DNA of 64,000 bases from positions 1,627,058 to 1,691,057 of the forward strand of contig OX638318.1 in the NCBI GenBank assembly GCA_951812585.1, written 5' to 3'. Under the pieces are notes generated by a model. The model had not been told where the DNA came from and ran no database searches. It saw only the letters and a program-made list of their open reading frames with translations. The DNA comes from Rhodothermales bacterium. Its GTDB lineage: Bacteria > Bacteroidota > Rhodothermia > Rhodothermales > Bin80. Made by a program: the position numbers and the translations under genes. Positions 1 through 64,000 of this stretch are shown here, piece by piece (positions within the stretch are counted from its first letter, which is position 1; each line of letters starts with the position of its first letter).

Positions 1-386
1 CGATAGCGTCCTTTTTGTGGGCGCTCCGCCCTGAAACAGGGCCCAAAGTAAAAGAACCGCTGTTCCCCCGGACGCTGCCCCATGTGATGTTGCAGGTATG
101 CGCGCATGACCGGCGCGGTCAACTCAGGGCGCAGCACGTAGTGTGTCTTCCCGCGCTCAAAGCTGAACATCTCTTTGGTCACTATGTCGGTGCTCCCGCC
201 CATGCCGCGCGCAATGAGGGCGAGCGGCTCCACGACGGGCGTCCGGATTTCCTCAAACGCAAAGCGTTCCAGCACCGCTCGTATGGTCTCTTCTGCATGC
301 CGCCACGCGGCAGCCCGGTGCATCGCCGACGGACTTTGCGGCAAGATGTCGTAGGTGCCTTCTATAGATCGGATCGTATGCTTCAC
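1..386 (-). CDS. hisS: Histidyl-tRNA synthetase, N-terminal part (cut by window edge)
   Basis: Charges tRNA-His in the cytoplasm; class II aminoacyl-tRNA synthetase. Only about 128 N-terminal residues lie in the window. They read VKHTIRSIEGTYDILP, then a helix, then FEEIRTPVVEPLALIARGM, then TDIVTKEMFSFE and LRPELTAPVMRAYL. This is the class II motif 1 and early motif 2 region of HisRS, in the family order. The start is a GTG at 384-386; the first in-frame stop upstream (TAA) lies just beyond it, so no longer start is possible except a rare CTG. It is the last gene of a minus-strand run obgE-rluD-hisS, separated from rluD by 250 bp. The C-terminal catalytic and anticodon-binding parts lie outside the window. 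Confidence 0.9.
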   Translation of the reverse strand, partial: MKHTIRSIEGTYDILPQSPSAMHRAAAWRHAEETIRAVLERFAFEEIRTPVVEPLALIARGMGGSTDIVTKEMFSFERGKTHYVLRPELTAPVMRAYLQHHMGQRPGEQRFFYFGPCFRAERPQKGRY

Positions 387-553
387 AGGAACCTGCAGTT
401 TGCCTTAAGGCCGGCTTGCACAAGCCGTGCCTGTTGTACGCAAGGAAGCGAAGTTAAGATTAATGCCCAGGCGACAAAGACGCGGTTCTGGTCCGCTGCG
501 CCGTGCGACTGCGCATCACCGTCGCGCCGAGCTGCATTCGCGATACGCAGCGT

Positions 554-577
554 GCCCATGCGCGCGTGCGCATGGGC
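554..577. other. Perfect hairpin in the rluD-hisS gap
   Basis: Inverted repeat with 10-bp arms gcccatgcgc and gcgcatgggc and a 4-nt loop gcgt. It lies in the 250-bp gap between the rluD stop and the hisS start. No T tract follows on either strand, so it is not a standard intrinsic terminator. It could attenuate read-through or stabilise an mRNA end. I see no gene in the rest of 387-636. Confidence 0.5.
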
Positions 578-636
578 TCTGCCCGTGCCTGTCTCTGTTG
601 CCTGCAGCGGGATTCCTCGCGGCCCCGCCGCCCCAA

Positions 637-1662
637 TCAGACCTCGGCGCGCAACACATCGAGTGTTGCCTGCAAGTCTTGCGGCAATGCGGTCGTCAGG
701 GCCACAGTTTCGCCGGTGCGCGGATGAACAAACTTCAGGTCTTTGGCGTGCAGCGCCTGGCGCCTGAGCAAGCCAGAAAGCCGCTTTAGTGATGCGCGCC
801 GCTGACTGCTCGCTGAGGCCCATCGCTTCGTGCGCGCGCCATAGGTTGCATCGCCCAGGATCGGGTGTCCCATGTGCTTTGCATGGACGCGAATTTGATG
901 CGTGCGACCTGTCTCCAGCCTGAACGCTAATAGCGTAGCCCATTCCAGCGGCTCTACAATCTTGTACAGGGTTACGGCGCGCTTGCCAGACTGCGGCACG
1001 ACAACAGCCATCTTCTTCCGATCCTTCGAATCCCGCCCTATGGACGCGTCAATCCGCCCTTTCGGCGGCTGCGGCGTGCCCCAGACAATCCCGTGGTAAG
1101 TGCGGACGATCGTTCTGGTTTCAAACTGGGCGGCAAGCCTTCGGTGCGTCACGTCATCCTTGGCTACAACCAAAAGGCCTGAGGTGTCTTTGTCCAGGCG
1201 ATGCACAATTCCCGGCCGTATGCATGGGCCCTCGTACAACGTACTGAGTCCCAGCGCCTGGTCTTGCGGCCGATCGGTTGCCGCTACGGCTCGCCCCCCT
1301 ACGTGGTGCAGCAGGGCGTGCACCAGGGTGCCTGTATTGTGGCCTGGGCCTGGGTGCGTCGGCATTCCGGGCGGCTTGTTGACCACAAGGAGCGATTCGT
1401 CTTCATAGCGAATGTCTAGCGGAATGGCTTCTGGTGTGATCAGCATTGGCTCCGGCCGCAGCGCAGTCCATTGTACCTGGTCACCGGCCTTCACCGGGGT
1501 AGACGGGCGCGCTATGGGCTGACCGTTGATGCGGACGCCTCCCTGCTTGATCCCCTTCTGCACTTGGGACCGCGACGTATCCGGTATGGTGCCGGCAATG
1601 AACAGGTCTACGCGCAGCGGCGCACCCGCCGGCACATTCAATACGATTGCGTCCGCACTCAT
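637..1662 (-). CDS. rluD: 23S rRNA pseudouridine synthase, RluD type
   Basis: Isomerises uridines to pseudouridine in 23S rRNA (helix 69 in the RluD family). The 341-residue length matches RluD. An N-terminal S4-like RNA-binding segment is visible (about 15-75, with RSQVQKGIKQGGVRING), followed by the synthase domain. That domain has LLVVNKPPGMPTHP (about 91-104), the catalytic HRLDKDTSGLLV block (HRLD at 154-157, Asp the nucleophile) and the late motif GRTHQIRVH...HPILGD. The ATG start at 1662 lies 18 nt downstream of the obgE stop, so the two are probably co-transcribed. No defects seen. Confidence 0.93.
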   Translation of the reverse strand: MSADAIVLNVPAGAPLRVDLFIAGTIPDTSRSQVQKGIKQGGVRINGQPIARPSTPVKAGDQVQWTALRPEPMLITPEAIPLDIRYEDESLLVVNKPPGMPTHPGPGHNTGTLVHALLHHVGGRAVAATDRPQDQALGLSTLYEGPCIRPGIVHRLDKDTSGLLVVAKDDVTHRRLAAQFETRTIVRTYHGIVWGTPQPPKGRIDASIGRDSKDRKKMAVVVPQSGKRAVTLYKIVEPLEWATLLAFRLETGRTHQIRVHAKHMGHPILGDATYGARTKRWASASSQRRASLKRLSGLLRRQALHAKDLKFVHPRTGETVALTTALPQDLQATLDVLRAEV

Positions 1663-1680
1663 ATCGTCCAGACCCCTGCG

Positions 1681-2703
1681 CTAGGCATAAGACCCATTGG
1701 AGGTACGCGCCGCTTCGACGCGTGCCCACAGGGCCTGCTTGAGAGCGGGAAGCCCCTGGCCCGTTGCACTGCTGATCAGATGCACCTCCAAGCCTGGCGG
1801 CATCGCCTTTTTCGCCTCCAGAAGCCAGGCCTTTTGGCTATCTGGCGGCAAAAGGTCCCGCTTGCTGAGTGCCAGGATGCGCGGCTTCCTTGTTATGGCC
1901 TCCTTGTACGCACGCAGCTCGCGCAGCAAGAGGTCGTACGCCGCGCGAAGATCGTGCGATGTCACGGGTATTACAAACAAGAGCACCGCGTTCCGCTCGA
2001 TATGCTTTAAAAACCGAAGGCCCAGTCCCTTTCCCTGGCTCGCCCCAGAGATTATGCCTGGAATATCCGCTATCACAAACGACTGAAACGATGCAACCTG
2101 CACCACGCCAGGCGTGGGCGTGAGCGTGGTGAACGGATAGTCCGCAATTTTGGGCCGCGCGGCCGAGACCGTGGCCACCAGTGTACTCTTGCCCGCATTG
2201 GGCTGTCCGACCAAGCCGACATCCGCGAGCATCTTCAGTTCCAGCGTAACATCTTTTTCCTCCCCCTTTTCCCCTGGCTGCGCGTAGCGCGGGACCTGGC
2301 GCGTAGACCGCTTGAAGAACGCATTGCCTTTGCCCCCACGACCGCCGTGGGCCAGGACCAGCTGATCTCCCGCGTCGACCACTTCGCCTATCAGCGCCCC
2401 GGTCCTGGTCATGCGCGCAACCGTGCCCCGGGGCACGCGCAGCACCAGGTCCTGGCCATCTCTGCCCGACTTATTGCTACCTTCTCCTGCCTTGCCGTTG
2501 GGCGCGAAATGGTGTCGGCTGTACCGCAGATCCAGCAGCGTATAAAGGTTGCTGGATGCTTCCATAAGGACAGAGCCTCCGCGGCCGCCGTCGCCCCCGG
2601 ATGGCCCCCCTTTGGGCACGTATTTCTCGCGGCGAAATGCTACACACCCCGAACCTCCGGCCCCACTTCGTATTTTGATGGTCACATGATCAACGAAACG
2701 CAT
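1681..2703 (-). CDS. obgE: GTPase Obg (ribosome assembly)
   Basis: Essential GTPase that binds the 50S subunit during assembly and is linked to stress response. 340 residues. The Gly-rich Obg fold is clear (RSGAGGSGCVAFRREKYVPK near the start, GGDGGRGG at about 37-43, GGRGGKGNAFF at about 120-130). The G domain follows: P-loop GQPNAGKST at 166-174, switch II DIPG at 213-216, and SKRD at about 280-283 in the NKxD position (Ser for Asn). There is no long acidic C-terminal tail as in E. coli ObgE. It begins only 11 bp from the divergent rnhA start, so the promoters of both genes must overlap or lie inside coding sequence. Confidence 0.94.
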   Translation of the reverse strand: MRFVDHVTIKIRSGAGGSGCVAFRREKYVPKGGPSGGDGGRGGSVLMEASSNLYTLLDLRYSRHHFAPNGKAGEGSNKSGRDGQDLVLRVPRGTVARMTRTGALIGEVVDAGDQLVLAHGGRGGKGNAFFKRSTRQVPRYAQPGEKGEEKDVTLELKMLADVGLVGQPNAGKSTLVATVSAARPKIADYPFTTLTPTPGVVQVASFQSFVIADIPGIISGASQGKGLGLRFLKHIERNAVLLFVIPVTSHDLRAAYDLLLRELRAYKEAITRKPRILALSKRDLLPPDSQKAWLLEAKKAMPPGLEVHLISSATGQGLPALKQALWARVEAARTSNGSYA

Positions 2704-2714
2704 TTCCTAAGCCT

Positions 2715-3152
2715 GTGAAGCAAATCACGATCTATACCGACGGAGGCTGCAATCCAAACCCCGGTCCCGGCGGTTGGGCTGCACTCCTTATATACAAGAA
2801 TCAGGAACGCGTTCTGACGGGTGCCAAGCGGTCGACCACTAACAACCAGATGGAGCTCACGGCAGCCTTGGAGGCGCTCCGTGCATTGAAGAACCCATAC
2901 AACGTGCGGCTGCACACCGACAGCGCCTACATGATGAATGCGTTCGATAAGAAGTGGCTGGTCCAATGGCAAAAGAACGGCTGGGTTACGGCCGCTCGAA
3001 ATCCGGTCAAGAACAAGGAGCTCTGGCTTGCACTGCTGGAAGAGTCGCACCGGCACAATATTACCTGGATCAAGGTCAAGGCGCACGCGGACAATCAGCA
3101 CAACAACCGCGTAGACCGCCTGGCCACCGCGGCGCGATTGGAGTTAAATTAG
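2715..3152 (+). CDS. rnhA: Ribonuclease HI
   Basis: Cleaves the RNA strand of RNA-DNA hybrids, removing primers and R-loops. 145 residues, the usual bacterial RNase HI size. The four metal-binding acids are in place: D9 (YTDGGCNPNPGPGGWA), E47 (NNQMELTA), D69 (LHTDSAYM) and D134 (NNRVDRLA); H124 lies in VKAHAD. Start is GTG at 2715, 11 bp from the divergent obgE start. A longer frame overlaps its 3' half in another phase but belongs to the next gene, whose real start is at 3263. Confidence 0.94.
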   Translation: MKQITIYTDGGCNPNPGPGGWAALLIYKNQERVLTGAKRSTTNNQMELTAALEALRALKNPYNVRLHTDSAYMMNAFDKKWLVQWQKNGWVTAARNPVKNKELWLALLEESHRHNITWIKVKAHADNQHNNRVDRLATAARLELN

Positions 3153-3262
3153 CCCGCATCCCAACCGTTGCGCAACAAAAGGGAAGGATACCGCGTCTAA
3201 CTGCGTCTAATGGTGGCCGACTCCGGCTTCATTGTCTAGCTACCGTACCCCCGAGGCATCTC

Positions 3263-5776
3263 ATGCTTCTCTCTGCCTTGCTGCTGGGCTCGCTGGTGGG
3301 CTGGGGCTCTCCCGACCCTAAGTGCCCCGATGAGTGTATCCTTACAGCGCAACCCGTTTCCGGAAGCATAAGCGTCGACGGTTTTCTCGACGAAGACACA
3401 TGGGCCCGCGCGTCGGTGGCTGCCGGATTTTCGCAGTTTTCGCCGGACGAGGGCGCACCCGCCACCCAGCAGACGGAAGTGCGCGTGGTCTATGGCAGTG
3501 ATGCGTTGTACATCGGCGTGACGCTGCTTGATGAGGATCCGAATCAGATTCGGCGTCCGCTTGGGCGGCGGGACGAATTCAATCAGGCGGACTGGTTCAT
3601 AGCGTCCATTGATTCGTATTTCGACCGCAAGACTGCGTACAACTTTGCTATCAGCGCTTCAGGCGTGCAAGCCGATGGCATCTACGCAGGCCGCACCTTT
3701 GGCGGGGGCGGGGGTGGAGGATTCGGGTTCGATACCTCTTGGGATGCCGTATGGTTTGCGGAGGTTCGGGTAACCGATGAAGGGTGGACTGCGGAGATAC
3801 GCATCCCTTATTCAATGCTGCGCTTCTCGGACTCCAAGATTCAGCGATGGGGCATCAACTTCAAGCGGATCATTCCCCGCCTGAGTGAGATCGACGAATG
3901 GGTCCTTGTGCCGCGTAACGAACGAAGCAGCGGCACCGTAGCCCATTTTGGCGTGCTTGAGGGCATCGTGGATATACAGGCGCGTCGCAACATTCAGGTT
4001 ACGCCGTATACCGTTGCGAGCGTGCGTTTTGAAGAGGGAGAGATCGCCGGCAGCACGCGCCGATCCGATACCGGCGATTTTGGCAGCGACCTGAAGATTG
4101 GACTGTCCAGCAACATCACGCTGGATGCTACAATCAACCCGGATTTTGGCCAGGTAGAAGCCGATCCTGCGGAGCTCAACCTGACGGCTTTTGAGACATT
4201 CTTCCCGGAGCGCCGGCCGTTCTTCACCGAAGGCACGCAGATCTTTCGATACAGCCTGGATCGGGGCGGCTCGTTGTTGTACACGCGCCGCATCGGGGCC
4301 CGGGCCCCCATCGTGGGGGCTACGAAGGTGTCCGGCCGCACAGGGCGGGGCATGAATTTCGGATTCTTTGGGGCCGCTACGGGTGATGACTTCAACCCTT
4401 CCAACTTCTTTGGCGTTGGCCGTGGACAGCAGCAGATTGGCAGTCTCTCCAACGTCGGCGGCATGGTCACGTATTTCGGGAGCACGTCTGAACGCCGAAG
4501 CACTGCGGGGGGCGTGGACTGGGACCTCCGATTCAAGCAGAATAAGTACAAGATCGATGGGCAGTTCAGCGCCACCCGGCGCGTTGTTGGTGACGAAACC
4601 GATAGCGGGTTTGCGCTCACGGCTGGATTTGACAAGCAGCGGTCTGTCTGGAACTACTCCATCGGACTCACGGTGATCAGCGACGCGTACAATCCAAATG
4701 ATCTGGGCCGAATGCGCGAGAACAACAAAACCAATCTGTTCGGCGGGTTTTCCCATCAGATCAATGGCGGCCGGCCCGTGGGACCATTTCAGCGGGGCAG
4801 TCTGCGTCTGTATGCCGGCAGCGGCCTCTCTTACAAGGAAGGCATTTCGAACGGCACGGGCTTCTTCTTCAGCTCGGACTGGACCACGCGCACGTTTCAG
4901 GAGATTGAACTGGGCATGCGCAGCGACTATCTCTTCGGCGGCTACGATGTGACCGAAACCCGCGGACTAGGCCCGCGCGCACGACCCCGTGAGCTGAACA
5001 TGGATGTGGAATACACCACGGACACGCGCAGAACGTGGCAGCTCGCACCCCAGCTGGATGTCGGTCTCTATGGCGATGGCGGCCGGTCGGTGGAAGCCAG
5101 CCTGGAAGGCGAATGGACGGCATCATCGCGCATCAATCTTTCGCTGGAGGTCGGTGTGGGTCGCGAAATCGGTGTAACGGAGTGGACATCCAACGAAGCC
5201 TTCGCTCCGGGGCCTGACGGATGGCTCATTAGCGAGTCGTCGCGCACCGCGCCCGAAGATGTTACGGTCTGGCACCCGTTTGCCGACAGTGAATCCATCG
5301 CTGTGCTGCTGGCTGGCCACCCGCCGAATGACTTGGAGGGACGTTACTACCTGCCGGTCTTTGGAGAGCGCAACACGCACTCCACAGACATTACGCTGCG
5401 GGGTAATCTGACGTTGACGCCCACGCTGGCGGTTCAGTTCTACGGCCAGCTCTTTGCAGCGCGCGGCAAGAACGCGCGCTACCTGCTGCTTACTGATCGC
5501 GATACGCTGGTGCCGGTGACCGACTACCCGAAGCGCTATGACTTTGGCTTCAACAACCTCCAGGCCAACACGGTGCTGCGTTGGGAATACCGGCCGGGAT
5601 CCACATTGTATGTGGTGTGGACGCAGTCTCGTTCCAGCAGCAACGACCTGTCCGCTCTTGACCTGGTCAGTCGTTCGCCTTACGATCAGCGCACATCAGA
5701 CCAGCTAATGGACGCATTCAGCCTGTTTCCCACGAACATCCTGCTGGTCAAGTTCAGCTACAAGTTTCTGCGCTAG
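3263..5776 (+). CDS. DUF5916 outer-membrane barrel protein with CBM9-like domain
   Basis: About 837 residues. A hydrophobic N-terminus (MLLSALLLGSLVGWG) serves as export signal. A carbohydrate-binding-family-9-like domain follows (about 25-220: GSISVDGFLDEDTW, VRVVYGSDALYIGVTLLDEDP, WTAEIRIPYSMLRF). Then comes the hallmark INPDFGQVEADPAELNLTAF...FFPERRPFFTEG segment of DUF5916. The rest alternates amphipathic strands and ends in FSYKFLR, a C-terminal aromatic typical of an outer-membrane barrel. Function in these families is unknown; surface glycan or metabolite handling is inferred. I chose the ATG at 3263, preceded by gagg, because the longer frame overlaps rnhA and lacks a signal. It converges on purS with a 4-nt overlap. 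Confidence 0.85.
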   Translation: MLLSALLLGSLVGWGSPDPKCPDECILTAQPVSGSISVDGFLDEDTWARASVAAGFSQFSPDEGAPATQQTEVRVVYGSDALYIGVTLLDEDPNQIRRPLGRRDEFNQADWFIASIDSYFDRKTAYNFAISASGVQADGIYAGRTFGGGGGGGFGFDTSWDAVWFAEVRVTDEGWTAEIRIPYSMLRFSDSKIQRWGINFKRIIPRLSEIDEWVLVPRNERSSGTVAHFGVLEGIVDIQARRNIQVTPYTVASVRFEEGEIAGSTRRSDTGDFGSDLKIGLSSNITLDATINPDFGQVEADPAELNLTAFETFFPERRPFFTEGTQIFRYSLDRGGSLLYTRRIGARAPIVGATKVSGRTGRGMNFGFFGAATGDDFNPSNFFGVGRGQQQIGSLSNVGGMVTYFGSTSERRSTAGGVDWDLRFKQNKYKIDGQFSATRRVVGDETDSGFALTAGFDKQRSVWNYSIGLTVISDAYNPNDLGRMRENNKTNLFGGFSHQINGGRPVGPFQRGSLRLYAGSGLSYKEGISNGTGFFFSSDWTTRTFQEIELGMRSDYLFGGYDVTETRGLGPRARPRELNMDVEYTTDTRRTWQLAPQLDVGLYGDGGRSVEASLEGEWTASSRINLSLEVGVGREIGVTEWTSNEAFAPGPDGWLISESSRTAPEDVTVWHPFADSESIAVLLAGHPPNDLEGRYYLPVFGERNTHSTDITLRGNLTLTPTLAVQFYGQLFAARGKNARYLLLTDRDTLVPVTDYPKRYDFGFNNLQANTVLRWEYRPGSTLYVVWTQSRSSSNDLSALDLVSRSPYDQRTSDQLMDAFSLFPTNILLVKFSYKFLR

Positions 5777-6033
5777 CCGGCGTCAGATACTTTCGCCACT
5801 TCCACGTGGAAGTTTTCCATTACGGGATTCGCCAGGAGCTTTTCACACGCTGCTGTCGCCGCGATGTACGCGGCATCCGCCGATTCTTCGTTAATCCACA
5901 TCTCGACAAACTTCCCTACGCGCACGCGCGCAATGGCCTCAAAGCCGAGCGTCGCCAGCGCATGTTGGGCCGCTTTTCCCTGCGGATCCAGGATTGACGG
6001 CCGCAACGTGACCGTGATGACCGCTTTATACAT
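5773..6033 (-). CDS. purS: Phosphoribosylformylglycinamidine synthase subunit PurS
   Basis: Small subunit of the three-part FGAM synthase (PurS-PurQ-PurL) of purine synthesis; it bridges the glutaminase and synthetase. 86 residues, family size. Typical pattern: YKAVITVTLRPSILDPQGKA at the N-terminus, then LGFEAIARVRVGKFVEM, then CEKLLANPVMENFHVEV. It starts 2 nt after the pssA stop, so the two are co-transcribed; purQ and purL are not in the window. The stop overlaps the stop of the convergent DUF5916 gene. Confidence 0.92.
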   Translation of the reverse strand: MYKAVITVTLRPSILDPQGKAAQHALATLGFEAIARVRVGKFVEMWINEESADAAYIAATAACEKLLANPVMENFHVEVAKVSDAG

Positions 6034-6035
6034 GA

Positions 6036-6878
6036 CTATCTGTTGTTGGCATCGGGCGGCTCGCTGCTGGTCCGACCCATGATCACGCGGATCCCCCGAT
6101 AGATCGCGCGGATTATTCCCGTAAGCACATACGCAGCGAGCCCAACAAGGAGGCCGGTCTCACGGAATATGATGATAAGCACGATTCCAACGCCGTAGCC
6201 TGCGGCAACCAGGGGTTTCTCCGCCACATAGGCTGCCGACGGTTTTGGGGTGCCATCGAAGGCAATGTTGGTTATCATGAGCGCGGCCAGCACCACAACA
6301 ACAGGGAAGAGTGCCGTCTCTTCCAGTACGCCGGGAGCAACTAGCCAGCTGTTGCCCGACGCGCAGAACACAAAGGTGACGATAGCAAAGGCCTGCACTG
6401 GAGCTGGCAGGCCCGAAAAATAATCTTTGGTGCGGCCATCAAACGCCACGTTGTAGCGGGCCAGGCGCACTGCTGTGCACATGGCCGGCAAGGCCGAGAC
6501 AATCACTCCCAGGACGCCGTACTGGCTAAGCGCAAATGCATAGACCAGGTAGGATGGCGCAACTCCGAAAGATACCACATCGCTGAGCGAGTCCAGCTCC
6601 ACGCCGAACAGGCTCTGCCCTTGGGAGAGTCGGGCCATTATGCCATCCAAAAGATCGAAGAATCCCGCCAGCACGATCAGGTAGCAGGCGTACACGTAAA
6701 GGCCTTCATGCACCTGCGTAATCGCCAGGAACCCGCTGAAGAGGTTCATGAGCGTAAAGAACGACGGCACCGCCGCGCGCGGAAGCTGATCCCTGAATTG
6801 AGTCAGGCGGTTGGGCCGCAGCCGCTCCCGCAGCGGGATCTGCTTCTGCCCGGCCAGTTTTGCAGCCTGTGGTTTCAT
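6036..6878 (-). CDS. pssA: CDP-diacylglycerol-serine O-phosphatidyltransferase
   Basis: Makes phosphatidylserine from CDP-diacylglycerol and L-serine in the inner membrane, the step before phosphatidylethanolamine. 280 residues with about six to eight membrane segments. The CDP-alcohol phosphotransferase motif D-x2-D-G-x2-A-R-x8-G-x3-D-x3-D is complete: D75, D78-G79, A82-R83, G92, D96 and D100. A basic cytosolic N-terminus precedes it (about 1-35). A psd decarboxylase often neighbours this gene, but none is seen. It forms an operon with purS and diverges from mtaB. Confidence 0.92.
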   Translation of the reverse strand: MKPQAAKLAGQKQIPLRERLRPNRLTQFRDQLPRAAVPSFFTLMNLFSGFLAITQVHEGLYVYACYLIVLAGFFDLLDGIMARLSQGQSLFGVELDSLSDVVSFGVAPSYLVYAFALSQYGVLGVIVSALPAMCTAVRLARYNVAFDGRTKDYFSGLPAPVQAFAIVTFVFCASGNSWLVAPGVLEETALFPVVVVLAALMITNIAFDGTPKPSAAYVAEKPLVAAGYGVGIVLIIIFRETGLLVGLAAYVLTGIIRAIYRGIRVIMGRTSSEPPDANNR

Positions 6879-7153
6879 AAAACCAGTGCATGCGACCCTG
6901 CACGCGTCGCTACGCTCAGCCCGGCAAGCGCCCGCTTGAATAGATCGTGCCGCGTGAACATCAGGATTGCGCGCAGCAGCGCGGCGCAGACATCACCGCT
7001 GGACCCGCCGTCGCGGAAGCCGTTTCCTGGACTGGTCCGCTCCAGTACTCGCATGCTTGCCGGCCCATCACTGAAGCATGTCCACCTATTGCGGGAGCCT
7101 GGCGCGCGCCAATGGGTTTGTAGGCATTGCGCAAGGTGCAAGATACAGTTTCG
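6879..7153. other. Divergent intergenic region between pssA and mtaB
   Basis: About 275 bp that must hold promoters for both directions. A minus-strand frame of 88 codons (6875-7141) runs through it and overlaps the pssA start as ATGA. Its Arg/Ser-rich product (about RVLERTSPGNGFRDGG) matches nothing I recognise, so I do not call it a gene. Confidence 0.4.
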
Positions 7154-8452
7154 ATGCGTACGGTTTCATTCAAAACGCTAGGCTGCAAGCTCAACTTCGC
7201 GGAAACCAGCAGCCTGCACCGCGACTTTGCGGCCAAAGGTTTTTCGGTCGTGCCCTTTGGCGAGGCGTCCGATGTCGTCGTGATCAACACATGTTCCGTC
7301 ACTGCGGAGGCTGATCGCAAATGCAGGCAGATCATCCGTCGGGGACGCCGAACGAATCCGGACGCATGCGTCATCGTCACTGGTTGTTATGCGCAGCTGC
7401 AGCCGGACAGCGTCGCGGCCATCGAAGGAGTGGACGTAGTGCTTGGAACGCAGGACAAGGCGCGCCTTTTCGAGCATGTGCACTCCTTTGAGCGGCGGGC
7501 ACAGCCGCAGATCAATGTTTCGTGCACCGGCGACCTCCGCACCTTCGATGCGGCCCGGTTGTCCGCGGACCGGACCCGTGCATTCCTCAAGATCCAGGAT
7601 GGCTGCGACTACTCGTGTGCGTTCTGCACCATTCCCTTTGCGCGCGGCAAGGGTCGCAGTGCTTCGCTTAAGAGTGCGGTCCGACAGGCGCACGACATCG
7701 CTGCCAGCGACATTCGGGAGATCGTGCTTACGGGGGTCAACATCGGCCTGTACGGGCAGGGAACGCACGACGATTCGGGTGGCGCAACGCTACTGGCGCT
7801 GCTAAGGCAACTGAGTCAGGTGGAGGGCATTGTGCGCTACCGAATCTCTTCGATTGAGCCCAACCTGCTGACAGATGCGATTATCGACTTTGTGCAGGCC
7901 ACGCCCGCGTTTGTGCCGCACTTTCACATTCCGCTGCAGAGCGGCGACGACCAGGTTCTGGGTGCCATGCGTCGCCGCTACCGACGCCAGGTCTATGCTG
8001 ACCGCGTTGCGTACATAATCGCACGTATGCCCGACGCCTGCATCGGCGCGGATGTGATCGTTGGCCACCCGGGGGAATCGGATGAGCGGTTTGAGAACAC
8101 CCGCACGTTTCTGACTGCGCTTCCCCTGTCCTACCTGCATGTCTTCACCTACTCTGAGCGGCCGGGAACCGTGGCTGCCGAAACGACGCAGCTTGAGTCA
8201 GTGCCGAGGCCCGTGCGCAAGGCGCGCACGCGCGCCTTGCGTGCACTTTCGGATGCGAAGCATGCGGCGTTCATAGAGCGTCACCTCGGCGTGTATCGGC
8301 CTGTGCTGTGGGAGCGCACACGGTCTAACGACAGTATGTACGGCTACACCGACAACTATATTCGTGTGCGCGGCCCATTCGACGCCACGCGCGTGGGAAC
8401 GGTTGAAAGGGTGCGCCTTCAGCGCCGCGAGGGACTTCGAGCCGTAGCCTGA
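7154..8452 (+). CDS. mtaB: tRNA t6A37 methylthiotransferase MtaB
   Basis: Radical-SAM enzyme that adds a methylthio group to t6A37 of ANN-decoding tRNAs, giving ms2t6A. About 432 residues. The N-terminal methylthiotransferase domain has its three cluster cysteines (TLGCKLNFAE, NTCSVT, TGCYAQ). The radical-SAM CxxxCxxC is in CDYSCAFCTIPFARG. A C-terminal TRAM-like part (GYTDNYIRVRGPF) binds tRNA. CKLN near the start and the SLK after FARGKGRS favour MtaB over MiaB or RimO. The start at 7154 (MRTVSFKTLGCK) fits the family; an in-frame start at 7127 would add nine residues. It converges on the aminopeptidase gene with 5 bp between stops. Confidence 0.9.
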   Translation: MRTVSFKTLGCKLNFAETSSLHRDFAAKGFSVVPFGEASDVVVINTCSVTAEADRKCRQIIRRGRRTNPDACVIVTGCYAQLQPDSVAAIEGVDVVLGTQDKARLFEHVHSFERRAQPQINVSCTGDLRTFDAARLSADRTRAFLKIQDGCDYSCAFCTIPFARGKGRSASLKSAVRQAHDIAASDIREIVLTGVNIGLYGQGTHDDSGGATLLALLRQLSQVEGIVRYRISSIEPNLLTDAIIDFVQATPAFVPHFHIPLQSGDDQVLGAMRRRYRRQVYADRVAYIIARMPDACIGADVIVGHPGESDERFENTRTFLTALPLSYLHVFTYSERPGTVAAETTQLESVPRPVRKARTRALRALSDAKHAAFIERHLGVYRPVLWERTRSNDSMYGYTDNYIRVRGPFDATRVGTVERVRLQRREGLRAVA

Positions 8453-8457
8453 TCATG

Positions 8458-9846
8458 CTAGGCGGCGCAGGCTGCTTCCACTTCTTGTACCGTCTTGGGG
8501 ATAGGTTTTCCCAGGATGCGTACGCCGTGGCCGGTCACCAGCACGTCGTCCTCTATGCGAACACCGCCAAGGCCGCGCCAGGCGCGCAGCGCCTGGTAGT
8601 TGATGAACGCTTGGTGCCGTCCCTCGGCTTGCCACTCGTCCATGAGCGCCTCGATGAAGTAGCATCCTGGCTCCACCGTTAACACGTAGCCCGGTGCTAA
8701 TGCCTTGCCTAGGCGCAGGTAGGCCAAGCCAAACTGGCTGCTGCGCTTGGCTGTTTCGTCGTAACCTACCAGGTCTTCGCCCAGGCCTTCCAGATCGTGC
8801 ACATCCAGGCCCATCATATGACCTAGCCCATGCGGGAAGAAAAGCGCATGGGCGCCTTCCGCCACGGCCTCATCCACATCGCCTCGCATGAGCCCTATCT
8901 CCATCAGGCCACTGGTCAGCGTGCGCGCGGCCAAAAGGTGCACCTGCTTGAAGGGCGTGCCGGGCTTTATTGCCTCAATGGAACGGAGCTGCGCCCGCAA
9001 GACGCGCTCGTAGATTGCGCGCTGCTGCGTCGAAAACGTGCCGCTTACTGGGATAGTGCGTGTGATGTCGCTCGCGTAGTGCATAGAGGACGCGGCACCG
9101 CTGTCATGAACCACCAGATCGCCTGCTTCCAGTCTGTTGGCGTACGTGTGGTTGTGCAAAACATTGCCCCGCTTGGAAAAGATGCATGGAAAGGCCAGGC
9201 GTCCGCCGCCTGCTATGGCAATACCCTCCACATAGCCGGCGATTTCGCGCTCGTACTGTCCGGGGCGCGCCCGCTGCATTGCAGCAACGTGCATGTCGTA
9301 GGAAACCGCCAGCGCGCGCTCGATCTCTTGGATTTCACGTGCCTCCTTGACTGATCGCTGCGCGATGATTGCACGCACCAGATCTCGCGATGCGTGCAGG
9401 CTTGCGGAGCCCGGGCGGAGGTGCAGCAGCTCCGCCAATTTGCGTTCTGTATCTTGGCGATATGGCGGCTCAAAATGCACGCGTCGCCCGCTGGCCACGC
9501 ACTGCGCCAGCATGACCGGCAGCTTCGAGTAGGGCTGTGCATGGTCCGCACCGACGCTGTTCGCAAGAGCGGCAGCCGTCGGCTGCGGACCGCTCCAGAT
9601 GATGCTGCTGATCGTAGGGTCGTCCGCAAACAATATGTGGCGGCCTTCGTCCACATCGATCAGCGCAGCCAGATTGGCCGTGCTGTGCCCCCAGTAGTAC
9701 AGGAACGAGCTGTCTTGCCGGAATGGATACCAGTTGTCAGGGTAGTTCATTGGCAACTCGCCGCTGCCCAGAAACAGTATGGTGCCCTTGCCTACGGAAT
9801 GTGCAAGTCGAGTCCTGCGCTCGGAATAGACTGAAGCTTCAAACAT
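8458..9846 (-). CDS. pepP: Xaa-Pro aminopeptidase (aminopeptidase P family)
   Basis: Removes an N-terminal residue preceding proline; di-metal M24 peptidase. 462 residues. The N-terminal AMP_N domain spans about 1-150 (FLGSGELPMNYPDNWYPFRQ, SSFLYYWG). The pita-bread domain keeps all five metal ligands: D248 (VVHDSG), D260 (YASDITR), H339 (FFPHGLGH), E392 (TVEPG) and E432 (VRIEDD). There is no signal peptide, so it is probably cytoplasmic. Start ATG at 9846. It is divergent from the FKBP gene, with about 220 bp between. Confidence 0.9.
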   Translation of the reverse strand: MFEASVYSERRTRLAHSVGKGTILFLGSGELPMNYPDNWYPFRQDSSFLYYWGHSTANLAALIDVDEGRHILFADDPTISSIIWSGPQPTAAALANSVGADHAQPYSKLPVMLAQCVASGRRVHFEPPYRQDTERKLAELLHLRPGSASLHASRDLVRAIIAQRSVKEAREIQEIERALAVSYDMHVAAMQRARPGQYEREIAGYVEGIAIAGGGRLAFPCIFSKRGNVLHNHTYANRLEAGDLVVHDSGAASSMHYASDITRTIPVSGTFSTQQRAIYERVLRAQLRSIEAIKPGTPFKQVHLLAARTLTSGLMEIGLMRGDVDEAVAEGAHALFFPHGLGHMMGLDVHDLEGLGEDLVGYDETAKRSSQFGLAYLRLGKALAPGYVLTVEPGCYFIEALMDEWQAEGRHQAFINYQALRAWRGLGGVRIEDDVLVTGHGVRILGKPIPKTVQEVEAACAA

Positions 9847-10067
9847 GTTCTGACTCTAGGGTTGGCGCCTCATGCTAATGCACCCGTCCTGCAGTCGTTC
9901 CACTACGCTTCAGCCTTTGTGAGCACGCCAGGCGTGTGCAGGCTCGTGTATGCACGGCGGCCATCGTGTGTGGCATAAGCGGCACGATGTGTGCGTTGGA
10001 ACCGGAACCTGGCGGATGCATGCCTGTTGTAGTTCTAAGGTTGTCCGCTGACCGTCGCATTCTGCTC

Positions 10068-10544
10068 ATGACCCGTCAGTGCTTGCGTATCCTTTCGGTA
10101 ATCTTGGCCGCTTTGTTTGTGGGTTCGTGCGACGGGCCGACGACGCCCGAACCTGTCGACCCCGATACGATTCCCAAGCCGCGCGAGGTTGTCGAAGAGG
10201 ACTACGTTGTGCTGCCCAACGGATTGAAGTACTACGACTTCAAGGAGGGCACCGGTGAAGCCGCGAAGGTTGCCGACCAGGTTGCTGTGCATTACCACGG
10301 CTGGCTTCTTACAGACAGCACGCTGTTTGACAGCTCTTTCCTCAGGGAGGAGCCCTTTGAGTTCATCGTGGGTTCCGGCATTGTCATACAGGGTTGGGAT
10401 GAAGGTGTCATAGGTATGAGGGAGAATGGCGAGCGCCAACTCGTGATACCGCCAGAGCTGGCTTACGGAGCAACGGGAAGGGCCAACATCCCGCCTAACT
10501 CTACGCTGATCTTTGAGCTCTGGATGGTTCAGATAAACCTCTGA
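10068..10544 (+). CDS. FKBP-type peptidyl-prolyl isomerase, lipoprotein
   Basis: Cis-trans isomerisation of Xaa-Pro bonds in the envelope. 158 residues. The start at 10068 gives a clean lipoprotein signal (MTRQCLRILSVILAALFVGSC) with Cys after VGS, and then an acidic/Pro-rich linker. The FKBP domain occupies about 50-158: NGLKYYDFKEGTGE, VAVHYHGWL, LFDSSF, FIVGSGIVIQGWDEGVIGM, PPELAYG, IPPNSTLIFELW. These include the usual active-site aromatic and hydrophobic positions. Longer upstream starts would bury the signal peptide and are rejected. Confidence 0.9.
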   Translation: MTRQCLRILSVILAALFVGSCDGPTTPEPVDPDTIPKPREVVEEDYVVLPNGLKYYDFKEGTGEAAKVADQVAVHYHGWLLTDSTLFDSSFLREEPFEFIVGSGIVIQGWDEGVIGMRENGERQLVIPPELAYGATGRANIPPNSTLIFELWMVQINL

Positions 10545-10697
10545 CCCAGAGCGCAGTGTTATTGCAGCGGCTCCGCTCTGGAGCGCTGTAGATTAGCCCT
10601 GCACCTGCGCTAATCGTGCGCTTGGGCCCAAGTGCTGTCCGGCGACCGGCATATCTCGTCATCGCTCCCTGGATTTCTGTCCTTTCTCTTCGCCGTG

Positions 10698-10877
10698 CTA
10701 CGTGCAGGTCTGCTGCGCCCCACTGCAGCGGCTTGCGTCCTGCCAGTGTGGCGATGCACCCGCTGAGTCCGTAACCGCACCGGCCACGGCAAAGCGCTGC
10801 GCATGCGCGGTCGGGATCATGCCCAAGGCTGCGGCCGCTACCAAGACACCACGCCAAACAACACCTTTTCCTGGCAT
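10698..10877 (-). pseudogene. Remnant of outer-membrane barrel gene (signal peptide only)
   Basis: 59-codon frame whose first 40 residues copy the start of the barrel protein encoded at 12281-14992. Both share VVWRGVLVAAA, then IPTAHAQRF and a G-x-V-x-DS-x-G pattern. After DSAG the reading frame is lost and the rest of the barrel is absent. It is the tail end of the segmental duplication described under the repeat entries and follows the broken GLPGLI copy in the same order as the intact pair. Confidence 0.75.
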
Positions 10878-11825
10878 AGCCGCACCACATGTCGTGTTAG
10901 TTCGAACCGCATACGCAGATTCAAGACGCGCCAGGCGCGTTTACCACAGTAACGCAATGCGCAGAGGCGCCACTCCTGGTGCAGGAGTATGGAACTCGAG
11001 GCTGATTGGGATGCAGCTACCAGCGCCGGGGTTGGCTATTGTCCGCGTCGCCTAATGATTTTTATCCTTCCTTCCTCAATGTCGCGCAAGCGCTTGTCCC
11101 ACCTGCGCCGGTCATCGGCCATCTCCGCTTCCTTTATTCGGCGGTACCCTTTGTCCGACATTTTGCGCCCTCTCGTTGGCGGCACGATAGCGCGTGTCAG
11201 TACGTCCATCTCAAGAGACTCCGCAGCGTACACTTCCCCATCCGCCGCGTTGGTTACCATCAAGATGAGCCCGGGCAGCCCGCCATACAGACCCGGGCCA
11301 GCCGGGATCGGGTCTGTATGGCGTAAACCATGCCTCAACAACGGCCGAGTCTACCACCGCCGTCGCCTTCATGACACGAAGGCCCAAGTAGATACGCTCT
11401 TCGCCGTCCAAACGCCACGGGATTGCAGGTTGCTGATCACTGACGAGAGATAGCTCCGTACCTAACACCACCCGTGATTCCGTGTACGTACCATCACCAA
11501 AGCTGACGTAGGTCGTGTCGATATACTCTAGTCCATCACTCTTGCTTCTATCATGTGGTTCAACGTGCGGCTTATCCGTCGGATACATCAGGGAGGCGGT
11601 AGCGCCAAATACCATGCTTCGCGATACCGTAGCATGCGTTGCCGGTGCGGCACGCTCCTGGCCATATGCATCACCTAGGACAGCTCTGTTAGCGTAACGA
11701 TGGTTATACAGCACTGGATACGTATGCGTGTAGCGCACAGTACCCATTTGTGCTGATGCACCGAAGGGGGCCAGCATGAGTGTGATCAGGACAACTTGGC
11801 GCATGGTGCTATGCAGGAAGATGAG
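10770..11825. repeat. Segmental duplication, decayed copy
   Basis: About 1.05 kb matching 14890-15970 in the same orientation. It spans the 5' end of the barrel gene, the spacer and the whole GLPGLI gene. The match is near-perfect over about 11340-11640 against 15480-15780 and weaker at both ends. The two copies flank the intact barrel gene. Boundaries were judged by eye. Confidence 0.8.
11036..11804 (-). pseudogene. GLPGLI family gene copy, frameshifted
   Basis: Paralogue of the gene at 15181-15948. It has the same signal peptide (MRQVVLITLMLAPFGASAQ) and nearly the same body, including DGTYTESRVVLGTELSLVSD. At about 11310-11317 it carries one extra base relative to the intact copy (seven bases where the other has six). 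This throws the frame just before GLYGGLPGLILMV, which continues in another phase to the stop at 11036. The downstream phase is still open and conserved, with substitutions such as EGRIKIIRRRGQ for EGKVRIIPWGRQ. The break therefore looks recent, or is an assembly error. Confidence 0.8.
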
Positions 11826-12280
11826 AAACAAGTGAGTGCACCAGTGCGCACTCCCCTGTGGAGTGCGCACTGGAATCGACGCCATATGCTACCGTGAACG
11901 AGTCTTGCTCGCCCCAGCCCAGCCCGGCCGTCGTAGCAGGCGTCCTTATCGCAAGTGGCAAGCGCATCGCCATGGTCAGTAAAGCAGCCACGTTAGCCGC
12001 TTTTATCAAACGTAACGCCCGGGCCTGAAGTAGCCGACTACGAGCGCGAGGTCCTGCACGTCTCCATCCCAATTCCGAATGCCTGCCCAGCACTGCCCCC
12101 ATAAAGGCAGCGTAGCCGCAACACTATACTGACAGCACCGGGGCGGGCGGAGCGCCTGGCATTTCACGGAAGTATAAATGGTGGTCCGACGATGTGTTTC
12201 GTGGCATTCTGGATGCCGCGTGCCAGGTGCACCTCCACGAGGCCCGCAGCACTGTTCAGGTGCAGAGCGTAGCGGCGGCG
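11826..12280. other. Intergenic region between the barrel gene and the GLPGLI copy
   Basis: About 455 bp. Short frames here have no recognisable product. It contains a short inverted pair gtgcgcactcc / ggagtgcgcac around 11845-11872, which could be a hairpin upstream of the pseudogene. Confidence 0.35.
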
Positions 12281-14992
12281 CTACATCAGCCGGGGTTTGT
12301 AGGTGAACTTCAGCATCACATTGCGGCCCAGTGATACGACGCGAGCCTCTTCAATGTAGGTGGCGGCGTTGGTAATGGTCACGCCCTGATTGTGGTTGAG
12401 CACATCGTTGAACTCGAATTCCAGGTTGCCACGGCCCGCGAAGAACAGGCGCGACAACGACAGGTTCAGTAGGGCTATATCCTGGCCAGCGCCGAAGAGA
12501 TCCCGGTCAAATATGCGGTACAGCAGCGACGACTCGAAGGACCAGTTGTCGGTGGGATGCCAGAAGGCCTCCACATCCACCGTGCTGTTGATATAGCTCT
12601 GATTCAGCTCCTCGTTCAATGAGTAGCGAACCCTGTTGTAGGTGATGCTGCCCCGCGTGGTAATGCCGACCGCGTCGCCGTGATAATAATTGATGTCAAG
12701 GCGCAGCCTGTTGCGCAGCACCTGGCTGTCGTTTTCCTCGCCGTTGATAAACTCCGTGCCTGCCTCCATATCAACAGCATTGCTCAGGTCCCACTCTATG
12801 CCCAGTGGCCGGATGGGCATGCCAAAGCTGATGCGGCCATCCGCAGACCAGACCGCCCCTGCGTTGATCGCCCGCAACGTCTGGCGCAGCCGGGCATCCA
12901 CCGTGCGCTCGCGGATAATGCTGTTGCGCGTATAGACCGTACCAAGGTCCGCATACAGAGAGAGCCCCGAATAGTCCCGAAGCAGCTGGTACCTGACGCT
13001 CAGATCGTGCCGGTATTCGGGCGTCAGTGCAGGATTGCCGATGTAGATGCGTAGCGGGTTGCTGTTATCCGTAAAAGGCTGCAGCTGCCGCAAAGAGGGC
13101 TCGCGCGTGCTGGTCTTGTAACGCATTGTAACACCGCCACTATCGTCGCCCAAGTCGCTCGTCACTATCACGCTCGGCAGCAAATGTGTGAACCGGCTCC
13201 AAATGGCCTGGTCAAGGCCCCTGACCGTGCCTCTGCGACGCGAGTGCTGCGCCGTTATTTTGCTCCAAACCCACCAAGACTTATCATCAGCTTGCAGCGT
13301 GAAGTCCGTGCCGGAGCGCCAATACTCGTAGTGCTGTCCATATTCCTCGCTGAGGGAGGGGTTCAGAACGCTGCGCCCGTCAACGATGTCGAAGTACGCC
13401 TTGTCCTGCCGCCGATCGGTGGCAGCCCGATACAAGTACAAAGACAGCATCCGGCCTGTGCGCAAGGGCTGTAAAACTTCTAGTTGGTGCCCATACCTGA
13501 AGCTGCTGCTCTGTAACTCCTGCTCCTGATGCAGCTCATCACGGGTTTGTATGTCCCCCAGGCTGTAGAGCCGCGTCTCTGTGTTCAGGCTGGTTGCTGC
13601 ATCCGCTTCGCGGGCATCCACCGTGCCTGTGACCACCAGGCTGCGGCCGTTTGGTGATATCCTTTTGCGCCAAGTCAGGCGCGCATCGCCGCTGAGGTTG
13701 TCCGCCTCATTACTGCTGGAGATTGTTGCGGCGTTCAGCAGCATCCCGAGTGGGTCTGTAGTGCTTTCCAGGCCCGTGCGACCCTCCGATGACAATGCCC
13801 GCGACAGCGTGCCCTCAAACCGAAGGTCGTGTCCTTCGCCCAGCTTCAAGTCGGCCTGCAGCACTGCCGAATGCGAGAGGTCACCACTCCGGCGATTACT
13901 GGACCTATCGCTGAAAGCCGACACGGCTGCGCCCAGGAGCTCCTGCCGCAGCATGGCCGCCTCCCGCGTGTTGGTATGATCGGTAAAAAAGTAGCTGGCA
14001 TTGATCGTGGTGTTGTCGCCAACGTCGCGATTGACGTTGAAACCCGCTCCCAGCGACTCAGAAATACCGTCGCCCGGTCGGATTATGCTGCCTGCGCCCC
14101 GAAAGCTGCGCAGCTGATTCATGCTGAACCCGGGCTGATTCACGTTGTCCGCGTTCCCGATCAGTGCTAGCTGCGTAAGCGGCGCAAACCGAAATACGCT
14201 CGCGCGGCCGAAATACCGACCCTGATCCCAACGTACTCCACCAAGCCCGCCCGTGGTCTGACCAAATGCGCCGCGCTTGGCCTCTTCGGTAAGTGCCAAG
14301 TTGACGGTCTTCTCCTCCTGTCCGTCGGGCACACCGGTCAGCTCGGCCCTGTCGGAGGGCTTGTCGTAGACCTGGACCTTGTCCACCGCGTCAGCCGGGA
14401 GGTTGCGGGTGGCTATCGTGTGATCACTGCTGAAAAACTCCTTGCCTTCCACCAGCACATTCTTGACGGCTTCTCCCTGCGCGACTATCGTGCCGAAGCG
14501 GTCTACGTCAATACCCGGCAGGCGACGCAGCAGGTCCTCCACCATGTCTTGCGGTCGCGTAAGAAACGCCAGGGCATTGTACTCGATGGTATCCCCGCGG
14601 ACTACGTACGGCAGGCGGTCAGCGGTCACCACAAACTCTTCCAGCATTTGGGTCTGTGGCAACAGAACAAGGCGGCCCACGTCGACATTCGCGCGTTGCA
14701 CCTCAAAGTCCTGCACCAGTGTCTGGTGTCCAACGTATGACACCTGCAGGATATACCCGCCTGGTGCCAAGCGGTGCAGCGTGAAGCGGCCGTCGCTATC
14801 AGAAGTGCCGAACTGGACCAAGATTGAGTCCGTACCCGCAAGTGCCACGACCGCAGCTTGGGGGAGTGCGATCCCTAAGGAGTCCTCCACAACCCCCGTC
14901 ACGGAAAAGCGCTGTGCATGCGCGGTCGGGATTATGCACAAGACCGCGGCCGCTACCAAGACACCACGCCAAACAACGCTATTTCCAAGCAT
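12281..14992 (-). CDS. Outer-membrane beta-barrel receptor with carboxypeptidase-like regulatory domain
   Basis: 903 residues. A signal peptide ends at AHAQ (about residue 27). A regulatory-like domain follows (about 29-115: SVTGVVEDSLGIALPQAAV, GRFTLHRLAPGGYILQVSYVGHQ). Then comes a plug-like region (EEFVVTADRLPYVVRGDTIEYN, VEDLLRRLPGIDVD) and a large barrel ending in MLKFTYKPRLM. The plug with RGDTIEYN and PGI/VLVEGKEFFS matches the OMP_b-brl_3 kind of TonB-linked protein that commonly sits next to GLPGLI genes. The substrate is unknown. It follows the intact GLPGLI gene by 188 bp on the same strand. Its 5' end is repeated at 10.7-10.9 kb. Confidence 0.85.
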   Translation of the reverse strand: MLGNSVVWRGVLVAAAVLCIIPTAHAQRFSVTGVVEDSLGIALPQAAVVALAGTDSILVQFGTSDSDGRFTLHRLAPGGYILQVSYVGHQTLVQDFEVQRANVDVGRLVLLPQTQMLEEFVVTADRLPYVVRGDTIEYNALAFLTRPQDMVEDLLRRLPGIDVDRFGTIVAQGEAVKNVLVEGKEFFSSDHTIATRNLPADAVDKVQVYDKPSDRAELTGVPDGQEEKTVNLALTEEAKRGAFGQTTGGLGGVRWDQGRYFGRASVFRFAPLTQLALIGNADNVNQPGFSMNQLRSFRGAGSIIRPGDGISESLGAGFNVNRDVGDNTTINASYFFTDHTNTREAAMLRQELLGAAVSAFSDRSSNRRSGDLSHSAVLQADLKLGEGHDLRFEGTLSRALSSEGRTGLESTTDPLGMLLNAATISSSNEADNLSGDARLTWRKRISPNGRSLVVTGTVDAREADAATSLNTETRLYSLGDIQTRDELHQEQELQSSSFRYGHQLEVLQPLRTGRMLSLYLYRAATDRRQDKAYFDIVDGRSVLNPSLSEEYGQHYEYWRSGTDFTLQADDKSWWVWSKITAQHSRRRGTVRGLDQAIWSRFTHLLPSVIVTSDLGDDSGGVTMRYKTSTREPSLRQLQPFTDNSNPLRIYIGNPALTPEYRHDLSVRYQLLRDYSGLSLYADLGTVYTRNSIIRERTVDARLRQTLRAINAGAVWSADGRISFGMPIRPLGIEWDLSNAVDMEAGTEFINGEENDSQVLRNRLRLDINYYHGDAVGITTRGSITYNRVRYSLNEELNQSYINSTVDVEAFWHPTDNWSFESSLLYRIFDRDLFGAGQDIALLNLSLSRLFFAGRGNLEFEFNDVLNHNQGVTITNAATYIEEARVVSLGRNVMLKFTYKPRLM

Positions 14993-15970
14993 AGCCGCAG
15001 TGTTTTCGTAGTGCTGGATGGTGTACGAACTGCGTGTCGCATAAGTTCGAGCCGCGTACGCAGATTCAAGACGCTCCAGGCGCGTTCACCACAGCAACGC
15101 AACGCGCAGAGGCACCACCTCTGGTGCAGGAGTATGGAACTCTAGGCTGATTGGGATGCAGCTACCAGCACAGGGGTTGGCTATTGCCTACCCCACGGAA
15201 TGATTCTCACCTTTCCCTCCTCAATGCGGCGCAGTTGGTTTTCCCAAATGCGTCGGTCTTCTGCCATCTCCGCTTCCTTTATTCGGCGGTACCCTTTGTC
15301 CGACACTTTGCGCCCTCTCGTTGGCGGCACGAGCGCGCGCGCCAGTATATCCATATCAAGGGACTCCGCAGCGTACACTTCCCCATCCGCCGCGTTGGTT
15401 ACCATCAAGATGAGCCCGGGCAGCCCGCCATACAGACCCGGGCCAGCCGGGATCGGGATTTCTGGCGTAAACCATGCCTCAACAACGGCCGAGTCTACCA
15501 CCGCCGTCGCCTTCATGACACGAAGGCCCAAGTAGATACGCTCTTCGCCGTCCAAACGCCACGGGATTGCAGGTTGCTGATCACTGACGAGAGATAGCTC
15601 CGTACCTAACACCACCCGTGATTCCGTGTACGTACCATCACCAAAGTTGACGTAGGTCGTGTCGATATACTCTAGTCCATCACTCTTGCTTCTATCACGT
15701 GGTTCAACGTGCGGCTTATCCGTCGGATACATCAGGGAGGCGGTCGCGTCGAATACCATGCTTCGGGATACCGTAGCATGCGTTGCCGGTGCGACAAACT
15801 CTTTATCCACTGCCTGATTTGTGACTTTTATGTAAGCGAAATGATGGCTATACAGCACTGGATACGTATGCGTGTAGCGCACGGTACCCACTTGCGCTGA
15901 TGCACCGAAGGGTGCCAGCATGAGTGCAGAAAGGATAATTTGACGCATGGTATATGCAGGAAGGTGAGGG
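14890..15970. repeat. Segmental duplication, intact copy
   Basis: Partner of 10770-11825. It includes the start of the barrel gene, the 188-bp spacer and the intact GLPGLI gene. Similarity stops shortly upstream of the GLPGLI start, after a shared tgcaggaag. The copies lie in direct orientation about 4.1 kb apart, so recombination between them would delete the barrel gene. Confidence 0.8.
15181..15948 (-). CDS. GLPGLI family protein
   Basis: 255 residues with signal peptide MRQIILSALMLAPFGASAQ. The body has the family signature GLYGGLPGLILMV (about 185-197) in its usual position after an aromatic/Pro segment (WFTPEIPIPAGP). The C-terminus is basic (RRIEEGKVRIIPWGRQ). The biochemical role of the family is unknown, but its genes typically pair with OMP_b-brl_3 or TonB-type barrels, as here with 12281-14992. 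The longer frame reaching 16164 would place this signal internally, so the ATG at 15948 is chosen. A frameshifted copy is at 11036-11804. Confidence 0.88.
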   Translation of the reverse strand: MRQIILSALMLAPFGASAQVGTVRYTHTYPVLYSHHFAYIKVTNQAVDKEFVAPATHATVSRSMVFDATASLMYPTDKPHVEPRDRSKSDGLEYIDTTYVNFGDGTYTESRVVLGTELSLVSDQQPAIPWRLDGEERIYLGLRVMKATAVVDSAVVEAWFTPEIPIPAGPGLYGGLPGLILMVTNAADGEVYAAESLDMDILARALVPPTRGRKVSDKGYRRIKEAEMAEDRRIWENQLRRIEEGKVRIIPWGRQ

Positions 15971-16739
15971 AAAGGACCAGCGCTCCTGCTACTCCAGTAG
16001 CTCCAGTAGCACACTCCACTGCAAGGTGCAACTGCTGGGCCGGAATATAACAGCTTGGCGTGTAATTCACAAAGTGTATTTTTCCGAGATCCCGCTAGTA
16101 ATTGGATAAACTCGAATCCCGGTATCGTACGCTGCTGCATGCATGTTCTGATTGAAAGTGCCACCCTTGGCGACCGCGCTTCCAGTGGCGACGAGCAGCC
16201 GCCAGGCTGCGCTCACCGAGCGGACGCTGGCAGGCATCTGCAGAGAAGTAAGCACCCGCGTGCAGACCTACGAGCGGAAGGCGGCCGTCCCAGCCCAACT
16301 AACGTTGACGCCATGCCCGGGTCACTGCCATTGTCGGACAACGGGGACGGGGGCGTGCACACTCCAGGCAGTTTCTTTTGCTACAGGACGTTATGACTTG
16401 ATGCCACCGAAGCCAACGGGGGCAAAAGCAGCCAGCACATGGGCGGCTTGGGCTCACGCTTCAAGTGGAGTGCCTGTGCAGGCCATGCGCCTTGCAAGGA
16501 CCCTGCCGGCCCCGCCCAAGCCTTTTGCCTGGCGCGAGCGCGCCGACTTACCGGACTGGCACTGCGTCCGCTTACCTGATTGCCGATGCGCAACCTGGAT
16601 GTGGATGGTGATCCTGTCCTTTTGAGATAAGGAGCAGCCACCCGGCCCGTAAGTCCAACCACCGGTGAAGCACGCGCACTGGCGCAAAAAACCTGCGGTC
16701 AGCGGCGCTATGCGGATAACAGAGGCGGGTGCCTATGGT
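15971..16739. other. Gene-poor region between the GLPGLI gene and glgE
   Basis: About 770 bp with short open frames on both strands but no recognisable domain, signal peptide or repeat. Probably decayed sequence plus the promoter of the GLPGLI-barrel operon at the low-coordinate end. Confidence 0.4.
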
Positions 16740-18668
16740 CTACGGATTGCCAACGCTATAGATGGCTGCCGGCATGATGTGCGGGTTCAGGTGGATGTGC
16801 TGATGGGCGCCGTGCCACATAAAGCTGCCCTCGCCCAGCAAGTCGTCCACCTTGATTGGCATGACTGGGTCCAGCCCAAGAAAGTCAAGGGGCAGAACGG
16901 TATCGCCCGCCTGCTCATGAAAGGGATCAAGTGTTACAAAGCATACGATCCGGCTGTTGCCCCGCGACTTGGCGTACCCCAGAATGTGCTGGTTGTGTAC
17001 CTCGAAAAAGCACACGGATCGCAGCTGCTGCAGGGCCGGATGGGCGCGGCGAATGTGGTTGATCTTTCCAAACAGCGGCTGCAGCGAGGTGTCATCCTCC
17101 CAGTTCCAGGTGCGGACTTCATACTTCTCGTTGTCGGCATATTCCTCGCGTTCCGCATGCTGCTTGTTGTACACATGCTCAAACGGAGGACCGTACACCC
17201 CGTAGGTCGGCGACAGCGTGGCCGCAAGGATAAAGCGCGTGATGTGTGCCGTTCGCCCACCGTTTACGAGGTAGGCATGCAGGATGTCGGGCGTGTTCGG
17301 CCAGAAGTTGGGGCGAAAGAATTCTGCCACGCGCGTGTGCGCCAGTTCCTCCACATAGGAGCGTAGCTCCTCCTTGGTGTTACGCCATGTGAAGTAGGTA
17401 TACGAATTGTTGAAACCCAGCTTGGCCAGCGTGTACATGGTCTTGGGGCGCGTGAAGGCCTCTGCCAGGAAGATCAGCGAGGGGTCCTTCTTCCTCAGTG
17501 CGCCCAGGCACCATTCCCAGAACGCGAAGGGCTTGGTGTGTGGGTTGTCGACGCGGAATATCTTGATGCCGCGGTCAATCCAGAATTCGAACACGCGCTT
17601 GAGTTCCATCCACAGCGCCACGTAATCTGCACAGCCGAAGTCAAGCGGGTACACATCCTCATATTTCTTGGGTGGATTTTCTGCGTAGCGAATCGAGCCG
17701 TCCGCCCGTTGCTTGAACCACGTTGGGTGCGCAGCCACATAGGGGTGATCCGGCGAGCACTGGAATGCTATATCCAGTGCCACCTGTAAGCCCAGCTCCG
17801 TCGCGCGGCGGACAAAGCGATCAAAAGCATCCATGCCGCCCAGCGAAGGGTGCACACTGGTATGCCCGCCTTCGGCGCTGCCAATGGCCCACGGACTGCC
17901 CGGGTCGTCCCCGCTGGCCGTGGGGCTGTTGTTCTTGCCCTTCCTGGCGGTCGTTCCAATCGGATGTACTGGTGGCAGGTAGACGACATCAAAACCCAAG
18001 GCTCCGATCCGCTCCAGGCGTTCTGCTGCATCGTCCAGCGTGCCATGCACATTGGGAGCGCTGGCCGTTGAACGTGGAAAAAACTCATACCAGGCCGCAA
18101 AGCCCGCCCGCGGCGGATCCACATCTACGTGCTGCCAGTCGCTTTCAACCGACCCGATCCGCGCGTCATTGTTTCGCATCAGCGTCGAAAGCTGCGAATG
18201 CAGCGCTTTGCTGACCAGGCCCGATTCCATTGCTTTCGCGAAGTACGTGAGGCGCTTGTTGCGTCGGGCTTTGGCCGCTGCCTCACGTACCAGCGCAGCG
18301 CCGCTCAAAAGCGCCACGCGCACTTCGTTTTCTGACGCGCCGTGCTCCACCCGTCGGCGAAACTCGTCCTGCCATGTGGCAAAGCGGTCCACCCATGCAC
18401 GCACTTTGTACGCGTAGCGACCCAGCACAGTGCACGCGAAAACCCCGGCATACTCATCGTTCCAGCGGAGTTTCAGGCGCGAAACACTTCGCTTGCCGTT
18501 TGGGTGCCGAACAGTAAGCTCCGCCGCAAGCAAGTCGTGGCCATCGGCAATGACGCCGGCCGTAACCTCTACGGACTCTCCTATCAGGCGACGTACGGGC
18601 CAGCGCCCGGCATCTACGGACGGCTCAAGAGACGTGATGAGGACACGCTGGTGGCGCATGTGCTTCAT
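16740..18668 (-). CDS. glgE: Alpha-1,4-glucan:maltose-1-phosphate maltosyltransferase GlgE
   Basis: Extends alpha-1,4-glucans with maltosyl units from maltose-1-phosphate. 642 residues, family length (GH13_3). An N-terminal beta-sandwich and helical insert (about 1-185) precede the catalytic barrel. GlgE-specific motifs are present: FDVVYLPPVHPIG (about 226-238), the nucleophile D374 in FRVDNPHTKPFAFWEW, the acid E403 in FLAEAFTRPK, and LANFWPNTPDIL-like FFRPNFWPNTPDIL. The phosphate-site region NPPKKYEDVYPLDF is also present. glgX and malQ lie 6-9 kb downstream; no treS, pep2 or glgB is in the window. Confidence 0.93.
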   Translation of the reverse strand: MKHMRHQRVLITSLEPSVDAGRWPVRRLIGESVEVTAGVIADGHDLLAAELTVRHPNGKRSVSRLKLRWNDEYAGVFACTVLGRYAYKVRAWVDRFATWQDEFRRRVEHGASENEVRVALLSGAALVREAAAKARRNKRLTYFAKAMESGLVSKALHSQLSTLMRNNDARIGSVESDWQHVDVDPPRAGFAAWYEFFPRSTASAPNVHGTLDDAAERLERIGALGFDVVYLPPVHPIGTTARKGKNNSPTASGDDPGSPWAIGSAEGGHTSVHPSLGGMDAFDRFVRRATELGLQVALDIAFQCSPDHPYVAAHPTWFKQRADGSIRYAENPPKKYEDVYPLDFGCADYVALWMELKRVFEFWIDRGIKIFRVDNPHTKPFAFWEWCLGALRKKDPSLIFLAEAFTRPKTMYTLAKLGFNNSYTYFTWRNTKEELRSYVEELAHTRVAEFFRPNFWPNTPDILHAYLVNGGRTAHITRFILAATLSPTYGVYGPPFEHVYNKQHAEREEYADNEKYEVRTWNWEDDTSLQPLFGKINHIRRAHPALQQLRSVCFFEVHNQHILGYAKSRGNSRIVCFVTLDPFHEQAGDTVLPLDFLGLDPVMPIKVDDLLGEGSFMWHGAHQHIHLNPHIMPAAIYSVGNP

Positions 18669-18806
18669 ATCGGAGTGGCTAATTTGTCCATTTGAAGCTG
18701 ACTGCCAAGCTAACGATCACTTTAGTGCCATCATGCGAGTCCGCGGCTAATTGATGTCAAATTCTCGTCCGTTTTCTTCGGCAATCGGGGCTTTATTCCC
18801 TTGAAG

Positions 18807-18965
18807 TGTACTCCCAAAAACTGGACAGTGGAGCAAGATGGAGTCCTGCCTTCAGAAACGAGATGCATTGACCTAATGAGAAGGAAGTCGTACACCGCTG
18901 CTACTCAGTGCTTGCCAAAAAAAGGGTTTTCGGAGGCCAAGTTCAAGCTGATATAGCGCGCCCCG
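18807..18965 (+). mobile_element. Possible IS3-family left-end remnant
   Basis: The sequence tgtactcccaaaaactggac at 18807 resembles the terminal repeat of IS3-family elements. About 50 bp inside, an ATG at 18876 opens MRRKSYTA, like the start of IS3 OrfA, but the frame then decays and stops at about 18957. No OrfB follows. Weak evidence; only the end and a few codons match. Confidence 0.35.
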
Positions 18966-19040
18966 CTCCCCGTTACAAAGAGTAGGAAGGCCTCGCTCTT
19001 CTGGTGACGCCGAGAAGGTCTTATGGATCCTTCGTGCGGC

Positions 19041-19320
19041 CTAATGCCACTGGCGCCGGCGTGCTTCCTGCTGCTTCAGAATCTGACCCAGGCGGTGCAC
19101 GTTTGTGGCCACCACGACCCGTCCTACGGTGCAATCAAACCCCTCCTTGCCATGCGCACCAGGGACAGGCCCCGGTGATTCAAATGGTTGATCGCCGATT
19201 TCACCGCTGGATGCTGGCGCCGCGCTGCCACGCAGTCCGGAGGAGTCTCCCGCAAGCGGTCGGCCGCACGGAGCCGGCCCTTTTTGGGCACCACATTCAG
19301 ATTCAGCCGCGCGGACCCGC
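19041..19320 (-). pseudogene. Decayed transposase C-terminus
   Basis: The minus strand reads HGKEGFDCTVGRVVVATNVH followed by RLGQILKQQEARRR. This is the style of the C-terminal end of IS5/ISNCY-group DDE transposases, where a Gly-Phe-x-x-x-V-G block leads to a Leu-Gly tail. The upstream part is rich in Pro/Ala/Gly and does not hold a catalytic domain. Family assignment is tentative. Confidence 0.45.
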
Positions 19321-20089
19321 ATTGGCGTGCTCATGCTGCGCTGCCTCCTCACAGCCGACCAACTCCATGATCTCGCTGAACGGCCTGATCAGGTAGAGAC
19401 GCCAGTCCCCAGAGGCGCGCAAATCCGCGCCAGAGACGCTGTCAAGATGGGTGGGATGTGTGTGTAAGCCCGCGCATAGAAAGCAGAATAGACATATGTG
19501 GATAATGGCTCCATCATCTAACTGTATCTGCCTTTTAACAACTAAGAATGGTGCACCGCCGACCATTCAGCCTAGCACTGATTGTTTCTTGCACGGGGCC
19601 TGCAATAGCTTGCGGAGCAAGAATCTTGATGGATAAGTGCATCGAAAAAACCTGGGCGCTATACAGGCCCGCAAGCGTACGTGTTTTGCTATTGGCCGGG
19701 GAATTCAGGTGACAATAAAGGGACAATAGTTGAACCCTCCGGCGGCTACAAGCCTCTGAAGTATTATTGCGGTGGTAGCATCACGGCAACTCCAAAGCCA
19801 CAAACACCATGGAGGCAGCAGATAGTGCAAGCAGAAACCGAACTTCAGCTTCCGAAGCCCCTGCTACCCGTTCTTGACCATGGGCGTCCCCAACAATGGA
19901 CCTGCGTTCGTATGCATGCCTGGGATGTACTTCACCGCACGCATACCGTCCCCACGCGGCAGTGCACGGACAGAGACGGCCGCCACGAGTCTATCGAGTT
20001 CGTGGAGAAACTCGGGCCCATGGATGTGGCGCTGGCCGCGGTGTCAAGATGGCCTGCGGTGAAGATCCCGGTTTTATGGCACCCGCGAA
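19321..20089. other. Gene-poor region downstream of the DUF4249 gene
   Basis: About 770 bp of AT-richer, frame-broken sequence without a recognisable domain. Short plus-strand frames at about 19874-20190 have no signal or family match. With the remnants at 18.8-19.3 kb it looks like an insertion scar zone. Confidence 0.35.
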
Positions 20090-21112
20090 CTACCTGTCAC
20101 ACGCTGGAAAGGGACCGTCTCCGATTCCCACCTCACTTTCGTCCCATGCATCTCCAGCCAGGTCAAAGCGGTATGCATTGTTGGTGTAGCCAGCGAATAT
20201 ACCCAGCCCGCCTTCCACGTTCGAATACACGTCAATGGGCCTGGTGAAAAGGACATTTTCCGCAAACAGGTAATTATCCTGAAGGATCAGGGTACGGTCG
20301 TACTGTACCTGCTCTTCACTCATGCCCGACACCACCAGCATGAAGCGCGACTCTATCTCGGTTTCGAACGTGATCGGCTCGAAGAAAATCTCGAATTCGC
20401 GCGTGGCGTTTTCAAACAGCCGGTCAGAAAAGTAAGCGGTGAAGAAGGGAATGTCGGCTTCATCCAGTGCATTTGGAGGTTCGTCCAGTAACGCTGCATT
20501 GTCATAGAAGGACGGATCTGAACTCTCGAATGTAAGCATCGTGTAATCTAGCACACCCTCGGGATCATCATGCACGCCAATATATCCGGAGCTGTCGCGA
20601 CAAGAAGGCGCAACCTGATGGAGTTCCAAGCGGAAGTAGGATTTGCCTGGAAGGTCCGTCACTTTGAATCGCACGCGTTGGCGAGGATCGTCTGCCAGTT
20701 CGTTGCTTTCGGGCACGATGCTCACGAAGCCCGTTTTTAGCTTGGGAGAGTGGGAAACAGCGCGAACGTTACCTAGACCGGAAGACGATGCATCAAGCAC
20801 GTAGGTTGCACCCTCTAGGGGGCGATAGCCCCCTTGCGACCGGTAAGTACCATCCCCGGCATGCCTGAGCGTTTCACTGTAGCCCCCTTCTCCCGTCACC
20901 GTAACGGTTGCATCTAAAGCAAATAGTTCCCGCACAGACGCCGGCTCATCAATAGCGACGCTTCTGCTGACACGGACAGTCCAAACACTGTCCGGAGTGA
21001 AGAAGCTGTTTACTACCAGTACTGGCGTGTAACCACCGGGTGGGCTCAATTCCAGCGGCGTCTCGCAGGCACTGAGCACTCCCAGAACCAGCAGGCAACA
21101 ACGAACGTTCAT
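20090..21112 (-). CDS. DUF4249 family lipoprotein
   Basis: 340 residues. The signal MNVRCCLLVLGVLSAC has a lipobox-like LSAC. The body shows the DUF4249 pattern: YTPVLVVNSFFTPDSVWTVRVSRS early, an Ig-like strand set with ATVTVTGEGG, then LPGKSYFRLEL, and a late NVEGGLGIFAGYTNNAYRFDL. DUF4249 genes typically follow a TonB receptor and probably encode its surface lipoprotein partner. Here the start is 3 nt after the receptor stop, indicating an operon. Substrate unknown. Confidence 0.88.
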   Translation of the reverse strand: MNVRCCLLVLGVLSACETPLELSPPGGYTPVLVVNSFFTPDSVWTVRVSRSVAIDEPASVRELFALDATVTVTGEGGYSETLRHAGDGTYRSQGGYRPLEGATYVLDASSSGLGNVRAVSHSPKLKTGFVSIVPESNELADDPRQRVRFKVTDLPGKSYFRLELHQVAPSCRDSSGYIGVHDDPEGVLDYTMLTFESSDPSFYDNAALLDEPPNALDEADIPFFTAYFSDRLFENATREFEIFFEPITFETEIESRFMLVVSGMSEEQVQYDRTLILQDNYLFAENVLFTRPIDVYSNVEGGLGIFAGYTNNAYRFDLAGDAWDESEVGIGDGPFPACDR

Positions 21113-21115
21113 GGC

Positions 21116-23518
21116 TCAGAATTGCAGTTGATAAGACAGAGAAGGGATCCACCGGAACAGGGTCAAATGCCTGATTTCTACTGGGATAGGCTCTGACAAT
21201 GTCGTGGGCGAATCCTGGCCGTATCCAAGCTTGGTGTAAATGTAGAACGTGTTGCTTCGTCCATACGCATTGTACACACCCAACGAAATTGTTTGGACAG
21301 CCCATGACCGTGTCTTCCTGAAATGTATGCCCAGGTCCAGCCGGTGGTAATCTGGCGCACGAGCGCTGTTGAGCGGCCCAAAGTCCACCAACACGATTGG
21401 ATAATGGTACTCGAAATCAGAATCGTCTGCGAGGAATCGCCCGACCGGCAGCCAAACCGGATAGCCGCTCCCATACACCCACGTTCCGGCTACTTCAATT
21501 CCGTTCGTCACCCGATACTGGCCCACTACCGAAATATCATGCCGACGGTCATATCCATCCGGGAAAGTATTCCCGCCATTCAGATTCTCAAACCGCCGTG
21601 TTGACTTCCCCAAGGTATAGCCAAGCCATCCTGTCCATCTACCGGTCTTTTTCTGGGCGAATATCTCCAGCCCGCGCGCGTGGCCATCTCCTTCTTCGAC
21701 CAGCTCCGCCCAATTGAGAACGGCCGAAGCGGCGGCGTTGGCATCCGTTTCATACTCCAGTAGGCGTTGCATGCGCCGCCAGTACGCTTCGAGCGATAAC
21801 TCGTATCTGCCGCTAAGCGAGCTCCACACCAATCCCACGACCGCCTGCTCACCGCGCTGCGGTCTTATTCGGTCCGTGCTCGGGATCCACAAGTCATTCG
21901 GAAGGCTGGCCCCGCCATTCGTCAGCAAATGAATGTACTGCTGCATGGTGGAAACAGATGCCTTGGCAGCCATGCGCTTTGACAGCCTTGCGCTGACGTT
22001 TAGTCGAGGCTCTACGGACCCGTATGGACCGCCATCCACCAAATAGCCGGAGGCGCGGAGGCCCACATTGGCTCGAATCAGCCGGTGCAGGAACAGCTCA
22101 TCTTCCACGTACGCGGCAATGGTCCCCGATTTCAGCCTGCCTGTCGGAAATTGCGTGAAGGTAACCTGCTGCTCCTCTCCGTCCTCTACTACTCGGAAAT
22201 GGGTGCGGCCCGGCTGAATGCGATGCCAGATTCCCTCCGCCCCGAAGCGCAGGTAGTGCCGCGAGCCCGCATTGTATTCGACATCCACCTTGACCGTACC
22301 ATCTACAATCCCCGACCTCCAGGAGTCCTCTGACGTCACGCTCCTCTTGTTTCTGTCACCGACGTCGAAAGTAGTACTCTCCAGGGCATACCGGTAGGTG
22401 GTCATGCCTACGAGGACGTTGGCGAACGTTCGGTCATTAACGATACGGTTCCACCGAAGCGCTGCCAGACGGTTGCCCCAGCCTATGTCTGTTTTCACTT
22501 CCTCTCTGGCAGTGCGGCGCGTTGTGGGCTTCTGGATATATGTAAGCAGGTCCCTGCCTGCATAGGCGCTCAGGTACAGGCGGTCACGATTGGAGACGAT
22601 ATAGTTCGCCTTGAAATGAAGGTCGTAAAAGTAACCGCTGGTCCACTCCTCTGGGCTGCGGAAGGGACGCAAGAGATAGTCAATGAAGGTCCGGCGCCCA
22701 GACAGCAAAAAAGAGGCCCGGTCCTTCTTTAGCGGTCCTTCAACCAGGCCACGTACGGACACGATGCCGACGGCTGCCTGGCCCCCGAACTTCTTCAGGT
22801 TCCCCTCCTTCATCGTATAGTCCACGACAGAAGAGAGCCGTCCTCCATACCGGGCTGGAAAAGCACCCTTGAGCAGCTTCACGCTCTTCAGGGCCTGCGC
22901 AGGAAAGACGCTGAAAAAGCCGAAAACATGGCTGGGATTATACACGGGTAAGCCGTCCAGCAGTATCAGATTCTGGTCAGCTCGTCCTCCCCTAACATAC
23001 AGCCCGCTGCTACCTTCCTGACCCGACTGCACCCCCGGAAGCAGTTGCAGTATTTTCTGGATATCCGGCTCTCCGAGCAGTACCGGCAGGCGTTCTACTT
23101 GAGCAATCGGGATATCGTGCTCGCTCATCTGAATGTTGTCAACAGCTCTGTCGGGATCCGCAACAACCTCCACTTCATCCAGACTTATCACGCGCGGCAC
23201 GAGGGCCACATTCAGCGTAGTGTCTTGCCGCAGGACCAGATGGAATTCCTGCGACTCGTAGCCCACATGCCTGACGACAAGCCTTACCTGCCCGGCGGTC
23301 GTGGCAAGGCTGTAGAAACCGTACTGGTTGGTCGTGGTCCCCCGCTGAATCTCCGGGAAGTACAGCTCCACTTCGGGAATGCGCTCGCCACTGGAATTGT
23401 CCTCAACATACCCACTGATCGTGAGCTGTTGGGCGTAGGTCCAGCTACCTGGGAGCAGTCCAAAAAGCAACAATACCCAGCCGCTCACTATTGACGCGGG
23501 AGACGGTGATGTGATCAT
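21116..23518 (-). CDS. TonB-dependent receptor with carboxypeptidase-like regulatory domain
   Basis: About 800 residues from the ATG at 23518. The signal peptide ends near TYAQQ. The regulatory-like domain spans about 30-115 (ISGYVEDNSSGERIPEVELY, TNQYGFYSLATTAG). The plug has LPVLLGEPDIQKILQLLPGV, then LYVRGGRADQNLILLDGLPV and FSVFPAQALKSVKLLKGAFP. The barrel ends in IPSLSYQLQF with terminal Phe. It takes up an unknown ligand across the outer membrane with DUF4249 (next gene) as probable partner. A start at 23614 would add 32 residues before the signal and is rejected. Confidence 0.9.
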   Translation of the reverse strand: MITSPSPASIVSGWVLLLFGLLPGSWTYAQQLTISGYVEDNSSGERIPEVELYFPEIQRGTTTNQYGFYSLATTAGQVRLVVRHVGYESQEFHLVLRQDTTLNVALVPRVISLDEVEVVADPDRAVDNIQMSEHDIPIAQVERLPVLLGEPDIQKILQLLPGVQSGQEGSSGLYVRGGRADQNLILLDGLPVYNPSHVFGFFSVFPAQALKSVKLLKGAFPARYGGRLSSVVDYTMKEGNLKKFGGQAAVGIVSVRGLVEGPLKKDRASFLLSGRRTFIDYLLRPFRSPEEWTSGYFYDLHFKANYIVSNRDRLYLSAYAGRDLLTYIQKPTTRRTAREEVKTDIGWGNRLAALRWNRIVNDRTFANVLVGMTTYRYALESTTFDVGDRNKRSVTSEDSWRSGIVDGTVKVDVEYNAGSRHYLRFGAEGIWHRIQPGRTHFRVVEDGEEQQVTFTQFPTGRLKSGTIAAYVEDELFLHRLIRANVGLRASGYLVDGGPYGSVEPRLNVSARLSKRMAAKASVSTMQQYIHLLTNGGASLPNDLWIPSTDRIRPQRGEQAVVGLVWSSLSGRYELSLEAYWRRMQRLLEYETDANAAASAVLNWAELVEEGDGHARGLEIFAQKKTGRWTGWLGYTLGKSTRRFENLNGGNTFPDGYDRRHDISVVGQYRVTNGIEVAGTWVYGSGYPVWLPVGRFLADDSDFEYHYPIVLVDFGPLNSARAPDYHRLDLGIHFRKTRSWAVQTISLGVYNAYGRSNTFYIYTKLGYGQDSPTTLSEPIPVEIRHLTLFRWIPSLSYQLQF

Positions 23519-23780
23519 TGCGGTATTGTGTGCTAATCCAGAAGGCACTGCCTCAGCCTTCTGCCACAGCCAAGAAAAGTGCTTAGACTGAAACTCGTGT
23601 AAGAACAGCTCCATTCGGGCGCTATTCTGTCATTCAACCTCATAGCTCTGATCTGTGTTGCATGATGCTGAGGCAGCCGACTCGGTATGTGCCAACAGTT
23701 ATACCCATCCTTTGCACTGCAAAGGAGCAAAATGGTCATACGGAAGCACTTCGTTTCGCGGATCTGGGACGGTTGCATAA

Positions 23781-24050
23781 GTGGTCGGAACGTTCGATGG
23801 CGACCCTATGTCCTCGAACGCAAGGTTGCTGCTGCTACGGGAGGTAGACCAGACGTTCGGCGTCTTGGGCCGCTTGGCCGCCTGCTTCACGGGCCACCGT
23901 GATCCCGGCAGGGTCGAGCACACCTTGGAGGCGATGCTTAAGCAACGAATCTACGCGATAGGCTTGGGCTACGAAGACGTGAAGGGCCATCACCGCCTGC
24001 GGGACGATCCCGCGTTGGCCATGGGCGTGGGCTGCGAAGAGGTAACCGGT
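23781..24050 (+). pseudogene. IS1380-family transposase, N-terminal remnant
   Basis: Reads FDGDPMSSNARLLLLREVDQ, LGRLAACFTGHRDPGRVEHT, then QRIYAIGLGYEDVKGHHRLR and DDPALAMGVG. This is the conserved N-terminal region of IS1380 transposases (DGG...LLLREVD, HRDP.RIEHT, LGYED..DH..LR.DP). Similarity ends soon after GVG. No catalytic DDE region follows, so the element is truncated. Confidence 0.7.
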
Positions 24051-24450
24051 GTGCACGGGGCGCCCTCGCAAGAGCCGTGTGGAGGGCTTCACGAAACAGT
24101 TCTTCGGGGATGTCGTGACGAAACACTTCGGGTAACGGGGTCGTGGACACGAACGGCTCGGACATCGGCCGTTCCCAACACATCAAATTCCGGTCCAAGG
24201 TCCGCGTGTGTGTGATCGCCTGCCGGAGCGCGGACCTCGGAGGGATCGAAGGGGCTTGGAACGTCAAGCCGCCAGCATCATACTTGGATGCCACTGGTTG
24301 CGGCCATCGCGCAGGATCGGGCGAAAACTGCTAATATCGAATACGATTTCCTATCCTTCTCCGCTTGCGAGGCGTAATACAGCGCGCTCAGCCCGTGCAA
24401 TGACTCGCTGAGACGAAATCGATCAGCCTCCAGGAAAAGCAGCATCTGCA
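24051..24450. other. Non-coding stretch upstream of glgX
   Basis: About 400 bp between the IS1380 remnant and glgX. Frames on both strands are short and unrecognised. The last 80 bp (tcgataatacgatttcc-like AT-rich stretch near 24335-24360) is the likely place of a glgX promoter. Confidence 0.3.
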
Positions 24451-26493
<2,043 letters not shown>

Positions 26494-26514
26494 AGGCCCG
26501 CCCACCACGGGCGG

Positions 26515-28035
26515 CTACGCAGGCCTTGTGGGTAGATCAACCCCAGCCGGGGCACGTCCGTGGCGCTTGGTGTAATGCGCAAGCCGCTCCCCGACCGCGC
26601 TCTGCAATGCGTCGAAATCATGCACCTGCATGCGCCACTGCCAGTTGTTGCCGATGGTGCCAGGCGTGTTCATGCGTGCATGCGTGTCCAGCCCCAATAC
26701 ATCCTGAACGGGCGTCATCACCAGACCGGCGCGCGAACGCATCAGCGCCCGAATGGCGTTCCAGTGCTCTTGCCCGGGCACAAGGTTCAAGCGCTGCGCA
26801 GCAAAACGCCGTTGTTGCGGCGGCGCACTGCTGAGCCACCCCATAAACGTATCATTGTCGTGGGTGCCCGTGTACGCGACCTGGTACTCGCGGCAATTGT
26901 GCGGCAGGTACGGGTTGGCATCGCCAGAATCGAACGCAAACTGCAGCACCGACATGCCCGGAATGGCGAACGCGTCCATAAGGGCGCGTACCTCATCGGT
27001 GATCACGCCCAGATCCTCTGCAATGATCGGAAGCGCTTCGTGCACTGAAGCCAGGCTGTTGAACAGTGCCTTGCCAGGCCCGCGGACCCACCGCCCCTTG
27101 ATGGCTGTCGTGCTGGATGCGGGGATGGACCAATAGCTTTCGAAGCCGCGAAAGTGGTCCAACCGAATCGCGTCGAAGAGGGCGCATGTGCGCCTGAAGC
27201 GATCACGCCACCAGGCAAAGTCATCCTGCGCCATGTCGTCCCAGCGGTAGAGCGGATTACCCCAACGTTGACCCGTCTCGCTGAAGAAGTCTGGTGGCAC
27301 GCCGCCGACCCGCGTCGGGTAACCCGCACCATCCAGAAAAAACTGGTGCTGCGTTCCCCAAACATCAGCACTGTCGTGTGCCACATAGATTGGCATGTCG
27401 CCCAGGATCCTAATGCCGTGCTGATGGCAATACGCGCGGAGACGTTGCCACTGTTTTTCGAATGCGTACTGCTCGAACCGTACGGCTTCCCAACGTGCGG
27501 AAAGCTTGTTCCTGGCAAATTTCAGCGCGCGGGTCATATCTGAGCGATGCTTGGATGGCCAATTGGGCCATGCGTCACCGTAGTGCTGCCGCAGTGCGCT
27601 GAAAGACGCATAGTGATCCAGCCAGTATGACTGCGCTTTGCAGTAGTCGTCGTAGTCCGCGGGACGTGTCCTGGACTTGAAACGGGTGAAGGCCCGTGCC
27701 AAGAGCCGGGACTTCCATGCGACCGCGCGGGAGTAGTCCACCAGATCGTCCGGAAACGCGGGGGCGTCCTGCAGATCCGATCGCGAAAGAAGCCCGTCGC
27801 TTGCCAACAGCTCAGGGCTTATCATGAGCGACGTGCCGGCAAAGGTGGAGCGCCCGGAATACGGCGAGTACCCGAAGCCGGTGGGTCCAATGGGAAGGAC
27901 CTGCCACCAGCGCTGACGGGCCTTCGCAAGCGCATCAGCGAACCGGTAAGCCGATGGGCCCAGGTCTCCGATGCCGAAGGGCGTGGGAAGCGACGTTATG
28001 TGCAGGAGCAATCCGCTGCTGCGGCCTAGTTCCAT
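26515..28035 (-). CDS. malQ: 4-alpha-glucanotransferase (amylomaltase)
   Basis: Transfers maltodextrin segments between glucans (GH77). 506 residues, the short bacterial/thermophile form. Motifs: LLLHITSLPTPFGIGDLG (about 9-26), WWQVLPIGPTGFGYSPY, nucleophile D293 in AIRLDHFRGFESYW, acid/base E340 in PIIAEDLGVIT, and D393 in YTGTHDNDTFMGW. No signal peptide. It converges with glgX and diverges from the GNAT gene over 44 bp. Confidence 0.94.
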   Translation of the reverse strand: MELGRSSGLLLHITSLPTPFGIGDLGPSAYRFADALAKARQRWWQVLPIGPTGFGYSPYSGRSTFAGTSLMISPELLASDGLLSRSDLQDAPAFPDDLVDYSRAVAWKSRLLARAFTRFKSRTRPADYDDYCKAQSYWLDHYASFSALRQHYGDAWPNWPSKHRSDMTRALKFARNKLSARWEAVRFEQYAFEKQWQRLRAYCHQHGIRILGDMPIYVAHDSADVWGTQHQFFLDGAGYPTRVGGVPPDFFSETGQRWGNPLYRWDDMAQDDFAWWRDRFRRTCALFDAIRLDHFRGFESYWSIPASSTTAIKGRWVRGPGKALFNSLASVHEALPIIAEDLGVITDEVRALMDAFAIPGMSVLQFAFDSGDANPYLPHNCREYQVAYTGTHDNDTFMGWLSSAPPQQRRFAAQRLNLVPGQEHWNAIRALMRSRAGLVMTPVQDVLGLDTHARMNTPGTIGNNWQWRMQVHDFDALQSAVGERLAHYTKRHGRAPAGVDLPTRPA

Positions 28036-28079
28036 TGCGTAAGATCTGCGCCGTACATTGAAAACACGAAAGGTAAGAT

Positions 28080-28562
28080 GTGGGCATGGAAGTGCATATC
28101 AAACAATGTCGACTGCGGCACCTTGCAGCTGCAACAGACCTCTTTGAGCAGTACCGCCGCTTTTACCGAATGCCCGCGGACCATGAGCGCGCCCGCGAAT
28201 TCCTGGCGGCAAGGCTGAAGCACCAGGACTCCGTGTTCCTTATGGCCGCAGACGCGAACGGTCAGCCCGTGGGGTTCACGCAGCTCTATCCGATGTTTTC
28301 ATCCACGCGCATGGTCGTGCTGTGGGTACTCAACGACCTTTTCGTTGTGCCCTCGGCGCGCGGAAAAGGCGTGGGACGCCGCCTCATGGAGGCTGCCCGC
28401 GAACGGGCGGTGCAGCAGGGGGTCGGCGTGCTGGCTCTGGCAACCGAGAAGGACAATGCCACTGCCAAGCGGTTGTACCAATCTCTTGGCTACGTGCTTG
28501 ACAAGGCATTCGATCACTACGAGCTGACCCTGCACCGCCCACGCAGGGCGCGGTTTGACTAG
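28080..28562 (+). CDS. GNAT family N-acetyltransferase
   Basis: 160 residues. Acetyl-CoA-dependent acetyltransferase fold: VHIKQCRLRHLAAATDLFEQ at the N-terminus, LWVLNDLFVVPSARGKGVGRRL for strands 4-5 with the pyrophosphate loop R-G-K-G-V-G, then LALATEKDNATAKRLYQSLG and YELTL. Substrate cannot be told. Start is GTG at 28080 with aaaggt just upstream; an in-frame ATG at 28086 is possible. It diverges from malQ with 44 bp between. Confidence 0.85.
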   Translation: MGMEVHIKQCRLRHLAAATDLFEQYRRFYRMPADHERAREFLAARLKHQDSVFLMAADANGQPVGFTQLYPMFSSTRMVVLWVLNDLFVVPSARGKGVGRRLMEAARERAVQQGVGVLALATEKDNATAKRLYQSLGYVLDKAFDHYELTLHRPRRARFD

Positions 28563-28701
28563 CCTGGAGTGATGGAGACAGAAACGAACCTGCACGCAGG
28601 CCGGTCGCGCATGGCAAAGGCGGAGCGTTTGCGTAGCGGCCAAGCGAGCGCCCGACGCTTTACGCTGTAACCTGACAGCCGGTCAATACGTTGTAGAGAC
28701 C

Positions 28702-29496
28702 ATGCGCGCATTACTTCTTCCGCTGAATGCGGCGGATTACCGCTTCCTTGTCGGGGTCATTCGCGGATCCCGATATCGCACCCTTGAAGCCCTGGTGGAA
28801 GATCTCGAGGCGACAGGAGATGAAGATGCGCGCGAAGAGTTGGTTGCCCACCTGGAGCACGAAATCCGCTATCTGGGTAGCAGCGGCCTGTCGTATCAGC
28901 TCCGCAAAGCAGTCGGTGGCGCGTCCGGTGCTTCGCTGCGCAGCATCATCCGTGATGTGGCGCAAGTGCTGAAGGTGCCGCTGCGTCGCGGCGTCTCAGA
29001 CCGCGCCCTGCTGAAGGGGCTTGCCGAAGACTACGCGACGGCGGAATTTGCCCGACTGGATCCAACGGAGCAGCAGTCCATGCTGGAAAACCTCGGTGTA
29101 GGAAGGCAGGAAGCCGCGGCGTTTTTGAAGCGGGGCGCTGCGGTCTTTGCGGTCCCTGTGATGATTGAAGCATTCGGGCTGCTGGTGGTGCAGGGACTGA
29201 TAAAGACCGTGATTTTCGGCATCATAGCCCGGATTGTGGGACAGCAGCTGGCGAGCAGGCTGCTGGCGTTTCTGTTTTCTAAGGCGCCGTGGTGGGTTGG
29301 CTGGATCTCGCCCACAGCCTGGGCCCTGTCTATCGGCTGGACTGCCATCACGCTGCAAGGTCCGACTCGCCGCAAGACCGTTCCTGTGATGCTCTACCTG
29401 GGCCTCTGCTGCATTCGCGAGGATCTGGAGCCTGTGCAAACACCGGAAGAGGCCCGCCGTACGGCGGATTCCAAAGGTGATTATATAGAGAACTGA
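28702..29496 (+). CDS. YaaW/UPF0174-like membrane protein, 3' end inside an IS
   Basis: 264 residues. The N-terminal half is helical and acidic (DAREELVAHLEHEIRYLGSS, YQLRKAVGGASG, ALLKGLAEDYA). The second half has hydrophobic segments (MIEAFGLLVVQGL, VIFGIIARIVGQQLASRLL, WWVGWISPTAWALSIGWTAI), as in the YaaW family of unknown function. It ends with a C-terminal NYRRKTVPV-like ARRKTVPVMLYLGL segment. The last codons (GDYIEN and TGA) come from the terminal repeat of the IS1595-like element beginning at 29476, so the natural C-terminus was replaced by insertion. The conserved core looks complete. Confidence 0.75.
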   Translation: MRALLLPLNAADYRFLVGVIRGSRYRTLEALVEDLEATGDEDAREELVAHLEHEIRYLGSSGLSYQLRKAVGGASGASLRSIIRDVAQVLKVPLRRGVSDRALLKGLAEDYATAEFARLDPTEQQSMLENLGVGRQEAAAFLKRGAAVFAVPVMIEAFGLLVVQGLIKTVIFGIIARIVGQQLASRLLAFLFSKAPWWVGWISPTAWALSIGWTAITLQGPTRRKTVPVMLYLGLCCIREDLEPVQTPEEARRTADSKGDYIEN

Positions 29497-29547
29497 AGCA
29501 TTCTTCCCGATCGGCCGTGTGAAGGGATACACCAGATCGGGGAATTC

Positions 29548-30485
29548 ATGGCGGTTAAATCGGGGCCTGGGCGCAAGTATCGCAAGGGAATCAGCATGGC
29601 CAAACTGGCCGAAATGTTTCCGGATGAGCAGGCGGCCGTCCTGTGGCTCGAGGCTGTGATTTGGTCGGACGGTCGTCTGTGCCCGCGCTGCAAGGGCACA
29701 GACACGTATGCGGGCACACACAGGCCAATGCCGTACCGATGCCGTCCGTGCAAGCGGTTCTTCTCGGTGCGCACAGGTACCGCATTGGCCAGTAGCCGGC
29801 TGCCGTTGAAGAAGTGGGTGTGGGCCATTTATCTTGAAATGACCTCCCTGAAGGCCATCTCCAGCATGAAGCTCCACTGCGACCTCGATGGGACGCAGAC
29901 TACAGCCTGGTTCATGTTGCAGCGCGTACGGGCCGCCTTTGCGCCCCTGCTGGCCGCTGCGTTCGAGGGACCGGTGGAGGCCGACGAAGCGTACGGGGGT
30001 GGCTTGGAGAAAAACAAGCACGAGCACAGGAAGCAGAAAGCCGGACGCGGCCCGGTAGTCAAGACGGCGGTGGCCGGCCTGAAAGACCGTGCAAGCGGGC
30101 AGATTCGGGCCGAAGTGGTGGAGAGCACGAATGCAGCGACCTTACAGCCGTTCGTTTACGATAACACCTCGGCACAACGGTCTACACCGATGAGGTGCAC
30201 GCCTACAAGGGCATGCTTGGGATGCAGCACGAAACCGTCAAGCACTCGGTCGGTGGGTGAGTCAATGGCCTGGCGCACACGAACGGGCTGGAATCATTCT
30301 GGAGCATGTTCAAGCGGGCGTATCATGGTACGTACCACCACTGGAGCAAGAAGCACGTGCACCGCTACGGGCACCAGTTTGCGGGCAAGCACAACGTTTA
30401 CACAATGGATACGCTGGAGCAAAGGCAGCACGTTGTGGCTGGTATGGTGGGCAAACGGCTCATGTACGCTACGCTGACAGCGTAG
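29548..30485 (+). pseudogene. IS1595-family transposase, copy 1 (broken)
   Basis: The N-terminal zinc ribbon has CPRCKGTDTY and YRCRPCKRFFSVRTGT (two CxxC). The DDE core starts at VEADEAYGGGLEKNKHEHRK. At about 30170 the frame must slip by -1 to reach TTVYTDEAHAYKGM (second catalytic Asp), MAHTNG/LESFWSMFKRAYH and HRYGHQFAGKHN. In this copy a TGA at 30258-30260 also replaces the Trp codon of VGEWVNG. It is therefore inactive. The same -1 position is out of frame in all three copies. Confidence 0.85.
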
Positions 30486-30535
30486 CGTTGTGCACCAACT
30501 CAGTAGATCAATCCATACGGACACAGGACACTGAA

Positions 30536-30724
30536 ATGACAAAAGACGACCGGCAGGAGCGCAAGCGTAAGCGCTTGCAGGGCACGTGGGGCAACACGCC
30601 AGCGGCGAATCCGCGCTACGGCGGGCTAACGATACTGGAAGCAACACGGCAGTTTTTGAAGGGTGGAAAGCGAGAGGCACCGAAGGCCAAGCCCGTCGCG
30701 CAGGCCGAAACAAGTTTCAGTTAA
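30536..30724 (+). CDS. Small accessory ORF of the IS1595-like element, copy 1
   Basis: 62 codons after the transposase, ending inside the right terminal repeat. The product is basic at the start (MTKDDRQERKRKRLQ) with a conserved middle PAANPRYGGLTILEATRQFL and a Lys/Pro/Ala-rich tail. The three copies differ by substitutions and one in-frame 6-nt indel yet all stay open, unlike the transposase frames. Function unknown; it may be a DNA-binding helper or a passenger. Confidence 0.55.
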   Translation: MTKDDRQERKRKRLQGTWGNTPAANPRYGGLTILEATRQFLKGGKREAPKAKPVAQAETSFS

Positions 30725-30737
30725 ATATATAATCGCC

Positions 30738-31364
30738 AAATCTAACCACTTAGATCCAAAGTGCAGTCCGAATGGCAACAGTTCGGGAGAGGGCGACAGA
30801 GCCAAAGGGTTGTGCCCCGGGGACACCACACCATCGGCGCGGTGGACGGCAGTGTAGTACAACAAGCCCTTTGTCCGCAGGCGGTGCGGATTCTGAGGCA
30901 CAAATCTCGAAATGCTCTTGTATTGTAGGATCTTCCTTGTGTAATTTGCAAGGTGAGTCTACTCTATCGGGTAAACGTATGCCGGAGAGGCCGGTGACGA
31001 ACAGTCAGTATGAACTAACTCAAACAGCTGTTTAGCTCAGTGATCATGAACTGGATCAAGCGCACGACCCTCGCAGCCACACTGGCCGTGGCTGGCCTGT
31101 TGGCCCAACCCATTCTGTCAGCTTCAGGCGACATATATGTATGCGAGACTGAAGAGTGCGAAGTAGTCCTCATACAGGGAGAGGATGCATGGGTCCTGAC
31201 CATTATCTGTGACGGCGAGCCCACCTAAGTATCTATTGGCGAGGGTGTGTGGGAAGGTTCTCTTTGCTTTGGAGAAATTGATCTTTGAGTCAGGTTGCCT
31301 TTGTCTTGGGCAATGGGGACCAACCGGTTTAGTATTCCGGCGGAGGTTCGGTAGCAAGACGGCG
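30738..31364 (+). repeat. 627-bp direct repeat, copy A
   Basis: Near-identical to 33046-33672 (constant offset 2308; I see essentially one difference at the 3' edge). It contains a 300-bp leader, a 60-codon Cys-peptide gene and the first codons of the propeller lipoprotein gene. Its left edge coincides exactly with the right end of IS copy 1. Confidence 0.92.
31046..31228 (+). CDS. Small secreted Cys-containing peptide, copy A
   Basis: 60 residues. MNWIKRTTLAATLAVAGLLA is a signal-like N-terminus, with likely cleavage after ILSA. The mature part of about 33 residues is acidic, with three Cys: YVCETEECEVVLIQ and TIICDGEPT. It precedes and slightly overlaps the propeller lipoprotein frame. The gene layout recalls the short NVEALA-type peptides next to 6-bladed propeller genes in Bacteroidota, but the NVEALA motif itself is absent. 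Role unknown; a secreted signal, substrate or partner of the propeller is conceivable. An upstream GTG (31040) would add two residues. Confidence 0.6.
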   Translation: MNWIKRTTLAATLAVAGLLAQPILSASGDIYVCETEECEVVLIQGEDAWVLTIICDGEPT

Positions 31365-32417
31365 ACTCTGCTGGCGTCGGTTCTCCTGCTGGTGTGGGGT
31401 TGCGGGCAATCGCCAAGTCCTGTCCGGATCATCGATTCGGACGTAATTGGCACTCTCTTGGACGCTGCTCCGCAGACGCTCGTAAACCTAGATGCCCTGC
31501 CGGAGCGGGTATGGTACCCAAACCTAGAACTAGGCCACCCGCGGGATTCTATGATTCTGGGAAGTTGGCTCGCCTTCACCTTCGTTGACGACAGCCTATA
31601 CATCGCGGATTTCAAGGCTAGCACCATCTCTGTGGCGGGGCTTGACGGCGTGCTGCACAGACAGATCGGCCAACGCGGGCAAGGACCGGCAGAATTCACC
31701 AACTTGGCTGATCTGGTTTACACCAATGGGCACTTCTTCGCCGGAGAAGAAAGTCGGATACAGGTATTGTCCAGAAACTTAGAGTACGTAGCCTCAACCG
31801 ATCCAGCGGAATCGGGTCCCTATTTACCTGGAGAGACCCTTTCGGCCTCTTCCACGCGGCTGTATGCTCCATGTGATTTGTCGTATGCGTTCCGCGTCTG
31901 CCCACGTAGCGCCATGCTACCCTATGAAAAAGGGCAACCCTTCCTGCGCTCACTGGGCATTACGAAACTCGCTATGGACCTTTTGAAGCTTGGCGTTACG
32001 CCTGATGGGCAGTACGTGATTGCGGCATTCGCAGCACTGCCCTACCTGTTTGTGTTCGATGAACACCACGAACACATCCACACCATACGCTTCTTCGGGA
32101 AAGAAGTAAGTGCTCACGCCCGCAACTACACAACTACCCGCCCCGGCATGCCTGGCATATTTTTGAACTTACTGTTGACGAATATCCATGTGTTGAGCGA
32201 CGAATACGTTGCAGTGCCGATCAGAGATCGGTGGCATATCATTCGAATAAAGGACGGTGGCGTGTTTGAGCACGTGGACATAGTCCTGCTGAATCACACA
32301 ATCTCGGATGATGATGGCTACGTCACAGGTGTCACCCAGGCACGACTTCATGAGGGTCACCTGTACGTGTCCACGACTCGGCTGGCCTACATTCTGCGAT
32401 ACCCATTCCCGCATTAG
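31209..32417 (+). CDS. 6-bladed beta-propeller-like lipoprotein
   Basis: 402 codons from a GTG at 31209; a TTG at 31278 is another start and neither is convincing. The export signal is FGSKTATLLASVLLLVWGC with Cys at about 65. The body has propeller-type repeats: DDSLYIADFKASTISVAGLD and GQRGQGPAEFTNLADLVYTN (the GxGPGEF style of 6-bladed NHL-like proteins), then SRIQVLSRNLEYV. Such genes are common in Bacteroidota with unknown substrate. The 5' part lies in the 627-bp repeat, and a truncated copy is at 33517-33705. Confidence 0.7.
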   Translation: MTASPPKYLLARVCGKVLFALEKLIFESGCLCLGQWGPTGLVFRRRFGSKTATLLASVLLLVWGCGQSPSPVRIIDSDVIGTLLDAAPQTLVNLDALPERVWYPNLELGHPRDSMILGSWLAFTFVDDSLYIADFKASTISVAGLDGVLHRQIGQRGQGPAEFTNLADLVYTNGHFFAGEESRIQVLSRNLEYVASTDPAESGPYLPGETLSASSTRLYAPCDLSYAFRVCPRSAMLPYEKGQPFLRSLGITKLAMDLLKLGVTPDGQYVIAAFAALPYLFVFDEHHEHIHTIRFFGKEVSAHARNYTTTRPGMPGIFLNLLLTNIHVLSDEYVAVPIRDRWHIIRIKDGGVFEHVDIVLLNHTISDDDGYVTGVTQARLHEGHLYVSTTRLAYILRYPFPH

Positions 32418-32914
32418 AGGAATGGACTACGGACTAGCTGCTGGCCTAGCAGCACACTTAGTCCTTGATTTCCACTTGTTGCTGCGCGGAGAATAGGGCG
32501 AGGATGGTCTGCCTCCCGATCCATGACGCAGATTACATGGGTCTTTCTACTGAGGTGGGTGGCCGCCTCGGTGATGTCATGCAGCCCGTTGATCCACTGC
32601 TGCGTCTTAGCCGCGTGTGCGCCCAGTGGCAACCCCTCTGCATTCAGCACCAACGTCGTATGCAAATGCACACCGTGTGCCTTCGTCGTAGTCTGGTTGC
32701 GCCCCGATCACCTCCAAGCCCCTTGCACACAGGGACGGGTACTGTAGTTGATGTCGGTGCCGTCTTGAAAGAACAGGATCGGCTCCGCTGCGCGCATCCG
32801 CTTGATCGTTCGGCTGCGATGCGGTGCCAGGATATGCTCGGGCGTGATCCCCTGCTCGTTGGTCTTCTCTTTGAAACGATAATGCCCCCGTATGGCTGCC
32901 CTGTCGGATTTCAT
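32414..32914 (-). pseudogene. IS4-family (Tn5-like) transposase remnant
   Basis: Two minus-strand pieces in different phases. The first reads RGHYRFKEKTNEQGITPEHI, APHRSRTIKRM and ILFFQDGTDINYSTRP, the N-terminal part with the catalytic D in QDGTDI. The second reads HLHTTLVLNAEGLPLG, AKTQQWINGLHDI, then HVICVMDREAD with the DRE(A)D box. Order and spacing fit IS4/Tn5-type transposases; the C-terminal Y-(2)-R-(3)-E-(6)-K part is missing. Confidence 0.75.
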
Positions 32915-33045
32915 GGTGGCTGTGAGGCCCCTCCCTCCCTCGATCGATTACAGGCAGAAAGGGCCCAACAAAAAGCCTCTTCGGGGGCTTCTTCCGGCCA
33001 GTTGCCCCGGCCTCCATGATTCCCTGATAAATACCTCTTGTTACG

Positions 33046-33672
33046 AAATCTAACCACTTAGATCCAAAGTGCAGTCCGAATGGCAACAGTTCGGGAGAGG
33101 GCGACAGAGCCAAAGGGTTGTGCCCCGGGGACACCACACCATCGGCGCGGTGGACGGCAGTGTAGTACAACAAGCCCTTTGTCCGCAGGCGGTGCGGATT
33201 CTGAGGCACAAATCTCGAAATGCTCTTGTATTGTAGGATCTTCCTTGTGTAATTTGCAAGGTGAGTCTACTCTATCGGGTAAACGTATGCCGGAGAGGCC
33301 GGTGACGAACAGTCAGTATGAACTAACTCAAACAGCTGTTTAGCTCAGTGATCATGAACTGGATCAAGCGCACGACCCTCGCAGCCACACTGGCCGTGGC
33401 TGGCCTGTTGGCCCAACCCATTCTGTCAGCTTCAGGCGACATATATGTATGCGAGACTGAAGAGTGCGAAGTAGTCCTCATACAGGGAGAGGATGCATGG
33501 GTCCTGACCATTATCTGTGACGGCGAGCCCACCTAAGTATCTATTGGCGAGGGTGTGTGGGAAGGTTCTCTTTGCTTTGGAGAAATTGATCTTTGAGTCA
33601 GGTTGCCTTTGTCTTGGGCAATGGGGACCAACCGGTTTAGTATTCCGGCGGAGGTTCGGTAGCAAAACGGCG
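33046..33672 (+). repeat. 627-bp direct repeat, copy B
   Basis: Second copy of 30738-31364. Its left edge follows the IS4-like remnant and its right edge runs into an integrase-like remnant, with the break in identity at ggcg (33669-33672). The leader and peptide gene are intact while the propeller gene is cut after about 50 codons. Confidence 0.92.
33354..33536 (+). CDS. Small secreted Cys-containing peptide, copy B
   Basis: Identical 60-residue product to the one at 31046-31228, with the same leader. Here it has no complete downstream propeller gene. If both copies are expressed, the peptide is made without its usual neighbour from this locus. Confidence 0.55.
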   Translation: MNWIKRTTLAATLAVAGLLAQPILSASGDIYVCETEECEVVLIQGEDAWVLTIICDGEPT

Positions 33673-33705
33673 TCACTTTCTCGGCCATACGCTGCCGGCT
33701 TGTAG
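33517..33705 (+). pseudogene. 5' fragment of the propeller lipoprotein gene
   Basis: Repeats the first about 50 codons of 31209-32417 up to FRRRFGSKTA, then runs into unrelated sequence (SLSRPYAAGL) and stops. The signal peptide is lost, so no product is expected. Confidence 0.75.
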
Positions 33706-33894
33706 CGGCCGGTCTGATGAATGTCGATAGTCTGTCCCGGTCTGCGACAACTGAAGGTGCCGGTTTTTAGAGGATGAGAATGGGGCCGGCCGGGCATGGG
33801 TGTATCTGCTGGTGGTCGCCAGTGACACATGCCCGATGATTTCCTTAACCTCGTGGGTCGGCGATCCGTGATCCAGTGCCGGGAATGAGGGCAT
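33673..33894 (-). pseudogene. Tyrosine recombinase C-terminal remnant
   Basis: The minus strand reads LDHGSPTHEVKEIIGHVSLA, then TTSRYTHARPAPF. This is the C-terminal integrase pattern with the LGH-like IIGHVSLATTSRYTH box, including the catalytic Tyr. Nothing upstream supplies the R-K-H part, so it is a fragment. Confidence 0.5.
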
Positions 33895-33916
33895 GGCGCG
33901 GGGCTGACGATGCTCA

Positions 33917-33931
33917 CCCCCCCCCCCCCCC
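33917..33931. repeat. 15-base C tract
   Basis: Run of 15 C between the integrase remnant and an AT-rich stretch beginning gatgtgttattatcgg. It is a likely slippage site and may also be a length error or an assembly join. Confidence 0.8.
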
Positions 33932-34401
33932 GATGTGTTATTATCGGAAATGTTTTAGGACCCGAAAAACGGGTATGAACGGCTGGCAGTGAACCTACGG
34001 CGCTTGGCCTTGGGAACCACCTCAGTCGGCCGCGATTATCCCCTAGGGGTACTGATCAACGTCAATACATGATGGGGCCGGCGACAATTAATTATGGATT
34101 AAGAGAGAGGCCGAGCTTCGAGGCCGAACAGATTGTTTCGGCCCTATTCCGCAGTGCGTGACGGCGGGCGTGACAGGTTAATCCAGTAGGCCGCCTCCGG
34201 ACGGACAGTGGTACGGATAGGGTCGCGGAATCGCCGCTTGAGGCGCCTTTATCCGGCCAAGAAGGGTGCTTGCATCGACATTGGCACGGATGCCGGAGTG
34301 TGCCAAGTGTTCCGAACTGACGCCAGGCGCTCACCTCGCGCCTTCCTGAAGGCCCTGGGACCACGTCCCAGGGCAGGACAGGACCGCGGACGGCTGCCTA
34401 C
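33932..34401. other. Non-coding stretch with a perfect hairpin
   Basis: About 470 bp without a recognisable gene. At 34352-34374 there is a 10-bp perfect stem (gccctgggac / gtcccagggc) with loop cac, just beyond the 3' end of the istB remnant; it may be the transcription stop of the former IS21 element. A small inverted pair cccg-aaaaa-cggg lies at about 33962-33974. Confidence 0.4.
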
Positions 34402-34602
34402 TCAGGGTGCAGGTTCATGCACTGCCTGGGCTTCACTCTGGGCCTCTTGGCGCCGCTTGGAGGCCTCCAGACGGTAGCTGGGCACGTTCAGCTCCAGAAT
34501 CACGCTGTGATGCACCAAACGGTCTATGGCCGCGGCCGTCGTCATCGGGTCCTTGAAGATGCGCTCCCACTGGCTGAAGGCCAGATTGCTCGTAAGCAGC
34601 AC
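34402..34602 (-). pseudogene. IS21-family istB helper ATPase, C-terminal remnant
   Basis: The minus strand reads LLTSNLAFSQWERIFKDPMT followed by TAAAIDRLVHHSVILELNVP and SYRLEASKRRQE. This is the very conserved C-terminal end of IstB. The Walker motifs and istA are missing. The match breaks exactly where the 79-bp sequence shared with copy 3 begins. Confidence 0.85.
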
Positions 34603-34673
34603 GCATGGCCAGCATGAGTGGGCCGTGACCGTATTTCGCGAAGCGGCCTACTCATGCGGCAATGGTTTGGAAG
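34595..34673 (+). repeat. 79-bp sequence adjoining IS copy 2 (inverted match at 40324-40402)
   Basis: Matches 40324-40402 in reverse complement with one visible difference, next to the IS left end in both places. It holds an internal inverted pair catgagtgggcc / ggcctactcatg (one mismatch) separated by about 20 nt. It is absent beside IS copy 1. It seems to have moved together with the IS. Confidence 0.75.
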
Positions 34674-34745
34674 GGTGATTATATAAAGAACTGAAGCATT
34701 CTTCCCGATCGGCCGTGTGAAGGGATACACCAGATCGGGGAATTC

Positions 34746-35681
34746 ATGGCGGTTAAATCGGGGCCTGAGCGCAGTTATCGCAAGGGAATCAGCATGGTCA
34801 AACTGGCCGAAATGTTTCCGGATGAGCAGGCGGCCGTCCTGTGGCTCGAGGCTGTGATTTGGCCGGACGGTCGTCTGTGCCCGCGTTGCAAGGGCACAGA
34901 CACGTATGCGGGCACACAGGCCAATGCCGTACCGATGCCGTCCGTGCAAGCGGTTCTTCTCGGTGCGCACAGGTACCGCATTGGCCAGTAGCCGGCTGCC
35001 GTTGAAGAAGTGGGTGTGGGCCATTTATCTTGAAATGACCTCCCTGAAGGGCGTCTCCAGCATGAAGCTCCACCGCGACCTCGATGGGACGCAGACTACG
35101 GCCTGGTTCATGTTGCAGCGCGTACGGGCCGCCTTTGCGCCCCTGCTGGCCGCTGCGTTCGAGGGATCGGTGGAGGCCGACGAAGCGTACGGGGGTGGCT
35201 TGGAGAAAAACAAGCACGAGCACAGGAAGCAGAAAGCCGGACGCGGGCCAGTAGGCAAGACGGCGGTGGCCGGCCTGAAAGACCGTGCAAGCGGGCAGAT
35301 TCGGGCCGAAGTGGTAGAGAGCACGAATGCAGCGACCTTACAGCCGTTCGTTTACGATAACACCTCGGCACAACGGTCTACACCGATGAGGCGCACGTCT
35401 ACAAGGGCATGCGTGGGATGCAGCACGAAACCGTCAAGCACTCGGTCGGCGAGTGGGTCAATGGCATGGCGCACACGAACGGGCTGGAATCATTCTGGAG
35501 CATGTTCAAGCGGGCGTATCATAGTACGTACCACCACTGGAGCAAGAAGCACGTGCACCGCTACGGGCACCAGTTTGCGGGCAAGCACAACGTTTACACA
35601 ATGGATACGCTGGAGCAAAGGCAGCACGTCGTGGCTGGTATGGTGGGCAAACGGCTCATGTACGCTACGCTGTCAGCGTAG
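34746..35681 (+). pseudogene. IS1595-family transposase, copy 2 (broken)
   Basis: Same domain order as the other copies: zinc ribbon, DDE core, C-terminal HTNG and HRYGHQFAGKHN. It has two breaks. A 2-nt deletion in the cacaca run at about 34911-34916 puts the second CxxC out of frame, and the shared -1 break lies at about 35366. The C-terminal phase is open from about 35370 (VYTDEAHVYKGMRGMQHETV) to the stop at 35681. Confidence 0.85.
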
Positions 35682-35731
35682 CGTTGTGCACCAACTCAGT
35701 AGATCAATGCATACGGACACAGAACACTGAA

Positions 35732-35914
35732 ATGACAAAAGGCGACCGGCAGGAGCGCAAGCGCTTGCAGGACACGTGGGACAACACGCCAGCGGCGAAT
35801 CCGCGCTACGGCGGGCTAACGATACTGGAAGCAACACGGCAGTTCTTGAAGGGCGGGAGGCCGGAGGCACCGAAGGCCAAGCCCGCCGCCCAGGATGAGG
35901 TAAGCTTCAGTTAA
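35732..35914 (+). CDS. Small accessory ORF of the IS1595-like element, copy 2
   Basis: 60 codons: MTKGDRQERKRLQDTWDNTP, then AANPRYGGLTILEATRQFLK and a Pro/Ala/Lys tail ending VSFS. Identical product in copy 3. It lies 50 nt after the transposase stop and ends in the right terminal repeat. Confidence 0.55.
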   Translation: MTKGDRQERKRLQDTWDNTPAANPRYGGLTILEATRQFLKGGRPEAPKAKPAAQDEVSFS

Positions 35915-35927
35915 CTATGTAATCGCC

Positions 35928-36248
35928 AAACCGATACGATTGATTGTCATAAACCGGGAAAGACTATTGACATTCATCAAGATGCGATCCCTCTGGCCCA
36001 ATACACCTCAAAAGAAGAAAAGAAATGGCTAACTTGCGCCCAACTCAGGTGGCCTGCATCATCGGAATATGGAGATAACCCCGTGGAGTTGGCGAACTCA
36101 CTTGCCGGTCCGTAGTCCAGAACGCACCCACGGCCGGTACACCCAGGCAAAAGCCGCCATCCGCAGCTCTTGCGAAAAGGCCGGCTTGGCTGCACACGCT
36201 TCTCACGCAGGCGCCTGGCGCGCCATTGGACGGCTTCGCCAGCAGAAT
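35928..36248. other. Region upstream of the second propeller gene
   Basis: About 320 bp. An open frame continuous with the next gene runs through it, but without a signal or domain. A 17-codon ATG frame at about 36025 is too short to call. No copy of the Cys-peptide gene is found here. Confidence 0.35.
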
Positions 36249-37259
36249 GTGCCGGCCACACGATTGGCGGCGGCCTGTGCAGCAGCTGTAGCGATAGTCA
36301 CTGTTCTGGCTGGCTGCCAACACGAGCCAGTAGGACGGGAAGTTGAGGGTTTCCCATTTACGATCCAACCTCAAGAAGTAGGAAGTCGAATTTGGAGAGA
36401 TGTGCAACCGGATGTGGTGGCTATCTTGGACCAATCTGCAGGGCTGCATCGTCCCGGATATCTATTTGAGGATCAGCACGGCAGCCTCTTTGTCACAGAC
36501 AACGAAGATTACCGGGTCAAGAAGTTTGATGTGGATGGGAAGCTGGTGCAGGTCTACGGCAACGGTAAGGGGAAGGCTCTTGGTGAATTTGAGGCGCCCA
36601 TGTACGCGTCGGTCGATCCAGAGGGCAACGTCTGGGTGCCTGATCTTTCATTGCAGAGATTGGCCATCTTTGAAGAAGACGGCACGTTGCAGCGCTCGAT
36701 TTCACTCGATTATAGGCCGTACGGTTTAAGACACCTTTCCGACGGTAGCTACTTCGTTTACATCGTGCAAGGTGGTACTGGTCCCCAATCAGGAATGTTT
36801 GGTCTTTATCGCGATGCGGAACTACTCACCCAATTTGGCGCAACGGACCTAGATCCAACGACAGCGGCGGGGAGAGTAATAGCGGTTGACGGAGATCTCG
36901 TGTATAGCCCCGCCCGTTTCGAATTCATAGTGCGCTACGACGAAAGAGGGAATGTTGTATATGCGAGGGAGACTCTGCAACAGGAGCAGGAGTCTGTGCT
37001 TGAGGATCAAAGCGCAATGCAAGGGTACCCGCTGATGCTCAAGGCATCACTGGGCCATCAAGGCGGACGCATATATATATCTCCATGGGTCCTGTCCGAG
37101 AAAAGGAGGCTTTTGGTAATAGATGTCTATAGAGCCGCCGATGGCTCATACGAGTTTTCCTTTGAGCTTCCAGAGCCGCGTTCGGGCATGGATGTTGGTC
37201 GGGACTTCATCTATGTAGTGAGGGACACGGCGGTTGTGATATACCGATTGTCGCTGTAG
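36249..37259 (+). CDS. 6-bladed beta-propeller lipoprotein
   Basis: About 336 residues from the GTG at 36249. The signal (VPATRLAAACAAAVAIVTVL) is followed by the lipobox AGC. The body shows successive propeller blades: RPGYLFEDQHGSLFVTDNED, RVKKFDVDGKLVQVYGNGKG with GKALGEFEAPMYASVDPEGN, VWVPDLSLQRLAIFEEDGTL. It ends with YVVRDTAVVIYRLSL. An NHL/6-bladed propeller fold is clear; substrate unknown. A longer frame to 36069 exists but would place the signal internally. It faces the next propeller gene tail to tail across 33 bp. Confidence 0.8.
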   Translation: MPATRLAAACAAAVAIVTVLAGCQHEPVGREVEGFPFTIQPQEVGSRIWRDVQPDVVAILDQSAGLHRPGYLFEDQHGSLFVTDNEDYRVKKFDVDGKLVQVYGNGKGKALGEFEAPMYASVDPEGNVWVPDLSLQRLAIFEEDGTLQRSISLDYRPYGLRHLSDGSYFVYIVQGGTGPQSGMFGLYRDAELLTQFGATDLDPTTAAGRVIAVDGDLVYSPARFEFIVRYDERGNVVYARETLQQEQESVLEDQSAMQGYPLMLKASLGHQGGRIYISPWVLSEKRRLLVIDVYRAADGSYEFSFELPEPRSGMDVGRDFIYVVRDTAVVIYRLSL

Positions 37260-37292
37260 CGGTTTGAGCTAGCCCTGTCGGTTGCTCACTCA

Positions 37293-38285
37293 CTACTTAG
37301 GCGCTACGGGCTCGATCAGGAATGAACGGCTCTCATGGTCCTGTGGTACAATCCTGTAGACTACTCCACTCTCCTCAAACACCATGTCTCCAGATACTTC
37401 CTCCCTGGCTTCGAGCTCACCCGCATAGGAGTAGATGCTCCACATCCACTTGCCTCGGATATTTGACTTTACAGCGATGTACTCGTCAAGCAAAAGCAAA
37501 TCCAATTCCATCTCAATGTCTCTGACGACTCTCGCTGCGGCCTCCAAGTCTGGTACATTGGCATACGCCGAGATGTCGGCTGAGTCGTGTATCAGGTCGA
37601 AATACGATACACTTCCATCGTGCACATTACAGCTCCACACCTTGTGGGTGAGCGGCAGGAGAAAGTATATCACCCCATCCCTTTCCTTGATATGCTTTAA
37701 TCCGCCAGTCTTGATGGGCATCATCAAGAGGTCCGCATCAAGGTCGGACTTGCGTAACTCAAGGGGCATGAATTCACCTGCTGCGCTCATCCTGTACAGC
37801 AGTACGGTCTCAGGATCCAGAGGTGTGGAATAGCTGCTCATAGTAAAATAGAACCACGGACCGGCCTTGCTCACACCAGTAAAGCGGGTCAGAAATGGGT
37901 CAACAAGCTCGCTGAGGCACGCGCCATCTTTGACGGAATAACCTACGAGTCTGCCCTGCCCACGATCTAGTATGAACAATGTGTCCCCGGCGACTGAGTA
38001 GGCCGTTACGTCCTGATACTCGCACGGACCTACGCCTTTGGTGCCAATCATCCCTTCTCGCCGATCTGAAACAATTAGAAAGACCCCATCGCGATTGTCA
38101 ACAACAAGCGCTGTGTCTCCCCGAAGCGGGGTATAACCGTTTACGTTTGCGATAGGCGGCATTCCTTCATCAATGACATACCGCTCCGGGACATCGGATA
38201 CCACAGGCTCGGGGCTGGATGCATCATTGCGACAGGATGCCACCATTAACAACAGGGCAGCACAGCAAACCTTGTACCACAGCAC
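37293..38285 (-). CDS. Beta-propeller-like lipoprotein
   Basis: About 330 residues from the GTG at 38285; the open frame reaches 38372. The signal is VLWYKVCCAALLLMVASC with Cys after VAS. The body carries blade-like strands: DTALVVDNRDGVFLIVSDRR, MIGTKGVGPCEYQDVTAYSV (a GxGPxEY motif like the GQGPAEF of 31209-32417), DTLFILDRGQGRLVGYSVKD. It probably belongs to the same 6-bladed group, though more diverged. It sits between IS copies 2 and 3. Confidence 0.7.
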   Translation of the reverse strand: MLWYKVCCAALLLMVASCRNDASSPEPVVSDVPERYVIDEGMPPIANVNGYTPLRGDTALVVDNRDGVFLIVSDRREGMIGTKGVGPCEYQDVTAYSVAGDTLFILDRGQGRLVGYSVKDGACLSELVDPFLTRFTGVSKAGPWFYFTMSSYSTPLDPETVLLYRMSAAGEFMPLELRKSDLDADLLMMPIKTGGLKHIKERDGVIYFLLPLTHKVWSCNVHDGSVSYFDLIHDSADISAYANVPDLEAAARVVRDIEMELDLLLLDEYIAVKSNIRGKWMWSIYSYAGELEAREEVSGDMVFEESGVVYRIVPQDHESRSFLIEPVAPK

Positions 38286-39067
38286 ATACTGCCCGCAGTG
38301 GTGACTTTCAGGGCTATCGTTGATCGTCGTCACTCCCGTGTCCTCGAACATGTGTGCCACCGCCGTGGTCAAGGCTTTGACCAGGCAAGGCAGGTCAAGA
38401 GCTCTTCCAAGGTTTCAGTGTAAGGTCGTCTCATCTCACGGGCCCGGTTGCATTTTCCTTTAGAGACTAGATGACGAACTAACAGAAAAGTTGCCGCCTT
38501 AAGGCTATTATCCGGTGCCGCAATTCATGGCTGTTTGTAGGATAGAGCCAGTAGTGGATTGGACGGAAAACCCTTACTCTCTACCGCTTCTCCGTTCTTC
38601 GATACATGAGCTCTACCTGTGCGAGGCTGTCCACGGCTACGGATATTCGCTCACAGGGACCCGCAATGCCACCTACATCCTGGGTCGCCGTGGCGTTGCA
38701 TTCATCTCCGCCGTGTCCGAATACGAGCTATTCTAAAGTCGCATGGATTACTGATCTGTGCTGGCAGGCTGAGCCCGAGCCCGATTGCTCACCAATGCAC
38801 GCAAACGCACTCGGCAGCTTCCTACTCGCGCCTTGCGCGGCTACTTGTCTACAGTCTCTTGGTACATGCTGGGCAGATGAGCCGCATCGGCACAGGTCAG
38901 CACCGCGTCTGTTGCAGCCAGCGCGATTGCCAGCGGCAGGGCCTCAGCGACACTGGTCAAGAAGAGGAAAGCGGGCTCCCGACTCGAGTCAATAGGCTGT
39001 AGGATGCGTGCCATCGTCTGCAGAACGCGATGAGGGCACGCACCTGATGCCGCCGAGCGTTTTCTTT
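38286..39067. other. Region left of IS copy 3 with short uncertain ORFs
   Basis: About 780 bp. Two short frames look protein-like but match nothing I know. A minus-strand frame of 57 residues at 38841-39014 reads MARILQPIDSSREPAFLFLT, then SVAEALPLAIALAATDAVLT. A plus-strand frame at 38527-38736 reads MAVCRIEPVVDWTENPYSLP and ends AFISAVSEYELF. The first is slightly like the end of a PIN domain; I would not name it. Confidence 0.3.
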
Positions 39068-39080
39068 GGCGATTACATAG

Positions 39081-39263
39081 TTAACTGAAGCTTACCTCAT
39101 CCTGGGCGGCGGGCTTGGCCTTCGGTGCCTCCGGCCTCCCGCCCTTCAAGAACTGCCGTGTTGCTTCCAGTATCGTTAGCCCGCCGTAGCGCGGATTCGC
39201 CGCTGGCGTGTTGTCCCACGTGTCCTGCAAGCGCTTGCGCTCCTGCCGGTCGCCTTTTGTCAT
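39081..39263 (-). CDS. Small accessory ORF of the IS1595-like element, copy 3
   Basis: 60-residue product identical to that of copy 2 (MTKGDRQERKRLQDTWDNTP and so on). It lies after the transposase on the minus strand and ends in the terminal repeat. Confidence 0.55.
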   Translation of the reverse strand: MTKGDRQERKRLQDTWDNTPAANPRYGGLTILEATRQFLKGGRPEAPKAKPAAQDEVSFS

Positions 39264-39313
39264 TTCAGTGTTCTGTGTCCGTATGCATTGATCTACTGAG
39301 TTGGTGCACAACG

Positions 39314-40251
39314 CTACGCTGACAGCGTAGCGTACATGAGCCGTTTGCCCACCATACCAGCCACGACGTGCTGCCTTTGCTCCAGCGTATCCATTGTGTA
39401 AACGTTGTGCTTGCCCGCAAACTGGTGCCCGTAGCGGTGCACGTGCTTCTTGCTCCAGTGGTGGTACGTACTATGATACGCCCGCTTGAACATGCTCCAG
39501 AATGATTCCAGCCCGTTCGTGTGCGCCATGCCATTGACCCACTCGCCGACCGAGTGCTTGACGGTTTCGTGCTGCATCCCACGCATGCCCTTGTAGACGT
39601 GCGCCTCATCGGTGTAGACCGTTGTGCCGAGGTGTTATCGTAAACGAACGGCTGTAAGGTCGCTGCATTCGTGCTCTCTACCACTTCGGCCCGAATCTGC
39701 CCGCTTGCACGGTCTTTCAGGCCGGCCACCGCCGTCTTGCCTACTGGCCCGCGTCCGGCTTTCTGCTTCCTGTGCTCGTGCTTGTTTTTCTCCAAGCCAC
39801 CCCCGTACGCTTCGTCGGCCTCCACCGATCCCTCGAACGCAGCGGCCAGCAGGGGCGCAAAGGCGGCCCGTACGCGCTGCAACATGAACCAGGCCGTAGT
39901 CTGCGTCCCATCGAGGTCGCGGTGGAGCTTCATGCTGGAGACGCCCTTCAGGGAGGTCATTTCAAGATAAATGGCCCACACCCACTTCTTCAACGGCAGC
40001 CGGCTACTGGCCAATGCGGTACCTGTGCGCACCGAGAAGAACCGCTTGCACGGACGGCATCGGTACGGCATTGGCCTGTGTGTGCCCGCATACGTGTCTG
40101 TGCCCTTGCAGCGCGGGCACAGACGAGCGTCCGGCCAAATCACAGCCTCGAGCCACAGGACGGCCGCCTGCTCATTCGGAAACATTTCGGCCAGTTTGAC
40201 CATGCTGATTCCCTTGCGATAACTGCGCTCAGGCCCCGATTTAACCGCCAT
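39314..40251 (-). pseudogene. IS1595-family transposase, copy 3 (one frameshift)
   Basis: Starts MAVKSGPERSYRKGISMVKL; zinc ribbon CPRCKG and RCRPCKRFF intact; DDE motif VEADEAYGG and the second Asp in VYTDEAHVYKGM. The only break is at about 39627, where the N-terminal phase (FVYDNTSAQRS) must slip -1 to read NTS-GTTVYTDEAH. It then continues through GEWVNGMAHTNGLESFWSMF to the stop at 39314. No slippery heptamer is visible at the site. Confidence 0.85.
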
Positions 40252-40323
40252 GAATTCCCCGATCTGGTGTATCCCTTCACACGGCCGATCGGAAAGAATG
40301 CTTCAGTTTTTTATATAATCACC

Positions 40324-40402
40324 ATTCCAAACCATTGCCGCATGAGTAGGCCGCTTCGCGAAATACGGTCACGGCCCACTCATGCTGGCCATGCGTGCTG
40401 CT
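40324..40402 (-). repeat. 79-bp sequence adjoining IS copy 3 (inverted match at 34595-34673)
   Basis: Reverse-complement partner of the sequence next to IS copy 2. Here it is followed by the frame of a membrane protein gene instead of istB. The shared sequence ends after gtgctgct in both places. Confidence 0.75.
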
Positions 40403-40438
40403 CCATGGCGGATGTCTGTGCGGCGCATCAAGTCTCCT

Positions 40439-40996
40439 ATGCACGTTAGTCCCAGACAGGCCGGTGCCGCAGCATTCAGCAGTGCGCTGGTACCGATCGG
40501 ATTCCTGGCTGCTACGCGAGTGTTTCCGGTGGCGTCTTGGTTCGACGCGGTCTTTGTCGGAGCACCCATGCTGCTGATCCCGGCCGTAGTGATCCTTCGA
40601 CGCCAGGAGTCTACGCTTGCTTTACGGGGTGCCGTGCTCGCGGCCTTCTTCGGGCTCGCGGGCTTCTTGTCCATCATCGTGCTGCTGCCGTTCTATGAAG
40701 GCGGGGCGCAAGGAATGATCCCCGACGGCGCGTTCATCGGCCTTTTGGGAATGGCCTTGATGGCTGGGCTTGGCATATTGCTCAGCAGCCTCTTTGCGCG
40801 CACCTTGCCCCGCTACCTGGCACTCTTGGGGGTAATGGCCGCGGCCATATGGATGATCGTGCTGGCCACCGAACTGCTGGACATGCGCGCGGCCCCGTGG
40901 CTTGGTGCGGTTTGGCTTGCAGCCCATGCCGCGTTTGGCATGGCCCTAGGATTTCACCTCTGTTACGGCGCCACGCTGCGCCGCAACCCGTCGTAG
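40439..40996 (+). CDS. Multi-pass membrane protein of unknown family
   Basis: About 185 residues from ATG at 40439 (MHVSPRQAGAAAFSSALVPI). Roughly six hydrophobic segments: FSSALVPIGFLAATRVF, AVFVGAPMLLIPAVVIL, LAAFFGLAGFLSIIVLLPF, FIGLLGMALMAGLGILLSSL, YLALLGVMAAAIWMIVLATE, and WLAAHAAFGMALGFHL. Polar loops carry few charges. No family recognised. The frame is open to 40382, inside the 79-bp repeat, so the natural 5' end may have been changed by insertion. Its 3' end overlaps the convergent PH-domain gene by 34 nt. Confidence 0.65.
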   Translation: MHVSPRQAGAAAFSSALVPIGFLAATRVFPVASWFDAVFVGAPMLLIPAVVILRRQESTLALRGAVLAAFFGLAGFLSIIVLLPFYEGGAQGMIPDGAFIGLLGMALMAGLGILLSSLFARTLPRYLALLGVMAAAIWMIVLATELLDMRAAPWLGAVWLAAHAAFGMALGFHLCYGATLRRNPS

Positions 40997-42465
40997 AGCG
41001 CAGCCACCAACTCGTGTGCTGTTGCTTCGGGTACGTCCACGATGTGCGGGTAGCGCAGATAGCCCCCGCCTGCTGTGTCCACAGAAACCGTCCGCACGCC
41101 AAGCCGCCGCTGGAACAAGGTGCCATTGATCACGAAGGCCTGAAAACGCTCAAAAGGCACAATCCAAAGGTACTGCTGAATCACGCCGCGTCGAACGTAC
41201 AGCATATCCTCGCCTATTGCGTAGCCGTGGTTGCGATATTGCAGCCATGCAAGACAGCCCAGCAGTGGCACCACGACGTAGCCCCAAAATGCCCAGTTCC
41301 ATATAAACGCGCCCACTGGAACCAAGACAAGACTGAGGGCAAGCATGTAGCGAACAAACGTGCGCCGAAAATGGACCGAAGAAACTCGTACGAAGGAATC
41401 GGGCAGCGTGAAGGAACGGATGTGCGCACCTGTTTCCGTTAGCTCCGACAGTCGGCCCAGGGGAACGGCCATGCGACCGCCGCGCTTGGAAACGTCATAG
41501 CCGATGGTCTGCAGCTCAAGCCTGAACCACTGAAACGCCCTCATCAGAGGATTGGAGCGTAAGACCAATGCTTGTATGCGCTTCAGCGGAATGTTCGCTT
41601 CCTGGAGCGTCAGCAGGCCATGGCTGCGAATCAGCTTGTCTGCCAAAAGGTGCAGCTTGAAGTTGTAGAAGCGCGTAATCGTAACCACAACGCCGGTAAC
41701 CCAGGCCAAGACACAGGTGGCCAAGATCGTTGCCAGCGCGATGATCCAGCCAACGCGCTGGGCCGCACTCGCGAGCTCCTCGGCTTTGGCGCTGCCAATC
41801 CAGTCGATCACATCCTGTTCGCTGATGCCTGACAGCTGCTGTACGTACGCCAAGCCGGAAATGATGATAGCGATGTAGATGAGGGAAAAGCGAAACGCAC
41901 CCGAAAGGAACACCCGCCGCAAGGACATCGCCACCAGGAGGTTGCCCTTGGGCGCCATGCTGGCGGCTGCCGGTTCAGCAGCGGCTCCCTCAGCGGCAGG
42001 CAAAGCCTGTTCGGATCGGCGTCGTACCACATCGCGAATGTTCTGCGCCTCCGTGTGGCTGGTATATTCCAAGACGCCTTCCGCCTCGTTGCTGCCCGCA
42101 GTCATCAGCTTCACGCTGCTCAATCCGAAAAGCCGTGGAAGCAGGCGCCGCTCAATTGCCACATTCTGCACGCGTTCCAGCGGTATGTTGCGCTTGCGGC
42201 GGCGAAAGACACCGCTGCGGATGATGATTTCACGATCCGTAATTCGATAGCTGAATCGCATATAATGCGCCACGATCAGCGGCAAGGCTACCGCACCATA
42301 GGAAACCCAGAGGCCGACTATCACCAAAAGCTGCAACCGCTGCTGAGAATCCGATACGCTTGCGGTCGCAGAAAAGATGGCCAAGGCCAGTGCGGGAATG
42401 CTTCTGAGCACGCGCAACACCAATGTGAGCGCATGGAGCCGCTGCCGCTCAGACTGCATATTCAT
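40963..42465 (-). CDS. PH-domain (bPH2/YdbT-like) membrane protein
   Basis: 500 residues. Membrane segments near 20-70, 190-215, 240-270 and 375-405 alternate with three bPH2 domains. Repeated motifs include YRITDREIIIRSGVFRRRKR followed by NIPLERVQNV, FKLHLLADKLIRSHGLLT with NIPLKRIQALV, and MLYVRRGVIQQYLWIVPFER with FQAFVINGTLFQRRLG. The layout matches YdbT. Function unproven; membrane-lipid or envelope-stress roles are suggested for the family. It overlaps the smaller partner 42449-42928 by 17 nt, so they form an operon. Confidence 0.85.
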   Translation of the reverse strand: MNMQSERQRLHALTLVLRVLRSIPALALAIFSATASVSDSQQRLQLLVIVGLWVSYGAVALPLIVAHYMRFSYRITDREIIIRSGVFRRRKRNIPLERVQNVAIERRLLPRLFGLSSVKLMTAGSNEAEGVLEYTSHTEAQNIRDVVRRRSEQALPAAEGAAAEPAAASMAPKGNLLVAMSLRRVFLSGAFRFSLIYIAIIISGLAYVQQLSGISEQDVIDWIGSAKAEELASAAQRVGWIIALATILATCVLAWVTGVVVTITRFYNFKLHLLADKLIRSHGLLTLQEANIPLKRIQALVLRSNPLMRAFQWFRLELQTIGYDVSKRGGRMAVPLGRLSELTETGAHIRSFTLPDSFVRVSSVHFRRTFVRYMLALSLVLVPVGAFIWNWAFWGYVVVPLLGCLAWLQYRNHGYAIGEDMLYVRRGVIQQYLWIVPFERFQAFVINGTLFQRRLGVRTVSVDTAGGGYLRYPHIVDVPEATAHELVAALYDGLRRSVAP

Positions 42466-42928
42466 TGATGAAGTGCTTCACTTCACTACGCAGCCGTTCG
42501 GCTTCTTCAAAGTCCAATCCCGGTAACACCACGTTGCTGCTCTGGGTGCCGGCCGTGTGCACGACCAGGCGGCCAAGGTCGAAGTTACGTTCGATCACAT
42601 CCTGCGATACATCAAGGTGCTGAATGCGCCGAAGCGGCACGATGGTATGCACGCGGTTCCAGATGCCGCGCGTCAAAGCCAGCTCCTCCGCGCGCAAATC
42701 ATAGCGCCAAAACCGGTATCGGAGACTGGGCAGAATGGTTACGTTGGCGATAGCAAAAACCAGCACGACTGCGGAGATAAGGCCCAGCGGCAGCGTGCGG
42801 TCGGCCTTGGCGATGCCGGCGATGTCCACGCTGATGGCGATCACCAGGACGATGACCCAGAAGAGTGCGATCTTCAAGCGCCAGACGCTCTTGATTGCCG
42901 GTGCAAGCGGCTTCATGTTAATGGTCAA
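42449..42928 (-). CDS. PH-domain (bPH2/YdbS-like) protein
   Basis: 159 residues. Two N-terminal membrane segments (IALFWVIVLVIAISVDIAGI and LISAVVLVFAIANVTILPSL) precede one bPH2 domain: RYDLRAEELALTRGIWNRVH, TIVPLRRIQHLDVSQDVIER, LVVHTAGT. It is the typical upstream partner of YdbT-like genes. Its 3' end overlaps the start of the 500-residue partner. Confidence 0.85.
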   Translation of the reverse strand: MTINMKPLAPAIKSVWRLKIALFWVIVLVIAISVDIAGIAKADRTLPLGLISAVVLVFAIANVTILPSLRYRFWRYDLRAEELALTRGIWNRVHTIVPLRRIQHLDVSQDVIERNFDLGRLVVHTAGTQSSNVVLPGLDFEEAERLRSEVKHFINEYAV

Positions 42929-42988
42929 ATCTGCCTGGGTCGAGAAGCGTTAAATGAAATGCAGCGAGGCACGGTTTCACAGCTTGGC

Positions 42989-43792
42989 ATGGAAAAACCA
43001 ACAATCAGCATTCTGGGGTGCGGCTACCTGGGACTGCCTGTAGCTCAGGCGCTTGTGGCCAAGGGCTGGCGCGTGCGCGGCTCCACAACCACAAAGCAGC
43101 GCCTGATCAGTCTGGTGGAAGCCGGCATAGAGCCGTACCTGCTGCGGCTGACTCCCCGCGTTGAAGGTCCGGCCCTGGACGACTTTTTTCGGTCGGAGCA
43201 GCTCTTTATAAACTTTCCGCCTGGCCGGCGGCGACCCGATGTGGAGGCGTTTCTCTCCGCGGCCATAAAGGCCCTGATCGCGCGCATGACGGGCGTGCGA
43301 TTCGTAGTGTTTGCAAGCTCCACGAGCGTGTATGCCGCGGAACAAGCGACGGAACGCGAGGCGACTGCGCCCAGCACTGCTTCGGGTCGCGCCTTGCTGG
43401 ACGCAGAAGCGCAGCTTGCCCGTTGCCAGGATTTCAGCACCACCATTCTTCGATTTGGGGGACTCTATGGATATGCGCGGCAGCCGGGACGCTTTGCGCA
43501 TGCCAGGACCAATGGTGCCGCGCGTGTCAACCTCGTGCACCGCGATGATGCAGTGGCGGTGACGGTGCGCGTACTGGAGGAATCTGTGAGGAACGAAGTA
43601 TTCAACGTCGTAGCCGACCGCCACCCAACGAAGGACGCATTTTATCGCCAGGCTGCCGCTTGGCTCGGGCAGCCAGCACCAGTGCTGCACCATGATCCGA
43701 CGCTGCCGGTCAGACGCATCAGCAATGCGCGCCTCAAACGACGCCTTGGATACCACTTCCTGCACCCGGACCCCATGGTGCGTGCGCCGTAG
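42989..43792 (+). CDS. NAD(P)-dependent epimerase-like SDR protein
   Basis: 267 residues from ATG at 42989. The Rossmann start ISILGCGYLGLPVAQALVAK has GxGxxG with a following STTT, which suggests NADP preference. It continues with INFPPGRRRPDVE, FVVFASSTSVYA (active Ser region), ILRFGGLYGYARQPGRFA, VNLVHRDDAVAV and EVFNVVADRHPTKDAFY. This resembles YeeZ-type extended SDRs. The catalytic Tyr-x3-Lys is not obvious, as usual for this subgroup. A longer frame to 42557 runs into the divergent gene and is rejected. Confidence 0.82.
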   Translation: MEKPTISILGCGYLGLPVAQALVAKGWRVRGSTTTKQRLISLVEAGIEPYLLRLTPRVEGPALDDFFRSEQLFINFPPGRRRPDVEAFLSAAIKALIARMTGVRFVVFASSTSVYAAEQATEREATAPSTASGRALLDAEAQLARCQDFSTTILRFGGLYGYARQPGRFAHARTNGAARVNLVHRDDAVAVTVRVLEESVRNEVFNVVADRHPTKDAFYRQAAAWLGQPAPVLHHDPTLPVRRISNARLKRRLGYHFLHPDPMVRAP

Positions 43793-43848
43793 CCTTGAAC
43801 ACGCGCCCGCCTTGCGGGTATCAGGATCTGACATAGAATACTGCCGCC

Positions 43849-44208
43849 ATGCTGAATCCACTCACGGAAAAAGAGCGCGATATTCTGATCTTCAAGGGTA
43901 CGGAGCGTGCATTCTCGGGCGAATACAACGACCACTATGCACCCGGCACCTACGTCTGCCGCGCTTGCGATGTACCACTATACAGTTCAGAAGCCAAGTT
44001 CAAATCGGGGTGCGGCTGGCCGAGTTTTGACGAAGAACTTCCGAACGCCGTAGCCCGGCAAATGGATCAGGACGGACGCCGGACAGAGATAATCTGCAGG
44101 AATTGCGGCGGCCACTTGGGCCATGTCTTCAGCGGAGAGCGCTATACGCCAAAGAACACGCGGCACTGCGTGAATTCGTTGTCAATGAAGTTCATCGCAG
44201 CGGAATAA
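43849..44208 (+). CDS. msrB: Peptide-methionine (R)-S-oxide reductase
   Basis: Repairs methionine-R-sulfoxide in proteins. 119 residues, a single-domain MsrB. Zinc cysteines C37/C40 (YVCRACDVPLY) and C83/C86 (IICRNCGGHLGHVF) are present. The GCGWPSF block is at about 54-60, and the catalytic C107 is in RHCVNSLSMKF, with His in place of the common Tyr. No signal peptide. It lies 56 bp after the SDR gene. Confidence 0.94.
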   Translation: MLNPLTEKERDILIFKGTERAFSGEYNDHYAPGTYVCRACDVPLYSSEAKFKSGCGWPSFDEELPNAVARQMDQDGRRTEIICRNCGGHLGHVFSGERYTPKNTRHCVNSLSMKFIAAE

Positions 44209-44247
44209 TCCTAGTGCCGTGCCCAAGGCGTACACGTACGCAGCATG

Positions 44248-44330
44248 TGCCGGAGGTGGGACTCGAACCCACACGTCCGTTGGGACACAGGTTCCTAAGA
44301 CCTGCGCGTCTGCCATTCCGCCACTCCGGC
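44248..44330 (-). tRNA. tRNA-Leu (anticodon UAG)
   Basis: The minus strand starts GCCGGAGTGGCGGAATGGCA and ends with the complementary CTCCGGC plus discriminator A. The anticodon arm gives CAGGTCTTAGGAACCTG, with TAG between ct and ga. A long variable arm follows (TGTCCCAACGGACG) and then T-arm GTGGGTTCGAGTCCCAC. All stems close, and the long variable arm fits class II leucine tRNA. CCA is not encoded. It lies between msrB and the S46-like gene, opposite in orientation. Confidence 0.95.
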
Positions 44331-44368
44331 TGGAGCCGCTCTATCCATCATGTGCACGGATTGTTCCG

Positions 44369-45466
44369 TTGAAACGCTTTGGGCTGCTGCGTCTAAGTAC
44401 ATGCATAGGCGTGCTGGTGATTGCTCTGGTCAGCACTAGCCATGCCCAGAGCCCCGTTCAGTGGACGGTGGGCATGCATCCCGCGCATCCGGTCGACACC
44501 ACATGGCTGGACAACCTCCAGATGGGCTCCGTGCGCATCGGAAGCTGCTCTGCAGCGCTGGTGACGGCTACCGGACTTTTGGCCACGGGCTACGAATGTG
44601 CCCACCGCCATGTGCGCTCGGCCTGGCGCGTGGAGCATGTGCCCCTGGATAGCGGTTTCTATGCGCAGGACCTTTTCGAAGAGCGACGGGTGCCCGCACT
44701 GTTTGCAGACCACCTGCTGCATGTCAGCGAGGCCACCGCGACCGCACTGCCAGACACCACATGGGAGCAGGATGGTGGGCGCTTTGTGCGGGAGGTAAGA
44801 CCGGTCGCGGACAGTACGCACTTTCTTGCGTACACCTACCAGCGCTACGATGATGTACGTGTGGTCATGATGCCGGAACGGGCGGTTGCCACCTTTGGTG
44901 GAGACCACGCCGCGGACATCTATCCACGATACGGCTTGGCGTTTGCTTTCCTGCGCGTCTATGACGCAGAGGGGGGTCCAGTGGTGACCGAGAAGTACTT
45001 GCCGTTCAGCACAGCCGACATCATCCCTGGCGCGGTGCTCTACAGCATCGGATTCGCGGATCAGGTACCGGAGATATCTTCCGGGACAGCCGCAGGGTAT
45101 GCATACAACGGGACCAGGGCCCCGCCCCATACGACGCTCTTTGGGCTTTATGACCTGCACTATTCCCACAGGACGGGCTCCGCATGGCACCTGCCGGCAC
45201 CGTGGCTCGCGGCGCGCCGCGCTATGGATCTCTCAACGCAGCTCAATGCGGCCGTTACCGCGCCGTGCACGCCCAACGGTGCACCGGTGATCAGCATCGA
45301 CCTTGAGCTCCAAGGCGTAGCTTATGATCAGACCGCTACTGCCGAGGGGATGCGCTGCATCGTCGTAACGGCCGCGGGTATCTACGAAGCGCTGCGTACA
45401 CGCTATGATGCCGTGCCGCTGCTTTATGAACTGGAAGAAGAAGGACTGGATGAGTATGCGCCGTAG
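44369..45466 (+). CDS. S46-peptidase-like protein lacking catalytic residues and helical domain
   Basis: About 365 residues if a TTG at 44369 starts it (LKRFGLLRLSTCIGVLVIAL...SHAQ gives a signal peptide). Aligned to its neighbour, the LTNHHCA block is LATGYECA (both His lost). RYALDLAFFRVYD is RYGLAFAFLRVYD (Asp to Ala), and GGNSGSPLL is CTPNGAPVI (Ser to Asn). The about 300-residue helical domain between the barrel halves is missing, with YSIGFADQVPEI joining straight to AGYAYNGTRAPPHTTLFGLY. It therefore looks like a non-catalytic paralogue, possibly a chaperone or regulator. Its stop overlaps the start of the active gene by 11 nt. The start codon is uncertain. Confidence 0.8.
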   Translation: MKRFGLLRLSTCIGVLVIALVSTSHAQSPVQWTVGMHPAHPVDTTWLDNLQMGSVRIGSCSAALVTATGLLATGYECAHRHVRSAWRVEHVPLDSGFYAQDLFEERRVPALFADHLLHVSEATATALPDTTWEQDGGRFVREVRPVADSTHFLAYTYQRYDDVRVVMMPERAVATFGGDHAADIYPRYGLAFAFLRVYDAEGGPVVTEKYLPFSTADIIPGAVLYSIGFADQVPEISSGTAAGYAYNGTRAPPHTTLFGLYDLHYSHRTGSAWHLPAPWLAARRAMDLSTQLNAAVTAPCTPNGAPVISIDLELQGVAYDQTATAEGMRCIVVTAAGIYEALRTRYDAVPLLYELEEEGLDEYAP

Positions 45467-47624
45467 CACCGTGCTGATCTTTGCACTCTTGATCGGGTGC
45501 AGCGCTCCGCACGAGGTTGCGGTAGTGACGCAGCGTGCACCGCGTGTGGAGGCGGTGCAGCCTGCATCCGGTCCGGCAATTGAGACTCCGTTATTGCCGC
45601 CCGTCGTTGCACAGGCTGGTCGGTTTGACGGGGGTAAGATGTGGACCTTTGACAATCCGCCTTTGGCGTATTTTCAAGATCGCTACGGGCTGGATGTGGA
45701 TTCCCTGTGGCTTGCCCAGGCGATGCAGGGTGCGCTGCGATTTGGCAATCAGTGTTCAGCATCGTTCGTGTCTGGTAACGGCCTGGTGCTGACCAACCAC
45801 CACTGTGCGCGCGCCAGCATCACAAAGGTGAACGAAGAAGGAGAGGATCTCCTGCAGGATGGGTTTTTGGCGGCAACGCAAGAAGAAGAACGCAAGGTTA
45901 CAGACCTGCATGTTGAGCAGCTTATACGCATTGAAGACGTTACGTCCAGCGTTCTGGCCGCCGGGCGCAGGGTGCGGGGCGACGATGAACAAGCACGGGT
46001 GCGTGCGTCCAGGATCGCAGAGATCGAGCGCAACCGGACCCGGCTGGTCGCTGCCGAAGACTCTTCGCTCCGCGTCCAGGTAGTGGAACTGTTCAGCGGC
46101 GGACGGTACGCGGCGTACACGCTGCGACGGTATGACGATGTGCGCCTGGTGATGGCACCCGAAAAGGCTTTGGGTTACTTCGGCGGCGAAACCGACAACT
46201 TTACGTATCCGCGCTATGCGTTGGATCTGGCGTTCTTTCGTGTGTACGATTCGTCCGGCAAGCCCTACGTAACCGAGGACCATTACCAGTGGAGTACGGA
46301 CGGCACGTCGGAAGGTGATGTCGTGTTTGTAGTAGGCAATCCCGGCGCTACGAGTCGCTTGGGCACTGTTGCGAGCCTTGAGCATGCGCGCGACCACTCG
46401 CTGCCCCTCCAAGTGGCATGGCTTGAGAAGCGCGTGGACGCCCTGGATCCTTTCCGGGAAGATGACGCGGCGGGCAACGCCTACTTTTCGTTGAGCAACA
46501 GCCTGAAGTCTCTCCGCGGTCAACTGGAGGGCCTGGCGGATGGGCGACTGGTTGCGCGCCGTGGCGGGGACGAGCGGCGACTGAAGGAGGCTGTCGCGGC
46601 CTCGGATTCACTTACAGACCTTTACGGCAACCTGTTCACCGACATCGAGGAGCTGCAGTACTCCAAGCGTGCCGAGATCAGCCGTTCCCAGGCTTTTGCA
46701 TTCTTCGGTACATCTCTCGGGTCGCGCGTGCTGACACGCGCGCTTTATGCATACGTTTACGCTATGCTCAAGCGCCGGGGCTACACGTCGGAACAGGAAT
46801 TCGCCGAAATCCGCACGGAGGCGATGGAATTCGAGAGCCTGCCGCACGAGGCCGAGGTCGCGCTGGTAGCCCTGCGCCTTAAGGATATTCGCGACGCGCT
46901 CGGAGAGAACGACCCGTCGGTGCGGCGTATCACCAGCGGCCAGCCCATTGACAGCGTGGCGGCGCGGCTCATCGCCGCTACCGCTCTGATGGATACCACC
47001 GGACTTGATTCGCTGCTGCGCGGCAGCTATCTGAGTAGCGACGATGCAAGCGTACCAATCATTGAGGTTCTGGCACCGCTGGTACTTACGGCTCAAGGCC
47101 AGGCCCAGAGCTTCGGAAATCGGGAGGAGCTTCTGACAGCCAAAATAGCGCAACTGAAGTTTGCGCTAGACAGCACCGGTGTGGCCCCGGACGCTTCCTT
47201 TTCCTTGCGCCTCGCCGACGGCATCGTCAAGGGATACAACTACAACGGCACTCGGGCACCCGCCTATACCACCTTTTACGGCTTGTACGACCACTATTAC
47301 GCCTACCACAGCGTCAGCTTGGAGTGGGACCTGCCTGATCGCTGGCTTTCGCCTCCGGACGCTATGGACCTGTCCGTACCGCTCAATCTGGTCAGCACCA
47401 ATGACATCACGGGCGGAAACTCGGGATCCCCGCTGCTTAATCGGGACCTTGAGATTGTCGGCCTGGTCTTTGACGGCAACATTGAGTCGCTGCCTAATGT
47501 GTTTCTGTATACAGACCAGACGGCGCGGGCCGTCTCTGTGGATTCCCGCGGCATTTTGGAGGCCTTGGAGCATATCTACGAAGCTCACCGCCTCGTGGCC
47601 GAGCTTACCGCGCCGTCCCCTTAG
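45456..47624 (+). CDS. S46 family dipeptidyl-peptidase, DPP7-like
   Basis: 722 residues. The lipoprotein-type signal MRRSTVLIFALLIGC has Cys at 15. Mature N-terminus MWTFDNPPLAYFQDRYGLDV is family-typical. Chymotrypsin-fold triad: His in LTNHHCA (about 115-116), Asp in RYALDLAFFRVYD, Ser656 in GGNSGSPLL. The residue 18 after the Ser is Gly, the position that is Gly673 in DPP7 and Arg673 in DPP11 of P. gingivalis. A DPP7-like preference for hydrophobic P1 is therefore inferred. The helical domain lies between about 310 and 600. Start chosen as ATG 45456, overlapping the upstream gene; an ATG at 45450 is also possible. Confidence 0.9.
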   Translation: MRRSTVLIFALLIGCSAPHEVAVVTQRAPRVEAVQPASGPAIETPLLPPVVAQAGRFDGGKMWTFDNPPLAYFQDRYGLDVDSLWLAQAMQGALRFGNQCSASFVSGNGLVLTNHHCARASITKVNEEGEDLLQDGFLAATQEEERKVTDLHVEQLIRIEDVTSSVLAAGRRVRGDDEQARVRASRIAEIERNRTRLVAAEDSSLRVQVVELFSGGRYAAYTLRRYDDVRLVMAPEKALGYFGGETDNFTYPRYALDLAFFRVYDSSGKPYVTEDHYQWSTDGTSEGDVVFVVGNPGATSRLGTVASLEHARDHSLPLQVAWLEKRVDALDPFREDDAAGNAYFSLSNSLKSLRGQLEGLADGRLVARRGGDERRLKEAVAASDSLTDLYGNLFTDIEELQYSKRAEISRSQAFAFFGTSLGSRVLTRALYAYVYAMLKRRGYTSEQEFAEIRTEAMEFESLPHEAEVALVALRLKDIRDALGENDPSVRRITSGQPIDSVAARLIAATALMDTTGLDSLLRGSYLSSDDASVPIIEVLAPLVLTAQGQAQSFGNREELLTAKIAQLKFALDSTGVAPDASFSLRLADGIVKGYNYNGTRAPAYTTFYGLYDHYYAYHSVSLEWDLPDRWLSPPDAMDLSVPLNLVSTNDITGGNSGSPLLNRDLEIVGLVFDGNIESLPNVFLYTDQTARAVSVDSRGILEALEHIYEAHRLVAELTAPSP

Positions 47625-47890
47625 GCCGTACTGCGCTGCAAGGTCTTGCCGAAGGGGAGCGCGTTACGCCGTGAAGGCTGGCACTGGCGACAGCAGACCC
47701 TTGGCAGCAACCAGTGTGCAACAGTCGTCGCCCTGCTTGCGTACGCTGTACAACCAAGGGTCTGCCATAGAGGGCCTGCTAGTTTGCGCCGAGCCAATGA
47801 GCGCCGCATGGATCGGCGCAAACACATGACTACAGCAGTCAGCGCCAGCGGCCGTCCGGACAGTTCGATGCGATGCTGGTACCAGGCCTT
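47625..47890. other. Gap between the S46 gene and the patatin gene
   Basis: 266 bp without a clear gene. Some small frames run through but carry no recognisable motif. It is a likely site for the promoter of the patatin-barrel operon. Confidence 0.35.
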
Positions 47891-49036
47891 ATGACATCGC
47901 GCACCAGCACCGGACAGCACGAACGCCAGATCGGCCTGCTGCTCAGTGGGGGCGGAGCCCGGGCAGGCTACCAGGCTGGCGTGCTGCAGTACATGGGGGA
48001 GCTGGCACCAGAGTTCACGGTACCGATCATAACGGGTGTATCGGCCGGTGCCATCAATGCAGCCTTCCTGGCGAGCTATCCTGGACTCAAGGAAGCCTCT
48101 CGGCTGGTTGAACATTGGCAGGAGCTGGACGAACGGCAGGTGTTCAAGGCTGAGTCGCTGCTCTCGCTGGTGCGGCGGTTTTCACAAGGAGCACGTGACC
48201 CGAGAATCTATGGCGCATCCGATGCGCTCTTGGATACCGCGCCGCTGAAGGCGTTTCTGGAAGCGCGTTTGCCTTGCAAAGATGGCGTGTTGACCGCCAT
48301 CGGGGACAACATCGCGCGCGGCACGCTTTTTGCCGTATGTGTTACTGCCACCCGCTTTTCGACGGGGCAGACTGTGTCATGGGTGCAAGGCCGAGGCCTG
48401 GAGGAATGGAAGCGACCCACGCGCGTAGGCGTGCAGGTGGAGCTGACGCTTGACCACTTTCTGGCTTCGACAGCACTGCCACTAATCTTCCCTGCCATCC
48501 GTATAGATGGTGACTGGTACGGCGATGGCGGCATACGGCTGCGTGCGCCGTTGGCACCGGCCATACACCTGGGCGCCACCGACATCATTGTGATTTCTAC
48601 CCGCAAGCAGCGTGCCGCAGCGGAAGTCGCGATTCCTGTTACGACCGGCTATCCACCGGCGGCTCAGATCGTAGGCATGCTGCTTAATGCCGTGTTCTTG
48701 GACACGCTGGATCACGATGTGCTGACGCTGAAAAGGATCAATGCCCTCGTCCGACGTATTCCGCCCGCCCAGCGCTTGGGATTGCGCGAGATCAGGTGCC
48801 TGTGTATTGATCCTTCGGAGGACCTGGGTAAGCTGGCCAGCGCGTACAAGCTGCGCGCGAAGGGAGCCATTCGCCTCCTCAACCGTCTACTGGGCACCGA
48901 ACACACCGAGAGCCCCGACTGGCTCAGTTTGCTGCTGTTCAATCCCGAATACCTGAGTGCCACTATTCAGATAGGCTGGGATGACGCGCGGCGCATGAAA
49001 GACACCATCGAATCATTCTTGGAGGCAAGATCATGA
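47891..49036 (+). CDS. Patatin-like phospholipase
   Basis: About 381 residues from ATG at 47891 (MTSRTSTGQHERQIGLLLSG). Patatin Ser-Asp dyad fold: oxyanion loop GGGARAGYQAGVL, nucleophile elbow GVSAGAIN with G-x-S-x-G, and DGG in WYGDGGIRL. The central LPLIFPAIRIDG segment fits bacterial patatins. No signal peptide is seen, so a cytoplasmic or inner-face lipase is likely. The last bases overlap the next start as ATGA (49033-49036), indicating translational coupling to the outer-membrane barrel protein. Confidence 0.9.
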   Translation: MTSRTSTGQHERQIGLLLSGGGARAGYQAGVLQYMGELAPEFTVPIITGVSAGAINAAFLASYPGLKEASRLVEHWQELDERQVFKAESLLSLVRRFSQGARDPRIYGASDALLDTAPLKAFLEARLPCKDGVLTAIGDNIARGTLFAVCVTATRFSTGQTVSWVQGRGLEEWKRPTRVGVQVELTLDHFLASTALPLIFPAIRIDGDWYGDGGIRLRAPLAPAIHLGATDIIVISTRKQRAAAEVAIPVTTGYPPAAQIVGMLLNAVFLDTLDHDVLTLKRINALVRRIPPAQRLGLREIRCLCIDPSEDLGKLASAYKLRAKGAIRLLNRLLGTEHTESPDWLSLLLFNPEYLSATIQIGWDDARRMKDTIESFLEARS

Positions 49037-50412
49037 CATCAATGACATCAATGGCAACGCACCGCAGTGCCCTTTCATGGCTGGGGGCTCTGCTGACGGT
49101 TGTGTATGTGTCACTGGCACCGAATGCCACGGCCCAGACCCAAAGTGATGTGGCATCCGCGCCCGAGGGCCAGACAGTCTCATCACAAGCCGCAGCGCAG
49201 CCTTATGTACCACAGCGCACCTTGTGGCGCAGTATGGGCTTTGGTATGGCAACGGACCAGCGAGGAATAGAGACGGATCGGGACTTGCGGATGCGCAGGG
49301 TTCAATTCGGCGGCGCGGCCTGGTACAACCGCGTGGAAGCGCTGCATCTCGGCCTCAACATGACGGTCCGTTCAAGTCCGTACTTCACCTTGCACGGAGG
49401 CGGTGGCAGCAGCATTGGCCTCTCCAAGGCGGACCGATGGACCGGGCACATCTCGGGCACGCTCACTTCCCTGGGTGATACCCGTGTCTTTGCCAGCAGC
49501 GGCTACCAGACCCGAACAGCACGCCGCTATGGCGCCACCAGTTATGTTACGCCCTTGGCCAATTCCGTGGCGATGCTGACCGGCGGTGATGACTATTTTG
49601 ACTACTACCGCAGCGAAGGCTTCTATGCATCCGCCGGCATCGATCTCAAGGAGATTCGCACGCGACTCACAGGAACCTACCATGACGAGCGCCATGCGTC
49701 TTTGCCCCTTACGACCAGCTACGACCTGTTCGGCGCAGCGGCGCTGCGCGACAATACCGCCATAAACGCAGGACACATGCAGACCGTATCGGTCCAGTTG
49801 GCCGTTGGCGACCCCGTATCGACGGACACGCCGATTGCATTGCGGAGCCTGGTGCTTGGCGCGGAGTCCACCCTGCCCGACACGGAATTCAGCTTCAGGC
49901 GATACTGGGCCGATGCGCGGTGGCGACAGAAAACGCTGAGATGGTCCGGCCATCAAAGAGCCATGCTGGATCTTCGGCTTGTCGCGGGCACCAGTACGGG
50001 CCATCTGCCGCTGCAGCGGGCGTTCATCGTGGAGTCGGGCCTTTCGGTGTTTACCACCTTCGGTGCGTTGCGCTCTGTTTCAGGGCGACCATTCGAGGGC
50101 GAACAGGTCGTGGCATTCTTCTGGGAGCACAACTTTCGTTCAATGCTGACGGATATCCTCGGATTTAAATGGCTCTTTGGCAGTACCGACTGGATCATTT
50201 TTGGCGGGCATGCTCGCACTTGGGCCCCTGCGCAGGGGCTTGGACCATACGCAACCACCTTTGTGTCCAGGATTACAAACGGCGCCTACCACGAGCTTGG
50301 TGTTTCGCTTGGTGGAATAATGCACGATGTAAGCAATGTAAGACTGGACTTCGCCAAGCCGCTGCATGGTGGCCCCGTACGCATTGGGCTGGGGCTCAGC
50401 AAATCCTTCTAA
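49033..50412 (+). CDS. Outer-membrane barrel protein, barrel-only DUF5686 paralogue
   Basis: 459 residues. The signal peptide ends near ATAQ (about 35). The rest is barrel-like and ends LGLSKSF. It aligns with the C-terminal halves of the next two proteins: YNRVEALHLGL, DYFDYYRSEGFYASAGIDLK, SLPLTTSYDLFG, FRRYWADARWRQ, LPLQRAFIVESGLSVFTTFG, VAFFWEHNFRSMLTDILG, and IFGGHARTW. It lacks the N-terminal regulatory-like and DUF5686 soluble domains of those neighbours. Starts overlapping the patatin stop, 12 nt before the next gene. Function unknown. Confidence 0.75.
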   Translation: MTSMTSMATHRSALSWLGALLTVVYVSLAPNATAQTQSDVASAPEGQTVSSQAAAQPYVPQRTLWRSMGFGMATDQRGIETDRDLRMRRVQFGGAAWYNRVEALHLGLNMTVRSSPYFTLHGGGGSSIGLSKADRWTGHISGTLTSLGDTRVFASSGYQTRTARRYGATSYVTPLANSVAMLTGGDDYFDYYRSEGFYASAGIDLKEIRTRLTGTYHDERHASLPLTTSYDLFGAAALRDNTAINAGHMQTVSVQLAVGDPVSTDTPIALRSLVLGAESTLPDTEFSFRRYWADARWRQKTLRWSGHQRAMLDLRLVAGTSTGHLPLQRAFIVESGLSVFTTFGALRSVSGRPFEGEQVVAFFWEHNFRSMLTDILGFKWLFGSTDWIIFGGHARTWAPAQGLGPYATTFVSRITNGAYHELGVSLGGIMHDVSNVRLDFAKPLHGGPVRIGLGLSKSF

Positions 50413-50424
50413 AGGCCCACCAGG

Positions 50425-52896
50425 ATGCGTAACGGCACTTGGCGCAGTAATGACGTTGCGCCCAGCGTACATGGAGCATGCCGGCACCTAGGCATTGCGG
50501 GGGGCTTGTGTCTGCTTGCGGGCATCGCCTTGGCGCAGGCCGTCATGGGCCAGGTGATCCATGGTCGCGTGGTGGACGTTGCGACTGGCAGCCCGCTGTC
50601 AGCGGCTTCCATTCAAGTAGACGGGACGTATCGCGGCACCATCACCAATGTGGACGGGTTCTACGAACTCAAGGTGGATGCATTGCCCGTGACACTGGTG
50701 GTGCGCTTTCTGGGCTATGAGACTATCTACAGGGTCGTGGAAGATGACGCTGCGCTGGAGCAGCACTTCGCGCTTGTGCCTGTTACCTACGTGTACGCGG
50801 AGATCACGGTAAGTGGCGAAGATCCTGCAAATGCCATCATGCGCGAGGTGATCGCACGAAAGAAGCAGTGGCGCGCCTCACTGGAAACCTATGAAACGCA
50901 GGGATACAGCCGATTCAGCATCGAAAGCGATACCAGCGTGGTCTGGGTGATGGAGTCCGCATCGACGGCCTACTGGGATCGGGAGCGGGGCATGAAGGAG
51001 CGCATCACGGGCAACCGCTCCACAGCCAATTCGATCCTTGACGATACGGTTATGCCCGTGGCAATGACCGTGGCCAACCTGTATGACGACAACGTCTTCA
51101 TCGCGGGTCACAATCTGATGGGTGTCACGCATCCCGATGCACTAAGCAGCTACGACTTTACGCTGGAGGGAACAAGGATGCTGGACGGTGTCACGGTGTA
51201 CAGCATTGCCGTCGCACCCAAAAATCGGCTTTTCAGCGGTTTTCACGGACGCGTGTCGGTCCTTGACAGCGCCTTCGCGATGGTGGATGTCGAGCTGCAG
51301 CCAGGCGAATCGTTTCTGTTTCCGCAGCCGATACAGCGATACGAAGTGGCGTACCGGCAACAGTTTTCCTCCTTTGGCGGAGACTACTGGATGCCCGTGG
51401 ATTTTCGGTCTGAAGTCTTGGCCAAAATCAGCATGCCGGGGCTATTGAGCTTTCCCGCATTCAAGATCGACCATGTGGCCCGCTTCACCGATTACCAGGT
51501 CAATGTGCCGGTGCCTGAGGAGCTGTACGCAGAGGAGCAGCGGATTGAAGTAGACTCCGCGGCCGTGGAAGAGGGTCAGGTGTTCGAAGAGCCTGGGCTT
51601 GTAGTCCCGCTTACTGAGGCGGAGACGGCCGCCTACAACAATCCTGACATTGAGGACGACTTCGAGGAAGCCTTTACGCCTGGGGGCCTGCTCGGCCGTG
51701 CCATGCGCTTCTCGGGCGGCGGCTTGTCGGATTCTGAAGGTGAGGAAAACCGCACGGACACTACGCGTAACGCAAGGGTCTTGAATCTTCTGCGCCCGAT
51801 GCTGCAGGAAGTACGGTATAACAGGGTTGAGGGCTTGCACCTTGGAATTGGATCGGACTGGGACTTCGCACGGCACTTCAGCGTGGGCGGCAATGCCGGT
51901 TGGAGCTCCGGCCTTCGGGGCAGCGATCGCTGGAATTGGCACGCGTCGCTGGGTGCGGCCTCGCCGGGCGATGTGTCCGTGTTTGCCGAGGGACGATATG
52001 AGCATACAGCGGCATCGCGCTACGAGAAGGGTGGCTACCACTACTGGTACAACAGCGTCGGGATGGTGCTGGGTGGTGCCGACTACTTTGATTACTACCG
52101 GCGCGAAGGCATAGCGCTTACGGCAGGCGTAGCGCGGTCCGAGCCGCATATGCGGCTGGCAGGCACCTTTAGGGATGAAATGCACCAGTCCCTGCCGATG
52201 ACGACCAGCTACGACGTACTCGGCAGGCCGCCCTTGCCGGTCAATCCCGCCATCGTGCCAGGGCAAATGCAGTCGGTGGAGATCGCCCTTGCCATTGGTC
52301 GGAGGCAGTTCTTTTCGGGCCCCACCGGTAATCGCACGCTGACGTTGGGCGCAGAACTCAGCACACCGCGGTCCGACTACGCTTTTCAGCGCTATTGGAT
52401 TGATGCTTCGTGGCGACAGATCACCTTCGGTAGTCGGCGATTCTTGTCCGCGCTGCTGCATCTTCGATTCAAGGCAGGCATTGGCAGCGACAACCTTCCA
52501 CTCCAGCGCGTGTTCATCGTTGACAGCCGCTTAGGGGAGTATGCACAGTTTGGGACCCTGCGCGCAGTGCAGGACCGGCCGTTTCAGGGAAACGATATGG
52601 TTGCGTTTTTCTGGAAGCACGACTTCAGGACGATGATCTTCGAGGCCTTGAGGCTCGGCACGGTAGCCCGAAGGGGATACGGCATTCAGCTCTTCGGGGG
52701 GCACGCCAGAACCTGGTTTCCCGGGCGACAACTCTACGGCGACAGGCAGTCCCCGGTGCGCTTGGGCACGAATGGGTCGTACCACGAACTCGGTATCTCT
52801 CTAAGCGGCATCTGGGGCTTGCTTCGCATTGACCTGGTGAAGCGATTAGGCGATGGCCCTTTCCGCGTTACGTTCGGAACGTACAGCCCATTCTAG
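50425..52896 (+). CDS. DUF5686 outer-membrane protein with carboxypeptidase-like regulatory domain
   Basis: 823 residues. After the signal (about 20-42) comes a carboxypeptidase-regulatory-like domain (IHGRVVDVATGSPLSAASIQ, TITNVDGFYELKVDALPVTL). The DUF5686 domain starts with PANAIMREVIARKKQWRASL and ETYETQGYSRFSIESDTSVV. A barrel follows (about 465-823) with YFDYYRREGIALTAGVARSE and a terminal Phe (FGTYSPF). This family is widespread in Bacteroidota with unknown role. It sits 12 nt after the barrel-only paralogue, and its stop overlaps the open frame of the next gene. Confidence 0.82.
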   Translation: MRNGTWRSNDVAPSVHGACRHLGIAGGLCLLAGIALAQAVMGQVIHGRVVDVATGSPLSAASIQVDGTYRGTITNVDGFYELKVDALPVTLVVRFLGYETIYRVVEDDAALEQHFALVPVTYVYAEITVSGEDPANAIMREVIARKKQWRASLETYETQGYSRFSIESDTSVVWVMESASTAYWDRERGMKERITGNRSTANSILDDTVMPVAMTVANLYDDNVFIAGHNLMGVTHPDALSSYDFTLEGTRMLDGVTVYSIAVAPKNRLFSGFHGRVSVLDSAFAMVDVELQPGESFLFPQPIQRYEVAYRQQFSSFGGDYWMPVDFRSEVLAKISMPGLLSFPAFKIDHVARFTDYQVNVPVPEELYAEEQRIEVDSAAVEEGQVFEEPGLVVPLTEAETAAYNNPDIEDDFEEAFTPGGLLGRAMRFSGGGLSDSEGEENRTDTTRNARVLNLLRPMLQEVRYNRVEGLHLGIGSDWDFARHFSVGGNAGWSSGLRGSDRWNWHASLGAASPGDVSVFAEGRYEHTAASRYEKGGYHYWYNSVGMVLGGADYFDYYRREGIALTAGVARSEPHMRLAGTFRDEMHQSLPMTTSYDVLGRPPLPVNPAIVPGQMQSVEIALAIGRRQFFSGPTGNRTLTLGAELSTPRSDYAFQRYWIDASWRQITFGSRRFLSALLHLRFKAGIGSDNLPLQRVFIVDSRLGEYAQFGTLRAVQDRPFQGNDMVAFFWKHDFRTMIFEALRLGTVARRGYGIQLFGGHARTWFPGRQLYGDRQSPVRLGTNGSYHELGISLSGIWGLLRIDLVKRLGDGPFRVTFGTYSPF

Positions 52897-55252
52897 CGCC
52901 ACTACTGCGCGCATTGTGGCCCCGGCAGCCGTGAAGCTGCATTCAGCCCCAGATCTCACCTGGCCATGGGCCCGCGGAGTCTGGCTCCTGGTTCTTCTGG
53001 GGACCTATGCGGTTCCTAGCCAAGGCCAGGTTGCGGTCCGCGGCCTGGTGCGCGATGCCACTACCCTGCAGCCATTGCCTGCCGTGCACATCATCCTGGA
53101 AGGCCAGGCCCAGGGAACGATTACCAACAAAGGCGGCCAGTTCGAGATTGTTCTCCCTTCGCTGCCTGCTGCCCTTCTTGTGCGGCACCTGGGCCATGAG
53201 ACGTTTCGCGTCGTTATTGGGCCCAACGACGCGCGGGAGATCGTTGTAGACCTTGTCCGGACTGTTTACGAGCTGGATGCGGTCATCGTGGTCGGAGATC
53301 TGTTCGCGGAGAACCTTATGCGAAAGGTCCTCGAGCGCAAGCGGCAGCGCCGCAGGCACCTCCGCAACTGGCAAGCGCAGGGGTACTCGCGCATCACACT
53401 CACGCGCAAAGACGCAGTGGTGCTGGTATCCGAACATGTGTTCGATGCGTACCGCGATGCCGCGCGAGGCGCCCGGGAGGTGATTCGGTCGCGCCGCGAA
53501 ACGGCTGGTTTCTACGAGCAAATGGGCATCGATATCATTCCCGCTGACTTCTCGGAGGACTATGTACCTATCCAAGGGCTCTCGTTCATTGGTCCTACGC
53601 ATGCAGATGCCCTGAAGCACTACCACTTCTCTTTTGCGGGCACCCGGAAGTATGCCGGCCAGACGGTCTACGACCTGTACATCGCCCCCAAGGAAGGCCT
53701 GCAGGCCGCTTTCGTCGGCAACATAGCCATCTTGGATAGTGTGTACGCGCTTGTGGAAGTAGACCTGAGGCCGGCGCGACATGTTACGTTCGCGCCGGAG
53801 ATTACGCGCTGGAGCGTAGCCTACCGCCAGCAATTTGCCGCAGTGGATTCCTTTTGGCTGCCCTTGGGACTTCATGCAGAAGGATCGATCCACATAGTGC
53901 CCAAGGCCTCGCGGGTAGGCCCCGCGGGCTTTCGGCAAGTAGCGCTCTTCAAGGGTCATGCGGCCAATCAGCCGCTGCCTGCCGCACCGTATGAACAGGC
54001 CACACAGGTGGTGGTGGACGAGCCGTCCGTGTTCGCAGACGATCTGTTCCTCATGGGACGCGACATCATTGCGCTTATGCCCGCGGAGACTGTGGCGCTG
54101 GACGCGTTGACCCTGCAGCGGCTTACGCTCCGCGAGGCGCTACCACCAGTCGGCGTTGCCCAGGCTCCACGCGTGGCAGCGTCGCTCAGCGAACAGCCTC
54201 AGTTCGTGTGGCCCCTGATATGGGGCGTCGAGCCGTGGGTGCAGTTTAACCGGGTGGACGGCTACCTTGCTGGGGCGGGCTATGCCGTGGATCGTGGGCG
54301 TTGGAGCGCTGGCGGGCGCCTGGCGAAGAGCACGGGCGATAATGGTACGCGCTTCGCCGCGCGTTATTCTCGACATGTGGGTAATCGCCTCAAAACCATG
54401 TGGGCAGTGGGCCGAGAAATCGCGCCGCAACGGCCTTCCAGGATCTACAGCCTTGCGCTTAACAGTGCCGCATCGCACGCTGGATCTGGAGACTATTTCG
54501 ACTACTACTGGAAGTGGTGGAGCCGCGCACGCGCCAGTGTCTCGTTCCCGAAGGTGCGCATCGGTGCCGGTCTGCGCGCAGAAAGTCACCTCAGCTCGGA
54601 GCAGTCCGTACAGCGAGCGTGGCCGCTCAACAACAGCTTCCGGTCCAATCCGCCTGTTACGGAGGGATACTGGTGGATTGCAGAGCTTTCGGTGCATACC
54701 GGCGATCCATGGCAACCCTTTCGGATGGGTCCCACGCATCACGCGGAGGCGCGCCTGGAGTACGCCTTGACCGCCGACGCCCCGTCCTACGGCAGGTACG
54801 AAGTCTGGCTGGATTCGCACCTCAAGACATTACTTCGACGGCGCCCGCGCCCTATGATATTGGCGATCCGTTCGATGGCTATCCGCACCAGCGGTGCGCT
54901 GCCGGCCCAAGGTCTGGTCGTTATCGAGGGCACCATGGGTCCGGTCGCTGCCCTGGGGGTACTCCGCTCCCTGCGTTCCGCACGGCTTGTGGGGCACCAC
55001 GCGGCGGGATTCTTCTGGGAGCATGATTTTCGGACCGTATTGTGGGAAGTGCTGCGACTGCGCCCGTTGTATGAGCGGCAGACCGGTGTCACCCTTGGCG
55101 GCGGGCACGCGCGGACTTGGCCTGGTACCATCCACCATGAAGTGTCGCTGTCGGTCACAGAGGTGTTCGGCAGTCCGTTTCGCGTTGACGTTACGCGCCG
55201 ATTGGACCACCCGGGCTGGCATGTGAGTATAGGATTGTCTCGGATGTTCTAG
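52853..55252 (+). CDS. DUF5686 outer-membrane protein, second full-length paralogue
   Basis: 799 codons from 52853; a GTG at 52931 just before LTWPWARGVWLLVLLGTYAV would give a better signal peptide and avoid a 44-nt overlap. The regulatory-like domain reads VRGLVRDATTLQPLPAVHII. The DUF5686 start is ENLMRKVLERKRQRRRHLRN followed by WQAQGYSRI. The barrel shows GDYFDYYWKWWSRARASVSF and ends LSRMF. It is more diverged from the other two, with the (A)HxHTWP-like GGHARTWP box conserved. Last gene of the patatin-barrel operon. Confidence 0.8.
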   Translation: MALSALRSERTAHSSATTARIVAPAAVKLHSAPDLTWPWARGVWLLVLLGTYAVPSQGQVAVRGLVRDATTLQPLPAVHIILEGQAQGTITNKGGQFEIVLPSLPAALLVRHLGHETFRVVIGPNDAREIVVDLVRTVYELDAVIVVGDLFAENLMRKVLERKRQRRRHLRNWQAQGYSRITLTRKDAVVLVSEHVFDAYRDAARGAREVIRSRRETAGFYEQMGIDIIPADFSEDYVPIQGLSFIGPTHADALKHYHFSFAGTRKYAGQTVYDLYIAPKEGLQAAFVGNIAILDSVYALVEVDLRPARHVTFAPEITRWSVAYRQQFAAVDSFWLPLGLHAEGSIHIVPKASRVGPAGFRQVALFKGHAANQPLPAAPYEQATQVVVDEPSVFADDLFLMGRDIIALMPAETVALDALTLQRLTLREALPPVGVAQAPRVAASLSEQPQFVWPLIWGVEPWVQFNRVDGYLAGAGYAVDRGRWSAGGRLAKSTGDNGTRFAARYSRHVGNRLKTMWAVGREIAPQRPSRIYSLALNSAASHAGSGDYFDYYWKWWSRARASVSFPKVRIGAGLRAESHLSSEQSVQRAWPLNNSFRSNPPVTEGYWWIAELSVHTGDPWQPFRMGPTHHAEARLEYALTADAPSYGRYEVWLDSHLKTLLRRRPRPMILAIRSMAIRTSGALPAQGLVVIEGTMGPVAALGVLRSLRSARLVGHHAAGFFWEHDFRTVLWEVLRLRPLYERQTGVTLGGGHARTWPGTIHHEVSLSVTEVFGSPFRVDVTRRLDHPGWHVSIGLSRMF

Positions 55253-55404
55253 GTGCCAACCGCGCTCCGACCGTGGGCAGCGGCTGTCGTGCGTCCGACC
55301 AGGAATCATTTCTGGCTGGCGCCATGCCGCAGAGATTCGAATTCGTAGCGTTGCATGGACGACAAGGGTGCTTCGGCCGCGCCGCGCAAGAGTCGAAAGC
55401 GAAC

Positions 55405-56019
55405 CTATGCGGCTGCCAGCACCGCCAGCGCCATGGCTGCGATGCCTGGAGCTACCAGGTTGTCGTTGGCGCGTCCTGGGAAGGCCTCGGCGGCGGTGGC
55501 ACAAGCCGCCGCGGCCACGCCGTGCCACAGCACAATCCCGGGCCACAGTGCCAGGATCAAAGTCCCCACTGCCATGTACGCCAGGGAGCCCTCTATGGTG
55601 CTGGTGCTGCGGGGCCAGCGGTGCCGTCCAAGCACATGCCCGGTCAATGCCGCAATGGCATCGCATACCAGATGCATGGCCAAGGCCGCAGCAGCCATGT
55701 GGACCGGGAACAGCAGCACCAGTGTTACGGACGAGAGGTGCACCCAGGTGGCACCGTTGACTATGACCTTTCCGGGTACGCTGGGAATCTCCGACGGGCG
55801 CATGAGGGATCCCACAGTGCGGCGAATGAACGCAGCAAATCGCACCGAGCGCGCCCGCAGCATGTCACCGCAGGCCGACAGTGCACAAAGGGGGATCAGA
55901 ATCCAGAGCGACTGTTTACCCAGCAGCATAATCAGGCCAGGCAGCGCAAGGGAAGCGAAGTGCAACAGCTTCCGCCCGAACTCGCTAGGGGCTGAACCCA
56001 TAGAAGACTCCATAATCAC
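55405..56019 (-). CDS. Diacylglycerol/polyprenol kinase-like membrane protein
   Basis: 204 residues, about five to six membrane segments. SEFGRKLLHFASLALPGLIM carries the RK..H motif near the N-terminus. The later D-A-IAALTGHVLGRHRWP plus STIEGSLAYMAVGTLILALW (D..A...G...GR..., T.EGS) is the signature of CTP-dependent dolichol/phytol/diacylglycerol kinase-like proteins. The substrate cannot be told. Start is ATG at 56019, divergent from the RluA gene with 8 bp between. About 150 bp (55253-55404) between its stop and the preceding operon holds no gene. Confidence 0.78.
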   Translation of the reverse strand: MIMESSMGSAPSEFGRKLLHFASLALPGLIMLLGKQSLWILIPLCALSACGDMLRARSVRFAAFIRRTVGSLMRPSEIPSVPGKVIVNGATWVHLSSVTLVLLFPVHMAAAALAMHLVCDAIAALTGHVLGRHRWPRSTSTIEGSLAYMAVGTLILALWPGIVLWHGVAAAACATAAEAFPGRANDNLVAPGIAAMALAVLAAA

Positions 56020-56027
56020 GGTAGGCC

Positions 56028-56705
56028 ATGCGCTGTGCTGTCCTGTACGAGGATAACCATTTGGTAGCGGTCAGCAAACCCGCGGGTCTGCTGTCGCAAG
56101 GAGATCGCACAGGAGACCACTCGGTGGTCACGCTGACCAAGGCCTACCTCAAGGAGAAGTATCACAAGCCGGGCAATGTGTATCTGGGGCTCGTTCATCG
56201 TTTGGACCGCCCCGTTTCGGGTGTCATGATTCTTGCGCGAACCTCCAAGGCCGCGCGCCGCCTCAGCCTGCAATTCAAGGAGCGCACGACACATAAGCAC
56301 TACTTGGCCTTGGTGGAAGGGGGGCTTGAGGGCGAGGGACGCTGGCGAGACTTTCTGATCAAAACCCGAGGCACTGCACGCGTAGTGGCAAATACGCATC
56401 CCCTTGCCAAGGCTGCCCTGCTTTCGTGGAAGACAGCAGGGCATGTGCGCGGGTGCACGCTGGTTTCGGTCACGCTGCATACGGGACGTGCCCATCAGAT
56501 CCGTTGTCAGATCGCACACCGCGGCCACCCTGTGCTGGGTGATATGCGTTATGGTGCGGAGCGCACCTTTGATGGGCGCAACGTGGCGCTGCACAGCCGC
56601 ACGTTGGTGGTGCAGCACCCGGTGCGGAAGATACCGGTGACAATTACGGCACCGCTCCCCGAAACGTGGCACCCGTGGGTGCCGCGCCTGCCAGCGGGGC
56701 TATGA
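56028..56705 (+). CDS. RluA-family pseudouridine synthase
   Basis: 225 residues, without an S4 domain. Catalytic block GLVHRLDRPVSGVMILARTS with HRLD; VLYEDNHLVAVSKPAG at the N-terminus; HTGRAHQIRCQIAHRGHPVLGD later. The length and lack of S4 point to the RluA/RluC-like subset. The target position is unknown. It is a second synthase besides rluD at the other end of the window. The next 370 bp (56706-57075) carry no gene I can see. Confidence 0.9.
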   Translation: MRCAVLYEDNHLVAVSKPAGLLSQGDRTGDHSVVTLTKAYLKEKYHKPGNVYLGLVHRLDRPVSGVMILARTSKAARRLSLQFKERTTHKHYLALVEGGLEGEGRWRDFLIKTRGTARVVANTHPLAKAALLSWKTAGHVRGCTLVSVTLHTGRAHQIRCQIAHRGHPVLGDMRYGAERTFDGRNVALHSRTLVVQHPVRKIPVTITAPLPETWHPWVPRLPAGL

Positions 56706-57075
56706 TTCATCCGCGCCGCAGGAATCTGACGTTTTGGCACTGAGCGTACGCAAAGGTCTGGGCGCACGCACGAAACGCAGCAGTCGCGTTCGCGCGTTCT
56801 GGTGGCATTCAGGCCAGTAGAGATCTGGTATCCGAACGGGGGGACGCTGAGACGCTTCTGTGGTCCCGGTCTCAGCACCCATGGTGTCATAAGATTGCGG
56901 GTAGTCCGCGCATTGCTTCTGCTGGCCGCATGCAAGGAGGGCGCGGCGGCAGACCTCTGACCTTTTGGACAAATAACAGTGAAGTGCGCACGGCCTGCTG
57001 TAACCTGTCCCACAAGCGTTCGTAAAGCGTCCCGAAACCCAGTGACATTCCTCTAACTTCAACTTCGTTTGTACC
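56706..57075. other. Gap upstream of the small secreted protein gene
   Basis: About 370 bp without a recognisable gene. The last part (taacttcaacttcgtttg near 57053-57070) is AT-richer, and a promoter for the 57076 gene is expected in this stretch. Confidence 0.3.
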
Positions 57076-57507
57076 ATGAAAACTCTGTTTGCTTTTGCAC
57101 TTGGTTTGATCCTTGTTGCACCCGTGGCTGCCCAAGACGCGCAGCCGGAAGTATCGGACGAGGTCCGGTGGGCTCTGGCCGCTGCCCAGATCAATGCCTC
57201 CCTTGAGGACGACAACGACGCCATCAAGACGCAGACGCTCAAGAATGCGATCGTGCTGGCTACCTTGTATCGCGACAAGGTAGACCTGTCGGGCAGTGTT
57301 CGCTCCATTCGCACTATTCACGAGACCTCCACCAGCTCCAATCACCGGCGCCTGGCCCTGGCAGCGCTGCAGCTGATCGGGACGGTCCGGGCGCAGGACT
57401 ACCTGGTGCGCCATACCACACCAGAGCAGTTTGACGAAGGCCGCTTGGTGATCGCCTCTGTGCTGAACGACTATTACGTGAATCGCACGGAGAAGGCCAC
57501 ATCGTAG
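57076..57507 (+). CDS. Small secreted helical protein
   Basis: 143 residues. Signal MKTLFAFALGLILVAPVAAQ. The mature part is helical and acidic: VRWALAAAQINASLEDDNDA, KNAIVLATLYRDKV, RRLALAALQLIGTVRAQDYL, RLVIASVLNDYYVNR. The spacing is reminiscent of HEAT-like helical hairpins but no family is certain. It has a strong intrinsic terminator 25 nt after its stop and its own upstream gap, so it is a monocistronic gene. Function unknown. Confidence 0.7.
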   Translation: MKTLFAFALGLILVAPVAAQDAQPEVSDEVRWALAAAQINASLEDDNDAIKTQTLKNAIVLATLYRDKVDLSGSVRSIRTIHETSTSSNHRRLALAALQLIGTVRAQDYLVRHTTPEQFDEGRLVIASVLNDYYVNRTEKATS

Positions 57508-57532
57508 CCGCTGGCACCCTGTTCGACCGGTC

Positions 57533-57576
57533 AAAAGGCCCCAGGCGCTCGGAGCGTTTGGGGCCTTTTGCTTTTG
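57533..57576 (+). terminator. Intrinsic terminator after the 57076-57507 gene
   Basis: Hairpin with arms aaaaggcccca (57533) and tggggcctttt, small GC extension cgctc/gagcg around the loop, followed by gctttt. Strong stem and T-rich tail on the plus strand. Confidence 0.85.
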
Positions 57577-57784
57577 TGGGGACTGTTAAACGGCTATAAA
57601 TACAGGCACACATGCCGCGCAACGGGTTCGTGCAGCGCGAACGAGCGGCAGAACACCAGGCTCCGTGACGAGCCGCTGGCCACTACGCCTTGCAGTATGT
57701 GGGAGCGCGCAGCTTTTTGACGCGGATTTAGCGCAGCCTAAGGCGGTATCCTCGTAGGTTATGGTCTGCCAAGTTCGCTGCGTA

Positions 57785-59191
57785 ATGCACAGCTTCGAGT
57801 CGAGCCAGGACGATGTAGCCCTGTGGCCGGCAAGCCACCTCACCGCTGCCATGCGGGCAGGAGCGCTCCGCCCGCTGGAGGTGGCTGAAGCCTGCCTTCG
57901 GCGCGTCAGCGAGCGCAATGGCGTCCTGAACGCTGTCGTGACGCTTAATCCCAACTTCCTGGCGGAGGCGGAGGCGCTGGGCAAACGCGCCGCACCGCAT
58001 GGGCTGCTGTACGGCCTGCCCGTGGGCATCAAGGACACCACGCCGGTGGCCAAACTGCGCACGACGTTTGGATCGTCCACGCTCAAGGAGTTTGTACCTG
58101 CGCGGGATGCGCTCGTCGTCAAGCGCCTGAGGGACGCCGGCGCACTCATTCTGGGCAAGACCAACACGCCGGAATTTGCGGTGGGCGGCACTACCGACAA
58201 CGATGTTTTCGGCCCGACCCGCAACCCGTGGAACGCGGCTCTGACCTGTGGCGGCTCTACCGGCGGCGGTGCGGCGGCGCTGGCGTCCGGGATGGTCGCC
58301 CTTGCAGATGGCTCCGACTTGGGCGGTTCGCTCCGCATACCAGCCTCTTTCTGTGGCGTCGTAGGTCTAAGGCCGTCGCCTGGGCTCGTCCCCATGGTGC
58401 CATCGCCGCTGCTCTGGGATAGCCTGTCTGTAGCCGGAGGCATCGGCAGGACGGCCGAAGACGTAGCACTCTACCTGCAAGCCACACACGGCCCAACGCC
58501 CGACAGCCCGATGGGCCAGTCGGGCCAAGAGCGCGACATCCTGGGCGGGATGCGCCGTGCGCCGGTTCGTGATTTGCGCTTGGCCTATTGCAACGACGTT
58601 GCTGGCATCGGTGTCGAAAACGACATCGGGGCGGCCTGCCTGCAGGCCAGCCTGGAACTTGCTGCAAACGGCAACACCGTGGAAGAGATAGACTTCGACC
58701 TTCGGCGCGTACGTCCCGCCTTTGACACCCTCCGCGCGTATCAGCTGTGCGCTATGCACAAGGAGCGACTAAACCGGCTGGACTTGCTTGGAACTAACCT
58801 GTCCAGCAACCTCCGGGCTGCACTCAAGGTCACCACGCGTGAACTGGCACAGGCCGAACGCGTGCGTACCTGGCTCTGGATTCGGTTTCGGCACTTCTTT
58901 CGGCGGCATGACTTCCTTTTGACGCCCTGCGCGCCCATACCACCCTTTTCCGTCGATCAACCTCATCCCACGCACATTGCCGGACGCCCGCTTGCCACGT
59001 ACTATGAATGGTTTGCATCGACCTACGTGCTGTCCGTTGCGGGCCTGCCGGTCGCAAGTGTGCCCGTGGGCCTTGATCGCAATGGCCTGCCCATTGGACT
59101 GCAGGTCGTAGGGCCGCCCCAAGGGGAAGAAGGCGTCCTGGCCATTGCTGCGGCGTTGCAACGGTGCTGTCCGATTGATCCGATTGAATGA
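57785..59191 (+). CDS. Amidase signature family protein
   Basis: About 468 residues from ATG at 57785 (MHSFESSQDDVALWPASHLT). Amidase-signature Ser-cisSer-Lys triad: Lys in GLPVGIKDTTPV, cis-Ser in CGGSTGGGAAALASGMV, nucleophile Ser in GSDLGGSLRIPASFCGVVGL. The TNTPEFAVGG block is typical. Substrate unknown (indoleacetamide/nicotinamide-like or peptide amide). GatA itself is unlikely without gatB/gatC nearby. The gene is followed 22 nt later by a truncated group II intron. Confidence 0.88.
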   Translation: MHSFESSQDDVALWPASHLTAAMRAGALRPLEVAEACLRRVSERNGVLNAVVTLNPNFLAEAEALGKRAAPHGLLYGLPVGIKDTTPVAKLRTTFGSSTLKEFVPARDALVVKRLRDAGALILGKTNTPEFAVGGTTDNDVFGPTRNPWNAALTCGGSTGGGAAALASGMVALADGSDLGGSLRIPASFCGVVGLRPSPGLVPMVPSPLLWDSLSVAGGIGRTAEDVALYLQATHGPTPDSPMGQSGQERDILGGMRRAPVRDLRLAYCNDVAGIGVENDIGAACLQASLELAANGNTVEEIDFDLRRVRPAFDTLRAYQLCAMHKERLNRLDLLGTNLSSNLRAALKVTTRELAQAERVRTWLWIRFRHFFRRHDFLLTPCAPIPPFSVDQPHPTHIAGRPLATYYEWFASTYVLSVAGLPVASVPVGLDRNGLPIGLQVVGPPQGEEGVLAIAAALQRCCPIDPIE

Positions 59192-59213
59192 GCATTATAT
59201 GTGACCGTCCGGC

Positions 59214-59720
59214 GTGTGCCCGGAAGGCGTAGTTGTCTATGACATAACCTTCCAATAGCTGTGCCATGTAGAGGGTGGCGGCAGGCCCTCCAGAGCCGCC
59301 GTACAGGCGGAGGCTCTAAACTGCCGGCCGCTGCGCTGCTTAAGAGACAAGGTGGTGAGCGAGTCCGGAAAAGGCAGGGGTAAGACCTTGTCAGGTGTGT
59401 CCGGTGTGAGCCACGGAGCTGAGTGCCAATGAACCACTGTTGAAGTGTCGAAAGTGTTTAGGCGATGACAAAACCCGGGGGATATCGGGCCCGCTGGGAT
59501 ACGTTCGGCGGCGCCTGTGTACTGACCGATCGGCATCCGGCATGCAGGTGGCAGGGCCGTGGGTTCAGGCGCTTACGTGGAACTTGGGAACCGGTCGGTC
59601 TGTGGTCAAGGGAGCCTCGCAAGCGGCGATCCCACAAGCGACTGCGTACCGATGCGGGACACAGGGGTGGCGCGACTCATAGTAGTGTAGTAGTGAAGGT
59701 CAGAAAATTCTCATTTTCAC
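59214..59720 (+). ncRNA. Group II intron 5' portion (truncated, no intron-encoded protein)
   Basis: Starts with the GTGTG intron consensus (GTGTGCCCGGAAGGC at 59214), 22 nt after the amidase stop. It continues with the typical domain I-III layout of bacterial group II introns: ggtggtgagcgagtccgg, gtgagccacggagctgagtg, ggcgatgacaaaacccgg, ccgctgggatacgttcggcg, gtggaacttgggaaccgg, gggagcctcgcaag. It ends in the pre-ORF signature catagtagtgtagtagtgaa (about 59680-59700). The reverse transcriptase ORF and domains V and VI are not found before the BatA gene at 60075. Exact right end unknown. Confidence 0.65.
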
Positions 59721-60074
59721 TACTTGACCGGACGCTTGCGGCATATCAACTCAACCGGTGCTGCAGCCGGGTTCTCCAGCAGCCGCGGCCCAGTGATATG
59801 CAGTACACACTGCAGCGCGCATCGAAGAAGCCGAACGCTGCACACCTGAGATGCTCCTCGTGCAGTGCTGCCAGCGCAAACTTCGCGTTCACCTTTGGAT
59901 GTGGTCCGGGTACTCGGGTCGAGGCCCAACGGCCAAGTGCATGTCATCCAATGGGCGCTTACCCAAACGCGTACGTCCGCAAAAGCGCATCACGCAAACC
60001 GCGGCACCTGTCCCGGCAAGGAACAATTCGGCCCTGAACACGGTACCAGACAGTCATATTTGCCGGGGACCACC
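59721..60074. other. Spacer between intron remnant and BatA gene
   Basis: About 350 bp. Open frames exist but have no domain. A 9-bp inverted pair agtagtgaa/ttcactact brackets the intron edge at about 59690-59725. No domain V-like element seen. Confidence 0.35.
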
Positions 60075-62108
60075 ATGGCTTTTTTGAATCCGCTGGTGCT
60101 TATGGCTCTGGCGGCGGCCGCCATCCCGCTCCTGATTCACCTGTTCAACTTTCGGCGGGCCCGGCGAATCGATTACAGCTCGCTGCACTTCCTGAAGGAA
60201 CTGCGGCGCAGCACGCTGCAGCGCGTGCGCGTGGAGCGCTGGCTGTTGCTGCTGTTTCGCACGCTGGCTGTGCTGTGCCTCATCGCTGCGTTTGCACGGC
60301 CCATCCTCGTGGGCGGGGCTTTTCGCGGCGACCCCAAGGTGTCCATGGCCATTGTCATGGACAACTCATTGTCCATGGGGCTTCGCGATGCGCGCGGCAC
60401 CTACCTGGAGCAGGCGCGTGCATACGCGCGAACGCTTGCAAAGGATGCGGATGAGCTGTTTGTGCTGACGACGGCACCAGGCCGCGCGGCGCGCGGCCTG
60501 GCGGCGCTGGACGCCATCGATGCCGCAGCACCCGATGCCCGTGCAAGTGCGGCGACCGCATCGATTGCACGGGCTGCGGCGGTGCTGCAAGAGGAAGGCA
60601 CGCACCTGAGCAAGGAGGTGTATTTCATTGGAGACATGCATCAAAGCACGCTGATGGACACGGCTGCGCAGGCCGTGCCGGCCGAGGTGGGCGTAACGCT
60701 GGTGCCGGTGGGCGGGCGCGCACACGACAATATTGCCATTGAAGATGTCCGCGTGATCAGCCGTATTGTTGAGGTTGGCGAGCCCGTGCGCATCGACGCT
60801 GTGATCAAAAGCTATCTGGAGCGCCCCGTGGAGAATTATGTGGCCAGCCTGTTTCTGGAAGGGGCGCGCGTCGCACAGCGGAGCGTGCGCCTGGGCCCAG
60901 GAGAGCGACGCGGGGTGTCCTTCCTGGCGACGCCCGCGGCGCGCGGGTGGCTGGCTGGCCGCGTAGAAGTCGAGGACGACGCGTTTGCGGCAGACAATGC
61001 GCACCACTTTGCGCTGTATGTTCCGGAAACCCGACGCGTGCTGGTGGTGCGGGGGCCCTTGGCTACCACCGGCTTTGTGACGCTGGCACTGACACCGGGC
61101 GAGGACGCCGTACAGGTGGAGACCATCGAGAGCACAGCACTGGCGCGCACCATGCTCAGCGACTATGATGCCGTGCTCCTGGTGGGACCACGCGTGCTGT
61201 CCAGCGGCGAGATAGCTACGCTGGCGCGGTATGTGGACGATGGCGGCGGGTTGATGCTCTTTCCTAGCGAGGTGCCGACGGATATCAATGTGCTGCTGGA
61301 GGTGTTGGGAGGCGGCCGCATTAACGGGTACGCGGCCGCAGATGGCCTGCCTATGTCGAAGGTCACAAGTCTCGACGAAGAGCATCCACTCTTCGAAGGT
61401 GTGTTTGAGGATGCTGCGCGTATGGAGCAGCCATCCGTGTTCCGGGCAGCGATCTATGCGCCCAAAGGGGGCGCGGAGCACACGCTGCTGGGCTTATCGA
61501 GCGGTCGCCCGTTTTTGCAGGAGATCCGCAAGGGCCGCGGCCTGGCGCTGGTCTTTGCAGTGAGTCCGGATCCAAGCTGGAGCGACCTGCCGGTGCGCGG
61601 CCTGTTTGTGCCCATCCTGCATCGGGCGGTACATTATCTGGCCGCCGGCGAGTCTGTGCAAGGACACCGCCTTGTTGCAGGGCAGGCTGCATCCATTCGA
61701 CTCGGAAACTCCGAGGGACGCGTGCATGTGGTGACGCCTGCCGGCGAAGAGGTGACGCCCGAGCAGCGCCAATTGGTGGGTGCCACGGTGATCGAGATGA
61801 CGACAGCGCACCGCGAGCGGGGAATCTACGATGTTACGGTCGGTGGCGCCCTGGTGCGCCGGATGGCGATGAACCTCGACTCCAGAGAGTCGGATCTGAC
61901 CGCCGCACCTGATGCCGCCGAGGCTGTCGCCGAGGCGACGGGTGTACCGGTCGGCATGCTCCGCATGGATGATGGCACCGATGTGGTGCAACGTCTGCGG
62001 CAGCGCCGCGTCGGCGTGGAACTGTGGCGCGTCCTCATGGTGCTGGCACTGGTGTTCATGGTGCTGGAGATGGTGGTTTCCACACGACGCAGGGAGCAAA
62101 CTGGATAG
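60075..62108 (+). CDS. BatA-domain/von Willebrand-like membrane protein
   Basis: 677 residues. N-terminal BatA signature MAFLNPLVLMALAAAAIPLL, IHLFNFRRARRIDYSSLHFL, RVERWLLLLFRTLAVLCLIA with two membrane segments. A vWA-like domain follows: MAIVMDNSLSMGLRDARGTY has the MIDAS DxSxS variant DNSLS. A beta-sandwich region and a glutamine-amidotransferase-like segment (about 380-450) come next: VLLVGPRVLSSGEIATLARY. A C-terminal membrane anchor ends MVVSTRRREQTG. Of the Bacteroidota BatA/hypothetical type, likely inner membrane, role in envelope biology inferred. It overlaps the hflX start by one base. Confidence 0.85.
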   Translation: MAFLNPLVLMALAAAAIPLLIHLFNFRRARRIDYSSLHFLKELRRSTLQRVRVERWLLLLFRTLAVLCLIAAFARPILVGGAFRGDPKVSMAIVMDNSLSMGLRDARGTYLEQARAYARTLAKDADELFVLTTAPGRAARGLAALDAIDAAAPDARASAATASIARAAAVLQEEGTHLSKEVYFIGDMHQSTLMDTAAQAVPAEVGVTLVPVGGRAHDNIAIEDVRVISRIVEVGEPVRIDAVIKSYLERPVENYVASLFLEGARVAQRSVRLGPGERRGVSFLATPAARGWLAGRVEVEDDAFAADNAHHFALYVPETRRVLVVRGPLATTGFVTLALTPGEDAVQVETIESTALARTMLSDYDAVLLVGPRVLSSGEIATLARYVDDGGGLMLFPSEVPTDINVLLEVLGGGRINGYAAADGLPMSKVTSLDEEHPLFEGVFEDAARMEQPSVFRAAIYAPKGGAEHTLLGLSSGRPFLQEIRKGRGLALVFAVSPDPSWSDLPVRGLFVPILHRAVHYLAAGESVQGHRLVAGQAASIRLGNSEGRVHVVTPAGEEVTPEQRQLVGATVIEMTTAHRERGIYDVTVGGALVRRMAMNLDSRESDLTAAPDAAEAVAEATGVPVGMLRMDDGTDVVQRLRQRRVGVELWRVLMVLALVFMVLEMVVSTRRREQTG

Positions 62109-63427
62109 TGTTGCACAGCACGGAAGCGCCCAAAGAAAGAGCGGTCCTGGTCGGTGTGATGCACCCCCGGGCGGGCGCGACGGACCTGGAGGATTCGCTC
62201 GATGAGCTTGCGCTGCTCACGTCAACGGCAGGGGCGCATGTGGTGGGACGGCTTACGCAAGCGCGCGCTCGGCTCAGCCCGGCGACGTATATCGGATCTG
62301 GAAAGGTTGAGGAGCTGTGCCGCTTGGCAGCGGACACCAGGGCCGACATGGTGGTGTTTGACGATGATCTCAGCCCGGTTCAGATCCGCAATCTTGAGCG
62401 GGCGATCGGATGCAAGCTCCTGGACCGATCCGCGCTTATCCTGGACATCTTCGCCCGGCGTGCGCAGACAGCCGTGGCCAAGACGCAGGTGGAGCTAGCA
62501 CAGCTGGATTATCTTCAGACAAGGCTGACCCGCCAGTGGACACACCTGTCGCGCCAGCAGGGTGGCATCGGGACGCGCGGCCCGGGAGAGACGCAGATTG
62601 AGACAGACCGGCGCCTGATCGGCCAGCGCATGGCGACGCTGAGAAAGCGCCTGATGCGGGTGGATCGGCAGCGGGCTACGCAGCGGCAGAGTCGCAGGCA
62701 GCATCGTACCGTGTCGCTGGTGGGATACACCAATGCGGGCAAGTCGACGCTGCTCAACAGCTTGGCCGGGTGCAACGTGTTGGCGGAAGACCGCTTGTTC
62801 GCTACGCTGGATTCCACCACACGCCAGGTGATGCTCGCGCCGGGCGATGCGGTGCTGCTCTCGGACACGGTCGGCTTCATCCGGAAGTTGCCGCACAAGC
62901 TCATTGAGAGCTTCAAGAGCACGCTGGACGAGGTGCGTGCAAGCGATCTTCTGCTGCACATTGTAAGCGCCGTGCATTCGAGGTACGAAGACCATATCCA
63001 GGTTGTGCGCGCCACGCTGGAAGAGATCGGCGCAGCCGACAAGCCGATGCTCCTCGTGTTCAACAAGATGGATGCACTGCGGTATCCCGATCAGGTCGAA
63101 GCGCTGAAGGCCGCACATCCGGAATGCGTGGTCATTTCAGCGCTTGAAGGGACAGGACTGGGCACCCTTCGGGCGCGCATAGCATCCGCGCTGCGCAGCG
63201 GCGAGGTGGAGGGTATCGCATATATTCCAGTAAGCGACGGCCAGGTGGTGGCCAGGATTTACCGGACCGCATCGGTGCTTGCCCAGGACCATATCTATGC
63301 GCGCGGCAATGGACGGGACCTGCAGATGGTGACACGCATCCGCTTCCGGGTGCCGCGCCGCGATGCGGATGCGCTTTTGGCCATGCTGGCACCCTACCGC
63401 GGGCTCGAGCCCGCGGTGCAGGAGTGA
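62108..63427 (+). CDS. hflX: GTPase HflX (ribosome-associated)
   Basis: About 439 residues from GTG at 62108 (TAGTG overlap with the BatA stop; agggag lies 12 nt upstream). HflX N-domain with YIGSGKVEEL and VVFDDDLSPVQIRNLE, then the linker GGIGTRGPGETQIETDRR. The G domain follows: P-loop GYTNAGKSTLLN, switch region FATLDSTTR, DTVGFIRKLP, and NKMD in LLVFNKMDAL. Splits stalled or hibernating 70S ribosomes in stress. Next gene gyrB starts 72 nt after the stop. Confidence 0.94.
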   Translation: MLHSTEAPKERAVLVGVMHPRAGATDLEDSLDELALLTSTAGAHVVGRLTQARARLSPATYIGSGKVEELCRLAADTRADMVVFDDDLSPVQIRNLERAIGCKLLDRSALILDIFARRAQTAVAKTQVELAQLDYLQTRLTRQWTHLSRQQGGIGTRGPGETQIETDRRLIGQRMATLRKRLMRVDRQRATQRQSRRQHRTVSLVGYTNAGKSTLLNSLAGCNVLAEDRLFATLDSTTRQVMLAPGDAVLLSDTVGFIRKLPHKLIESFKSTLDEVRASDLLLHIVSAVHSRYEDHIQVVRATLEEIGAADKPMLLVFNKMDALRYPDQVEALKAAHPECVVISALEGTGLGTLRARIASALRSGEVEGIAYIPVSDGQVVARIYRTASVLAQDHIYARGNGRDLQMVTRIRFRVPRRDADALLAMLAPYRGLEPAVQE

Positions 63428-63499
63428 ACAGGTCGGCATCGCTTCCCTGAACATCAGGGCCCGGTGCGCGTCTAATGGCTGTACTTACCAAGGGCTTTG

Positions 63500-64000
63500 G
63501 TGACAGACACAGCGGGGAGCTACGACGCCGGCAGTATCCAGGTCATGGAGGGCCTGGAGGCGGTTCGCAAACGGCCGGCGATGTATATCGGAGACGTAGG
63601 GCTCCGCGGCTTGCACCACCTTGTCTACGAGGTGGTGGACAACGCCATCGACGAGGCGCTTGCCGGATTCTGCACGGAGATTGATGTCACGGTCCACACA
63701 GATGGATCCGTGGAGGTGGCCGACAACGGGCGCGGCATTCCAGTAGGGATGCACGCCAAGGAGCAGCGCTCGGCCCTGGAAGTGGTCATGACGGTGCTCC
63801 ATGCGGGCGGCAAGTTCGACAAGGACTCGTACAAGGTTTCGGGCGGTTTGCACGGCGTCGGGGTGTCGTGCGTGAACGCGCTGTCCACAAGGCTTGTGGC
63901 GTATTCCCGTCGTGAGGGTTATGTGCACTGCCAGGAGTACGCCGAGGGCAGGGCTGTGGGGCCGGTGCGCACTGCGAGGGCGCTGGAGGCAGACGAGCCC
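63500..64000 (+). CDS. gyrB: DNA gyrase subunit B, N-terminal part (cut by window edge)
   Basis: ATPase subunit of type II topoisomerase. About 167 residues in the window. Start GTG at 63500, with aaggg about 7 nt upstream. Reads [62 protein letters not shown] (Bergerat DxGxG), [20 protein letters not shown] with G-LHGVG. ParE has a similar start, so gyrB is slightly favoured on family wording alone. The rest lies outside the window. Confidence 0.88.

Follow-up and report, generated by a model that had tools for sequence, protein, structure and literature searches.

Pairs of a small exported peptide and a propeller lipoprotein are known from Bacteroidales, where NVEALA peptides (PF14055) are encoded together with lipoproteins of the DUF5128, TolB_like or DUF4221 type. 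The NVEALA gene lies just upstream of the propeller gene and encodes a small signal-peptide protein with Cys in its mature part, and many such pairs can occur in one genome. The literature searched contained no mention of NVEALA. Another described system is that of the bacteroidetocins, whose loci combine a GG leader, four Cys, a C39 exporter and a thiol oxidoreductase (PMC6671954). GG leaders are also found in the TIGR04149 peptides. The locus described here shares its gene arrangement with the NVEALA pairs, including the presence of several pairs per genome.

The window, i.e., the whole analysed stretch of 64,000 nucleotides from a Rhodothermales bacterium, had been described in a first-pass annotation as carrying a duplicated cassette of a small secreted Cys peptide and an overlapping propeller lipoprotein gene. 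The near-perfect repeat was confirmed. Copy 1 (30738–31364, plus strand) comprises 627 bp with a leader, the peptide gene and the start of the propeller gene, and copy 2 (33046–33672, plus strand) matches it but for one base. No third copy was found when the whole 3.2-Mb single-contig genome was searched. There are not two intact cassettes, however, as the copy 2 propeller is incomplete: only its first codons are present as an N-terminal stub (33586–33705, plus strand), and the frame stops at 33705, about 11 codons past the point where the repeat breaks off.

The peptide gene (31046–31228 and 33354–33536, both on the plus strand) encodes 60 aa with a signal peptide and three Cys. In copy 1 it runs from the ATG at 31046 to a TAA at 31226–31228 that interrupts the reading frame of the family, and copy 2 is the same, TAA included. 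Past this in-frame stop, the frame continues with VSIGEGVWEGSLCFGEIDL up to the next stop (31229–31288, plus strand), and this segment aligns with the C-terminus that carries the fourth Cys in the family, corresponding to the GSG-x-W-x-G-xx-C segment of the relatives. The earlier description of a 60-residue secreted peptide with three Cys thus holds for the signal-peptide ORF but not for the native form, as members of the family are ≈80 aa long with four Cys and the window peptide is truncated by the TAA. Since both copies share the stop, it is probably older than the duplication.

The following gene (31278–32417, plus strand) encodes a six-bladed NHL/DUF5128-type propeller lipoprotein with the lipobox Cys encoded at 31401. 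Its start codon is uncertain, with GTG 31209, GTG 31245, TTG 31269 and TTG 31278 as candidates and no ATG in frame before the lipobox. The peptide gene does lie upstream of the propeller gene, as first noted, but the two overlap only if GTG 31209 is the true start. The match of the window propeller to Pfam DUF5128 is weak (21.3 against a cut-off of 22.9), while the propeller partners in relatives exceed the cut-off. AlphaFold2 gave a confident all-beta model (pLDDT 88, pTM 0.85), and the nearest solved folds identified with Foldseek include NHL propellers and Bacteroides BF0058. The lipobox and the predicted NHL-like six-bladed fold place the protein among the DUF5128-type 6-bladed propeller lipoproteins. 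The window pair looks decayed, because the peptide is cut by the TAA and the propeller frame has no ATG ahead of its lipobox. Intact peptide-propeller pairs sit elsewhere in the same genome.

The locus has been shaped by mobile elements, since copy 1 starts exactly at the end of an IS1595-type (ISXO2-like) insertion element (29477–30737, plus strand; ends GG(T/C)GATTATATA), whose right end abuts the repeat. The C-terminal remnant of a tyrosine recombinase (33673–33894, minus strand; Phage_integrase E 1e-4, below cut-off) adjoins the break point of copy 2. Further IS1595-type elements are found at 34675–35927 and 39065–40000, so that there are three in all, two direct and one inverted, and propeller genes lie between them at 31278, 36069 and 37293 (minus). 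The 8-base flanks of the first two elements show no apparent matching target duplications, which suggests recombination between copies. Between the repeat copies (32417–33045) there are minus-strand ORF remnants that appear transposase-like by eye and have no Pfam match. A run of 15 C at 33917–33931 is possibly a phase-variable or assembly-sensitive tract. PADLOC gave no defence match.

The 308-bp leader had been thought to hint at regulation due to its conservation. No match to it was found outside the two window copies, and it is missing at the paralogous and related loci where the propeller does match. Given that it has no counterpart at the paralogous loci, its identity between the window copies is explained by recent duplication. 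A search of 29400–34700 against Rfam gave only a sub-threshold snoRNA match, so that none of the known regulatory RNAs is evident in the leader, and the regulatory suggestion is not supported.

Two paralogous pairs were identified in the same genome, at 2.347 and 1.431 Mb. Their peptides are 82 aa long with four Cys and directly precede propeller lipoproteins about 50% identical to the window propeller. A profile built from Sec-type peptides only (A3) gives hits in 29 of the 245 genomes of the class. Among all loci fetched, 40 distinct peptides had 900 nt or more of downstream DNA, and for 38 of these a propeller gene follows on the same strand within −400 to +600 nt, against a chance expectation of ≈0.2% by our own arithmetic (≈25 propellers per 3.2 Mb). 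The first-pass annotation would have been contradicted by a lack of homologs beside propellers, and this recurrence instead bears out a real peptide-propeller pair. Most of the named close relatives are MAGs with the label Rhodothermaceae or Rhodothermales, which we take to be partly sponge-derived. One genome (G012) has tandem propeller arrays with peptide remnants in between. Peptide matches outside the class (G247 and G416) were dropped, as neither a peptide gene nor a propeller lies beside them.

The mature part of the family is ≈55 aa long and has the core C-x4-C-x10-W-x5-C ... GSG-x(W/Y)-x-G-xx-C-G, which is probably held by two disulfides. AlphaFold2 predicts a compact all-beta fold for the peptide (pLDDT 87). 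Searches of the PDB by sequence and by fold gave nothing significant, Pfam and NCBIfam contain no model for the family, and a tblastn search of plasmids with a paralogue peptide gave no match. The gene pair is real and previously unnamed, a new peptide family in an arrangement of a known but unexplained kind.

The same 38 of 40 peptides directly precede the gene of a six-bladed propeller lipoprotein, which is the position typical of NVEALA peptides. The layout was also seen in a genome of the same phylum (G424), where all six NVEALA peptides are followed by a propeller. The sequences are different: the four-Cys W/GSG core is conserved in the present family, and the mature part cannot be aligned with NVEALA. 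Among the family members and relatives scanned there was no NVEALA match above cut-off, and the NVEALA motif is absent from the alignments A3 and A6. With hhalign the probability was 0.2% over the mature part and reached 37% only over the signal peptide. This agrees with the original view of an NVEALA-like layout with a peptide of another sequence class. Judged from sequence, the present pair appears to work like an NVEALA pair without being a member of that family.

Distant relatives in four genomes (G062, G076, G104, and G102) have the same mature Cys core behind a bacteriocin-type GG/AG leader, e.g., LSREEMRNIKGG, and not behind a Sec signal. Despite its Sec-only origin, the A3 profile detects these members in G062, G076, and G104 with E-values of 4e-11 to 3e-8. 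Near the members in G062 and G104 lie genes for a C39-peptidase ABC exporter and for an HlyD protein, while in G076 there is a nearby C39-peptidase ORF without a full transporter, together with DsbA and MauE. In the neighbourhood of the AG-leader member of G102, the one protein identified was a VKOR-thioredoxin protein. The double-glycine, C39-exported class thus covers only the distant members in G062 and G104, and partly that in G076; the window peptide and its close relatives have Sec signals. Since the core is shared behind two kinds of leader, the mature Cys domain is, as far as sequence can tell, the exported unit that has been kept through a leader switch, and it appears to be moved by two routes.

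These distant members resemble the bacteroidetocins (PMC6671954) in having the leader, four Cys, a C39 exporter and a thiol oxidoreductase in common, a likeness of gene anatomy. Unlike the bacteroidetocins, the present family has a propeller lipoprotein as constant partner, and most of its members use Sec. The resemblance to the TIGR04149 peptides is confined to the leader region, where the score of the G062 leader falls just short of the cut-off (24.8 against 25); the mature part is unrelated, and we noticed no radical-SAM enzyme around the present loci.

Other Cys peptides also occur beside propellers. By strict criteria, a secreted peptide with three or more Cys is encoded ahead of 6 of the 23 propellers in the genome of the window (4 of 21 Pfam-listed propellers plus the two paralogous pairs), and these peptides fall into about four sequence classes. 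None of 57 control genes is preceded by such a peptide (hypergeometric about 3e-4, own arithmetic). At four loci of this genome (L150, L154, L156, and L158, at about 0.80, 1.26, 1.23, and 2.85 Mb), propellers are directly preceded by differing small secreted peptides that contain Cys, and three of the four pass the strict criteria. In two more genomes (L073 and L075 in G006 and G041), several propeller genes are clustered, with further differing Cys-rich secreted peptides alongside.

The divergence of peptide and propeller is correlated (Mantel r 0.60; 0.29 for propellers below 60% identity), and much of this correlation may be shared ancestry. Between the paralogues of the genome, omega is 0.87 for the mature peptide and 0.47 for the propeller, i.e., the peptide evolves faster, with few substitutions underlying both values. 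According to our reading of the table of 51 related propellers, the peptide is intact upstream of ≈26, broken at 10 and undetectable upstream of 14, some of these last lying near contig ends. The 10 broken-peptide loci represent ≈5 independent ones; the G012 arrays are not independent. A clearly intact peptide with a broken propeller was found in one case only, and broken propellers are harder to detect. The asymmetry, with the peptide broken and the propeller full-length, is opposite to what target size predicts. Because propellers often stay full-length where peptides are broken, we lean toward a use of the propeller beyond its own peptide, either in immunity or in the reception of peptides from others.

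What was observed or computed comprises the pairing and its recurrence, the core shared behind two leaders, the C39-peptidase and disulfide enzymes in the neighbourhood, the propeller fold as predicted and the damage in the window. To this we add a reading that we hold to be likely, namely that the window peptide is a decayed representative of a family of exported Cys peptides, each with its cognate envelope partner in the propeller lipoprotein encoded directly downstream. The peptide would leave the cytoplasm by means of its Sec signal peptide; in those distant relatives that have a GG-type leader instead, the C39-peptidase ABC exporter would probably be the route. After presumed cleavage, the mature peptide would be stabilised by disulfides and bound by the propeller lipoprotein encoded by the following gene. 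The propeller might then protect the producer, as an immunity protein does against a bacteriocin, or take up or sense the peptide as the receptor of a signal.

For the bacteriocin-like role, with the propeller as immunity protein, the GG leader, four Cys, C39 exporter and thiol oxidoreductase match the anatomy of the bacteroidetocin loci, and the peptide evolves fast. Full-length propellers beside broken peptides, with the reverse clearly seen once, also fit orphan immunity genes and not target size, a count that is biased by the poorer detection of broken propellers. Bacteroidetocin producers, on the other hand, have no immunity protein (PMC6671954), and a propeller of 350 aa would be an unusual one, so this role is put forward tentatively. 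This anatomy would equally suit double-glycine signal peptides, with the propeller as a surface receptor or sensor in quorum or kin recognition. One genome pairs several Cys-peptide classes with different propellers, and orphan propellers could be eavesdroppers; but no histidine kinase, sigma/anti-sigma factor or other regulator was consistently found beside the pairs examined, and we regard a signalling role as possible but rather doubtful.

If the peptide were not a diffusible factor but a subunit with a structural or assembly role in an envelope complex based on the propeller, this would agree with the tight gene order and with Sec-type loci at which no dedicated exporter was noticed. The GG leader and nearby C39 exporter of the relatives indicate release and not assembly, which makes such a subunit unlikely. 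That the ORF arose by chance within a duplicated region of mobile elements is highly improbable: IS1595 elements and recombinase remnants do flank the block, and both window copies have suffered damage, but across many genomes the homologs keep their Cys, Trp, and Gly residues, and nearly all of them sit next to a propeller. For the family this explanation is refuted, while the window copy itself is possibly no longer working.

Beyond the exported peptide and its cognate propeller, a wider class can be envisaged, which we consider possible but somewhat less likely than not: an interbacterial or kin-recognition class across the phylum Bacteroidota, in which disulfide-stabilised exported peptides of several unrelated classes would be matched to cognate propeller lipoproteins. 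NVEALA and the present family would be two of its branches, and Sec and C39 export would be interchangeable for the same mature domain. Peptide-propeller pairs are recurrent in Bacteroidota, and a second, sequence-unrelated class of peptide now has the same partner. The members whose GG leader occurs close to a C39 exporter and to disulfide enzymes point to the peptide as an exported, folded mini-protein, and the family makes a direct test of peptide-propeller binding, inhibition or signalling feasible.

Follow-up and report, generated by a model that had tools for sequence, protein, structure and literature searches.

In a 64,000-nt window of a Rhodothermales bacterium, a patatin gene is followed by three genes whose outer-membrane barrels are, according to structure models and intermediate sequences, Omp85-type barrels of 16 strands with the BamA/TamA/Sam50 fold and without POTRA domains. 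The barrels belong to a barrel-only protein (P0002) and two DUF5686 proteins (P0003 and P0004).

Gene arrangement and the patatin

The patatin stop codon TGA and the barrel-only ATG share an ATGA (49033-49036), a GGAGG (49021-49025) lies 7 nt 5′ of that ATG, and a gap of 12 nt separates the barrel-only gene from the gene for P0003. The sequence-only reading had described this coupling of a patatin to a bare barrel, the 12-nt gap and the two DUF5686 proteins that follow, all of which is borne out with correct coordinates. The overlap that it gave for the second DUF5686 gene holds, with 44 nt, if P0004 starts at ATG 52853, and vanishes if it starts at GTG 52916 or 52931. The patatin frame is open also from an ATG at 47873.

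In a Pfam scan the patatin passes the PF01734 cut-off of 27.7 bits with 84.3 bits (E 1.6e-23). The glycine-rich, GXSXG and DGG motifs are present in all 25 aligned patatins, and none of the 25 carries a signal peptide, as judged by inspection, which makes secretion through a barrel unlikely.

Table 1. Features of the patatin-barrel locus (positions in the window)
Feature	Position	Strand	Description
S46 peptidase genes (two), upstream of patatin	44219..47624	+	older patatin neighbours; at most putative participants
Patatin	47891..49036	+	no signal peptide; GGGAR, GVSAG and DGG motifs; PF01734
GGAGG (Shine-Dalgarno-like) and ATGA stop/start overlap, patatin to barrel-only gene	49021..49036	+	from sequence
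Barrel-only protein P0002	49033..50412	+	signal-peptide-like N-terminus, linker, predicted Omp85-type 16-strand barrel
P0002 barrel (residues 89-457)	about 49297-50403	+	alignment and structure model
FGALRS, loop 6 segment of P0002	50059..50076	+	aligns with VRGY-type motif of order-wide barrel-only Omp85 proteins
DUF5686 protein 1 (P0003)	50425..52896	+	CarboxypepD_reg, middle domain, predicted Omp85-type barrel
P0003 CarboxypepD_reg domain	about 50551-50802	+	
P0003 middle domain (residues 128-362), helix and ten strands	50806-51510	+	
P0003 Omp85-type barrel (predicted)	about 51772-52893	+	
DUF5686 protein 2 (P0004)	52853..55252	+	family and front domain as in P0003; start codon uncertain

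Predicted Omp85 fold of the DUF5686 barrels

P0003 and P0004 belong to DUF5686 (PF18939), scoring 73.7 and 43.1 bits against a cut-off of 39.2 bits; they are 31% identical and share the same front domain. Pfam scans found no POTRA family in P0002, P0003 or P0004, and in the two full-length proteins the place of POTRA is taken by a CarboxypepD_reg domain of SusC type, together with a domain made of a helix and ten strands. To our knowledge, Pfam assigns DUF5686 no function, and our literature search returned no paper on DUF5686 and no published link between DUF5686 and Omp85.

Structure prediction, which the sequence-only reading had proposed as a check, yields an Omp85-type barrel in which the 16 strands of P0002 lie between residues 89 and 455 (pTM 0.78). 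In fold searches, the P0002 model best matches a SAM-complex chain that, by its length, is probably Sam50 (Z 19.4, 291 aligned, rmsd 4.2), while the P0003 model best matches BamA (Z 19.2, 296 aligned, rmsd 5.0). All 50 matches listed in each search are BamA/BAM, TamA, SAM or TOC entries; these whole-model searches listed barrels only and hardly probed the other domains. The likeness to patatin-barrel fusions that had been pointed out from the sequence is therefore apt as regards fold.

A direct profile match having failed, the DUF5686-Omp85 link is drawn from the fold together with intermediate sequences. Specifically, a barrel-only protein of the order (L062:6801-8048) matches both PF18939 (positions 332-487) and the Omp85 family PF01103 (positions 134-307), as does the protein of L085, and a comparison at profile level between DUF5686 barrels and three order-wide barrel-only proteins, taken from a larger number found, gave 99.8% probability over 255 columns. 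Against the link, comparing the DUF5686 barrels directly to five of the order's PF01103 proteins gave 2.2%, and profile scans found no PF01103 match in P0002 or in the P0003 barrel. The Omp85 superfamily has a VRG[FY] motif in loop 6, and the segment aligned with the VRGY-type motif reads mostly FGxL[RK][ST], with R or K in 51 of 58 cases. The N-terminal CarboxypepD_reg domain of the DUF5686 proteins matches that of SusC/RagA TonB-dependent receptors, whose barrel has 22 strands, but DUF5686 has no other TonB-receptor match and is predicted to form a 16-strand Omp85-type barrel instead.

Ten Omp85 subfamilies are described by Heinz and Lithgow (2014, PMC4104836), none of which, as far as the subfamily descriptions drawn on here extend, has the DUF5686 architecture. 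Like the noNterm Omp85 proteins of that survey, P0002 appears to be an Omp85-type barrel without an N-terminal domain, and the order-wide barrel-only proteins of L062, L063 and L085 fit the same description. Compared with noNterm proteins as so described, however, P0002 differs in its probable derivation from DUF5686 by truncation, in its position beside its parent and in having FGALRS in place of a VRGY-type motif. TamL (PMC12045153) and Bacteroidota BamA (PMC12611786) are Omp85 barrels from the same phylum but carry POTRA, whereas DUF5686 carries CarboxypepD_reg and the helix-strand domain. By Pfam scan, P0002, P0003 and P0004 lack the POTRA domain, at least one of which characterizes the BamA, TamA, TamL and PlpD subfamilies. 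With PlpD and other PL-Omp85 proteins (type Vd) the locus has in common a patatin and an Omp85-type barrel expressed together, but here these are separate polypeptides, POTRA is absent and the patatin has no signal peptide, which places the locus outside type Vd.

The middle domain of P0003 is modelled as a long helix that leads into ten long strands, resembling LolA/LolB as outlined in PMC11885536. Profile comparison gave a weak match to LolA_like (P 1.9e-4, 48%, 34 columns, with matching strands; controls 0.19-0.75) and a weak one to LolA proper (P 7.9e-3, 5%), and a search of the PDB with the domain profile found no LolA. An Omp85 fold in which the POTRA region is replaced leads to a concrete hypothesis for DUF5686, a family common in Bacteroidota (matches over the cut-off in 27 of 41 genomes sampled from the whole phylum): its members may insert clients into the outer membrane or move lipids or lipoproteins there.

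Origin of the bare barrel and gene neighbourhoods

P0002 (459 aa) has no match in Pfam or NCBIfam scans and hence lies under the PF18939 cut-off, but its barrel is homologous to those of DUF5686. As the sequence-only reading had claimed, it aligns with the C-terminal barrels of P0003 (45% over 363 aa, E 1e-89) and P0004 (26% over 286 aa, E 1e-18); both matches are far above chance. In the model, residues 1-85 form a signal-peptide-like start and a low-confidence linker, with no domain before the barrel. A barrel tree of 24 rows places P0002 as sister to protein 1 of the same species plus its congener (support 99/97); the placing is the same in a 41-odd-row FastTree containing the sequences left out of the former (the DUF5686-2 group, four near-copies and two distant barrel-only proteins). 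Judged from these comparisons, the bare barrel goes back to an old duplication of DUF5686 protein 1 and was shortened by loss of the CarboxypepD_reg and middle domains, with a signal-peptide-like start retained, and in the tree the duplication predates the split from the congener G001. A candidate bare-barrel relic in the patatin-DUF5686 gap of G001 (tblastn E 0.002) was dropped, being matched by 37 of 1000 shuffles. A second, independent bare barrel adjoins its parent gene in another bacterial family.

Among 15 relatives from the same bacterial family, 13, across several genera, have a patatin directly 5′ of DUF5686, and the junction overlaps by 4-11 nt in nine of these 13. Adjacency in this genome only, the outcome that the sequence-only reading had set against itself, is thus seen for the bare barrel, which lies next to patatin in none of the 15 relatives, G001 included, and not for the full barrels. 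One relative (G005) has lost the patatin and has both DUF5686 genes broken, and another (G004) keeps DUF5686 protein 1 without a patatin.

No patatin adjoins DUF5686 in 69 other named loci (80 were named, 54 of them flanked on either side by 2 kb or more; L088 and L089 among the 69 do belong to the family) or in 20 loci from across the phylum, as surveyed by six-frame ORFs or tblastn. Nor does any of the 15 patatin loci surveyed beyond the family have an adjoining DUF5686; the named and other sets overlap (L087, for example, is G001), and the surveys are not independent. S46 peptidases lie near the patatin in 11 of these 15 outside loci, suggesting that S46-patatin is the older neighbourhood. 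DUF5686 elsewhere adjoins recA-recX-mutS, as read, or, in Balneolaceae, an ABC ATPase. In L115 (Salinibacter) and L117, a LolD/MacB-like ATPase, read from sequence alone, precedes DUF5686. The cultivated Roseithermus sacchariphilus carries two DUF5686 genes at L111.

Patatin and full DUF5686 are not associated in 59 genomes (37 with both, 8 with patatin only, 10 with DUF5686 only, 4 with neither, counted by hand; Fisher p 0.45), and co-occurrence was discarded as proof of a partnership. Patatin was scored as present at a best E of at most 1e-60 (the broken G003 copy counted), and full DUF5686 by a match over the cut-off near the profile start in a frame of at least 600 aa (the broken G005 counted). 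In view of this result, the missing signal peptide and adjacency in one family only, the suggestion of a patatin-barrel secretion system is not supported.

Candidate roles of the patatin and the barrels

We tentatively favour an operon particular to this family that would serve in the housekeeping of envelope lipids, in which POTRA-less Omp85-type proteins would work with a cytoplasmic patatin that is not secreted. A cytoplasmic patatin-type lipid hydrolase would be co-translated with Omp85-fold outer-membrane proteins, coupling would match its amount to that of the barrels, and it might clear or recycle acyl lipids from the cytoplasmic side. The full DUF5686 proteins would work on the periplasmic side of the outer membrane: their barrel may thin the bilayer, and the middle domain may take up a client, be it a lipid, a lipoprotein or an unfolded protein. 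Having no receptor domains, the bare barrel could be a partner barrel of its full-length neighbour. The lipid role is proposed by analogy with plpD, deletion of which raises many phospholipids (PMC11116518). Counting against this reading are the G004 locus, the absence of the bare barrel from the congener G001, the other neighbourhoods of DUF5686, the lack of association and the failed PF01103 comparisons. It is also quite possible that there is no functional partnership. The two DUF5686 genes would then merely have come to lie downstream of the patatin, on one transcript with it, and the bare barrel would be no more than a duplicate of the outer-membrane protein gene that took on a new function, as adjacency limited to one family, the lack of co-occurrence and the older S46-patatin neighbourhood suggest; nevertheless, an often-overlapping junction kept in 13 of 15 relatives exceeds what gene-order drift would lead one to expect, and G005, without a patatin, has both DUF5686 genes broken.

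Export of lipids or lipoproteins by DUF5686, as a LolA-like carrier fused to an Omp85-type gate, is unlikely: the LolA/LolB-like middle domain model, its LolA_like match and the ATPase before DUF5686 in L115 and L117 point to it, but the match to LolA proper is weak and LolA is missing from the PDB matches. Decay of the bare barrel into a functionless fragment would explain why it is private to one genome and has lost five of 27 near-invariant positions, against two in protein 1, with losses including SG for RR at 305-306 and LTD for PFE at 372-374. This is very improbable, however, since 22 of the 27 are retained, 459 codons stay open after about 0.6 changes per site, the gene has its own signal-peptide-like start and ribosome-binding site, the 16-strand model is confident and the duplication is older than the G001 split. 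Least credible is a split type Vd system exporting the patatin via the bare barrel, which has the ingredients of PlpD in two coupled genes; we reject it for want of a signal peptide in the aligned patatins and of a POTRA match in Pfam scans, and for its narrow taxonomic range, the bare barrel being absent from all 15 relatives. The patatin domain of PlpD itself was found to remain in the periplasm, and type Vd secretion by PlpD has been challenged (PMC11116518). More broadly, and with considerable doubt, even more than for the exporter, DUF5686 may represent a widespread, unrecognised POTRA-less Omp85 branch, present in Bacteroidota and neighbouring groups. In it, a domain that receives lipids would stand in for POTRA, giving a translocase that carries lipids or surface lipoproteins across the outer membrane, bare-barrel paralogues would arise recurrently beside their parents and form hetero-oligomeric gates with them, and in this family a cytoplasmic patatin would have been wired in.

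Gene layout in the window

The sequence-only reading placed all four genes of the patatin-barrel group correctly, and its coupling of the patatin to a barrel also holds: the patatin stop codon TGA and the start of the barrel-only gene share ATGA, with a GGAGG 7 nt upstream of the ATG. The product of that gene, the bare barrel P0002, has 459 aa and zero matches in Pfam and NCBIfam scans; it aligns over 363 aa with the C-terminal half of P0003 at 45% identity, and over 286 aa with that of P0004 at 26%. P0003 and P0004 both score above the DUF5686 (PF18939) cut-off, carry a CarboxypepD_reg domain at the front, and are 31% identical over full length. The overlap of their genes hinges on the P0004 start codon, itself uncertain. 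Further upstream, the first S46 peptidase frame opens with a GTG that overlaps an opposite-strand tRNA-Leu, so the true start is probably downstream; the product of the frame is far below the family profile length.

Coordinates of the features (window positions unless a locus is named)
Feature	Position	Strand	Remark
First S46 frame, GTG start	within 44219-44330		overlaps tRNA-Leu
tRNA-Leu	44247-44330	opposite to S46 frame	
Two S46 peptidase genes	44219-47624		
Patatin gene	47891-49036	+	ends TGA within ATGA shared with start of next gene
P0002, bare barrel	49033-50412		
P0003, DUF5686 protein 1	50425-52896		
P0004, DUF5686 protein 2	52853-55252		
204-aa hydrophobic protein	55405-56019	-	zero family matches in Pfam and NCBIfam scans; reminiscent in sequence of the dolichol/diacylglycerol kinase type
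Order-wide barrel-only proteins, unlinked (examples)	L062:6801-8048; L063:6398-7693; L085:1-1386		match DUF5686 and Omp85 families
Bare barrel of G029	L102:8426-9856		same place as L042
764-aa frame in G005	L031:7988-10282	reverse	interrupts DUF5686 gene
ThiF-JAB-patatin fusion, L188	G000:C1:286077-286808	-	outside the window

Predicted fold of the barrels and the domains in front of them

The P0003 model, built from 57 sequences, has a pLDDT of 85.5 and a pTM of 0.78. Its residues 450-821 find BamA, TamA, SAM and TOC entries as best PDB matches (best Foldseek E 1.8e-9; best Z 19.2 over 296 residues, rmsd 5.0). The P0002 model (pLDDT 80.9, pTM 0.78, low confidence at residues 1-85) has sixteen strands, with a long loop joining strands 11 and 12, and matches BamA (E 1.1e-9) and a SAM-complex chain (Z 19.4, 291 residues, rmsd 4.2). 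For both proteins, the best 50 rows of each fold search are all BamA/TamA/SAM/TOC-type entries.

Bridge sequences are provided by barrel-only proteins found order-wide, in which the first half matches PF18939 positions 332-487 and the second half PF01103 (Omp85) positions 134-307 (L062, L085); L063 shows the same dual match, but with PF18939 below its cut-off. A profile of these three proteins matches DUF5686 barrels with 99.8% probability over 255 columns. Furthermore, their VRGY-type motif (VRGY in L062, VRAY in L085, IRSY in L063) aligns with FGxL[RK][ST] of DUF5686, with R or K in 51 of 58 sequences. Because DUF5686 barrels and five PF01103 proteins of the order, compared directly as profiles, did not match (2.2%), the assignment rests on fold and bridge sequences, which indicate that the DUF5686 barrels and P0002 are predicted Omp85-type barrels.

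Pfam scans found no POTRA domain in P0002, P0003 or P0004; in its place, P0003 and P0004 carry a domain resembling the N-terminal domain of SusC/RagA, together with a middle domain. In the P0003 model the middle domain consists of a single long helix plus ten long strands, which resembles the LolA/LolB layout described in PMC11885536. A LolA_like profile weakly matches part of it (P 1.9e-4, 48%, 34 columns; unrelated pairs, 0.19-0.75), LolA proper reaches 5%, and a PDB profile search with the domain found no LolA, leaving LolA likeness as a lead. Section 10 of a 2014 survey (PMC4104836) distinguishes ten Omp85 subfamilies, among them patatin fusions and proteins that lack an N-terminal domain; CarboxypepD_reg plus Omp85 barrel is not among the architectures described in that section. 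A literature search for DUF5686 found no paper mentioning the family.

Origin and neighbourhood of the bare barrel

A 24-barrel tree places P0002 as sister to a clade of P0003 and DUF5686 protein 1 of the one congener examined (support 99/97); grouping with P0003 alone was rejected (p 0.016). A tandem duplication and subsequent loss of the periplasmic domains would have produced P0002; since it branches outside that clade, the duplication would be older than the split of the two species. The congener has no bare barrel at this locus or elsewhere in its draft genome (95% complete). P0002 retains 22 of 27 near-invariant positions, with the RR and PFE motifs lost, has its own signal-peptide-like start, and stays open over 459 codons despite about 0.6 changes per site. 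Among 80 named DUF5686 loci, the only other tandem of bare barrel and full DUF5686 protein is in G029, from another family. There a bare barrel of 471 aa, likewise beginning with a signal-peptide-like stretch, immediately precedes a DUF5686 protein of 798 aa that is its closest relative. This bare barrel arose independently of P0002.

The usual order in the family is S46 peptidases, patatin, DUF5686 1, DUF5686 2 and pseudouridine synthase. Adjacency of patatin and DUF5686 thus extends beyond this genome, with patatin directly before DUF5686 in 13 of 15 family relatives (4-11 nt overlap in nine of the 13, uncertain start codon in the remaining four), and in G003 the patatin of the pair is disrupted by frameshifts. 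The bare barrel that the reading had found between them is present at that place in 0 of 15. Both patatin and the second DUF5686 have been lost in G004. In G005 patatin has likewise been lost, a 764-aa reverse-strand frame interrupts the first DUF5686 gene, and the second is fragmented.

Outside these relatives, patatin lies beside DUF5686 at 0 of 69 other named loci (two of which, L088 and L089, belong to this family; flanks of 2 kb to either side are available for 54 of all 80) and at 0 of 20 loci sampled phylum-wide, with a distant patatin as positive control of the search. Conversely, DUF5686 lies beside 0 of 15 patatin loci outside the family, and S46 peptidases are near patatin in 11 of these 15, making S46-patatin the older neighbourhood. 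Judged by sequence reading, Rhodothermales DUF5686 neighbours include recA, recX and mutS, and many Balneolaceae loci (e.g., L119, L125, L136, L137, L140) have a 347-aa ABC transporter ATPase directly upstream; a LolD/MacB-like ATPase, named likewise, occupies that directly upstream place at L115 (Salinibacter) and L117.

Patatin and its possible action

All 25 aligned patatins have oxyanion, nucleophile and aspartate motifs and none has a signal peptide, so the patatin should act in the cytoplasm, whereas P0002-P0004 have signal-peptide-like starts; secretion of the patatin through a barrel is thus unlikely. For PlpD, the type Vd prototype, PMC11116518 locates the patatin domain in the periplasm and reports that many phospholipids rise when plpD is deleted.

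Beyond the anatomy of the proteins, what we infer is that the operon may serve envelope lipid housekeeping: the barrels would perturb the outer membrane, the full DUF5686 proteins contributing a receptor domain with the bare barrel as partner, and the patatin would be a dose-matched acyl hydrolase inside the cell. Across 59 genomes, presence of patatin and of full DUF5686 shows no association (37 with both, 8 with patatin alone, 10 with DUF5686 alone, 4 with neither; p 0.45), and it is almost as likely that the two merely share a transcript.

The only other patatin of the genome is a ThiF-JAB-patatin fusion, an arrangement that we take to recall CBASS-type defence.
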